From contig JAKSUR010000007.1 in NCBI GenBank assembly GCA_024408765.1, forward strand, positions 1-39,310: a DNA stretch of 39,310 nucleotides. The letters are read 5' to 3'. A program made the position numbers and the translations under genes. Of the stretch, positions 1 through 39,310 are shown piece after piece (position 1 is the stretch's first letter; the number at the start of each line of letters is the position of its first letter). Under the pieces are notes generated by a model that did no database searches, had not been told where the DNA came from, and was given only the letters and a program-made list of their open reading frames with translations. This stretch comes from a bacterium (lineage in GTDB: Bacteria; Cyanobacteriota; Vampirovibrionia; Gastranaerophilales; Gastranaerophilaceae).

Positions 1-169
1 GAAGGTAAAAATAGGCTCTAATGCTGTTCTTGTTGCACCTGTAACGATAGAAGAAGGTGCAAATATTGGTGCATTAAGTGTTATAACCAAAAATATATCT
101 GCTTGGGCATTGGCAATAACTCGTTCACCGCTTAAAGTCATTGAAAATTGGGTTAAATCTAAACTATAG
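1..169 (+). CDS. glmU: GlmU C-terminal end (partial)
   Basis: Only the last 55 codons are in the window, reading from base 2 and stopping with TAG at 167-169. The peptide has left-handed beta-helix hexapeptide character: IGSNAVLVAPVTIEEGANIG is followed by ALSVITKNI and a short helical tail. This pattern (a V/I at every sixth position, then a GAxSVITK turn) matches the acetyltransferase C-terminus of bifunctional N-acetylglucosamine-1-phosphate uridyltransferase GlmU, which makes UDP-GlcNAc for peptidoglycan and surface glycans. Another hexapeptide acyltransferase cannot be excluded because the catalytic part lies upstream. Its last 11 bases overlap the end of the convergent murI gene, another cell-wall precursor gene, which fits the GlmU call. 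Confidence 0.72.
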   Translation, partial: KVKIGSNAVLVAPVTIEEGANIGALSVITKNISAWALAITRSPLKVIENWVKSKL

Positions 170-944
170 AAGGCAATTTGTTTACTTTATAAAACAAGCT
201 TGCATTATTAACAAAGTTTTCAGGGTTTGCACTTACAAAAAATTTCTCCGTACCCATTTCTTTTGAGATACGTTGCATGTTTGATTTCTTTAAATCATCA
301 AAAATGAATTTAACGAAAATTTCTGACGGATCGATAAACATTTTTTCATCTGCAAATTTTGTTAATACAGGTTTTAAAAACGGATAATGGGTACACCCTA
401 AAATGATTCTTTCAGGGTTATAACACATCATGTTGTCCAGTTGAGTTTTGATATTTGAAAGACATTCTTCCGAATAAATTTGTCCACCTTCAACAAAATT
501 TGTCCATTTTGGACACGATTGTTCTACTACTGAAATATTCGGATTGTATTTTTGAATTTCACTTTTGTACGCACCTGAATTTATTGTTGCAACAGTTGCA
601 AAAACTCCGATTTTTTTGAAATTCATATTCGAAATAACTTTTGCACAAGATTGGATAATAGGATAAATTTTAAAATCGTATTCGCTTTTAACAATGTCAT
701 AAACATTTGCAGAAGAGGTATTACAAGCAATAACAACCGCTTTCACATTTTGTTCTTTAAAAAAATCAAGAATCATCCGTGCAAATTGCAAAAGCTCTGT
801 TTTAGATTTATTTCCATACGGCATATTTTTTAAATCACCAAAATACAAGGTGTTTTCATAAGGTAATATTTTTTTAAACAATGAATAAACGGATAATCCG
901 CCTACACCTGAATCAAAAAAACCTATAGGACAATTCGTATCCAT
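159..944 (-). CDS. murI: Glutamate racemase MurI
   Basis: This protein of 261 residues converts L-glutamate to D-glutamate for the peptidoglycan stem peptide, in the cytoplasm. The family signatures are clear: the N-terminal IGFFDSGVGGLSV with the catalytic-site Asp-Ser, the first catalytic cysteine in VIACNTSS, and the second in ILGCTHYPFLKP. Length is normal for the family (about 260-280). The ATG at 944 lies one base after the stop of the upstream amidase gene, so the two are probably co-transcribed and translationally coupled. An AAAGG stretch just inside the end of the amidase gene could serve as its ribosome site. The 3' end runs 11 bases into the convergent glmU gene, leaving no room for a dedicated terminator. 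Confidence 0.95.
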   Translation of the reverse strand: MDTNCPIGFFDSGVGGLSVYSLFKKILPYENTLYFGDLKNMPYGNKSKTELLQFARMILDFFKEQNVKAVVIACNTSSANVYDIVKSEYDFKIYPIIQSCAKVISNMNFKKIGVFATVATINSGAYKSEIQKYNPNISVVEQSCPKWTNFVEGGQIYSEECLSNIKTQLDNMMCYNPERIILGCTHYPFLKPVLTKFADEKMFIDPSEIFVKFIFDDLKKSNMQRISKEMGTEKFFVSANPENFVNNASLFYKVNKLPSIV

Positions 945-945
945 A

Positions 946-2868
946 TTATTTATTACCTTTCAAATATTCTATTATACCTTCCGCAATTGCTTTTGCGGTT
1001 TTTTGTTTTCTTTCGTTAGTAATTATTTGACTTCTTTCTTCGGGATTTGACAAAAATCCTATTTCACAAAGAATTGCAGGTGATGTCGTATGATTAATTA
1101 CATAAAACTTGGATTTAAACAACCCCCTGTTATTTGAATTTGGAAATTCTTTTACAAAATGTTTATGAACTGTTTCGGCAAGCGATTTACTGTAATCGTG
1201 ATACCAATGAGTTTCTATCCCGTTTGGAGTTTCTGACACAGCAGAATTAACATGAATACTTACAAATATTTCAGGATTTTCATCCTCCGAAATAGCCACT
1301 CTGTCTTCTAGTGATAGAAAAGAATCGTCTTTCCTTGTAAGAATAGCTTTGTATCCTTTCGAACGAAGAATTGATGCTACCATTTGTGATATATCTAATG
1401 TAATATCTTTTTCATTGATACCTTCTCTTATTGCACCGTAATCAGAACCACCGTGTCCCGGGTCTATAACTACTTTATTTTTATTTTTGGAATTGCTTTT
1501 CTTTGATGGTTTTTCTATAAATAAATCGTCATCAGAATCACGTTTCAAAGTTATTTTAATTGCTTTTCCGTCAACGCCTTCTTCAATTTTTAAAATATCT
1601 TTTTTGCCGATTTTACCGCTAAGCCTGATTCCTGTTTGAGGTAGAAGCGACATTGTAAAGTTTTTGAAAACTGTATTTGCAAATGTTTTTACCAAATCTT
1701 GCTCGTTATAACTTTTTACATTAAACAAAAATATACTAAAGGCATTGTCATTTCTTACAATTGAGTGTACTACCGAAGACGAAAAAGAAAGAATTAATTC
1801 ATTTGTTTTGGTATCAATCTTTTTCACATAAGCTTTATTTAGATTAGCTTCTTGTTTTTCAAGTTCAGTATGATTCAATTTATCTGAATTTACTAAAAAT
1901 AATGATTGAGAATCTTTTGAATATATAGGAATATATTTTTCGGCATTATCTGATGTTATCACAATTCTTGCCGTATTATAATCAAACTGACCTATTTTTG
2001 CAGTATCCTTGCAAGATAAATCAGCGCAAAACGAGATTTCCTTATTTCTATAAGGTTTATCTAAATAGGTATTTGGCAAATCAATAACTGCACGTTTTGG
2101 AGATGTAAGATAAAACAATCTTGATGTTGTTAATTGTCCTATGCCGCTAACCAATAAACCGTTATTTTTAACAATATATTGATTTATAAAATATTTTGTA
2201 CGCATTTTTAGTTTTGATGAAAGATCAATTGTAATAATTGAATCGTAAGTTTTTCCGTCTGTATTTGAAAGAGTTGTATTTTGAAAAGCTTTTTCAATTT
2301 CATGTACAGCACTTGCAGAAGCATTGGCAGGTTGCTCGGCAGGGATAGCAACTTTTTGAACAACTTGTGAACTTGCTTTCACTCCTGAATATTCGGTTTT
2401 ATTATCTGTTTCATCATAAATAAGATTAAAATAATCGTTAGACAGTTTTGGGACTTCCGGTTTGATTATGACACATCCGCCCGATGATAACAGTTTTATT
2501 TTTGAAGTATCATAAGCTTCTTCAAAGGTCAGAACTACTCTTACAATATTTGGATTAGTATCAAATTGAGCGAGTTTTATTTCTTTAATAATGCTGTTTT
2601 CAAAAAGTATTTGTTGTTTTTCGCCAATCAGCACGGCGTTGTTAATATCAAAATAAATGCGATTCGGATTTGAAAGCCTTACTGATTTTATCATCTGAGG
2701 TTCTTGTACTTCACTGTTCGGGTTTTGTGTATTAACAGAAATTATTGAGCCTGAAGTATCATAATTCAGCCCCATAACCTTGATAGGCAAACCGTTAGCC
2801 ATTGACTGATTCGCAAAAACACTTATGAAACTTAAGAATAGTAATATATAAAAAAGAAATCTCTTCAT
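946..2868 (-). CDS. AMIN-domain N-acetylmuramoyl-L-alanine amidase (secreted)
   Basis: A 640-residue exported cell-wall hydrolase of the AmiC type, which would cleave the bond between MurNAc and L-alanine in the periplasm, typically at division. Residues 1-24 form a signal peptide (MKRFLFYILLFLSFISVFA). Two AMIN-like beta regions follow at about 30-115 and 225-330; such domains in amidases bind peptidoglycan or septal partners and are typical in Cyanobacteria. The catalytic Amidase_3 domain occupies about 465-638, with visible zinc and catalytic residues: His in VVIDPGHGGSDYGA, Glu in INEKDITLD, His in VSIHVNS, and Glu in ILCEIGFLSNPEE. No strong ribosome site precedes the ATG. murI follows after one base. 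It is longer than E. coli AmiC (about 417) because of the second AMIN-like region and a linker. Confidence 0.92.
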   Translation of the reverse strand: MKRFLFYILLFLSFISVFANQSMANGLPIKVMGLNYDTSGSIISVNTQNPNSEVQEPQMIKSVRLSNPNRIYFDINNAVLIGEKQQILFENSIIKEIKLAQFDTNPNIVRVVLTFEEAYDTSKIKLLSSGGCVIIKPEVPKLSNDYFNLIYDETDNKTEYSGVKASSQVVQKVAIPAEQPANASASAVHEIEKAFQNTTLSNTDGKTYDSIITIDLSSKLKMRTKYFINQYIVKNNGLLVSGIGQLTTSRLFYLTSPKRAVIDLPNTYLDKPYRNKEISFCADLSCKDTAKIGQFDYNTARIVITSDNAEKYIPIYSKDSQSLFLVNSDKLNHTELEKQEANLNKAYVKKIDTKTNELILSFSSSVVHSIVRNDNAFSIFLFNVKSYNEQDLVKTFANTVFKNFTMSLLPQTGIRLSGKIGKKDILKIEEGVDGKAIKITLKRDSDDDLFIEKPSKKSNSKNKNKVVIDPGHGGSDYGAIREGINEKDITLDISQMVASILRSKGYKAILTRKDDSFLSLEDRVAISEDENPEIFVSIHVNSAVSETPNGIETHWYHDYSKSLAETVHKHFVKEFPNSNNRGLFKSKFYVINHTTSPAILCEIGFLSNPEERSQIITNERKQKTAKAIAEGIIEYLKGNK

Positions 2869-2938
2869 TATTAGTCCGTTGAAATTTATTCGGATATGTT
2901 AACCCAAATCTGATTTATATTTTAGCAAAAAATTCAGC

Positions 2939-2966
2939 AAAAAAAAAGCACCTTTTCAGAGTGCTT
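2939..2966 (-). terminator. Rho-independent terminator, leftward
   Basis: On the minus strand a 6-bp stem AAGCAC/GTGCTT with a 9-base loop is followed by a run of nine T. It lies 35 bases after the stop of the small ORF at 3001-3126 and upstream of the amidase start, so it would end a leftward transcript of that small ORF. Confidence 0.75.
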
Positions 2967-3000
2967 ATGTACGTATTTTTGAGAGTTATACCTATATTAT

Positions 3001-3126
3001 TTAAAAATTCATACCACTTTCATAGGTGTAGAATTTATAAATCAAACTATCGCAAAATTCTTTTAAAAACTTGCAGATAATATCTTGACTGTCATTAAAG
3101 TTGTAGCATCCTGTTAACATATACAT
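3001..3126 (-). CDS. Small ORF, 41 residues, unknown
   Basis: An ATG at 3126 (alternative ATG at 3120) opens a 41-codon frame ending in TAA at 3001-3003. It begins MYMLTGCYNFNDSQDIICKF and has three cysteines and many aromatic residues. A GGAG ribosome site at 3135-3138 sits 8 bases upstream of the ATG, which is an ideal distance, and a strong leftward terminator lies 35 bases downstream. A possible weak promoter (TTGTAA, 18 bases, TAAAGT on the minus strand) lies further upstream, at about 3180-3210. I do not recognise the peptide. There is no obvious signal peptide or membrane helix, although the middle is fairly hydrophobic. The combination of ribosome site, frame and terminator in an otherwise empty 440-base gap supports a real small gene rather than a chance frame. 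Confidence 0.5.
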   Translation of the reverse strand: MYMLTGCYNFNDSQDIICKFLKEFCDSLIYKFYTYESGMNF

Positions 3127-3280
3127 AACAAATACTCCATAAACTGTCTTACAATATTTTTAACGGCATGTTTCTGAAAAACTTTAGGCTTTTTAGTTCA
3201 ATTGTTACAAAATTTAATAATCCAAGTGTTCTATGTACAAGACATATCAAATTCATGAGTAAAGCTTTTTGATTCAAGTG

Positions 3281-3309
3281 TTGTATATAAAAATTATTTA
3301 AAATACAAT
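3281..3309 (+). promoter_or_regulatory. Sigma70-type promoter of the TonB-C/TPR gene
   Basis: TTGTAT at 3281-3286, a 17-base spacer, and TACAAT at 3304-3309. The expected start point falls at about 3316-3317, on or next to the ATG, and no ribosome site is present, so the mRNA is probably leaderless. Confidence 0.6.
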
Positions 3310-3316
3310 ATTGTAT

Positions 3317-4150
3317 ATGAAATTTAAGAATTTGATTATCACATCAACAATTTTTGGAATTTTTTTATTTTCTAATTCATTGCATGCGAAAGAAAATTAC
3401 GAAAATAAATCGCCGGCTAATATTATGGTGCAGGAATGTTTTTCAGAATATATGTCAAATGTACAAAATAAACTCCATGTGACTTGGCAACCGCCTGACT
3501 TTTTAGCAGAAGCTCATGTAAAGGTATATTTTAAGCTAAACAGGCAGGGACGAATTGTATCATCAGGTATAATCGAGAGTTCAGGAAATGATATATATGA
3601 CGAATCTGCTATTGATGCACTCAAAAGGGCAGAACCGTTCGGAGAATTTCCGGAACAAACGCTTAGAGAACATATAGCAATAAAATATTCATTTGATACT
3701 GTATTAATTGAAGAGGAGAGAATGAAGGGATATTATGAACTTGCCAAACAATATTTCAAAATAAATCCTCAGAAAGCACTCGCATATATTGATATGGCAA
3801 TAAATGAGGTTGGAGGAGAAGAAGCAAGCGGTTTTCTTTATAAAATGCGAGCAGATATAAAAACTGCATTGGGCGATGATGCAGGTGCAAGGGCTGATTT
3901 TGACATTTATGAATCTTTTGCCAACAAAGCAAAAATCAAAAGAATTCATTTGTTAAAATATTTAACTGAAACACAAAACTCTGCATATATATATCACTAC
4001 TTGGCATTTGCTTATGAAGAAATTGGTGATTATAAAAACGCATTAGATGCAATAAACAAAGCGTTATTAAAAGCAGATTTCAACTCGGAAGAAAACATTA
4101 GACACTATAAAAATCATTTAGAAACATTAGTAAATAAAACGACCGATTAG
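3317..4150 (+). CDS. Secreted TonB C-terminal-like / TPR protein
   Basis: A 277-residue protein starting at the ATG at 3317; an upstream in-frame TTG at 3311 overlaps the region between promoter and start and is unlikely. Residues 1-25 look like a signal peptide ending near LHAKE. Residues about 40-130 resemble the TonB C-terminal domain fold (VKVYFKLNRQGRIVSSGIIE, then SAIDALKRAEPFGEFPE), and residues about 135-270 look like TPR helices (YYELAKQYFKINPQKALAYI; YHYLAFAYEEIGDYKNALDA). There is no separate membrane anchor and no proline-rich spacer as in true TonB, so it is probably a soluble periplasmic protein that borrows the TonB-C fold as an interaction module rather than an energy transducer. 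The final codons lie inside the terminator stem. Confidence 0.75.
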   Translation: MKFKNLIITSTIFGIFLFSNSLHAKENYENKSPANIMVQECFSEYMSNVQNKLHVTWQPPDFLAEAHVKVYFKLNRQGRIVSSGIIESSGNDIYDESAIDALKRAEPFGEFPEQTLREHIAIKYSFDTVLIEEERMKGYYELAKQYFKINPQKALAYIDMAINEVGGEEASGFLYKMRADIKTALGDDAGARADFDIYESFANKAKIKRIHLLKYLTETQNSAYIYHYLAFAYEEIGDYKNALDAINKALLKADFNSEENIRHYKNHLETLVNKTTD

Positions 4151-4170
4151 TTTGAAATCAGTCGTTTTTA
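4136..4170 (+). terminator. Terminator after the TonB-C/TPR gene
   Basis: A 13-base stem (AAAACGACCGATT with AATCAGTCGTTTT, one mismatch) is followed by T-rich sequence. It overlaps the stop codon at 4148-4150. The opposite strand also ends in GTCGTTTTATT, so it can serve the leftward GGDEF gene as well. Confidence 0.8.
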
Positions 4171-4192
4171 ATAATATTAAAGTTTATATTTG

Positions 4193-5065
4193 TTACATTT
4201 CCAAGTTCATTTGAGAGAATTGAATAATTTTATTTTTCCCTCTGTGTTTAGCATTATAAAGAGCGTGTTCCGCATATCTTATAACGGTATTTGCATCTTC
4301 ATCAACATCCTTCATGCAAGGATATGTCGAAATTCCTCCTGATATAGTAATTTTGTGTGCTTCTTCTTCTCCGGCAGGAATAAATTCCATTTTTTCCACT
4401 TCTCGTCTAAATCTTTCTCCGAACAGAAATGCGTTTTCTTCTGATGTATTAGGAAGCACAAGTAAAAATTCTTCATCACCATATCTTGTGAGAATATCTT
4501 CTTTTCTAACCATTGCATCAAGCTTGTTTGCTATGTTTCTTAAGAGGATATCTCCCCATTCATATCCATACATATCATTTACGACTTTAAAGAAATCAAT
4601 ATCGAACAATATGCAAGAAAGCTTCGTTCCATATCTTTTAGAGCGGGATATTTCTTCTTCCAGGCGTTCTTGAAGGTATTTTCTGTTGTGAAGTCCGGTT
4701 AAATCATCTGTTGTACTTACTTTTTCAAGTTTATCTTTTAAAGCTTTGATTCTTAATAAAGCATTAACCCTAACAATCAATTCATCTTTACTATTATAGT
4801 CAGAAATAAAATCAAAACCTTCTGCTCTAACAGTAAAGTCTCTTCTTACAGCTCCGATAAACAAAATCGGGCATGGAAATTTGTTTGTCATAAGCGTATC
4901 TTTTGCAAGGTCGATATTTGTAACAATCATTAAAGAAGGATTTATAAGTGCATATTCCTTCATTTGGTTAATATCTACTGTTCTTATTTCAGCTTCATCC
5001 ACATCCATAAGAATATTTTCAAGTTCTTGCATTGGTTTTTCAGAATAAATAACAATATTGTTCAT
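4193..5065 (-). CDS. Pseudo-receiver GGDEF protein with altered GDEEF site
   Basis: A 290-residue protein starting at the ATG at 5065, chosen because AGAGG lies 7 bases upstream; a longer frame reaches 5083 without support. Residues 1-110 resemble a response-regulator receiver fold, but the usual phospho-Asp context is not evident. Residues 115-280 form a GGDEF domain: DDLTGLHNRKYL, FDIDFFKVVND with metal ligand D155, and the signature RYGDEEF at 194-200. The canonical second glycine of GGEEF is aspartate here, while the allosteric I-site RxxD (RKED, 187-190) is kept. Diguanylate cyclases make c-di-GMP from two GTP; whether this variant is active is uncertain. PilZ-type proteins at about 5.2 and 35 kb could be on the receiving side. 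Confidence 0.88.
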   Translation of the reverse strand: MNNIVIYSEKPMQELENILMDVDEAEIRTVDINQMKEYALINPSLMIVTNIDLAKDTLMTNKFPCPILFIGAVRRDFTVRAEGFDFISDYNSKDELIVRVNALLRIKALKDKLEKVSTTDDLTGLHNRKYLQERLEEEISRSKRYGTKLSCILFDIDFFKVVNDMYGYEWGDILLRNIANKLDAMVRKEDILTRYGDEEFLLVLPNTSEENAFLFGERFRREVEKMEFIPAGEEEAHKITISGGISTYPCMKDVDEDANTVIRYAEHALYNAKHRGKNKIIQFSQMNLEM

Positions 5066-5097
5066 ACTTTTTCCTCTTCTCAAATTTGTATGTAATG

Positions 5098-5126
5098 ATT
5101 ATAACAAATTTGGCGATAAAACTCAA
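5098..5126 (-). promoter_or_regulatory. Promoter of the GGDEF gene
   Basis: On the minus strand TTGAGT (5126-5121), a 17-base spacer and TATAAT (5103-5098). The expected start near 5091 gives a leader of about 26 bases that contains the AGAGG ribosome site. Confidence 0.7.
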
Positions 5127-5162
5127 TGTACAAATGCTAAATTTACAGGATGTACTTAATTA

Positions 5163-5191
5163 TTGTATTTTGCCATTAATTCTTTTATAAT
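5163..5191 (+). promoter_or_regulatory. Promoter with the ATG at the expected start point
   Basis: TTGTAT at 5163-5168, 17 bases, TATAAT at 5186-5191. The ATG at 5198 is six bases beyond the -10 box, and there is no ribosome site, which points to a leaderless mRNA for the operon that starts here. Confidence 0.7.
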
Positions 5192-5197
5192 ATTAAT

Positions 5198-5809
5198 ATG
5201 GATTTATTTGCTGAAGGTCAAAAAATAGCTATTTATTTTGAAAAAAATTCCAATGTGGTTGAAATGACATGTGTGATTGAAAATGTACACAATGACAGAT
5301 TGAGTTTAACATTGCCGCAATATTTTATGCGATATATAAATTTATTACAAGTGGGAAACATAGTTTCTGCAAAGGCATTTTCAAAATTAGGAACAATAGA
5401 TTTTAATTCCGTTATTATATCCTCACCTTTGGAAGAAGTTTTTGAAATAGAGCTGGATTATAATTCTTTAAGATTTACAGAAAAAGAGGATATTCCGGTT
5501 ATCGGTGCTATTGAAAATGTTGAAATAAAAACGGCTGACGAACAGGTATACCGAGCTAAAACTTATGAAATTTCAACGAATTTTCTGAGATTTTATTCTA
5601 ATGAACAATTCATAGTAGGAACATCATGTGGTGTGACTGTATTTTTACCAAAAAAATATGGTATACTTAAACTTAATGGAACAATATCAGAAGTTGATCC
5701 TATATATGAAAATGAATATACGGTAAAATTCTATTATATTTCTGATACAGATCGGCAATCTTTGTTATATTATATGTATATGTACAGCACAAATTCGGAA
5801 CAGGTATAA
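5198..5809 (+). CDS. Degenerate PilZ/YcgR-like protein
   Basis: A 203-residue soluble, beta-rich protein with two parts: an N-terminal barrel-like region (about 1-90) resembling the YcgR N-terminal fold, and a C-terminal region (about 95-195) resembling PilZ. The architecture recalls flagellar brake proteins that bind c-di-GMP, and the PilZ protein at 35021-35611 has the same size and layout. The ligand-binding residues are not conserved, however: I see no RxxxR at the domain junction, and the D/NxSxxG motif is replaced by EISTNFL. It may therefore be a protein-interaction relic of the fold rather than a nucleotide receptor. It is the first gene of a probable operon; the TPR gene begins two bases after its stop. 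Assignment is by overall pattern, so moderate. Confidence 0.55.
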   Translation: MDLFAEGQKIAIYFEKNSNVVEMTCVIENVHNDRLSLTLPQYFMRYINLLQVGNIVSAKAFSKLGTIDFNSVIISSPLEEVFEIELDYNSLRFTEKEDIPVIGAIENVEIKTADEQVYRAKTYEISTNFLRFYSNEQFIVGTSCGVTVFLPKKYGILKLNGTISEVDPIYENEYTVKFYYISDTDRQSLLYYMYMYSTNSEQV

Positions 5810-5811
5810 TT

Positions 5812-7404
5812 ATGAAAAAAACAGTTGATGAAGAAGAACAAATTATTGATAAATTACAAAGTAAAATGTATATGCAAATTGAAAGATGTAAAATAGATTT
5901 GCAGAAAGACCCTTCTAATCCTAATTTGCATGTAAGATTAGGGGATTTGTACATGAAATGGCATTTAGATATTTATAATTCCGGCAGATATGTAGACGAA
6001 GCCATCACTGAATATCAACTGGCAATGGAATCTTTGCTGGATTCCCATGAAATATATTACAAATTGGGTTCTGCATTTTATTACAAAGGTGATTTAGATA
6101 AGGCTTTAAAATATCTTACGACAGCGCTTGAGAAGAAACATGATTATTACAATGCTTACTACATGATTGCCGAAACATTTATAAAAAAAGCTCATTTCAC
6201 TGATGCGATTGATGCTGCTATAGCGGCAACTCAGTGTACGAAGTTCGGTTCATCCGGTGCACATCATCTTTTATATAAACTATATGATGCATCATCTTTC
6301 AGAGATAATAAGCTTAAATTCAGAGCAACAATTGAAAGAATGCTTGCATTTTTACTTTTACCTTTTGATAAAATCGCAATATCAAATGTTTTAAGAAGTA
6401 TTAGTTACCTTGCATTTTTGCCTGTATTTATTTCGGGTTTTTATGCAGTTCAATTTAAAGATTACGGAAAAGCCATACAAATATATAAAGATACAATAGA
6501 AAAAGCACCGGGATTTGCACCTCTTTATTGTGTATTAGGTGATATTTATTTATCAACCGGTTATTTTGAAGATGCTATAACGGAATATAAAATGGCTATA
6601 TGGCTGGATTCATTTAATATCGCTGCATATAAGCATTTGTGCCATGCGTATGAAGAACAAGGTGATTATAATCAAGCCATTGAAGTTTATAATAAACTTA
6701 TAGCAATGGCGCCTAACATTCCTGATTTATATTCAAATTTGGCGAATATTTATTATATAAAAGGTGAATTTGATTTAGCGATTTCTAATTATCAAACTGC
6801 AATAATCCTTAATCCTAACCGTACTTGGACAAGTGTAATAGCTCAAACTCTCGGTTTTGTTTACCAAGAAAATAAAACAGATCCGGATGCTGCAATTTCA
6901 GCTTATCAAACAGCCTATGTTCTTACTCCGGAGGATATTGATATATATGTAAATTTAGGTAGCGCTTTTTATGATAAAGAAGATTATCATAATGCACTTA
7001 GTACATACAGGCAAGCGCTGGAACTGCAACCGCACAATGCAAAAATTCATTGTAATTTAGGTTTCTTATATTGGGGTAAAGGTGAAACAGAAGAAGCAAT
7101 GAAGTCATATAAACTAGCAATAAAATATAACGAGAATTACGATATAGCATATAACAATTTGGGAGTTATTTACCTTGATGATTTAGGATTAATAAATAAA
7201 TCTATAGAATTGTTTACAAAAGCAATTGAATCAAATCCGAGTTATGCACTTGCATACTTTAATTTAGCAAGAGCAACTTCAATAACAGGCGACAAGGTTG
7301 AGGCAGCAAAAATGTATCAATCTGCACAGGAAATAAATAAAGTAACACAAGAAATTGATCCGAAAGATATAGCTGATAAAATTAGCGAATTATTTGAATC
7401 TTAA
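5812..7404 (+). CDS. Large tetratricopeptide-repeat protein
   Basis: A 530-residue, probably cytoplasmic protein made almost wholly of TPR helix pairs. Clear repeats include YYKLGSAFYYKGDLDKALKY, LYCVLGDIYLSTGYFEDAIT, LYSNLANIYYIKGEFDLAIS, IYVNLGSAFYDKEDYHNALS, IHCNLGFLYWGKGETEEAMK and IAYNNLGVIYLDDLG, about nine to eleven units in all. A more hydrophobic stretch near 175-215 (around SISYLAFLPVFISGFYAV) interrupts the array and could pack between two superhelices or touch the membrane. No signal peptide. TPR arrays act as scaffolds; no enzymatic motif is visible. It starts two bases after the PilZ-like gene and ends 15 bases before the kinase gene, so these three are probably one transcript and may act together. 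Confidence 0.85.
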   Translation: MKKTVDEEEQIIDKLQSKMYMQIERCKIDLQKDPSNPNLHVRLGDLYMKWHLDIYNSGRYVDEAITEYQLAMESLLDSHEIYYKLGSAFYYKGDLDKALKYLTTALEKKHDYYNAYYMIAETFIKKAHFTDAIDAAIAATQCTKFGSSGAHHLLYKLYDASSFRDNKLKFRATIERMLAFLLLPFDKIAISNVLRSISYLAFLPVFISGFYAVQFKDYGKAIQIYKDTIEKAPGFAPLYCVLGDIYLSTGYFEDAITEYKMAIWLDSFNIAAYKHLCHAYEEQGDYNQAIEVYNKLIAMAPNIPDLYSNLANIYYIKGEFDLAISNYQTAIILNPNRTWTSVIAQTLGFVYQENKTDPDAAISAYQTAYVLTPEDIDIYVNLGSAFYDKEDYHNALSTYRQALELQPHNAKIHCNLGFLYWGKGETEEAMKSYKLAIKYNENYDIAYNNLGVIYLDDLGLINKSIELFTKAIESNPSYALAYFNLARATSITGDKVEAAKMYQSAQEINKVTQEIDPKDIADKISELFES

Positions 7405-7419
7405 TATTGGAATAACATA

Positions 7420-8304
7420 ATGACAGCAAAAGATAAAGACAGTTTACATAACCTCATTGAAAAAGAACTTAATTCAAACGATAAAATATTAAAACCGGAT
7501 TTTTCAAAACAAGCCGGTCGTGAGTTGATGGCATTTTATTTACAGACCAAATTTCATCAATTGGTTAATTTTGATAGCAAAGCTAATCAACCTATATTTA
7601 ATTATGTAAAAGATGATTTTATTCAAAATTTTTCTTGCAGACTTGTATCCGAGCATAAAAAAAGAATTATGGTAGGAATAACCGGTGAATCAGCTTCCGG
7701 TAAGTCAACATTATGTAAAGCAATTTCAAGTGTTATAAGAAGTTTTAACATGCCGGTATCTGTGTTGGCTACTGATAGTTATTTTAATGATATTTCAGAT
7801 TTAATAAAAAAATACGGCTCCTTTGATGCTTTAAGAGATAACGGTTATGATGTTGATTCTCCTGAAAGTTTTCAGCTTGATATTTTGCAAAAAGATTTAA
7901 AATCACTTGCAGAAGGTAAAGATATTTATGCGCCTGAGTATCTTCCAAACGGCACAGGAGTTTCTGTTCCAAAATCAAAATTTATATCTTCAAATAAAAT
8001 TATAATAGTTGAAGGTATGGCTACAATGTACGAAGGAATCAAGGATATTTTTGATGTAAAAGTTTATGTTGAAACAGATATAGACGTAAGAAAAGAAAGA
8101 TTTTTACACAGAGCATTTACAGAAAGAAACCAAGATTTTGAAAATGCAAAAAAACATTGGAATTACATTCTTGTAGCGGGTGAAAAGTATATAAAACCAT
8201 CTAAATGCTATGCGGATTTGGTATTAAACGGAAGTTCTAATATGGAATATTTCTGTCAATTGCTTGAATATTTACACACAATTACGAATAATTTTGAAGT
8301 ATAA
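7420..8304 (+). CDS. Uridine kinase/phosphoribulokinase-family P-loop kinase
   Basis: A 294-residue protein with a P-loop VGITGESASGKSTL at about 85-98, the pattern of the uridine kinase / phosphoribulokinase / pantothenate kinase group. Other family features are LATDSYFNDISD (the acidic DxxY/F strand after the P-loop), a PESFQLDILQKDLKSLAEGK region, the Walker-B-like KIIIVEGMATMYEG, and the R-rich lid ERFLHRAFTER. The first 80 residues precede the kinase core and are not typical of uridine kinase (about 210 residues in E. coli), so the substrate is unsure. The gene follows the TPR gene by 15 bases with a GGA-type ribosome site and probably shares its transcript. A broad 'uridine kinase-like' label is safer than a specific substrate. 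Confidence 0.78.
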   Translation: MTAKDKDSLHNLIEKELNSNDKILKPDFSKQAGRELMAFYLQTKFHQLVNFDSKANQPIFNYVKDDFIQNFSCRLVSEHKKRIMVGITGESASGKSTLCKAISSVIRSFNMPVSVLATDSYFNDISDLIKKYGSFDALRDNGYDVDSPESFQLDILQKDLKSLAEGKDIYAPEYLPNGTGVSVPKSKFISSNKIIIVEGMATMYEGIKDIFDVKVYVETDIDVRKERFLHRAFTERNQDFENAKKHWNYILVAGEKYIKPSKCYADLVLNGSSNMEYFCQLLEYLHTITNNFEV

Positions 8305-8306
8305 AC

Positions 8307-8334
8307 TTGTACAAAAATCTTTATTTTATATAAT
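8307..8334 (+). promoter_or_regulatory. Promoter of mutS2
   Basis: TTGTAC at 8307-8312, 16 bases, TATAAT at 8329-8334. The ATG at 8344 is nine bases beyond the -10 box, leaving room for a leader of only a few bases, and no ribosome site is seen. Confidence 0.65.
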
Positions 8335-8343
8335 CATAAAGCT

Positions 8344-10701
8344 ATGAGCATTATCCAAAAATCACAAAAAGCACTCGAATACGACAAGATATTAAAGGAA
8401 CTTTCTGCTTTTGCTAAAACAGAGCAATCAAAAAAGCTGTGTATGGAGCTTACTCCATTTGTTAAAACAGAAGATATTAACAGAGAATTATCTTTAACAA
8501 GAGAATCAAAATCTGTTCTTGATAATGCAAAAGATATTCCTATTGAAAAAATTGTTAATTTTACAGCACTAAAATTAAAACATGAATATTTTACGGAAGA
8601 AGAACTTATTGATATTACTAAATCAATACGAACATTCAGACTGGTTAAAAATTTTATCAGGGAAAATTTAACTTATGAAACATGTCTTGCAGGATTAGCA
8701 GATAAACTTTATTCAAACAAAGAGTTAGAGGACAAAATTTTCGATACATTTGATGAAAATTGTATAGTTAAAAAAACTGCTACTAAGGAACTTGCAGGTT
8801 TATATGCTTCTTTAAGAGATACTGAAATTTTATTAAAAGAAAAAATACAGGAATTAATGAACTCTTCTGAATTTCAATCTCATTTACAGGAAAATATATA
8901 TACAATAAGAGAAGATAGAATCGTATTTCAGGTAAAAGCTTCTGACAAAAGTAAAGTTTCAGGTATTGTTCATGATGTTTCTGCAACTAATAAAACTTTT
9001 TATATAGAACCTTCTCAAATAATACCGATGAACAACAAAATAAGAGAACTTAAATCAAAAATATATGCAGAAGTAATAAGTATTTTAACAGATTTGTCAA
9101 ATTGTATAAAAAAAGAATTGCAGTTATTAATATATTCGGAAGGTTTGTTGGCAAATATAGATTTAATATTTGCAAAAGCACGGTATGCTGTAAAAATTCA
9201 AGCAGTTGAACCTACTGTTAATCCTGAAAAATTTATACGAATAGATTTAATGCGCCATCCGCTGTTAATAGGCAGAATTGATAATATTGTGGAAAATGAT
9301 TTTTCAATAGGCGGAGGTTACAATTCCGTAATAATTACAGGTTCAAATACCGGTGGAAAAACTGTTACATTAAAAACAGTCGGTCTTTTTATCTTAATGA
9401 TGAAATCCGGCATGTTTCTTCCTTGTGCTGAAGCAATTATATATCCTTACGAAAATGTGCTTGCGGATATTGGTGATGAACAAAGTATACTACAAAGCCT
9501 TTCTACTTTTTCATCACACATGAAAAATATTATAAGCATTCTAAAACTCTCTGATAAAGATAGTTTTGTATTAATAGATGAATTGTGTGCCGGAACTGAC
9601 CCCCAAGAAGGTGCAATTCTTGCGGAAGTTATATTGAAAGCATTAAAAAAGAAAAATGTCGCATCTGTTATAACTACACATTATGGTGAATTGAAAGCTC
9701 TTGAATATACTGATTCTTATTTTAAAAATGCAAGTGTAGAATTTAATACTGAGACTTTAAAACCTACATATAAATTAATAATCGGAATCCCGGGATTAAG
9801 TAATGCTATCTTAATATCATCAAATTTAGGATTGGATGAAAATCTCGTTTGGGAAGCAAAAGAACTTCTTATAACGCAACGTGATAATTCGAGTATTGCC
9901 GTTGAAAAATTGCATGATACACAAGTTAAGCTTGATGATAACCTAAAAAATGCACAAGAAATAAATGCGCAGGCAGAAGAACTAAAAAAACATTACGAAA
10001 AAGAATTGTTGCAATTAAAAAAAGATAAGAAAAAATCGCTTAAAATATTAAAAGACAGGTTTGAAGGACAAATGGAAACGGCGAAAGAAGAAATCAAAGC
10101 GATTTTGAAAGAGCTTCGAGAAGAAAAATCCGAAAAAATTGCAAGGCGTTCTTATGAAAGACTTTCAAAACTTGAAAACGGATTCAGAAATGATATTATA
10201 GCACAAGATGAAGCGGATACTTATGAAGAGCTTGATTGGGATAAAATAAAGCTTAATGATACAGTTATGATTAAAGAACTTAATCAACAGGTGAAAATAC
10301 TTTCTCTCCCTGATAAAAACAACTCTCTTATAATTCAAATGGGCATGATTAAAACTAAAATTAATAAAAACAGGCTTGCTGTATTTAATCAAAATCTTGC
10401 AAAAAAAATAACACTTCCAAAATATCCTGAAGCATCTTTTAAGTTAAGACGCTATGATATTTCAAATACTTTGGATTTAAGAGGAGAACGTGTTGAAGAA
10501 GCTCTTGATAAATTAGAAGCATATTTAGACAAAGCAAGCCTTGCAAACTTAACTCCCGTGTATATTATTCACGGACACGGAACCGGTGCGTTAAAATCAG
10601 CCGTAAGAGATTTCGTTTCAACATCACCTTATGTCGCCAAATACAGAATCGGCGAAGATGCTGAAGGTGGCGACGGAGTATGTGTTATAGATATTAAATA
10701 A
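8344..10701 (+). CDS. mutS2: MutS2 (Smr-domain MutS paralogue)
   Basis: A 785-residue DNA/ribosome-acting ATPase of normal length for MutS2. The MutS core and clamp region (about 1-310) lacks the mismatch-reading domain I of MutS1. The ATPase part shows the Walker A VIITGSNTGGKTVTLKT (about 330-346), the STFSSHM loop, the Walker B FVLIDELCAGTDPQEGA (about 407) and the H-loop VITTHY. A coiled coil (about 520-620) leads to a linker and the C-terminal Smr domain (about 705-785) with LDLRGERVEEA and the IIHGHGTGALK motif used by Smr nucleases. MutS2 suppresses homologous recombination and, in some bacteria, splits collided ribosomes. It is separated from the kinase gene by its own promoter. It converges on pilT with a gap of seven bases. 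Confidence 0.96.
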   Translation: MSIIQKSQKALEYDKILKELSAFAKTEQSKKLCMELTPFVKTEDINRELSLTRESKSVLDNAKDIPIEKIVNFTALKLKHEYFTEEELIDITKSIRTFRLVKNFIRENLTYETCLAGLADKLYSNKELEDKIFDTFDENCIVKKTATKELAGLYASLRDTEILLKEKIQELMNSSEFQSHLQENIYTIREDRIVFQVKASDKSKVSGIVHDVSATNKTFYIEPSQIIPMNNKIRELKSKIYAEVISILTDLSNCIKKELQLLIYSEGLLANIDLIFAKARYAVKIQAVEPTVNPEKFIRIDLMRHPLLIGRIDNIVENDFSIGGGYNSVIITGSNTGGKTVTLKTVGLFILMMKSGMFLPCAEAIIYPYENVLADIGDEQSILQSLSTFSSHMKNIISILKLSDKDSFVLIDELCAGTDPQEGAILAEVILKALKKKNVASVITTHYGELKALEYTDSYFKNASVEFNTETLKPTYKLIIGIPGLSNAILISSNLGLDENLVWEAKELLITQRDNSSIAVEKLHDTQVKLDDNLKNAQEINAQAEELKKHYEKELLQLKKDKKKSLKILKDRFEGQMETAKEEIKAILKELREEKSEKIARRSYERLSKLENGFRNDIIAQDEADTYEELDWDKIKLNDTVMIKELNQQVKILSLPDKNNSLIIQMGMIKTKINKNRLAVFNQNLAKKITLPKYPEASFKLRRYDISNTLDLRGERVEEALDKLEAYLDKASLANLTPVYIIHGHGTGALKSAVRDFVSTSPYVAKYRIGEDAEGGDGVCVIDIK

Positions 10702-10708
10702 AATATAA

Positions 10709-11779
10709 CTATGATTGTTGAATTGCACGCTTAAATTCTTCCGGTCGACTTGAACGAGAAAGAGCATCTTCTAAAGTAATTTGTTTTCTCAAATATAAAT
10801 CTCTTAAAGACATTTCAAGTGTTTGCATGCCAAAACCAGAATTTGTCTGCATTGTCGAATAAATCTGAGCAGCTTTTGATTCACGAATAAGGTTTGCAAT
10901 TGCAGGTATAACCAACATAACCTCTTGTGCCATAACACGACCTTGCTTTGTACCATCTGATTGAAGCAAAGGCAATAATGTTTGTGAAAATACAGCCACC
11001 AGTGAGTTAGACAGCTGCACCCTTACTTGTTGTTGCTGTCCTTCCGGAAATACGTCAATAACACGATCAATAGTTTGAGAAGCTGATGAAGTATGGAGTG
11101 TTCCAAACACCAAGTGACCGGTTTCAGCAGCTGTAAGAGCAAGTCTTATTGTATCAAGATCTCTCATCTCACCTACAAGAATAATATCAGGATCTTCACG
11201 AAGTGCTGATTTAAGAGCATTCGCAAAACTTCTTGTATCTTGTCCCAATTCTCTTTGATGAATTATTGAACGCTTTGAAGGATGAATAAACTCTATAGGA
11301 TCTTCAATTGTCAAAATATGCTCAGATCTTGTTTCATTTATATAATTAATCATTGCTGCAAGCGTAGTTGATTTACCCGAACCGGTTGGCCCTGTTACAA
11401 GAATCAAACCTCTTGGTTTTTCAGCCATTTTTCTGACGGTATCCGATAAACCTAATTCTTTAAATGAAGGGATTTTAGATGCAATTACACGAAAAGCTGC
11501 CGCATAATTCCCTCTGTCTTTATAGATATTAACTCTGAAACGACCCAATCCTTGTAAGCCGTATGAAAAATCCAATTCCCAATCCTGTTCGAGCTTACGT
11601 CGTTGTTCCTTGTTTAGCATCGGAAACAGTAGTAATTCAACTTCCTCCGGTTTTAAAGCCGGAACATCCATTCTTTGCAAATTGCCATCAATACGAACAA
11701 CAGGTGGTAATCCGGCTGATATATGTAAATCCGAACCCCTTTGCTTTACAACAACTTCCAAATATTTTTCAATCAGCAT
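10709..11779 (-). CDS. pilT: Type IV pilus retraction ATPase PilT
   Basis: A 356-residue hexameric ATPase that depolymerises type IV pili for twitching motility, acting at the inner membrane. It has the N-terminal PAS-like part with SDLHISAGLPPVVRIDG, Walker A VTGPTGSGKSTTL (128-140), the Asp box HILTIEDPIEF, Walker B PDIILVGEMRD, the His box TGHLVFGTLHT, and the PilT-typical ending with the AQEVM-containing region and SLRDLYLRKQITLEDAL. Length is normal. Upstream on its strand a TATAAT box (about 11795-11800) precedes an AGGA ribosome site. No other pilus assembly gene is adjacent; a prepilin-like gene lies at 28.3-29.0 kb. A role for the pili in attachment is possible but not shown. Confidence 0.95.
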   Translation of the reverse strand: MLIEKYLEVVVKQRGSDLHISAGLPPVVRIDGNLQRMDVPALKPEEVELLLFPMLNKEQRRKLEQDWELDFSYGLQGLGRFRVNIYKDRGNYAAAFRVIASKIPSFKELGLSDTVRKMAEKPRGLILVTGPTGSGKSTTLAAMINYINETRSEHILTIEDPIEFIHPSKRSIIHQRELGQDTRSFANALKSALREDPDIILVGEMRDLDTIRLALTAAETGHLVFGTLHTSSASQTIDRVIDVFPEGQQQQVRVQLSNSLVAVFSQTLLPLLQSDGTKQGRVMAQEVMLVIPAIANLIRESKAAQIYSTMQTNSGFGMQTLEMSLRDLYLRKQITLEDALSRSSRPEEFKRAIQQS

Positions 11780-11858
11780 CTCTCATTAATCCTATTATAA
11801 ATACATATTTACAACATAATTTTACTACAATTAAGAATTTATGTAAAGAACTATAAAT

Positions 11859-13226
11859 TTAATTAATACCTAATGCATCATTAATTGCTTTTGCTGCTTT
11901 TTTACCTGCCCCCATGGCATTAATTGCATTAGAAGTTCCCACCGGTGCAACATCACCGCCTGCAAATATCATTGGAATAGAAGTTTCCCTTGTTGTTTCA
12001 TCAACAACAAAATATCCTTTTCTGTCTGTTTTAAATACAATTCCATCAAGCTCGGAAGATTTTTGTATAATCGGATTTGGGCCAGTTCCAAGTGCAACGA
12101 TTATAGTATCAACATCCAGAATTTCATATTTCCCTGTTCCAATCGGCTTGCGTCTTCCTGATTCATCAGGCTCTCCAAGCTCCATTATTTCAAATTTCAT
12201 ACCATTAACATAACCATCTTTTTCAAGAATTTCATACGGTGCCATTAAAAATTTAAATTCGACTCCTTCTTCTTTTGCATGTCTGATTTCTTCAAGTCTA
12301 GCGGGCAGTTCCTTTTCTGTTCTTCTGTATACAATATAAACCGTTTTAAATCCGACTCTTACGGCGGTTCTTGCAGCATCCATTGCAACATTTCCACCGC
12401 CTATTACAGCAACAGAATTCCCAACTTTTAAAGGTGTTGCATTAATTTCATAATTAGCACCCATTAAATTAACCCTTGTCAAAAATTCATTTGCAGAAAA
12501 TACACCATTCAGATTTTCACCTTTAATGTTCATCATTTTGGGTAGTCCTGCACCTGAACATATAAATATTGCATCAAACCCATCATCTTTAAGCTGTTTT
12601 AATGTTACGGATTTCCCCACGACTATGTTTTTTTCAAATTTGACGCCCATTGATTTTAAGTTATCGATTTCTCTGTCAAGAATTTTTCTCGGAAGTCTGA
12701 ATGGCGGAATACCATATCTTAAAACACCGCCAAATTTATGCAAAGCTTCAAATACAGTAACTTCATGCCCCGCTTTTCTTAAATCAGATGCCGCAGTTAA
12801 TCCTGCACAGCCTGAACCAATTATTGCCACCTTCTTTCCGGTCGACGAATAAATTTCATTTTTAGCAAAAGTGTTATCACCTACATATCTTTCTAATGCA
12901 CCTATTGCAACTGCTTCACCTTTTATACCCAAAACGCAATTTCCTTCACATTGCCTTTCTTGCGGACAAATTCTACCGCAAACTGACGGTAGCATGCTTG
13001 TTTCCCTTATAATATCTCCTGCTTTTTCCAAATTACCTTCTTTAATGGCTTTTATAAAATCCGGTATTTTAATATTCACAGGACAACCCGAAACACATCT
13101 TGGATTTTTACAGTTTAAACATCTTGAAGCTTCTTCCTTGGCTTGTTCTAATGTTAAATTATCTTCTACGCTATCAAAATTGCTTCTTCTTTTAATTTTA
13201 TCTTGTTCTTGCGGTCTTTGTCGCAT
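11859..13226 (-). CDS. gltA: NADPH-dependent glutamate synthase-type flavoprotein (GltD/GltA-like)
   Basis: A 455-residue FAD/NAD(P) oxidoreductase with the fold of the small subunit of glutamate synthase. N-terminal cysteine motifs for [4Fe-4S] clusters are present: CLNCKNPRCVSGCPVNI and CGRICPQERQCEGNC. The first dinucleotide site is KVAIIGSGCAGLTAASDLRK, the second is VAVIGGGNVAMDAARTA, and the FAD C-terminal motif is IFAGGDVAPVGTSNAINAMG. Such stand-alone proteins of about 450 residues are annotated as homotetrameric NADPH glutamate synthase or as the electron-transfer subunit of NfnAB/sulfide dehydrogenase complexes. No large GltB or NfnA partner is adjacent, so the acceptor is uncertain. 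A strong AGGAG ribosome site 8 bases before the ATG fixes the start. It is divergent from wecB with overlapping promoters. Confidence 0.9.
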   Translation of the reverse strand: MRQRPQEQDKIKRRSNFDSVEDNLTLEQAKEEASRCLNCKNPRCVSGCPVNIKIPDFIKAIKEGNLEKAGDIIRETSMLPSVCGRICPQERQCEGNCVLGIKGEAVAIGALERYVGDNTFAKNEIYSSTGKKVAIIGSGCAGLTAASDLRKAGHEVTVFEALHKFGGVLRYGIPPFRLPRKILDREIDNLKSMGVKFEKNIVVGKSVTLKQLKDDGFDAIFICSGAGLPKMMNIKGENLNGVFSANEFLTRVNLMGANYEINATPLKVGNSVAVIGGGNVAMDAARTAVRVGFKTVYIVYRRTEKELPARLEEIRHAKEEGVEFKFLMAPYEILEKDGYVNGMKFEIMELGEPDESGRRKPIGTGKYEILDVDTIIVALGTGPNPIIQKSSELDGIVFKTDRKGYFVVDETTRETSIPMIFAGGDVAPVGTSNAINAMGAGKKAAKAINDALGIN

Positions 13227-13253
13227 AATTCGCTCTCCTTGTCTTTAACATTT

Positions 13254-13284
13254 ATTATAATATTAAAATCTTTTATTGTATAAT
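13254..13284. promoter_or_regulatory. Overlapping divergent promoters gltA / wecB
   Basis: Leftward: TATAAT on the minus strand at 13259-13254 with TATACA at 13282-13277 (17-base spacer), giving a leader of about 20 bases with AGGAG for gltA. Rightward: TATAAT at 13279-13284 just upstream of the wecB ATG at 13292. The wecB -10 box and the gltA -35 box share bases, so simultaneous use should be mutually exclusive. Confidence 0.55.
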
Positions 13285-13291
13285 GTTAAGT

Positions 13292-14410
13292 ATGAAAAAT
13301 ATAATTTTTATACTTGGAACCAGACCTGAAATAATCAAACTGGCTCCTGTAATAATTGAAATGAAGAAAAAACCTGATTTGTTCAATGTTATTGTTTGTA
13401 ATACGGAGCAGCAAAAAGAGCTTTCAAATCAAACTCTTAATTATTTTGGACTGAAAGCTGATTATAATCTTGATTGTATGACACAAAACCAAACACTTTC
13501 ATCAATTCAGGCAAGAATTTTAACTTCACTTGATAAAGTGTTTGATGAGAATAAAATTGACGGTGTGGTCGTACAAGGTGATACAATGACTGTTCTTTGC
13601 GGAGCATTAACAGCTTTTTATCATAAAATTCCGGTGTTTCATGTCGAAGCAGGTCTTAGATCTTATGATATATATGAACCGTTTCCTGAAGAAATAATGC
13701 GTCAAATGACATCAAGAGTTGCAGAAATTCATTTTGCACCTACTGTTGATAATATGGTTGCATTGTTAAACGAAGGGATTTCCGAAAACAAAATACATGT
13801 TGTAGGGAACACGGTAATTGATGCACTTTCATGCCTGTCCGACAAAGTTGTGGAAGAATCTGAAGAGTTCTTTAAAAGTAAAAATATAACAATTGACGAA
13901 AACCTTGTTTTAATAACTGCACACAGAAGAGAAAACCATGGAGAACGTATAGACAAAATAATTGAAGCTATATCTTATTTAGCTAAAAAGTACGACAATC
14001 ACACTTTTGTTATTCCTGTTCATCCAAACCCGAATGTGCATGACAAATTTTATAATAAACTTGAAAAATATGATAATATACAACTTTTACCACCACTTGA
14101 TTATCCAAGCTTGGTTTATTTGATGAAGAATGCAAAACTTATATTGACTGATTCAGGCGGGATTCAAGAAGAAGCTCCGACTTTTAAATGTCCTGTACTT
14201 GTTATGAGATACGAAACCGAAAGACAAGAAGGAATTGAAGCAGGAGTATCAAAACTGGTTGGAGCAGATACTGATAAAATAATCAATGAAGCTGAGAAAA
14301 TTTTATCTAAACCAAAATCAGAAACAAGATTAAATGCAAAAAATCCTTATGGTGACGGAACATCTGCCCAAAAAATTGTCAGCAAGCTAAACGACTACTT
14401 TAACTTATAA
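13292..14410 (+). CDS. wecB: UDP-N-acetylglucosamine 2-epimerase (non-hydrolysing)
   Basis: A 372-residue cytoplasmic enzyme that interconverts UDP-GlcNAc and UDP-ManNAc, feeding ManNAc-containing surface polymers. Family motifs are complete: IIFILGTRPEIIKLAPVI at the N-terminus, VVQGDTMTVLCGAL, FHVEAGLRSYD, PEEIMRQMTSRVAE, ITAHRRENHGERID, VIPVHPNPNV and LTDSGGIQEEAPTF. The length is normal (about 370). I start it at the ATG at 13292 because the in-frame ATG at 13283 lies within the -10 box TATAAT (13279-13284), and the protein alignment pattern begins at MKNIIF. With the -10 box ending seven bases before this ATG and no ribosome site, the mRNA may be leaderless. No other glycan gene is adjacent. 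Confidence 0.95.
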   Translation: MKNIIFILGTRPEIIKLAPVIIEMKKKPDLFNVIVCNTEQQKELSNQTLNYFGLKADYNLDCMTQNQTLSSIQARILTSLDKVFDENKIDGVVVQGDTMTVLCGALTAFYHKIPVFHVEAGLRSYDIYEPFPEEIMRQMTSRVAEIHFAPTVDNMVALLNEGISENKIHVVGNTVIDALSCLSDKVVEESEEFFKSKNITIDENLVLITAHRRENHGERIDKIIEAISYLAKKYDNHTFVIPVHPNPNVHDKFYNKLEKYDNIQLLPPLDYPSLVYLMKNAKLILTDSGGIQEEAPTFKCPVLVMRYETERQEGIEAGVSKLVGADTDKIINEAEKILSKPKSETRLNAKNPYGDGTSAQKIVSKLNDYFNL

Positions 14411-14421
14411 ACACACATTTA

Positions 14422-14913
14422 TTATTTGTTAAGGGGAATTGTATCACCTGATAATTTTTCACCCTTTAAGAGATATTGTGCGGTTTCTGTTTTCATTAAA
14501 TGATTGTCAATTAAAGAATATGATTCCAATGTCAGCGTATTTATGCCGGAAAATTTCTCACCGTTAAGACGAATATTTACAGTGTCAGTAAGAACTTTAT
14601 TATTATCATAGTTGGTTTTTTTAGTAAATACAATGAGATTCCCTTCTACTGTATTTAAGGATACTTGTGCTTTAACTTTTGTATTAGGATTATCAAGTGT
14701 CAATTTATCATCGAACAGTGACAACTTCCAAAAATCTACACCTTGCGGACGAAATCTGTCATACGCATTTGTATTATCAAGCTTGGAATCAACCCTCCAA
14801 GTCCCAAGCAAAGCCTTGGGAACATCATTAACTGATATTTCAGCTTTAATAACTTCCGCATTGGCTAAAATTGGAAACATCAACAAAATTAATAGGGAAA
14901 GCAATATTCTCAT
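14422..14913 (-). CDS. Small exported protein of unknown function
   Basis: A 163-residue protein starting at the ATG at 14913; a longer frame from a TTG at 14937 would run through the promoter. Residues 1-19 form a signal peptide (MRILLSLLILLMFPILANA, likely cleaved after ANA). The mature part has a segment ALLGTWRVDSKLDNTNAYDR followed by beta-strand-rich sequence (WKLSLFDDKLTLDNP; TDTVNIRLNGEKFSG; TETAQYLLKGEKLSG). The GTWRV start recalls small lipocalin-like beta-barrels, but I do not recognise a family and there is no lipobox. It converges on wecB with an 11-base gap. Confidence 0.65.
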   Translation of the reverse strand: MRILLSLLILLMFPILANAEVIKAEISVNDVPKALLGTWRVDSKLDNTNAYDRFRPQGVDFWKLSLFDDKLTLDNPNTKVKAQVSLNTVEGNLIVFTKKTNYDNNKVLTDTVNIRLNGEKFSGINTLTLESYSLIDNHLMKTETAQYLLKGEKLSGDTIPLNK

Positions 14914-14920
14914 ATAACAA

Positions 14921-14948
14921 ATTATAATGACTATCAAAAAAATGTCAT
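14921..14948 (-). promoter_or_regulatory. Promoter placed directly before the ATG
   Basis: On the minus strand ATGACA (14948-14943), 16 bases, TATAAT (14926-14921), then seven bases to the ATG at 14913. The predicted start point coincides with the start codon and no ribosome site exists. Confidence 0.65.
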
Positions 14949-15067
14949 CCTACATATTTGGTAAAAGTTAGAGCTTACCGAAAAAAATATAAATTTTCCA
15001 CACCTTCGTTATGTAAAATTATTTGAAATTAAACTTAAAAATTTTTGCATAATTTAAAGCTCCTATA

Positions 15068-15108
15068 TTGCAATTAAAGCTTTAGCTAATACAATATAAG
15101 TGTATAAT
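15068..15108 (+). promoter_or_regulatory. typA promoter region (two possible -10 boxes)
   Basis: TTGCAA at 15068-15073 with TACAAT at 15090-15095 (16-base spacer), and a consensus TATAAT at 15103-15108 with a weaker -35. The ATG of typA at 15137 is about 22 bases from the start point expected for the second box. Confidence 0.5.
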
Positions 15109-15136
15109 GTACACTAGAGAATGATTGGAAAAATTT

Positions 15137-16930
15137 ATGACGTCTAAAAATATAAGAAATATTGCAATAATCGCGCACGTTGACCACGGGAAAACCACAC
15201 TGGTTGACTGTTTACTCAAACAAAGCGGAGTATTCAGAGAAAATCAACAAGTTCAGGAAAGAGTTTTGGACAGCAACGACTTGGAAAGAGAAAGAGGAAT
15301 TACCATTCTTTCCAAGAATATATCCGTTGATTATAAAGGAATTAAAATAAATGTCGTGGACACTCCGGGACACGCTGATTTTGGCGGTGAAGTTGAACGT
15401 GTACTGGGCATGGTTGATGGTGCATTGCTTATTGTTGACGCTGCGGAAGGCCCTATGCCTCAAACGAGATTTGTGTTATCAAAAGCTCTTGAACTTGGAA
15501 TCAAAATAATTGTCGTTATAAACAAAATTGACAAACCTGCCGCTAACCCTGACGGGACATTGGATAAAGTTTTTGATTTGTTTACGGAATTAACCGACAG
15601 AGAAGATTTGATTGATTTTCCATATATTTATTCAAGCAGTTTGAACGGATTTGCAATAAAGAATCTTAATGATGAAAGAAAAGATATGATTCCGCTTTTG
15701 GATTGTATTGTAGAAAATATACAAGAACCTGACGGCGATTCTTTAAAACCTTTTCAATTCAGGGCGACAACTCTTGATTATAATGACTATGTAGGAAGAA
15801 TTGTTGTAGGAAGAATTGTAAACGGAATTGTTCATTCACAAGATATCGTAGCTTGGGTAAATGCATCAGGGGAAGTAAACAAAGGAAAAATCACAAAATT
15901 GTTCGGTTTTAAAGATTTGGGAAGAGTTGAAATCGAATCAGCAGAAGCAGGTGATATTGTGGGTATTGCAGGTTTTTCTGAAATTCAAATCGGAGAAACA
16001 ATTTGTGATTCAAACAATATTAACCCTTTGCCATTAATAAAAGTTGATGAGCCGACTTTGCAAATGAATTTTTCCGTTAATGACAGTCCTTATGCAGGTC
16101 AGGAAGGCAAATTTGTTACTTCAAGACAGATTAGAAAAAGGCTTTACGATGAATTAGAAAAAAATGTAAGCTTGCGAGTAGAAGATACCGATTCAACGGA
16201 TTGTTTTAAAGTTAGCGGTCGTGGAGAATTGCATCTCGGAATTTTAATTGAAACTATGAGAAGAGAAGGGTATGAATTTCAGGTTTCAAAACCGGAAGTT
16301 ATTTATAAAACTATAAACGGTGAACAATGTGAACCGTTTGAAAACTTGCTTATAGATGTTCCGGAAGAATATGCAGGAGGTGCAATTGATAGATTGTCAG
16401 GCAGAAAAGCAACTATGATAGAAATGAACAATTCTAACGGAAGGACAAAGATGAAATTTTCAATTCCTGCAAGAGGTTTGATTGGTTTTCGTTCTGAATT
16501 TATTCGTATGACTCGTGGTGACGGTATTATGTATCACACTTTTGATGAATACAAACCTTATGCGGGAGATATTCCGAAACAAAGAAGCGGATCTATTTTA
16601 GCGCATGAACAAGGGGAAGCAATACCTTATGCACTCGCTCAATTTGAAGATAGAGGTGTATTTTTTGTAACTCCGCATACCAAAGTTTATAGAGGTATGA
16701 TAATTGGAGAAGGCAACAAAGCGCAGGATATTGTTGTCAATATTTGTAAGACAAAGAAATTAACCAATATGAGAAGTTCAACTGCTGATGTCATGGTTAC
16801 ATTGCAAGCGCACAAAGAACTTTCATTGGAAGAATGTCTTGAATACATAGGTGATGATGAACTTGTTGAAATCACTCCCGAAAACATAAGGATGCGTAAA
16901 CAAGATTTAGTTAAATTTCATAGCATTTAA
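15137..16930 (+). CDS. typA: Ribosome-associated GTPase TypA/BipA
   Basis: A 597-residue translational GTPase of normal length, involved in ribosome assembly and stress or cold adaptation. The start at ATG 15137 gives [20 protein letters not shown] with the G1 motif [10 protein letters not shown]2 lies in [13 protein letters not shown]3 is [16 protein letters not shown]4 is VINKIDKP, and the EF-G-like domains III and V follow ([20 protein letters not shown]). The TypA-specific C-terminus shows [25 protein letters not shown] and [19 protein letters not shown]. An upstream in-frame TTG at 15125 is a poor alternative. Its 3' flank carries a hairpin whose T-run is on the opposite strand. Confidence 0.97.
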
Positions 16931-16941
16931 TTTTAATTTAT

Positions 16942-16985
16942 AAAAAAACCTCCCAAAAAGGGAGGAGTCGTTAGAGCGATGAGGA
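16942..16985 (-). ncRNA. Candidate short leftward RNA ending in a terminator
   Basis: On the minus strand a perfect CCTCCC/GGGAGG hairpin with a TTTTT loop (16965-16949) is followed by seven T, a textbook terminator, but no leftward gene precedes it. A possible promoter on the same strand, TTGTTT (17019-17014), 16 bases, TATTAT (16997-16992), would start an RNA of about 44 bases that is almost all terminator plus ACTCCTCCC, a sequence like the 16S anti-Shine-Dalgarno. It may be just a guard against antisense transcription of typA. Confidence 0.3.
16949..16965 (-). terminator. Leftward terminator hairpin 3' of typA
   Basis: Stem CCTCCC (16949-16954) with GGGAGG (16960-16965), loop AAAAA on the plus strand. 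The T-run is at 16942-16948 as read on the minus strand; the plus strand has no T-run after the stem, so it would be a weak terminator for typA itself. Confidence 0.7.
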
Positions 16986-17066
16986 TTCTATATAATATTA
17001 ACTTTGTTTTGCTAAACAAACATTAAACTTTATGTTAATATGAGTTTTAGTAATAACGGGTGATTT

Positions 17067-18137
17067 ATGAATTATTCAAATTTATTTGATACGGCAAGAA
17101 ACTTTTATACAATGCTTTCATACAATAATAGATATGGAAAAGCTTTGCCCCCAATCAGGTATTTTTTGGAATTAACATACAGATGTAACTTAAATTGTCC
17201 TTATTGTTATGTTGGAGGTGAAAGAAACAAGCAAGAACTTACTTTTGAAGAATGGAAAAATGTTATAAACCAAATTCCTTTTTGGGGAATTATTACACTT
17301 GTAGGTGGAGAACCTTTATTAAGAACTGATTTTGATAAAATTTTAAAGTATTCTTCCAAAAAGGTTTGGAGAAAAGTTCATGTTGTTTCCAACGGGATTT
17401 TACTTGATGATAATAAAATAAAAGCATTTAAAGACTCAAAACCTGTTTTGCTTTCGGTTTCATTGGACGGTTTTGGAGTAAATCACGACAAAAATCGTGG
17501 CAAAGACGGTATTTTTGATAAAATAGTTTCTAATTTAGAAAATTTAAAATCACAAGTTCCGAAACAAATGATCGATATAAAAACTATTGTTTTAGAAAAC
17601 AATCTGGACGATTTGCCAAAATTGTATAAAATTTGTGAAGAGATGAAATTTAATTTCTTTTCTATTTCTTTTTTAAGAAATAATCACTGGAAACAAAATT
17701 CAATACTGCAAGAAAATTTCATACCCGAATATAATAAAAATTATCCTATAAAACCGTATTTTGATATGGAGCATTTTAAAGAAATTTATAAAGAATTGGA
17801 TTCAATGTCCCAAAAAAATAATGTAAAAATAAGATTTGCCCCCAAGTTTGAGTATTTAAAAAATCCGCTTAAAGGAATTGAAGATTTTTTCAAAACTTCG
17901 GAATACAAACCTGTTAACGAAATTTATCAACCTTGTTTTTATCCGTACAGTGATATTATGATTAATCCCGAGGGATTTGTATATCCTTGTTTATCTATAA
18001 AAATAGGCAATGTAAAAGAAAAAAGTATTAAAAAATTGTATAATAATCCTAAATATTGTTGTTTCAGGAAAAATTTAAAAGCATCAGGCGGAGTTTTTGG
18101 CGCATGCCAGCTTTGTTGCGAATGCAAGTTGATATAG
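17067..18137 (+). CDS. Radical SAM / SPASM-domain protein
   Basis: A 356-residue radical SAM enzyme. The cluster motif CNLNCPYC (C40, C44, C47) lies in LELTYRCNLNCPYCYVGG, followed by GGEP in TLVGGEPLLRTDF and the VSLDGFG strand typical of the family. The C-terminus is cysteine-rich (YQPCFYPYSDIMINPEG, VYPCLSIKIGNVKE, CC, CQLCCECKLI), as in SPASM domains that bind additional Fe-S clusters. SPASM enzymes modify peptides, proteins or tungsten/heme-type cofactors; the substrate cannot be told here. No ribosomally made peptide precursor is evident nearby; the next gene is a small membrane protein 107 bases downstream. A GGGTGA stretch close to the ATG may act as ribosome site. Confidence 0.88.
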   Translation: MNYSNLFDTARNFYTMLSYNNRYGKALPPIRYFLELTYRCNLNCPYCYVGGERNKQELTFEEWKNVINQIPFWGIITLVGGEPLLRTDFDKILKYSSKKVWRKVHVVSNGILLDDNKIKAFKDSKPVLLSVSLDGFGVNHDKNRGKDGIFDKIVSNLENLKSQVPKQMIDIKTIVLENNLDDLPKLYKICEEMKFNFFSISFLRNNHWKQNSILQENFIPEYNKNYPIKPYFDMEHFKEIYKELDSMSQKNNVKIRFAPKFEYLKNPLKGIEDFFKTSEYKPVNEIYQPCFYPYSDIMINPEGFVYPCLSIKIGNVKEKSIKKLYNNPKYCCFRKNLKASGGVFGACQLCCECKLI

Positions 18138-18244
18138 CCGTCATTACAATTATTTTAACAAATCTTATGCTCAATGATATCCAATATGATAATAGTATTT
18201 TTTTGTGAATATTTTAAAATAATATTGAAAAAAAGGAGATGTAT

Positions 18245-18478
18245 ATGAAAAATTTTATCGTTAAATTTGGTGGCATATTTGTTGATATTATGGCAATTGT
18301 AACCATTGTCGGCTTAATCATTTCAACAATAAAAATAACTTTAGCACAAGGAATTTGGGCAGGACTCAGTGTTTTATGGGCAGGGCTGATAAGTTTTATT
18401 TTTGTTTTTTACTTAATTTATTTAGTTATGTCAATCAACGAAAAACTTAGTGATAAATATACGAATTTAAACAGATAA
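18245..18478 (+). CDS. Small membrane protein, two helices
   Basis: A 77-residue protein starting at ATG 18245, placed six bases after AGGAG (18234-18238); an in-frame ATG at 18239 abuts the ribosome site and is unlikely to be used. Two hydrophobic segments are visible, about 10-31 (GIFVDIMAIVTIVGLIIST) and 38-62 (IWAGLSVLWAGLISFIFVFY), ending in a charged cytoplasmic-type tail (NEKLSDKYTNLNR). I do not recognise a family. It has its own strong ribosome site and terminator and lies between the radical SAM gene and a convergent secreted-protein gene, so it may be a single-gene unit. Confidence 0.7.
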   Translation: MKNFIVKFGGIFVDIMAIVTIVGLIISTIKITLAQGIWAGLSVLWAGLISFIFVFYLIYLVMSINEKLSDKYTNLNR

Positions 18479-18487
18479 GTTGTTAGA

Positions 18488-18520
18488 GGGGTATTTTATG
18501 TAATAGAATACCCCCTTTTA
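18488..18520 (+). terminator. Terminator after the small membrane protein
   Basis: Stem GGGGTATT (18488-18495) with AATACCCC (18507-18514), then CTTTT. It lies ten bases beyond the stop codon. Confidence 0.75.
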
Positions 18521-18610
18521 AATTTAGTTTTATAAAAAATATATTATTTTTTTGATTGCATTATAGAAAATTTCAATTAATAATTATTAGAATATAGTTA
18601 TTAATGATTT

Positions 18611-19393
18611 TTAGTTTTCACAAAAAATGTTCATAAATTCAATGTCATCATAGTCGACGTAAGCTGTTTGCATAAGATTTCTGCCTGTTCTAAGTGTAAT
18701 CTCATTAACCTGATTCTTTTTTATAAGAGATGGTGGTACTTTAATACGTTGACCGTCACCATTAATTTGAATTTCAGCGATTTTGTTTCCGTTAAAAAAC
18801 AATTCAGGCGGTGACGAAAAAGCGTTTGCAATTTGATTTTGTCCTATGGAACGTGCCATTTCTGTATCTATGCCTATAATCGAACCGATAATTACATAAA
18901 TAGGTTTGTTAAATTTAAGGTTTTTCAAAATAAATCTTTTTGTATAAAAAGGCCCGATTGCTTGCATTCTAAACTCGCCAGCATTAGCGGACAAATCGGA
19001 ATAGTTGTTGTCACCTAAGTGGTACATATTTGAATCTATAACCAAATCATTTGCATTAGATTTTTCAATACCGATAACGATTGGTGCAGACATAGTTTTA
19101 TCTGTAATTGTAACCGAATAAGGTTTATAATTTTCTTTTTGAACAGACATAATAGAAGCACCGTCAATATAGGTATCCAGTTCAAAATAGCCGTCAGAAT
19201 TTGTTTTTGTTGAATATTTTTGTTTTGGGATACTGATTTTTGCACCGCCAACACCTTTCCCTGTATTTTGGTCAATAATTCGATTTGAAATTCCTGAACC
19301 TTCTGCACTAACTCCACCTTCGAATGTTGAAGCAGAAAAAGTTTGCGTAGCTGTGATTAAAAATATTAAAAAGGTAAGAAATGTTTTTTGCAT
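18611..19393 (-). CDS. Secreted protein with carboxypeptidase-regulatory-like domain
   Basis: A 260-residue exported protein. Residues 1-20 form a signal peptide (MQKTFLTFLIFLITATQTFS). Residues about 35-110 match the CarboxypepD_reg-like / CNA-B-like beta-sandwich: ISNRIIDQNTGKGVGGAKIS, the NSDGYFELDTY turn and KENYKPYSVTI. The rest (about 125-260) contains a second beta-rich module (FRMQAIGPFYTKRFILKNLK; ELFFNGNKIAEIQINGDGQR; NQVNEITLRTGRNLM) that looks like a carbohydrate-binding or galactose-binding-like fold, but I am not sure. Such domains decorate cell-surface and outer-membrane proteins. There is no lipobox or sorting signal. No Shine-Dalgarno sequence precedes the ATG; an AATAAT box ends six bases upstream. 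Confidence 0.7.
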   Translation of the reverse strand: MQKTFLTFLIFLITATQTFSASTFEGGVSAEGSGISNRIIDQNTGKGVGGAKISIPKQKYSTKTNSDGYFELDTYIDGASIMSVQKENYKPYSVTITDKTMSAPIVIGIEKSNANDLVIDSNMYHLGDNNYSDLSANAGEFRMQAIGPFYTKRFILKNLKFNKPIYVIIGSIIGIDTEMARSIGQNQIANAFSSPPELFFNGNKIAEIQINGDGQRIKVPPSLIKKNQVNEITLRTGRNLMQTAYVDYDDIEFMNIFCEN

Positions 19394-19479
19394 AATGATA
19401 TTATTGGGGTTAAGTAATAATTTTTTAATTGGCGTTAGTATATTTTATAAGGATATTTGCAAAAAAGTAAAAATAGTAA

Positions 19480-19508
19480 TTGATATTTTAATATTTTTTT
19501 GATTTAAT
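19480..19508 (+). promoter_or_regulatory. Promoter of tRNA-Leu
   Basis: TTGATA at 19480-19485, 17 bases, TTTAAT at 19503-19508. The expected start is about 18 bases before the mature tRNA 5' end. Confidence 0.5.
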
Positions 19509-19532
19509 GAATTTATATTGAAAAGATAATAA

Positions 19533-19616
19533 GCCGATGTGATGGAATTGGTAGACGTGTCAGACTCAAAATCTGGTGTAGGCAACTACGTGTCGGTTCG
19601 ACCCCGACCATCGGCA
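19533..19616 (+). tRNA. tRNA-Leu (anticodon CAA)
   Basis: A class II tRNA of 84 bases. The acceptor stem pairs GCCGATG with CATCGGC and the discriminator base is A. The anticodon stem-loop is TCAGA-CTCAAAA-TCTGG, which places CAA at the anticodon and reads UUG (leucine). A long variable arm (TGTAGGCAACTACG) precedes the T-arm GTCGG-TTCGACC-CCGAC. CCA is not encoded. The long variable arm and CAA anticodon fit leucine rather than serine or tyrosine. Confidence 0.96.
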
Positions 19617-19818
19617 GATAAAAGGGCAGTTTTTACTGCTCTTTTTTTAGTATAAATATTAAGCTTGTAATAAGGGGGAGAACCGACACGAGTCGGTTCG
19701 AGCGACCTGTGAGCAGAGTGCGGAGGACTTTTCTTTAGAAGAAACGAAGTTTCTGAAAAGAAAATCCGAAGACACGTTTAATGCGAACAGGTCAAGACAC
19801 CCCGACCATCGGCAGATA
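19601..19818 (+). repeat. Duplicated tRNA-Leu 3' end, second copy split by a hairpin insert
   Basis: The 20 bases ACCCCGACCATCGGCAGATA at 19601-19620 (T-arm, acceptor and four flanking bases) recur exactly at 19799-19818. The 10 bases GTCGGTTCGA of the T-arm (19592-19601) recur at 19692-19701. If bases 19702-19798 are removed, the second copy reads as an uninterrupted tRNA-Leu 3' end. The 97-base insert has matching inverted ends (GACCTGT at 19704-19710, ACAGGTC at 19787-19793) and an inner hairpin GAAAC-GAA-GTTTC at 19741-19753. Just before it is another hairpin, GAACCGAC/GTCGGTTC (19680-19699). No recombinase is nearby. Confidence 0.8.
19621..19648 (+). terminator. Terminator of tRNA-Leu
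   Basis: Stem GGGCAGT/ACTGCTC with a TTTT loop, extended by A-T pairs and followed by a run of seven T. Confidence 0.88.
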
Positions 19819-19826
19819 GTTAAATC

Positions 19827-19847
19827 CTTAGGGATATAATCCCTAAG
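19827..19847. repeat. Perfect 9-bp inverted repeat
   Basis: CTTAGGGAT, loop ATA, ATCCCTAAG, eight bases after the second tRNA 3' copy. No T-run follows, so it is not a standard terminator; it may be part of the same structured element. Confidence 0.6.
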
Positions 19848-19922
19848 AAGTCCTTCCTATATGCATTTTAGCCAATTGTAACAGTTTTTCAAAATGCTTA
19901 ACATTTGTTATACTATCTTAAT

Positions 19923-20012
19923 ATGGTGACTTCGGTGAATACATTTAATAAAAAATCTTACTGGGAGTTTAACACCAAAAATAACAAATATAATATTCCA
20001 AGCAAAGAATAA
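19923..20012 (+). CDS. Possible 29-residue small ORF
   Basis: An ATG at 19923 opens a 29-codon frame, polar and basic, rich in Asn and Lys (starts MVTSVNTFNKKSYWEFNTKN). A sigma70-like promoter precedes it: TTTTCA (19886-19891), 17 bases, TATACT (19909-19914), with the ATG eight bases after the -10 box and no ribosome site. The frame is short enough to occur by chance in AT-rich DNA, so this is only a candidate; the promoter may instead drive a non-coding transcript. Confidence 0.28.
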   Translation: MVTSVNTFNKKSYWEFNTKNNKYNIPSKE

Positions 20013-20042
20013 AAATTTACGTTTGTTTTTCATGCATAATTT

Positions 20043-21332
20043 TTATGCAAAAATTTCAGCCCATTTTTCTTCCGGCATTGTATTTTGATTTTCTTTAACA
20101 AGGTTGTATAATTCCCTATGTTGTTTTATTATAGCATTTTTTGATGTCAAATATGAATAATCACGCAGTCTATCAGCCTCATCAAATAATTTTTGATTTT
20201 CAACCTCCCACTTAACACTGTAATCAAGTAGTTCCAACCAATCTGATTTGGCTTCATTTAAAATCGCATTTTGTTTATTTAATTCGGATTTAAGTTTGTC
20301 ATCATTTGGCTTTTTAACCAGTTCTGATTTTATAGCTTCAATTTCTTTTATTGCATTTTTTGCAATTTTGACTCTTTCATTCATATCCTGCCACACCCTG
20401 TCCAGAGGATGAACCTGAACACCTTGAACAATATTGCCATCTACAACACGCTTTACATTTATCAATCTTATAACCGTATTCATGATTTTCTTTTCGACCC
20501 TATCATAAATTTTAGCCAATTGATTTTTTATTTCAGGAAAATGTTTTAAAATTGTTGATATAAATTGCTCAGAATTTTTTTTGGCATATTTAACATCAGA
20601 AGAATGATTACTGGTAGGTTGATATATATTTAAAGATTCAAGCAATGCTTGCTCATAGTTATTTTCAATACTTGTAATTGCATTTCTTTTTGTCAAAATT
20701 GGTGCAGATTTAGTATCTGTTTTTTTTTTAATATTATCTTCAATTTCGCTATTAGTGACTTTTTCTAAAATTTCTTTTGTTGACAACTTGCCATCAGAGT
20801 TGATGTCGTTTTTCGTTATATCATCCCAAAATTTTTGCATTTTACCTATGGTTATTTTATGGTTATCAATTAATTTTTCAGACATATTACCTAAATTTAC
20901 CAAATAGTCATACGCCGTTTTGTGTTGCTTTTTAAGCATATTAATTGTTTCGTCCATTTTGTTATATCTTGTCGATACATCCCCATCTTTAAACAATGAT
21001 TCTCTCAATTCCGGTATTTGTGAATTATCCGGATCGTTTTTTATTAATGAATTTAGATAATTAAAATCTGTTAACAGTTTAAATTTATTATTTGTTAATT
21101 TTACCAGCTCATCTAATTCTAATCTTTTAGTTAAAATTTCTATTAATACTTTTTTTTCTTCTATGGATTGTGGCATCCTTACTTTTAGTTTAGGCGCCCA
21201 AATATCTTGTGATAATAATGCTTTTAACTCATTTTCATGTAATTGAGGTTTTGTCCCATTAAAGTTTATATTGCAACTCCTATTTGTGTATAAATTTTTT
21301 GAATAATCGTTTGCAGTAGAATTTAAAAACAT
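20043..21332 (-). CDS. Coiled-coil protein with one EF-hand loop and N-terminal NFNG motif
   Basis: A 429-residue protein starting at the ATG at 21332, selected because AAAGGA lies six bases upstream; a longer frame to a TTG at 21362 has no support. It is mostly alpha-helical and charged, with long coiled-coil-like stretches (about 55-165 and 190-410). Residues 176-187 (DINSDGKLSTKE) are a complete EF-hand calcium loop: D1, N3, D5, G6, hydrophobic L8, S9 and E12 are all in place. Residues 21-26, NINFNG, resemble the PSFKG motif of the protein at 22.9 kb. There is no signal peptide or membrane segment. I do not recognise a family; the function is unknown. Confidence 0.68.
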   Translation of the reverse strand: MFLNSTANDYSKNLYTNRSCNINFNGTKPQLHENELKALLSQDIWAPKLKVRMPQSIEEKKVLIEILTKRLELDELVKLTNNKFKLLTDFNYLNSLIKNDPDNSQIPELRESLFKDGDVSTRYNKMDETINMLKKQHKTAYDYLVNLGNMSEKLIDNHKITIGKMQKFWDDITKNDINSDGKLSTKEILEKVTNSEIEDNIKKKTDTKSAPILTKRNAITSIENNYEQALLESLNIYQPTSNHSSDVKYAKKNSEQFISTILKHFPEIKNQLAKIYDRVEKKIMNTVIRLINVKRVVDGNIVQGVQVHPLDRVWQDMNERVKIAKNAIKEIEAIKSELVKKPNDDKLKSELNKQNAILNEAKSDWLELLDYSVKWEVENQKLFDEADRLRDYSYLTSKNAIIKQHRELYNLVKENQNTMPEEKWAEIFA

Positions 21333-21486
21333 ACATATTCCTTTCTTTAAGCTATCCTCCAAGAGTAAACCCCGAAAAATTTTTTTTTGCTAATTAAAGT
21401 TGAAATATTTAATAAAACTTAATAATTGAAACAATAGTTTAAAAATTCAATAAAATAAAAACATTTATATATCTAAAAATTTGTAT

Positions 21487-21645
21487 TTAATTTAATGAGG
21501 AAATATCTCTTTCATCATCATTTTCAATATCATCTTCTATCCAGACAATCACAATACGCTTATTTTCAATAAACGGATTGGTTGCCATTTTATCATACAT
21601 ATTTATTTTTCTGTTTAATATTTTAAAAAAAGAATTTATTTTCAT
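21487..21645 (-). CDS. Small ORF, 52 residues, unknown
   Basis: The ATG at 21645 opens a 52-codon frame ending TAA at 21489-21487. The N-terminal 20 residues are basic (MKINSFFKILNRKINMYDKM), the middle has a hydrophobic strand (RIVIVWIE) and the end is acidic (DDIENDDERDISS). A box TAGTAT lies six bases before the ATG with TTTACC 17 bases further upstream, and a weak GGA lies close to the ATG. It is downstream of the surE terminator, so it would need its own promoter. The clear charge organisation suggests a real small protein, but no family is recognised. Confidence 0.45.
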   Translation of the reverse strand: MKINSFFKILNRKINMYDKMATNPFIENKRIVIVWIEDDIENDDERDISSLN

Positions 21646-21668
21646 AATTCCATACTAAAACTCAAACC

Positions 21669-21706
21669 AAAACGGTAAATCACCAAAAAAGGCAATTTAC
21701 CGTTTT
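21669..21706 (-). terminator. surE terminator (12-bp perfect stem)
   Basis: AAAACGGTAAAT (21669-21680) pairs exactly with ATTTACCGTTTT (21695-21706) around a 14-base loop. It lies 33 bases beyond the surE stop; both strands end in GTTTT, so it may work both ways. Confidence 0.78.
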
Positions 21707-21738
21707 AAATATAACCTTAAGTAACTAGTTAATTGTTT

Positions 21739-22533
21739 TTATTTAAACCAATTACAAAAATCATTTTTACAAAGAGTTTCTTCTAAATTTTTCATAATAT
21801 TAACTCTTGTCATTTCATAAGTTATAGGTGTTACAGAAATTAGATTGTTGCGAACCGCTGAAATATCAGTATTAGCATCATCAGGTTCGGTAACTAATTC
21901 ACCTGCCATCCAATAATAAACTTTTCCTCTTGGATCAATCCGTTTTTCATACTCGTCGGTAAACATTCTGCTACCAAGCTCAGTAACAGCAATACCTGCA
22001 ATGTCTTCTCTCTCTAAACCGGGAACATTGACATTTAAAATTGTTTTCGGCGGTATTTTATATGCATCAAGCTTACATATAAGTTCTGCTATAAAAGCTG
22101 CTGTTACTTTAAAATCTTCTAATTCGCCCCTCATGCTGGCAAGAGAAGTTGCAATGCTCGGATAACCCATCATAGCCCCTTCCATTGCACAACTAACTGT
22201 TCCTGAATATAAAATATCCGCACCTAAATTTGGCCCATGATTAATTCCCGATATAACAAGATCAGGTTTTTCATCCTCGGATAATATGGCATTAATTGCG
22301 AGTTTTACACAATCACCGGGCGTGCCTGTAGTCATCCAACAACGCTTAGCTCCATATTTAGGGTCAACCTCCTCAACTCTTAGCGGTGTATGCAGAGTTA
22401 GGGAATGTCCAGCCGCGCTTCTTTCACGGTCAGGAGCAACAACATATACATCATGACAAGGCGATAGTGCCTCAATCAGCGCATGAATACCGTTAGCAAG
22501 TATGCCATCATCATTTGAAATAAGTATTTTCAT
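21739..22533 (-). CDS. surE: 5'/3'-nucleotidase SurE
   Basis: A 264-residue metal-dependent phosphatase that removes phosphate from nucleoside monophosphates, linked to stationary-phase survival. The family motifs are clear: the metal site MKILISNDDGILANGI at the N-terminus, VYVVAPDRERSAAGHSLTL, a TGTPGDCVKLAI segment, and the second metal/active-site loop VISGINHGPNLGADILYSGT. Length is normal (about 250-265). A GAGG ribosome site lies 8 bases before the ATG. It is transcribed alone, with a promoter upstream and a strong hairpin terminator downstream. Confidence 0.96.
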   Translation of the reverse strand: MKILISNDDGILANGIHALIEALSPCHDVYVVAPDRERSAAGHSLTLHTPLRVEEVDPKYGAKRCWMTTGTPGDCVKLAINAILSEDEKPDLVISGINHGPNLGADILYSGTVSCAMEGAMMGYPSIATSLASMRGELEDFKVTAAFIAELICKLDAYKIPPKTILNVNVPGLEREDIAGIAVTELGSRMFTDEYEKRIDPRGKVYYWMAGELVTEPDDANTDISAVRNNLISVTPITYEMTRVNIMKNLEETLCKNDFCNWFK

Positions 22534-22571
22534 CCAAAATTCCTCTAAAAACTAATAAAAACTACACATCC

Positions 22572-22599
22572 ATTATAACAGTTTTATAAAATTCTGCAA
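22572..22599 (-). promoter_or_regulatory. Promoter of surE
   Basis: On the minus strand TTGCAG (22599-22594), 16 bases, TATAAT (22577-22572), giving a leader of about 30 bases with a GAGG ribosome site. Confidence 0.6.
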
Positions 22600-22875
22600 T
22601 TGTACTAAATAGTAAATGCACAAATAAATTGTTACAAAAATTTACAATTAAGCATGCCTATAATTTGAGTAAAAAATAATAAATCATTTGTATTAGTAAA
22701 AAAACAATCACACTTTGAACGACCGGTCATTTTAAAAAGTTGTATTATAAAAAAAACATTCAAAAAACCATGTTTACAATTTCTTTACAATAGAGAAAAA
22801 TTAGGCAATTTTGAATTTGCACTGCTTTTAAATACATGTGCGTATTGTTATAATCAATATGTTGCATTAGAAGAA
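22600..22875. other. Upstream region of the paralogous membrane-protein pair
   Basis: The gap 22534-22875 contains the surE promoter on the left and, near the right end, TATAAT at 22849-22854, probably the -10 box for the gene at 22876 (start about 15 bases before the ATG). An 8-bp palindrome GACCGGTC lies at about 22720-22727. I see no coding frame or RNA gene. Confidence 0.45.
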
Positions 22876-24510
22876 ATGTGTATGATAAATAGAATCAGTG
22901 TAGAAAACAACAAAATAAACAACTGTTATACAGCCCGCAACAACGACAAGACTGATATGTCCAATCCAAGCTTTAAGGGGGCTATTCTTCCTATACTTAT
23001 ACAAGGGGTACAGGCTTGTGAACAAAATCCTATGATAAATGTTGCCGTTATTGATATGTTTTCAGCCATTCTTCCGAGAACATTTGTGGAATCTTTAACA
23101 AACTGGTTCGCAGGATTTGAGGCGTTCAGACGTGAATCTTCCGGTTTAATAGTTAACTGCATGATACCAAGTGTTATAACTCTCGGTATAGCAAAGCTTT
23201 TGAACGGTTTAATAATGCCTAAAAAATCAAATATGGCTTCTTGTTGGGCAGATTCAAATATGATAGAAAAGTTCTCTAAGGTATATGAAGCATCGAGTTC
23301 TCAAAATAAGGTGCAAGACTCAATTAAAACTATAATTGGCAATATAGAAGGCTTTAAAGGCAATAAAGAAATTGCGTTTAAAGATATTCTTACCAAAGAA
23401 GAACTGAATAATTATGCAAAACGACTTAGTAATCTTACAGACGGTAATGCTTCAAACAAAGAGATTAAGAAAAAGATAAAAGAAATATCGGATGAAATAG
23501 TTTCGAAGACAAAAGTTTATGAAAATATAAAAGTTAACGGTGGAAATAATCCGGCAAAAGCAAATAATGTCGAAGATTTATTGAAAAACTGCACACAATT
23601 CTTTAAAGAGTACAAAAAAGCTGACGGCAACATAACAATGACTGAATTTTCGAACAAGAGCAAAAAACTCGTACGTACAAAGAGTTTGCTTGGCTTGGCA
23701 GTTGTTCTTCCTCTGGCTGCTTCAATGCAATTTATTAACAGGTGGATAACGGAAAAAACATCCGGAATAAAAGGTGCACCTATATATAAGGATTACGGAA
23801 AAGAGAATTCTAATAAAATAGATGAAAAAACTAAGAAAAAAGGGCTATTAAAACAAAAACTTATATCTATGGGTTCAATGCTAACGGTTGGATTGTTATC
23901 TATGATGAAAATGCCTACAATGAACTTGCTTGAATTTAAGGGTATTTTCCCGACAATGGATCAAGCAAGATTAATTTCTACAACGACATTTATGTCAAGA
24001 ATGGCAGCCGCTGATGATAAAAATGAACTTGCAGAAGCTACTGTTAGGGATATAGCGACATTCCTCAGTTTATATTTCTTGGGTGATTATGCTGCAAAAG
24101 CAACCGCAACTATTATTCAAAAGAAAACAGGTACAAAACTTTTGAATGATACCAAACCTTTAAAGGGTAATGAAAATATGGTAAAGAAAGCATGGCACTG
24201 GTTTAAGGATGTCAACTTAAAATCTTCAAAAGAAGTTATCAGTAAAACAGAAGAAGAATTAAAAATAAAAGGTTTAAAACCAAGTAGTGAACAAAAGAAA
24301 ATAATAGAAAAAGAATTAAAAAAAGCTACGGGATATCGTTCAGCTTGCCAAGTGACCAATTTAGGTGTATCATTGACTTTACTGGGGTTGATTATTCCAA
24401 TCTTTTTACGAAAGAATACAGCAAGAAAACATGCCGAAGATCTTAAATTAGCACAAAGTGCAGTATCGTCAGACCGCAATAAACAGGAAAAAGCGACATT
24501 GGTTGCTTGA
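22876..24510 (+). CDS. Multi-helix membrane protein of unknown function, paralogue 1
   Basis: A 544-residue protein (ATG at 22882 is an alternative start). An N-terminal polar leader ends in the short motif NPSFKG (30-35). Next comes ILPRTFVESLTNWFAGFEAF followed by RRESSG (65-90), a hydrophobic segment (about 91-113), and a long charged helical region (115-265) probably outside the membrane. Further hydrophobic segments lie at about 268-290, 328-348, 390-412 and 490-512, the last followed by a basic tail. The segment EFKGIFPTMDQARL with TFMSRMAAADDKNELAEATV and FLGDYAAKAT (about 353-412) is shared with the next gene. There is no signal peptide and no known enzymatic motif. It is 60 bases upstream of its paralogue, which suggests a two-gene operon. 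Confidence 0.75.
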   Translation: MCMINRISVENNKINNCYTARNNDKTDMSNPSFKGAILPILIQGVQACEQNPMINVAVIDMFSAILPRTFVESLTNWFAGFEAFRRESSGLIVNCMIPSVITLGIAKLLNGLIMPKKSNMASCWADSNMIEKFSKVYEASSSQNKVQDSIKTIIGNIEGFKGNKEIAFKDILTKEELNNYAKRLSNLTDGNASNKEIKKKIKEISDEIVSKTKVYENIKVNGGNNPAKANNVEDLLKNCTQFFKEYKKADGNITMTEFSNKSKKLVRTKSLLGLAVVLPLAASMQFINRWITEKTSGIKGAPIYKDYGKENSNKIDEKTKKKGLLKQKLISMGSMLTVGLLSMMKMPTMNLLEFKGIFPTMDQARLISTTTFMSRMAAADDKNELAEATVRDIATFLSLYFLGDYAAKATATIIQKKTGTKLLNDTKPLKGNENMVKKAWHWFKDVNLKSSKEVISKTEEELKIKGLKPSSEQKKIIEKELKKATGYRSACQVTNLGVSLTLLGLIIPIFLRKNTARKHAEDLKLAQSAVSSDRNKQEKATLVA

Positions 24511-24570
24511 AATACTTAAAACGCAAAAAAAATTTTTTCGTGTTTTATTAATAAAGGTAGTGTAAAAAAT

Positions 24571-26244
24571 ATGAAAGTACAACAATTAAACCAAAATGAT
24601 AAATACAATATAAATATCAGTCCAAGCTCAAAAGGGGCCGGAGATGCTTTTTTAAGATATCTTGCTACAAACCAAGCTGTTGGCGCAAACGCTGTAGATA
24701 TATCATTTATGGTTGTACCAAGGACAGGCAGTGATTTAATAAGACGAGGCCCTTTGGCAGGTGCAGAAACCGCTCGTCGTGAGGCATCAGGCACTGCCAA
24801 TCATACGTTGGTAGGCGTTTATGGCATAGGAGCCGGTGCATTAGCAACTACATTGATGGGTATTGATCGTAAATACGGGACAAAATCAAATCAAATAATG
24901 ACTGCACCTGAAACTTTAAATATTTTAGCGCAAAATAAATCATCTCAATTGGCAAAAAATAGCCACCAATCAGATTATCTCCGTCAAACATTAAAAAATT
25001 TAAAAGCATTCAATCCAACATCTGCAAAAGCAGACAAGGAGGGTTTTGTTAAATTATCTGATAAAACTATAGATGAAGTTGTAAAAATTCTTGATAATGC
25101 GATTAACGACAAAGATATGAATTACAAAAAATGGGCAAATGCAAAAACAAGTAATTCAATAGACGTTATTTTAAACAAAATTACGGCTGATACAGGAGCT
25201 CAATCAACTTACATATTGGAATCTGTTGAAAAAGAAGCTAACGGTAAAGCCAAAGTAGTAAGTGAAACGACATTAAAAACTTTACTGGAAGATGTTTATA
25301 AAGTTTCGGAAGCATTTAACAAAGAACAAGTTAAAGAAGCTTTTGAATCCCAGATTAAATCCGGAAATGGTATAGAAGCAAATGAATACCTGAAAAAGTT
25401 ATCTAAGTTTAAACGTATAAAATCAATAGCAGGTTTTGCGATTGCTGCCGGAGTCGGTATGTCTATACAACCGCTTAATATGTATTTAACAAAGAAAAAG
25501 ACAGGGCAAGACGGTTTTGTTGGTGTCGAAGGCAGAAGTAAAGACGAAAGTATGGAATTTAAACTCTTAAAAGCCGGAAGTGCTGCCGCATTTTTCGCAA
25601 TGGTACTTGGAACATTGGGAACAGGCTTAAAAGGCTTTATGGATAAAATGGAATTCAAAGGATTTTGGCCGACAATTAGCCAATTAAAGGGTGTTTACGG
25701 CTTAACCATTATTTCCAGACTATTTTCAGCTAGAGATAAGGATGAATTAAGGGAATCTTTAACAAAAGATACTCTCGGTTTCTTAAGTTGGCTTGTTTTA
25801 GGTGATTTTGTGAACAGAATGACCGCAGAAGCACTCGACAAAAAGCTTGATAAAACAGTTATGAACAGAACAAGTGAAACTGCTAATAAAGGTTTTTGGT
25901 CGAGAGTATTTAACTCTAAGCTTAAAACAAGAGATGAAATTCTTATAGAAACATTGTCAGAAAACAGAATTGATACTGTTAAAAAAGACGGTGATAAAGT
26001 TATTGCAAAGAAATTCAAAGAAATGATTAAAGATTTGGATAAACTTCCTGAAAACATCAGAAAATCAACCCAAAAACGTATGAGTGTATTAAACAAGGCA
26101 CAATTAGCAGGATATTTATTCTCCGGTTTGGTTCTTGGTCTTGGTATTCCTAATTTAAATATTTATATTACAAATAAATTAGATAAAAAACGCAAAGCAA
26201 AGATGAACAATGAAGAAAGTTTAAATAAATTGCAAGTACAATAA
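24571..26244 (+). CDS. Multi-helix membrane protein of unknown function, paralogue 2
   Basis: A 557-residue protein with the same plan as the preceding gene. The N-terminus carries ISPSSKG (16-22), aligned to the NPSFKG of the neighbour. Then come VVPRTGSDLIRRGPLAGAET and ARREASG (48-74), a hydrophobic segment (79-98), a charged region (100-280), and hydrophobic segments at about 283-305, 334-353, 400-417 and 514-533. The shared block reads MEFKGFWPTISQLKG, ISRLFSARDKDELRESLT and WLVLGDFVNRM (about 359-418). The identity is low but the order of motifs and helices is the same, which indicates an old duplication. No family is recognised. The ribosome site is weak (AAGGT about 12 bases upstream). 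Confidence 0.75.
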   Translation: MKVQQLNQNDKYNINISPSSKGAGDAFLRYLATNQAVGANAVDISFMVVPRTGSDLIRRGPLAGAETARREASGTANHTLVGVYGIGAGALATTLMGIDRKYGTKSNQIMTAPETLNILAQNKSSQLAKNSHQSDYLRQTLKNLKAFNPTSAKADKEGFVKLSDKTIDEVVKILDNAINDKDMNYKKWANAKTSNSIDVILNKITADTGAQSTYILESVEKEANGKAKVVSETTLKTLLEDVYKVSEAFNKEQVKEAFESQIKSGNGIEANEYLKKLSKFKRIKSIAGFAIAAGVGMSIQPLNMYLTKKKTGQDGFVGVEGRSKDESMEFKLLKAGSAAAFFAMVLGTLGTGLKGFMDKMEFKGFWPTISQLKGVYGLTIISRLFSARDKDELRESLTKDTLGFLSWLVLGDFVNRMTAEALDKKLDKTVMNRTSETANKGFWSRVFNSKLKTRDEILIETLSENRIDTVKKDGDKVIAKKFKEMIKDLDKLPENIRKSTQKRMSVLNKAQLAGYLFSGLVLGLGIPNLNIYITNKLDKKRKAKMNNEESLNKLQVQ

Positions 26245-26323
26245 TTATTTGCGAAAGTAGCGTAAGAAATTTCAATTCTAATTTATACACGTATATTTAT
26301 GTGTAAGCAAATTAATTATTAAA

Positions 26324-26355
26324 ACCGTAAAAGTAGAAATGAATTATTTTACGGT
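26324..26355 (+). terminator. Hairpin after paralogue 2
   Basis: ACCGTAAAA (26324-26332) pairs with TTTTACGGT (26347-26355). There is only a weak T-rich tail, so it is a possible terminator or mRNA 3' stabiliser. Confidence 0.45.
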
Positions 26356-26378
26356 ATTCAAACTCGCATTGCATTATC

Positions 26379-26407
26379 TTTACAATCACACCTGTTTTTG
26401 TTAAAAT
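26379..26407 (+). promoter_or_regulatory. Promoter of aspS
   Basis: TTTACA at 26379-26384, 17 bases, TAAAAT at 26402-26407; the leader would be about 36 bases and includes GGGAG. Confidence 0.55.
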
Positions 26408-26449
26408 CAAGTTGCAAAATAAAAAAAGTTTTTATGGGAGATTGAAAAA

Positions 26450-28225
26450 TTGAAAACACGAATGAAATCGCATAATTGCGGAGAATTAAATTTAAACAAT
26501 TTAGATGAAGAAGTTACATTATCCGGATGGGTTTCAACAGTAAGAGATCTCGGCGGTATTTTATTTATAGAACTTCGTGACAGAAGCGGATTTTTTCAGC
26601 TGGTGGCTAATCCGCAAGTTAACCCTGAAGTACATAAAGTATTTTCAAAAGTCAGAAGTGAATATGTAATAACTGCAAAAGGCAGAGTATCCAAAAGGCC
26701 GGAAGAAACATATAACGAAAAATATCCAACGGGGCAAGTTGAAATGTATCCTGAATCGGTAAACATATTATCAGAATCAAAAGTTTTGCCTTTTGTATTA
26801 GGAGATGAAACTGTTTCGGAAGATATTCGTTTAAAATATCGTTATTTGGATATAAGAAATGACAAAATGCTTCATAATTTAACAACAAGACATAATATCG
26901 TTCAGGCGGTTCGTAATTATCTGAATAACAAAGGATTTCTGGAAGTTGAAACACCTATTCTGATTAAAACTACTCCTGAGGGTGCAAGAGATTATCTTGT
27001 TCCGTCAAGAGTTCAGGAAGGTAAATTTTTTGCACTTCCTCAATCACCGCAAATATTTAAGCAACTCTTAATGGTAGGAGGAATTGAGCAATATTATCAA
27101 ATTGCAAAATGCTTTAGAGATGAAGATTTGCGTGCAGACAGACAACCTGAATTCACTCAAATAGATATGGAAATGTCTTTTGTTGAGCAAAAAGATGTGA
27201 TAAATGTTGTTGAAGGATTATTAGTTGATGCCTTTAATGCTGCCGGTGTTTCTATAAATCCTCCATTTAAACAAATAACGTGGCAGGAAGCAATTGACAA
27301 ATACGGTTCTGATAAACCTGATACAAGATTTGGCTTAGAACTTTTTGATATTGGTGATATTATCTTACAATCAGAATTTGAAATAGTTAAAAAGACTCTT
27401 CAAAACGGTGGTATTGTCCGCGGTATAAAAATCGAAGGCGGAGCTAAATATTCAAGAAAAGATATTGATGATATTACAAAACTTGCTGTTTCATTTGGAG
27501 CAAAAGCTCTTGCTAATATTATTTACAATGAGGATGGCACAGCGAAATCTCCGGTATTAAAATTTGTTACTGACGAACAAGCAAAGGCTATTCAAGAAAG
27601 AGCCGATGCGAAAGCCGGTGATATAATATTCTTTGTCGCTGATAAACCGAAACTTGTTTATGACATTATGGGCAGATTAAGATTACATTTCGGAAAATCA
27701 TTGAATTTAATTGATGAAAATAAACACAATCTTTTGTGGGTTGTAGACTTTCCAATGTTTGAATGGTCAGATGAAGAAGGAAGGTTTATGGCAATGCACC
27801 ATCCGTTTACTTCACCAAATTTAGAAGATTTGGATAAATTAGACAGTGGTGATTTAGGTAATGTGAAATCAATAGCGTACGATGTTGTTTATAACGGAAC
27901 AGAATTAGGTGGCGGTTCTGTAAGAATACACTCCTCAGAAGTTCAAAAGAAAATCTTTAAAGCACTTGGATTAACAGAAGAAGAAGCAACCGAAAAATTC
28001 GGTTTTATGGTCAATGCTCTCCAATACGGTACACCACCACATGCAGGTTTGGCAATCGGTTTAGACAGATTGGTTGCACTATTATGCAGGACCGAATCAA
28101 TCCGTGACGTAATAGCATTTCCAAAGAACGCAAGTGCAAAGTGTCTTATGTCTGACGCTCCCGGTGAGGCTTCTTTGCAACAATTAAGAGAACTCCACAT
28201 AAAAAGCACGGTAAAAAAAGATTAA
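26450..28225 (+). CDS. aspS: Aspartyl-tRNA synthetase (TTG start)
   Basis: A 591-residue class II synthetase of the bacterial type, charging tRNA-Asp (or tRNA-Asp/Asn if non-discriminating). The anticodon-binding OB fold opens the protein (VTLSGWVSTVRDLGGILFIE). Motif 2 is KCFRDEDLRADRQPEFTQID, the bacterial GAD insertion lies at about 290-420, and motif 3 is HAGLAIGLDRLVALL; the FPKNASAKCLMSDAP ending is typical. The start is TTG at 26450 because GGGAG (26436-26440) sits nine bases upstream; the next ATG, at 26462, is 21 bases from it. No separate asparaginyl enzyme is in view, so the discrimination class cannot be judged. Confidence 0.97.
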   Translation: MKTRMKSHNCGELNLNNLDEEVTLSGWVSTVRDLGGILFIELRDRSGFFQLVANPQVNPEVHKVFSKVRSEYVITAKGRVSKRPEETYNEKYPTGQVEMYPESVNILSESKVLPFVLGDETVSEDIRLKYRYLDIRNDKMLHNLTTRHNIVQAVRNYLNNKGFLEVETPILIKTTPEGARDYLVPSRVQEGKFFALPQSPQIFKQLLMVGGIEQYYQIAKCFRDEDLRADRQPEFTQIDMEMSFVEQKDVINVVEGLLVDAFNAAGVSINPPFKQITWQEAIDKYGSDKPDTRFGLELFDIGDIILQSEFEIVKKTLQNGGIVRGIKIEGGAKYSRKDIDDITKLAVSFGAKALANIIYNEDGTAKSPVLKFVTDEQAKAIQERADAKAGDIIFFVADKPKLVYDIMGRLRLHFGKSLNLIDENKHNLLWVVDFPMFEWSDEEGRFMAMHHPFTSPNLEDLDKLDSGDLGNVKSIAYDVVYNGTELGGGSVRIHSSEVQKKIFKALGLTEEEATEKFGFMVNALQYGTPPHAGLAIGLDRLVALLCRTESIRDVIAFPKNASAKCLMSDAPGEASLQQLRELHIKSTVKKD

Positions 28226-28248
28226 TTTTCGATATATCAATAGTAAAA

Positions 28249-28278
28249 GAGGCTTCTGATAACAGAAGCCCTTTTTTA
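28249..28278 (+). terminator. Terminator of aspS
   Basis: Stem GGCTTCTG/CAGAAGCC with an ATAA loop, followed by C and six T. Confidence 0.9.
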
Positions 28279-28299
28279 TATAAATGTTATTTTATATAA

Positions 28300-29007
28300 T
28301 TAATTCCATTTATAAATAACTTTACCACTATTATCAACGATTGAGCCTGAACAATATGTCCAATCCATTGTAGTAAAATCATCTGTCTTGCTGCATTTAC
28401 CTGATGTTTCCCAAGACTCACCACCTAAGTCAGGATCAGCAGCAAACCGTTTGCTTCCAACAGGAAGTATAGTTCCTTCATTATCGATATCAATATATAC
28501 TTCAAACAAGTCTTTTGCTTTTTGGTTTGGTTTTTTTTCGATGCCATTTACATCAATCCATAAACGTATGTATTTGCCAAAATTATTTCCCGGGAAAATA
28601 TATGCAATATTGTTTTTATTTTGATAAATATATTGACTTGTATAATCAATTGTTTCTGTTCCATTTAAATCAGCATTATTGTAAGTAACATTTTTATCAA
28701 TTTTAGCTGCACCCAATTTTGACATAATGTGTGGTTCAAAACACTTATCTTCATATTTTGTTGTGGCATTGGCAATATCCTCTTCATCTTGTAAACCAAG
28801 ACAATTTTCACGAATACCATACATTTCATTTTGAACAATCATTATGGAATTAGCAATTTCCATAGCTGAAATAGCTTTAACAAGTGATGTTGCAATTTGT
28901 TCTTTTTGATAATTAGACATAAGCGCAGGGATTGTTAATGTTGCAAGCACCCCTATTATACCAAGTGTGACAAGAACTTCTGCTAATGTAAAACCTCTTT
29001 TTATCAT
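28300..29007 (-). CDS. Type IV pilin-like prepilin
   Basis: A 235-residue prepilin. The class III leader is MIKRG with cleavage by prepilin peptidase before FTLAEVLVTLGIIGVLATLT, with the conserved E5 of mature pilins. A hydrophobic helix of about 20 residues follows, leading to IPALMSNYQKEQIATSL. The globular part contains four cysteines outside the leader (NCLGLQDEED, DKCFEPH, GKCSKTD, DWTYCSG) that could form disulfides. It could be a pilus subunit or a type II-like pseudopilin; pilT in this window is a possible partner. An AGGA ribosome site lies about eight bases before the ATG, with TATACT a little upstream. Confidence 0.88.
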   Translation of the reverse strand: MIKRGFTLAEVLVTLGIIGVLATLTIPALMSNYQKEQIATSLVKAISAMEIANSIMIVQNEMYGIRENCLGLQDEEDIANATTKYEDKCFEPHIMSKLGAAKIDKNVTYNNADLNGTETIDYTSQYIYQNKNNIAYIFPGNNFGKYIRLWIDVNGIEKKPNQKAKDLFEVYIDIDNEGTILPVGSKRFAADPDLGGESWETSGKCSKTDDFTTMDWTYCSGSIVDNSGKVIYKWN

Positions 29008-29225
29008 AATTTTATCCTCATAGTATACTATAGATAAATTATAAATGTATTTTTAATATTATGCATCATTTTTTTGTGAGTATGTAGAAATATAATAGAA
29101 AAATTCTCGTTTAATTATAAAACACATAAAATAAAATTTGCTGTTACAATCCGATACACTTTATTGAATTGTAAAAATCTTTGGGCTATTCTGTTATTGT
29201 GTTAGTTTAGTTTTTGGGTGATTAA

Positions 29226-30254
29226 ATGGAAAAAGGTTTTGTAGAGAATGGCTTTATCATAAATCTGAGCAATTCAAAGAATACAAATCAATTGATTTAT
29301 GAATTAAGCAATATAATGGAACATCCCGATGTAAAAGGTAAAAGAATTTGTCTGAAATTAGGCGGTATAGATTTAAAACAGTCACAGTTACTAAGTATTA
29401 AAGCGTTAATAGAATCGACTGATGCAGAAATCGCATTGGTAGATACGGTTTCCGAACAAACAGAGGCTTCTGCAGTCAGTTTAGGGATACTTGTTTCAAA
29501 AGTCAGTGATGATATTCAGACAAAGAATATAACTGAAAGTGTATCAGAAGGTGAGCCGGTTATTGTAAAAGAAGAACTTGTAACAGAAGAAGTTCCTGTT
29601 GATGACAATGCTGATGACTTTTGCGAAGGTGAAAATAAAGTTGTTGAAGTTGATGCCGGTATAAAAACATCCGATATTAGTCCTATTAGCACAATGGAAG
29701 GTGTAGATGATGTATATACTGAAGAATCCGAACATGAATTATCCGAAATAATACCTTCTGAACATTTTGAAACTGAATTTGAAAAACTTGCTGCAAAGGA
29801 AGGCCTAATTTCAAATGATGATGCCGGAAAATATATTTTGTTAGATACAGGTGAAGTTTTACCGCAAGGTGCTGAGGAACATTCAAAAGATACAAAATCA
29901 CTTCCGACTTTGTATTTGAGTCAAACTCTTCGTTCAGGACAAACTGTTACTTATGAGGGGAATATTCTTATAATAGGTGATGCCCACCCGGGAAGTGAAA
30001 TTATAGCTGAAGGCGATATTACCGTATGGGGAATATTGGGCGGTATAGCTCATGCGGGTTGTAACGGTAATATAACCTCCAAAGTAAGAGCTTTAAAACT
30101 TAATGCGATACAATTAAGGATAGCAAGTTTATATGCAAGGCGCAATGATACGTTAAATGTACCTTATGTACAAAAAACGAATGAGTTTACTCCTGAAGAA
30201 GCTCAAATTGAAGATGGAAAAATTGTAATTTATAAAAAGTTAAGGAGAGATTAA
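29226..30254 (+). CDS. minC: Septum-site determining protein MinC (long linker)
   Basis: A 342-residue FtsZ inhibitor, longer than E. coli MinC (231). Residues about 1-95 match the N-terminal FtsZ-acting domain weakly (GFIINLSNSKNTNQLIYELS; KGKRICLKLGGIDLKQSQLL). Residues about 96-225 are an acidic low-complexity linker. The C-terminal MinC_C beta-helix is clear (about 228-335): YLSQTLRSGQTVTYEGNILI, GDAHPGSEIIAEGDITVWGI, the GxAHAG turn GIAHAGCNG, and IASLYARRND. It is the first gene of minCDE and its stop overlaps the minD start by one base (TAATG). A GGGTGA stretch lies just before the ATG. Confidence 0.92.
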   Translation: MEKGFVENGFIINLSNSKNTNQLIYELSNIMEHPDVKGKRICLKLGGIDLKQSQLLSIKALIESTDAEIALVDTVSEQTEASAVSLGILVSKVSDDIQTKNITESVSEGEPVIVKEELVTEEVPVDDNADDFCEGENKVVEVDAGIKTSDISPISTMEGVDDVYTEESEHELSEIIPSEHFETEFEKLAAKEGLISNDDAGKYILLDTGEVLPQGAEEHSKDTKSLPTLYLSQTLRSGQTVTYEGNILIIGDAHPGSEIIAEGDITVWGILGGIAHAGCNGNITSKVRALKLNAIQLRIASLYARRNDTLNVPYVQKTNEFTPEEAQIEDGKIVIYKKLRRD

Positions 30255-31066
30255 TGACCGGTCGAGTAATAGTAATAACATCAGGTAAAGGTGGAGTCGG
30301 AAAAACCACCACAAGTGCAAATATCGGAACAGCTCTTGCAAAAGAAGGGCACAAAGTAGTTCTTATTGATACGGATTTAGGTTTAAGAAACTTGGATTTA
30401 CTTCTGGGGCTTGAAAATCGTATCGTTTACACAATTGTTGATGTAATTGAAGAAAGATGTAAATTAAAACAAGCATTGGTTAAAGATAAAAAGAATCCTA
30501 ATTTATCTTTATTAGCTGCTGCTCAGACCAGAGATAAATCTGCTGTGAATGCAGAACAATTAAGAGATATTTGCGACAAATTAAAAGAAAAAAATGATTT
30601 TGTTCTTGTAGATTGTCCGGCAGGTATTGAACAGGGATTTCAAAATGCAGTTGCAGGTGCTTCCGAAGCAATCGTTGTTACAACCCCTGAAATGTCTGCA
30701 ATAAGAGATGCTGACAGAATTATCGGTCTTTTAAACACAAAAGAAGAAATTACGAGTACAAGACTGTTGTTAAACAGAGTTCGACCAAACCTCATTAAGA
30801 ATAACGAAATGATGAGCGTGGATGATGTTGTAGGAATACTTGAAGTTCCTTTAATAGGCATAATTCCGGAAGATACCGGCATTATAACATCAACAAATAA
30901 AGGTGAGCCTATTGTTAATGATGAAAGTTCACTTGCAGGTCAAGCTTATAGAAATGTCGCAAAAAGAATTTTAGGTGACGAAGTTCCGTTTTTAGATTTA
31001 GATGAGCCAAAAGGGCTTATGGCAAAAATTAAAAATGTTTTTGCGAAATTGAAAGCGAAGGTGTAA
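30254..31066 (+). CDS. minD: Septum-site determining ATPase MinD
   Basis: A 270-residue ParA/MinD-type ATPase that recruits MinC to the membrane and, with MinE, places the division site. It has the deviant Walker A GKGGVGKTTT (11-20), switch I VVLIDTDLGLRNLDLLLG, Walker B FVLVDCPAGIEQGF, and TTPEMSAIRDADRIIGLL. The C-terminal amphipathic membrane-targeting helix is present (GLMAKIKNVFAKLKAKV). AAGGAGAG lies a few bases before the ATG, inside the end of minC; minE starts one base after the minD stop, so the three genes are coupled. Confidence 0.97.
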   Translation: MTGRVIVITSGKGGVGKTTTSANIGTALAKEGHKVVLIDTDLGLRNLDLLLGLENRIVYTIVDVIEERCKLKQALVKDKKNPNLSLLAAAQTRDKSAVNAEQLRDICDKLKEKNDFVLVDCPAGIEQGFQNAVAGASEAIVVTTPEMSAIRDADRIIGLLNTKEEITSTRLLLNRVRPNLIKNNEMMSVDDVVGILEVPLIGIIPEDTGIITSTNKGEPIVNDESSLAGQAYRNVAKRILGDEVPFLDLDEPKGLMAKIKNVFAKLKAKV

Positions 31067-31067
31067 T

Positions 31068-31643
31068 ATGGGACTTTTAACTGATTTTTATAATACGGTT
31101 GCAAGGTTCTTTAAACCGCAAGAGGATGAGGATGAAGCATCAAAATCCGTTGCAACAAACAGGTTAAAACTGGTTTTAATGCAAGACAGAACAAATTTAA
31201 CTCCAAAAATATTGGAACAAATGCGTGGAGAACTTGTAGATTTGCTTTCAAAATATTTGGAAATGGATAAAGAACTTCTTGAACTTAATTTTGAACAAGA
31301 AGGCGATCAGGTTGCTTTGATGCTTTCAATTCCTGTAATAAGAGCAAAAGACGAAGAAGAAATAGAAGAAGCACTTGTAGCACAAAACAGAAATAAAGAA
31401 GCTGATGAGGATGAGTTCTCAGAAGAAGAATCAGATGAAGAAGTCGAAGCTGATGAGGATGAGTTCTCAGAAGAAGAATCAGATGAAGAAGTCGAAGCTG
31501 ATGAGGATGAGGATTCAGAAAACACTGAAACAACTGAAGTCGCTGACGGAGATGACATTTCTGCGGATGTAAATAATAACGAAACGAAAACTTGTAAAAA
31601 ATCCAAAAAATCAGCAAAAGAAGAAGCTGTTTCTGAAATTTAG
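31068..31643 (+). CDS. minE: MinE with a long acidic repeat tail
   Basis: A 191-residue protein. Residues 1-90 are a MinE: the N-terminal membrane-targeting helix GLLTDFYNTVARFF, the MinD-interacting helix ATNRLKLVLMQDRTNLTP and the dimer domain with LLSKYLEMDKELLEL and VALMLSIPV. MinE is usually about 85-100 residues; here about 100 extra residues follow. They are strongly acidic and include 16-residue tandem repeats beginning EADEDEFSEEESDEEV (two full and one partial copy), then a basic ending (KKSKKSAKEE). The position directly after minD and the intact core support the call. What the tail does is unknown. Confidence 0.92.
   Translation: MGLLTDFYNTVARFFKPQEDEDEASKSVATNRLKLVLMQDRTNLTPKILEQMRGELVDLLSKYLEMDKELLELNFEQEGDQVALMLSIPVIRAKDEEEIEEALVAQNRNKEADEDEFSEEESDEEVEADEDEFSEEESDEEVEADEDEDSENTETTEVADGDDISADVNNNETKTCKKSKKSAKEEAVSEI
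31398..31511 (+). repeat. 48-bp tandem repeat inside minE
   Basis: Two exact 48-base units (starting at 31398 and 31446) and the first 18 bases of a third (from 31494). The period is a multiple of three, so gain or loss of units keeps the frame. Confidence 0.95.
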
Positions 31644-31747
31644 GTATAGTTTGTATCTTCGGCATTATATTTGATATTAATAATTTTTCAAACAAAAGAA
31701 CAATGCGGATGTCAAATTTTGTTTTGATGTTGAGTCGGCTGATAATA

Positions 31748-32083
31748 TTAAACTAATTCAAACTGTCTGTTTATTATGCGTCTTGTATGTGATTCAAAAT
31801 CATTTTCTGAAACATATAAATTAACCACTTTATCCAATTTCATAATATTAAAAAGTACAAATATATCGGAAGGAATATTAAAAATTGCAATTTGTTTTAA
31901 TTTTGAAGATTCTTTTAATAACTCAATAAAATCAATTGTACAATCGTAAACATATTTTAAATCAATTCCGATTTGCCTTGTTTCTTTTGAAATTTCATTT
32001 ATCAATCGCTCGGATTCATATTTATCCAAGCGTTCCCCAAGAGGTGCAAATATACAAATGTTGTCGTTATCTCTGATTTCCAT
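31748..32083 (-). CDS. STAS-domain-like protein
   Basis: A 111-residue cytoplasmic protein with the beta-alpha pattern of STAS domains (anti-sigma-factor antagonists such as SpoIIAA): MEIRDNDNICIFAPLGERLD, KYESERLINEISKETRQIGI, DLKYVYDCTIDFIELLKESS, KLKQIAIFNIPSDIFVLFN. The serine phosphorylated in regulatory STAS proteins normally lies in a DSSG-like loop; here the loop reads YDCTIDFIEL, so regulation by serine kinase is doubtful, although T could serve. It lies after the leuS terminator hairpin. TATTAT ends six bases before the ATG, and no ribosome site is visible. Confidence 0.6.
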   Translation of the reverse strand: MEIRDNDNICIFAPLGERLDKYESERLINEISKETRQIGIDLKYVYDCTIDFIELLKESSKLKQIAIFNIPSDIFVLFNIMKLDKVVNLYVSENDFESHTRRIINRQFELV

Positions 32084-32093
32084 ATTAATATAA

Positions 32094-32127
32094 TAACGGT
32101 AATTATTTAAAAAAATAATTACCGTTA
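32094..32127 (-). terminator. leuS terminator (15-bp perfect stem)
   Basis: TAACGGTAATTATTT (32094-32108) pairs exactly with AAATAATTACCGTTA (32113-32127), with a 4-base loop. It lies between leuS and the STAS-like gene. Confidence 0.7.
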
Positions 32128-32163
32128 ATTATGAAGAATCTATAACTTAAGTTTAATATTTTA

Positions 32164-34647
32164 TTATTTCACAACAATGTTGACCAATTTCTTTGGCACA
32201 ACAATTGTTTTAACAATTTCTTTTCCTTCTGTTAATTCTTTAATTTTTGGACTCAAAAGGGCCAATGATTTTAAACTTTCATCATCAAGATCCTCATCAG
32301 CCTCCATTTTATCCTTAACTTTGCCGTTAATCTGAACAACCAAAGTTATTTTACTTGCTTTTGCCAAATTTTCATCCCATTCGCACCAATTTTGATTGTG
32401 GACAGAACCTTCTCCGCCAAGTTCATGCCAAGCTTCTTCCGCTAAATGAACCGCAACCGGTGAAAGCAAAATTAACAACGATTTTATCGCGAAACTGTAA
32501 ACTTGCTTGTTTTCATCGGAAACGAGGTCATTTTTATTAATCCAATCATAAATTGTATTAACAAGCTCACGATATTTTGAAATAACTGTATTAAATTGAA
32601 ATTCATTAGTAATATCGTTTGTTATACCTTTTATTTGCATGTGAACAGCACGAATAAGGTCATCATTTTCTCTCTTTGTTGCTTTTATATTCTTGCCATC
32701 AACACTCAAATCAGTATTAACTTGATTCATCCATAGCAAACGCCAAATTCTGTTTAAAAACTTATAACAGCCTTCAACACCGGCATCAGACCAATCAAAA
32801 TCTCTTGCCGGTGGCGAATCTGAAAGAATAAATAGTCTTGCCGTATCAGCACCATAATTTTCAAATATTTCATCGGGATCAACCGTATTGCCTTTTGACT
32901 TAGACATTTTTGAACCGTCTTTTAAGACCATACCTTGAGTTAAAAGGTTTTTAAATGGTTCATCAAAGTCCAACAATCCACAATCTTTCAGAGCTTTGGT
33001 AAAGAATCTTGAATACAAAAGATGCAATATTGCATGTTCAATTCCGCCAACATATTGATCAACAGGTAGCCAATGATTAACTTTTTCTTTATTAAAACAT
33101 TCTTTATCATTGCGTGCATCTGAATATCTTAAATAATACCAACTTGAACAAATAAATGTATCCATAGTATCCATTTCGCGAACAGCATGTCCTCCGCAAA
33201 TCGGACAAATTGTATCTTTAAATGTCGGAGAAGTTGTTATTGGAGATTTTCCCACAACCGAAAAGTCAACATCAGTGGGGAGCATAACAGGTAAATTTTC
33301 TTCTTTTTCAGGTACAATTCCGCATTTGTCACAATAAACAATCGGAATAGGTGCACCCCAATATCTTTGGCGTGATATAAGCCAATCTCTCAATCTGTAT
33401 TGAGTTTTGAACTCACCAAAGCCCTCATTTACAGATTTTTGCGTAATAGCTTTTTTAGCCTCGGTATTTTTCATCCCGTTAAATTCGTTTGAATTAACCA
33501 AAATCCCTTCTTCAGTATAAGCTTCATTACAACAATCAGAAGGTTTTTCCGAATTTTGTATAACAACTTTCATTGGTAAATTGTATTTTTTTGCAAAGGC
33601 GAAATCCCTCGTATCGTGCGTTGGAACAGCCATAACAGCACCTGTTCCATATTCTGCCAGTGCATAATCAGCCGTCCATAAAGGAAATTCTTCACCATTA
33701 AAAGGATTTATGCAATGAGTTCCCAACGGAACGCCGGTTTTAGGTCTATCCGTTGAAAGTCTTTCTATTTCAGACATTTTGCGTGCATTAGCTCTATATT
33801 CTTCAACCGCAGATTTATTTTCTGCCGTTGTCAGTTTTTCTATATCTTTATATTCAGGTGCAACAACAAGATATGTAATTCCGTGAACAGTATCCGGTCG
33901 TGTTGTATATACAGGAACTTCAAGCCCTTCAACTTCTTTAACTTTAAATCTAAAAATTGCACCTTCTGATTTTCCAATCCAGTTAGCCTGCATTGTTTTT
34001 ACATTTTCTCCCCAACCGGGTAATTTGTCTAAATCGTCTAATAACCTTTCAGCATAATCTGTAATTTTCAAAAACCATTGAGAAAGGTATTTCTTTTCTA
34101 CAACACTGTCACATCTCCAACATTTACCATCTATAACTTGCTCATTTGCAAGAACGGTACCGCATTTATCGCACCAATTAACAGCGGCTTCTTTTTTATA
34201 AGCAAGACCTTTTTTGTAGAGTTGAAGAAACAGCCATTGAGTCCACTTATAATATTCCGGCTTGCAAGTTGTAACTTCTCTGTCCCAATCATATGATAAA
34301 CCAAGCATTTTTAGCTGTTTTGTCATATATGCAATATTTTCATCAGTCCACTTTGCGGGATCGGCATTATGTTGCATTGCCGCATTTTCAGCCGGCAGAC
34401 CAAAACTATCCCATCCAATCGGATGAAGAACATTAAAACCGTTCATCTTTTTAAATCTTGCAATAACGTCCGTAATTGTATAATTTCTTACATGCCCCAT
34501 GTGTAATCTTCCTGACGGATAAGGAAACATAGACAGAGCAAAGTATTTAGGTTTGTCACTACAATCAGGTGTGTGAAAAGTTTTTGTTTCTTCCCATTTT
34601 GCTTGCCATCTTTTTTCTATTTCCTGCGGAAAATATCCTTCTTTCAT
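32164..34647 (-). CDS. leuS: Leucyl-tRNA synthetase
   Basis: An 827-residue class I synthetase that charges tRNA-Leu; the matching tRNA-Leu(CAA) is in this window. The HIGH motif appears as HMGH (49-52) in YPSGRLHMGHVRNYTI, and KMSKS at about 578-582 in KDGSKMSKSKGNTVDPDEIF. The editing domain (about 220-410) has TTRPDTVHGITYLVVAPE and AVMAVPTHDTRDFAFAKKYN. Cysteine pairs (WCDKCGTV with CWRCDSVV; CDKCGIV with CPICGGH) suggest zinc-binding modules. A GGAGG ribosome site is 5 bases before the ATG. It follows a small membrane-protein gene by 29 bases on the same strand and probably belongs to the flhA transcript. Confidence 0.97.
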   Translation of the reverse strand: MKEGYFPQEIEKRWQAKWEETKTFHTPDCSDKPKYFALSMFPYPSGRLHMGHVRNYTITDVIARFKKMNGFNVLHPIGWDSFGLPAENAAMQHNADPAKWTDENIAYMTKQLKMLGLSYDWDREVTTCKPEYYKWTQWLFLQLYKKGLAYKKEAAVNWCDKCGTVLANEQVIDGKCWRCDSVVEKKYLSQWFLKITDYAERLLDDLDKLPGWGENVKTMQANWIGKSEGAIFRFKVKEVEGLEVPVYTTRPDTVHGITYLVVAPEYKDIEKLTTAENKSAVEEYRANARKMSEIERLSTDRPKTGVPLGTHCINPFNGEEFPLWTADYALAEYGTGAVMAVPTHDTRDFAFAKKYNLPMKVVIQNSEKPSDCCNEAYTEEGILVNSNEFNGMKNTEAKKAITQKSVNEGFGEFKTQYRLRDWLISRQRYWGAPIPIVYCDKCGIVPEKEENLPVMLPTDVDFSVVGKSPITTSPTFKDTICPICGGHAVREMDTMDTFICSSWYYLRYSDARNDKECFNKEKVNHWLPVDQYVGGIEHAILHLLYSRFFTKALKDCGLLDFDEPFKNLLTQGMVLKDGSKMSKSKGNTVDPDEIFENYGADTARLFILSDSPPARDFDWSDAGVEGCYKFLNRIWRLLWMNQVNTDLSVDGKNIKATKRENDDLIRAVHMQIKGITNDITNEFQFNTVISKYRELVNTIYDWINKNDLVSDENKQVYSFAIKSLLILLSPVAVHLAEEAWHELGGEGSVHNQNWCEWDENLAKASKITLVVQINGKVKDKMEADEDLDDESLKSLALLSPKIKELTEGKEIVKTIVVPKKLVNIVVK

Positions 34648-34676
34648 TTATTCCTCCAAATTATAATCTGTGTATT

Positions 34677-35021
34677 TTATACGTCTAAGTCATCTATATC
34701 AGAATCAGGTGAATCCGGCTCTGCCACTGTTGTTGTTAATTTCTCGTTCAAATCCTGTAGTGTCATTGATTTATCCATTTTTTTCAATGCGTTCAACACT
34801 GCTAATTTGTAATCTGCATCTGCCCTATTTCGAGGATTATCAACAATTTCACCCATTTTTTGTCCCAAAAAACCCATAACTAACATTGCGGGAATTAAAA
34901 TGACAAAAGTGGAAAATATTGAATGCATATTCACTGTACCGCTTTTAATAATACAAAGAGTTCCCAATACAAGCATTGTTACGGATACAAACAAATTACG
35001 CAAATTATTAGTACAATTCAT
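34677..35021 (-). CDS. Small membrane protein, flhA operon
   Basis: A 114-residue protein with two hydrophobic segments, about 9-29 (LFVSVTMLVLGTLCII) and 33-58 (IFSTFVILIPAMLVMGFLGQ), followed by a polar tail ending in acidic residues (DSPDSDIDDLDV). It starts on the stop of the PilZ gene (TAATG overlap at 35021-35023), so the two are translationally coupled. I do not recognise a family. The gene order (flhA, PilZ protein, this gene, leuS) hints at a flagellar or c-di-GMP-linked role, but that is inference from position only. Confidence 0.75.
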   Translation of the reverse strand: MNCTNNLRNLFVSVTMLVLGTLCIIKSGTVNMHSIFSTFVILIPAMLVMGFLGQKMGEIVDNPRNRADADYKLAVLNALKKMDKSMTLQDLNEKLTTTVAEPDSPDSDIDDLDV

Positions 35022-35611
35022 TACTTATTTTTATTCTCCATTTCTTTTTGCATGCAGTATTGAATTAACATCATTTTATCTATATTAGAGAGTTGAGTAA
35101 ATCTTCCTGATACAGTGTACAAGCCATTATCACCTCGTTCAACTCTTATCAAACTATATTTACACTTAATTTCCTGTTCATCACTAAGTTTAATTACAAC
35201 ACTATATTCGTGTTCAATATTAATATTTTCTTCAGATTGAATTTTCATACCACCTGCGGATATATCAAGAGTTCTGGCTTTATAAACAGTATCCTTGTAT
35301 TTAAGTTCAATAGGTTCAATAAATTTAACACGTGTAAATTTACGTCTTTGTAAAAATCTGTGTTTTACAGGATTAGCAATTGAGATAACATTATTTTCTA
35401 ATTCTTTGATATAAGATTCGAAATGTAAATAGCCGTTATCAGTCATTGAGTAAAAATCACAAATATGGTTTTGAATAAGTCCACTAGGCTTATATTTTAA
35501 TTCCATTCTGAATCCTTCTTGTGAAACTTCCAATACTTTTCCTTTATTTGTATTTTTAAAATCTTGCGGAACTATTGTTACCAACTGTTCTTTCTTTATT
35601 AATTCTCTCAT
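35021..35611 (-). CDS. YcgR-type PilZ domain protein
   Basis: A 196-residue protein with an N-terminal YcgR-like barrel (about 5-85) and a C-terminal PilZ domain (about 88-190). The c-di-GMP contacts are present: the RxxxR motif in QRRKFTRVKF at the domain junction and the DxSxxG motif in DISAGGMKI. Proteins of this plan brake flagellar rotation or act on the motor when c-di-GMP rises. It lies 21 bases after flhA on the same strand, which fits a flagellar function. The protein at 5198-5809 has the same layout but lacks these residues. A short helical tail (QKEMENKNK) ends it. Confidence 0.88.
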   Translation of the reverse strand: MRELIKKEQLVTIVPQDFKNTNKGKVLEVSQEGFRMELKYKPSGLIQNHICDFYSMTDNGYLHFESYIKELENNVISIANPVKHRFLQRRKFTRVKFIEPIELKYKDTVYKARTLDISAGGMKIQSEENINIEHEYSVVIKLSDEQEIKCKYSLIRVERGDNGLYTVSGRFTQLSNIDKMMLIQYCMQKEMENKNK

Positions 35612-35632
35612 ACAAACCCTTTCTTATATTGA

Positions 35633-37726
35633 TTATACTTTTACTACACCTACTGATTTAACTTTTACATTCGGACTTATTTCATTATATGACATAATTG
35701 CAATTTGAGGATAAGTTCTTTCAACAAGTTTTCTGAATAACATTCTTATTGGAGAAGAACAAAGTATTACAGGTTGATTGCTTGTTGCCGTAATTGCTTT
35801 TTCCAATTCAACATTCATTTTATCAAACAGATTCCTTGTGAAATTAGGATCAAGAGTAACGCTTGTACCGTCAGGGCTTGCACCTTTGGCAATAGTGTTT
35901 TCGACATCAGGTGAAAGAGTTACAACATAAAGATCCCCGGTATCCGCAAGATTTTGTTTACAAATATTTCTCGAAAGAGCTTGCCTTACACATTCTGTTA
36001 AATACACGGGATTTTTGTTTATTTTTGCTTGTAAACTTATAGTTTCCAAAATAGTTTTCAAATCTCTTATTGCAACATTTTCTTTTAAAAGATTTTGGAC
36101 AACAATTTGAACATCACCAATTGAAATATCTTTCATTATGTCATCAACATATTCTTCAGAAATTTCTTTTTTAAGATTATCAATAAGTTGTTGAATATCA
36201 TATCTTGAAACAATCTCATAAGCACATTTTTTAATAACTTCCGTAATGTGAGTTGATATAACAGCAGATGCGGAAACAACCGTATAACCTGACATTTCAG
36301 CAAAGTCTTTATCCTTCTGTTCTATCCAAATAGCAGGTAATCCAAAAGCAGGTTCAATAGCGTGTATGCCGTTTACGGTTAAGTTTCCGACAGGATCACC
36401 GGCTGTCATAGCCAAATATCGTTCAGGATATACTTCGCCTGATTCAAGTGCCACACCTTTTAATTTAATTTGATAAGAATTCGGTGATAGTTGTAAATTA
36501 TCCCTTACTCTTATCGATGGCAACACTATACCTAAATCAAGAGCTGTTTGACGGCGAATTTGAGCAATACGTTCCAGTAAATCACCACCCATTTCAACAT
36601 TTAGAAGCTGCACTAATCTATATCCAACTTCAATTTCTATTGTATCAACATTCAAAAGCTCCATAACACTTTCTTTTGTTGCCTTTGCTCGTTTCTCTTT
36701 TTTGCCCAATTGTTCTTGTTGTGCTTCTTCAACCTTTTTAGCTTCTTCTGTTTTTGCTGTTTCAGTTTTTTCTTTGGCTTTAGCAAAAGCTATTCCGCCT
36801 GCAATTGCAGATATTAAAAGAAATGGCAATGTAGGCATGCCGGGAATTACACCCATAAAAGCAAGTAATCCTGATACAACTCCCAAAACTCTCGGATCGG
36901 AAAACATTTCATTTTTTATGTCTGAAGATAGCGATTCTTCTTTTCCTGTTGCACGAGAAACAATCAAGCCTGTTGCGGTTGAAATTAGAAGTGCCGGAAT
37001 TTGAGAAACTAAACCATCACCTACTGTTAATATTGTATATGTTCCAAGTGCCGTTTGAACATTCATTTTTAACTGAATAACACCAATTATCAAGCCACCT
37101 ACTATATTTACAATGGTTATTACAATACCCGCTGTCGCATCACCTTTAACAAACTTTGATGCACCGTCCATCGTGCCGTAAAAATCTGTTTCACGTTCAA
37201 GTTTTCTTCGTCTTTCTTTCGCCTGATCTTCATTTATCAAGCCTGAATTAAGATCTGCGTCAATACTTAATTGCTTACCCGGCATTTTATCCAATGTAAA
37301 ACGTGCTGATACTTCTGCGACACGAGTTGCACCACCTGTAATAACCATAAAGTTAATTAATACGAGAATACAGAATATAACGGCACCGACAACATAATTA
37401 CCGCCAACAACAAATTGCCCAAAGGAATTGATTACATTACCGGCCTGACCTTGAAGTAAAATTAATCTGGTGGAGCTAACATTTAAGCCAAGCCGAAAAA
37501 GAGTTGCAATCAAAAGCACAGTTGGGAATGATGAATAATCTAAAGGTTCTTGTGTATATAAACAAACAAGCAAAATTACGACTGCAAGAGAAATATTAAT
37601 AGTAAGCAAAATATCAAGCAACGGAGCAGGAAGCGGTATAACCATCATACTGACAATTACTACCAAGCCTATTGCAAGAACAATATCATTATTTTTTAAG
37701 ATATTAGATAATTTTGTAAAATCCAT
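35633..37726 (-). CDS. flhA: Flagellar export-apparatus protein FlhA
   Basis: A 697-residue integral membrane protein of the FHIPEP family, the nonameric gate of the flagellar type III export apparatus. About eight membrane helices lie in residues 15-320, beginning with DIVLAIGLVVIVSMMVIPLP and LLDILLTINISLAVVILLVC. The conserved cytoplasmic loop has MPGKQLSIDADLNSGLI, AKERRRKLERETDFYGTMDG and KFVKGDATAG. A charged linker (about 315-355) leads to the cytoplasmic domain that binds chaperone-substrate complexes. Length is normal. GGTGGAGAG just before the ATG is the ribosome site. The injectisome homologue (SctV) is an alternative, but the PilZ neighbour favours flagella. Confidence 0.94.
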   Translation of the reverse strand: MDFTKLSNILKNNDIVLAIGLVVIVSMMVIPLPAPLLDILLTINISLAVVILLVCLYTQEPLDYSSFPTVLLIATLFRLGLNVSSTRLILLQGQAGNVINSFGQFVVGGNYVVGAVIFCILVLINFMVITGGATRVAEVSARFTLDKMPGKQLSIDADLNSGLINEDQAKERRRKLERETDFYGTMDGASKFVKGDATAGIVITIVNIVGGLIIGVIQLKMNVQTALGTYTILTVGDGLVSQIPALLISTATGLIVSRATGKEESLSSDIKNEMFSDPRVLGVVSGLLAFMGVIPGMPTLPFLLISAIAGGIAFAKAKEKTETAKTEEAKKVEEAQQEQLGKKEKRAKATKESVMELLNVDTIEIEVGYRLVQLLNVEMGGDLLERIAQIRRQTALDLGIVLPSIRVRDNLQLSPNSYQIKLKGVALESGEVYPERYLAMTAGDPVGNLTVNGIHAIEPAFGLPAIWIEQKDKDFAEMSGYTVVSASAVISTHITEVIKKCAYEIVSRYDIQQLIDNLKKEISEEYVDDIMKDISIGDVQIVVQNLLKENVAIRDLKTILETISLQAKINKNPVYLTECVRQALSRNICKQNLADTGDLYVVTLSPDVENTIAKGASPDGTSVTLDPNFTRNLFDKMNVELEKAITATSNQPVILCSSPIRMLFRKLVERTYPQIAIMSYNEISPNVKVKSVGVVKV

Positions 37727-37793
37727 CTCTCCACCAATAATATTTTACCACTATTTAAGGCTTTATGACAAGTGTTTATCGTTTGTACCAATA

Positions 37794-37822
37794 TTGACAT
37801 AATTAGAATTTAAGAGTAACTT
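37794..37822 (+). promoter_or_regulatory. Promoter of the MFS gene
   Basis: A consensus TTGACA at 37794-37799, 17 bases, then TAACTT at 37817-37822. The expected leader is about 12 bases and holds GGGAG. It is divergent from flhA with a 114-base gap. Confidence 0.5.
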
Positions 37823-37840
37823 ACTATTTGGGAGAAGAAT

Positions 37841-39079
37841 ATGAAAAATCCTCAACGTGTATTGATGTTAACAATTTTATCACTTTGCGGACTCATGTAC
37901 TTTGTGGCAAATTTTCAGCGAATTGCAATTCCCGGTGCTGTTTTTGATATTTTAGAACAAGAGTTATCTGTTTCAGCACCGTTTATAACTGCATTCGGCG
38001 CGATATTTATGTACGTTTATGCACTCGGACAACTTATAACAGGTGTAATGGTTAACAGGTACGGAGGAATACGTGTTATTACATGCGGCGGAATTTTATT
38101 TACAATAGGTTGTATACTTTTCCCTACAACACGTAATCTATACCTTATGTATTTGTCCAGAGCGTTGCTTGGATTTGGTTCAAGCATGTTTTATTTGAGC
38201 ATGGTAAAAGAACTCAAGAACCTTTATTCCGACAAAAACTATGGAATTGCGCTTTCTGTAATGCTTTTTGTGGGTTATTTCGGAGGAATTTTTGCAAACG
38301 CACCGTTTGTAGCAATGATGAAATACATGAATTGGCGAGAAATATTAATAACGATTTCCTTGGTTATACTTCTCACACTTGTAATACTTTTTATACTGTT
38401 AAAAAAAACAGAACTTCCCAAAATCAATACAAATGTTACATTGAAATGGGAATCTTTTGTTAGAGTTTTACATAAAAAACACAATAGAAATCTTTTCGGC
38501 TTTGCTTGCTGTAACTTTGGAATATCTTATGTTATACAAGCAATTATAGGTAAAAAGTTTTTGGAGGATTATTGTTTTCTGACTGCTTCAAAAGCTGCAT
38601 TTATACTTTCAATAATGGCAATTGTAGCAGCAATCTTTAATATAATTAATGCCTCAATATGCAAACTATGCGATAACCATAGAGTTTTATTTCTTAAAGG
38701 TGCTTCTGTTGTTACATTTTTGTCATTATTATCAATTTTTCTTTTAATACTTTTTGATAAACATACTGTTTTTATAGGTTTAATTTTTTGCGTAATTGCA
38801 GGAAATGCAAGTATTTCAGCGCTTTTAATTCCTGTTATTCAGCAATCAAACAGAGAAGAAGTTTCTGTAACGGCGGTAAGTATTATGAATTTTTTCTTCT
38901 TTATGATGGTCGGTATTTTAGGAACATTAACGGGATTTATTTTAAATTGTTATTCACCTGAAAGAATAAATGGGGTTCTTGTATATGGGAAAAACTCCTA
39001 TTTATTGCTTTTTGGGGTATTTTTGGCGCTTTCGATATATGAAATGTACAAGGCAAAAAAACTTTCCAATCATTATTAG
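37841..39079 (+). CDS. Major facilitator superfamily transporter
   Basis: A 412-residue inner-membrane carrier with about twelve hydrophobic helices, starting at MLTILSLCGLMYFVANFQRI. The loop between helices 2 and 3 carries the MFS motif-A-like GVMVNRYGGIRVITCGGILF, and another family segment is YLSRALLGFGSSMFYLSMVK. The central loop between helices 6 and 7 (about 190-215) is short and basic. Substrate cannot be inferred; the sequence fits the organic-acid/nitrate-like MFS groups only loosely. The start ATG follows GGGAGAAGAAT. After the stop, 39080-39310 has no further gene that I can see. Confidence 0.85.
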   Translation: MKNPQRVLMLTILSLCGLMYFVANFQRIAIPGAVFDILEQELSVSAPFITAFGAIFMYVYALGQLITGVMVNRYGGIRVITCGGILFTIGCILFPTTRNLYLMYLSRALLGFGSSMFYLSMVKELKNLYSDKNYGIALSVMLFVGYFGGIFANAPFVAMMKYMNWREILITISLVILLTLVILFILLKKTELPKINTNVTLKWESFVRVLHKKHNRNLFGFACCNFGISYVIQAIIGKKFLEDYCFLTASKAAFILSIMAIVAAIFNIINASICKLCDNHRVLFLKGASVVTFLSLLSIFLLILFDKHTVFIGLIFCVIAGNASISALLIPVIQQSNREEVSVTAVSIMNFFFFMMVGILGTLTGFILNCYSPERINGVLVYGKNSYLLLFGVFLALSIYEMYKAKKLSNHY

Positions 39080-39310
39080 AATCAAAGATAATCTGAAGTG
39101 TTAGTAATATTTAGAACATAAAAATTTTTCAACAATAATATTGCAGTATAGTCAAGCTTGCGATGTGCAGATAGTTCATAAAGTCTTCTAAAATAACTAA
39201 AGTACATAAAAAGTTATATATTTTAACTAATTTTATTTCAAATTTATACATAGAGTTTTTAAGCTGAGTGTTTCTTTACAACTTTGCAGTCTGAATAATT
39301 TTGTAAAAAA

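Follow-up and report, generated by a model that had tools for sequence, protein, structure and literature searches.

The closest described counterparts of the feature analysed here are the RtT RNA/rttR repeats of Escherichia coli tyrT (RF00391; rtT in the following). In the literature searched, they are described only as a small RNA freed from the tRNA transcript. They are arranged as tandem units of ~178 bp, each of which contains a copy of the tRNA 3' end, and a repeat reads tRNA-Tyr..GGTTCGA, then ATCCTTCCCCCACCACCA-...-GGGGAAGGAT-GA-GAAGC...AAGGTTCGA-core, then ATCCTTCCCC.. at the next tRNA end. GGGGAAGGAT pairs with ATCCTTCCCC as the 10-bp helix P1, which is included in the Rfam consensus; this consensus has also been described to contain a tandem GA motif (PMC7657543). 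A tRNA-Lys unit of equal plan, annotated as RtT, is located 5' of nadA in E. coli. RtT RNAs of other gammaproteobacteria adjoin tRNA-Asn and tRNA-Lys genes (PMC4986893), and RtT has also been reported without a tRNA context (PMC8092127).

The window, i.e. the whole stretch of 39,310 nt that was analysed, is contig C81 of a 1.58-Mb genome (G000). Behind its tRNA-Leu gene lies what is probably a copy of a small insertion unit that integrates in the tRNA T-loop between positions 58 and 59. The locus is composed as follows:

19533..19616, + strand: complete tRNA-Leu (CAA) (ARAGORN, Rfam)
19592-19601, + strand: T5' half of the tRNA-Leu, GTCGGTTCGA
19602..19616, + strand: proximal tRNA 3' part from position 59, CCCCGACCATCGGCA; start of the unit
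19624..19648, + strand: hairpin and T-run resembling an intrinsic terminator (sequence)
19674..19677, + strand: P1a, GGGG, partner of P1b at 19800-19803 (fold, covariation)
19678..19679, + strand: GA spacer (GA at this spacer in 34 units)
19680..19687, + strand: P2a, GAACCGAC, reverse complement of the T5' half (sequence, fold)
19692..19701, + strand: P2b and GA, copy of the T5' half, GTCGGTTC-GA (sequence, fold)
19702..19799, + strand: mobile structured core of type A, 98 nt, GCG ... AAGACA
19704..19714, + strand: outer helix of the core, 5' strand, GACCTGT-GA-GC (tandem GA)
19783..19793, + strand: outer helix of the core, 3' strand, GC-GA-ACAGGTC
19800..19814, + strand: distal, displaced tRNA 3' part, CCCCGACCATCGGCA; its first 4 nt are P1b
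19815..19818, + strand: GATA, the last bases common to proximal and distal copies before they diverge

An exact 20-base repeat of the tRNA-Leu end (19601-19620 and 19799-19818, spacing 198) has a chance expectation near 1e-6 within 400 bp by a rough estimate. An earlier note on this DNA had recognised this repeat, the T-arm half repeated at a spacing of 100, the inverted ends GACCTGT/ACAGGTC and the 9-bp hairpin 3' of the insert (19827-19847), all of which are present. Two of its values have to be corrected: The insert comprises 98 nt (19702-19799) instead of 97, and the deletion of 19702-19798, thought to restore an exact tRNA end, would leave one A too many. The insert terminates (...AAGACA) in the A with which the 20-base repeat begins; its match to A58 is a coincidence. 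A hairpin does precede the insert, but it has 8 bp (19680-19699) and not 9, and it belongs to the element. The stretch 19674-19701 reads GGGG-GA-GAACCGAC-ACGA-GTCGGTTC-GA. The minimum-energy fold of the locus is a three-way junction of P1 (GGGG/CCCC), P2 (GAACCGAC/GTCGGTTC) and P3, the core, and the GA spacer can form tandem G.A pairs with the GA at 19700-19701. For 19677-19820, the fold reaches -50 kcal/mol versus -31.9 +/- 3.5 kcal/mol for shuffles (z -5.2). The window unit is ~198 bp long, and units elsewhere have ~178-210 bp. It contains no ORF of at least 80 aa and is too short for an integrase gene; the lack of a recombinase near the element, also reported before, is confirmed.

This arrangement recurs behind many tRNA genes. 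A tRNA gene is located upstream on the same strand of 74 of 128 distinct copies, mostly 61-107 bp away, and 25 anticodons are represented. Behind the core, the adjacent tRNA's own sequence is repeated from position 59 to its 3' end. The fetched loci, which are enriched for the element, contain 123 tRNA genes, and for 81 of these a copy of the gene's own 14-nt 3' segment lies within 420 bp; with the segment of another isotype as control, the number is 0-1. The core end directly precedes 85 of 92 tRNA 3' copies. The unit comprises, in this order, a replacement tRNA 3' end, a terminator or linker, P1a-GA-P2a, a hairpin, a T5' copy followed by GA, and the core. Since P1a-GA-P2a is complementary to both T-arm halves, P1 and P2 form and the core branches exactly at their junction. 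This complementary strand is a further part of the unit that the earlier description lacked, and it covaries with its tRNA. In 41 distinct units with the GAGAA motif, pairing between the upstream strand and the tRNA 3' part is found at its first four positions in 90, 95, 83 and 76 percent. Pairing of the upstream strand with the T5' half exceeds that of shuffles beyond the invariant GAAC/GTTC, both in the 41 units and in an independent version of the comparison. Guide covariation amounts to 4.17 versus 3.46 +/- 0.11 for P1 and to 1.93 versus 1.30 +/- 0.11 for P2, and 0 of 1000 shuffles reach either value.

According to the earlier note, the locus might be an integration scar in tRNA-Leu into which an unrelated hairpin of the MITE or REP type was inserted later. 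Core and dock are in fact partly separable, because cores insert elsewhere independently, and one dock without a core was found (L257). However, tRNA 3' copy, terminator, hairpin and core form one recurring unit, and the full layout is repeated behind dozens of tRNA genes, each time with a guide strand that fits the tRNA in question. This contradicts a scar with a later MITE, which has become highly improbable. The term mobile hairpin is adequate for the core, which also moves independently, but not for the whole unit. Integration at a tRNA 3' end and a dispersed structured element that targets T-arms, the other elements of the former reading, are borne out.

Both 3' copies are usually identical up to the discriminator base or a few bases off and then diverge. 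In four loci (L069, L087, L103, L118), CCA is present in the distal copy but lacking in the proximal one. SurE-anchored synteny revealed no orthologous site and no empty/filled pair for the tRNA-Leu of the window, and the tRNA-Arg(UCU) locus, whose orthology is indicated by a common upstream gene, was therefore used instead. It is empty in six species (L405, L407, L415, L418, L423, L425), where a T-run is found 3' of the tRNA. Eight further species have one or more units or a remnant of one: Filled sites are L400, L401, L403, L404, L408 and L429; L409 contains a truncated and L427 a degenerate unit. L429 has a terminator behind the proximal 3' end and its native T-run behind the distal one, and in filled loci of relatives, a terminator is likewise located 3' of the proximal tRNA end. 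Since orthologous sites are either empty or filled and displaced native ends keep CCA or the native flank, comparison of the alleles shows that the unit enters the tRNA gene between positions 58 and 59, substitutes its own 3' end for the native one and brings a terminator with it. By the logic of these orthologous sites and those in E. coli (see below), the proximal CCCCGACCATCGGCA (19602..19616) is read as unit-borne. The distal one (19800..19814) would be the native tRNA-Leu end in the insertion model. A single copy without variation, which the earlier note would have counted against mobility, is not what the relatives display: There are many copies and both empty and filled sites.

A regenerated tRNA and a displaced 3' fragment are also the signature of tRNA-targeting genomic islands, as described in PMC4383910. 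The units might be remnants of a large island or prophage that used a tyrosine integrase to enter the tRNA gene and of which attL and attR were left after loss of the cargo. An IMG/VR viral contig that carries a tRNA-Val type unit (L343) and units that enclose ORFs would be compatible with such an origin. In contrast to islands, units measure ~200 bp with nearly constant size, contain no integrase and usually no cargo, and the guide-core layout recurs everywhere. We therefore consider a remnant of this kind very unlikely and retain the small insertion unit.

The E. coli repeats can be compared at the same level. The tyrT unit is found in 4678 of 5426 complete genomes at 1 to 10 places per genome. 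The tyrV gene is empty in UPEC_U013 and filled in C10, whose tyrV unit is present in 1921 of the 5426 genomes. An empty E. coli tRNA-Tyr is also found in L347; in NZ_CP099754, the unit-free tRNA-Tyr runs straight into the sequence that elsewhere follows the last unit. Judged by their sequences, these filled and empty alleles represent an insertion polymorphism inside the species. The Gastranaerophilales units resemble rtT in the tRNA 3'-end copy that closes each unit, in the tandem arrangement with a unit length of ~178 bp, in a P1 that pairs with this copy, in the GAGAA..TTCGA frame and in a structured core that ends at the 3' copy. Both differ in the core sequences. Furthermore, the E. coli sites seen are tRNA-Tyr and tRNA-Lys, whereas the Gastranaerophilales units combine 25 anticodons with exchangeable cores and nested insertions. 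RF00391 has no match in the window (E<=1) or in eight relatives (E<=10), and R1, a covariance model of the core built from 41 copies, has no convincing match in E. coli. Because neither model convincingly crosses the groups, the window element is not filed under RF00391. By architecture, window element and rtT are nonetheless of the same kind, and rtT is reinterpreted here as a putative insertion unit. The likeness may be due to either common descent or convergence. In UPEC_U013, an island with fatty acid desaturase/sterol desaturase genes is located 3' of a tRNA-Tyr and an RtT unit (L346); in ST131, such an island is found next to narI (L348).

Alternatively, the units could be functional RNA genes like the RtT sRNA that co-evolve with their tRNA and are copied by tandem duplication and gene conversion without any mobility. 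P1 and P2 would then prevent the extra 3' end from misfolding the tRNA. The strongly conserved structure and the arrays of identical units agree with this explanation. In addition, RtT was detected as an RNA that is set free from a tRNA operon, as cited in PMC4986893, and Northern signals were obtained in Actinobacillus (PMC4986893). Tandem arrays by themselves could be a product of RecA. We consider an immobile RNA gene unlikely. Against it speak empty orthologous sites, element-borne terminators, displaced native ends with CCA, nearly identical cores behind different tRNAs of different species, and the nesting of cores in one another and in hairpins outside tRNA genes. The units could be maintained as RNAs, RtT being termed an sRNA.

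The core family is widespread in the relatives of the window genome. In BLASTN searches, the core was detected in 27 of 34 genomes of the genus, including the window genome itself, and in 0 of 23 outside it. With R1, it was found in 157 of 289 genomes of the class, among the best ~14 candidates scored per genome. Compensatory changes occur at 13 of 18 pairs, and a hand tally of G.U versus A.C in the core points to neither strand as the folded one. The carriers are herbivore-gut Candidatus Gastranaerophilales, nearly all from one family; three genomes belong to two other families of the order, in one of which copies are also located 3' of tRNA-Asp. No description of these units was found in the open-licence literature searched. 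Four MAGs titled Acinetobacter, Bacteroidales or Muribaculaceae that carry the element (L139, L173, L126, L205) are probably mislabelled or mixed bins. The window genome contains further core copies on contigs C30, C48 and C26 and partial copies elsewhere. C30 and C48 begin within arrays of ~180-bp units that end in truncated cores, and longer arrays are therefore probably hidden by assembly breaks.

Cores with 97-99% identity are found at different tRNAs in different species, e.g. in G000 (tRNA-Ser type) and G017 (tRNA-Asp). Core identity does not cluster by genome, as the observed value is reached in 338 of 2000 shuffles. This comparison shows that cores have been exchanged between tRNAs and between species. 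A second type, core B, has ~112-150 nt and reads GGATAGCGA ... GAGCGTGGA (16 sequences, e.g. L094, L275, L280, L109, L196, L220). It shares both its ends (GCG-stem ... stem-AAGACA) and its docks with core A. In L109, core B is nested in core A between GCGGA and GTGCG. Core A is found within unrelated hairpins, in L264 between GGGA and GAGGG and also between ACTA and AATG, and two cores can be arranged back to back (L066, L275). At tRNA-Arg(UCU), L408 contains a third core type in an otherwise standard unit. In four genomes, a core lies in a conserved non-tRNA context, GCGTTTTAAGACT..GGTTCG.GTCC / GCAGTTTTAAGAG (L067, L124, L140, L147). A Rfam scan of the non-tRNA insertion sites yielded only tmRNA and 5S matches above threshold.

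On insertion, the native 3' end is pushed to the far side of the core. The tRNA 5' part is joined to the replacement 3' end of the unit, so that the tRNA stays whole. Cores also move independently, entering the P1/P2 junction as well as further cores and hairpins of other kinds. We infer that a trans-acting recombinase might recognise the folded single strand (P1-P2-core) and exchange it with the tRNA T-arm at the 5' edge of P1b, in a geometry like that of an integron attC site. The T-arm copy and the complementary strand would set tRNA specificity, and arrays could then grow by repeated insertion or unequal crossing-over. With integron cassettes, the units share one anchored site, arrays, a folded site with a basal stem spanning the junction and occasional ORFs. 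Unlike in integrons, the anchor is a tRNA T-arm and the unit rebuilds the tRNA; no pair of the attC boxes RYYYAAC/GTTRRRY was noticed by eye at the junction. A further proposal is tentative and rather doubtful: The units would belong to a hitherto undescribed recombination system, in which a recombinase of the host or of other origin inserts in trans a folded nucleic acid whose own strand matches a chosen T-arm, the tRNA being rebuilt each time. They would then be comparable to integron cassettes, but programmable and anchored at tRNAs, in two phyla or more, with rtT as the best-known relic. Should the target be set by the complementary strand, the units would amount to a system for site-specific insertion of DNA that chooses its target by base pairing. 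The rtT repeats are placed in a wider class of tRNA-end-replacing insertion units, whose structural logic would be one strand complementary to both T-arm halves. Complete E. coli genomes offer natural alleles with and without a unit, with which the question can be addressed experimentally in a laboratory strain.

Several candidates for the mobilising enzyme were rejected. An origin from IS110 bridge RNA is not supported, as PF01548 is not above the cut-off in ten element-rich genomes or in the window genome. Reverse transcriptases, required for a retroelement or group II intron, are absent from G000, G312, G281, G277, G266, G181 and G044. RAYT is not supported as the sole agent, since the element-rich genomes G277, G208, G266 and G185 lack a Y1 transposase. 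Sampled recombinases of G000, G185, G277 and G281 reach at best 158.8 bits with the integron integrase model TIGR02249 (cut-off 265). Neither IS110, nor a reverse transcriptase, nor a dedicated integrase is common to all element-rich genomes tested. In the element-rich G185, no more than two tyrosine recombinases are encoded, and XerC/XerD models are the closest for both. Together with the negative results for IS110, reverse transcriptase and RAYT, this leaves Xer proteins, a family outside those tested or a mobiliser that has vanished.

REP/BIME sequences, which are associated with RAYT transposases, and Rickettsia palindromic elements are small non-coding hairpins that are dispersed over genomes and also found within genes. 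The units are similarly small, dispersed and non-coding, and in L342, an IMG/VR viral contig, a core lies within a reading frame. They differ in having a tRNA dock and a guide strand, and RAYT-type genes are missing from four element-rich genomes. In L079 and L264, GTAGGTTGGGTGAAACCCAACA repeats are REP-like with a GTAG foot, and several genomes encode RAYT-sized Y1 transposases. Enlarged units of 730 bp or ~1.2 kb (L104 in G021:C11, L094 in G024:C13) each enclose an ORF and resemble gene cassettes behind a tRNA. The ORF in L104 encodes 113 aa and appears GIY-YIG-like from reading its sequence; the other ORF of this pair encodes 222 aa on the opposite strand.
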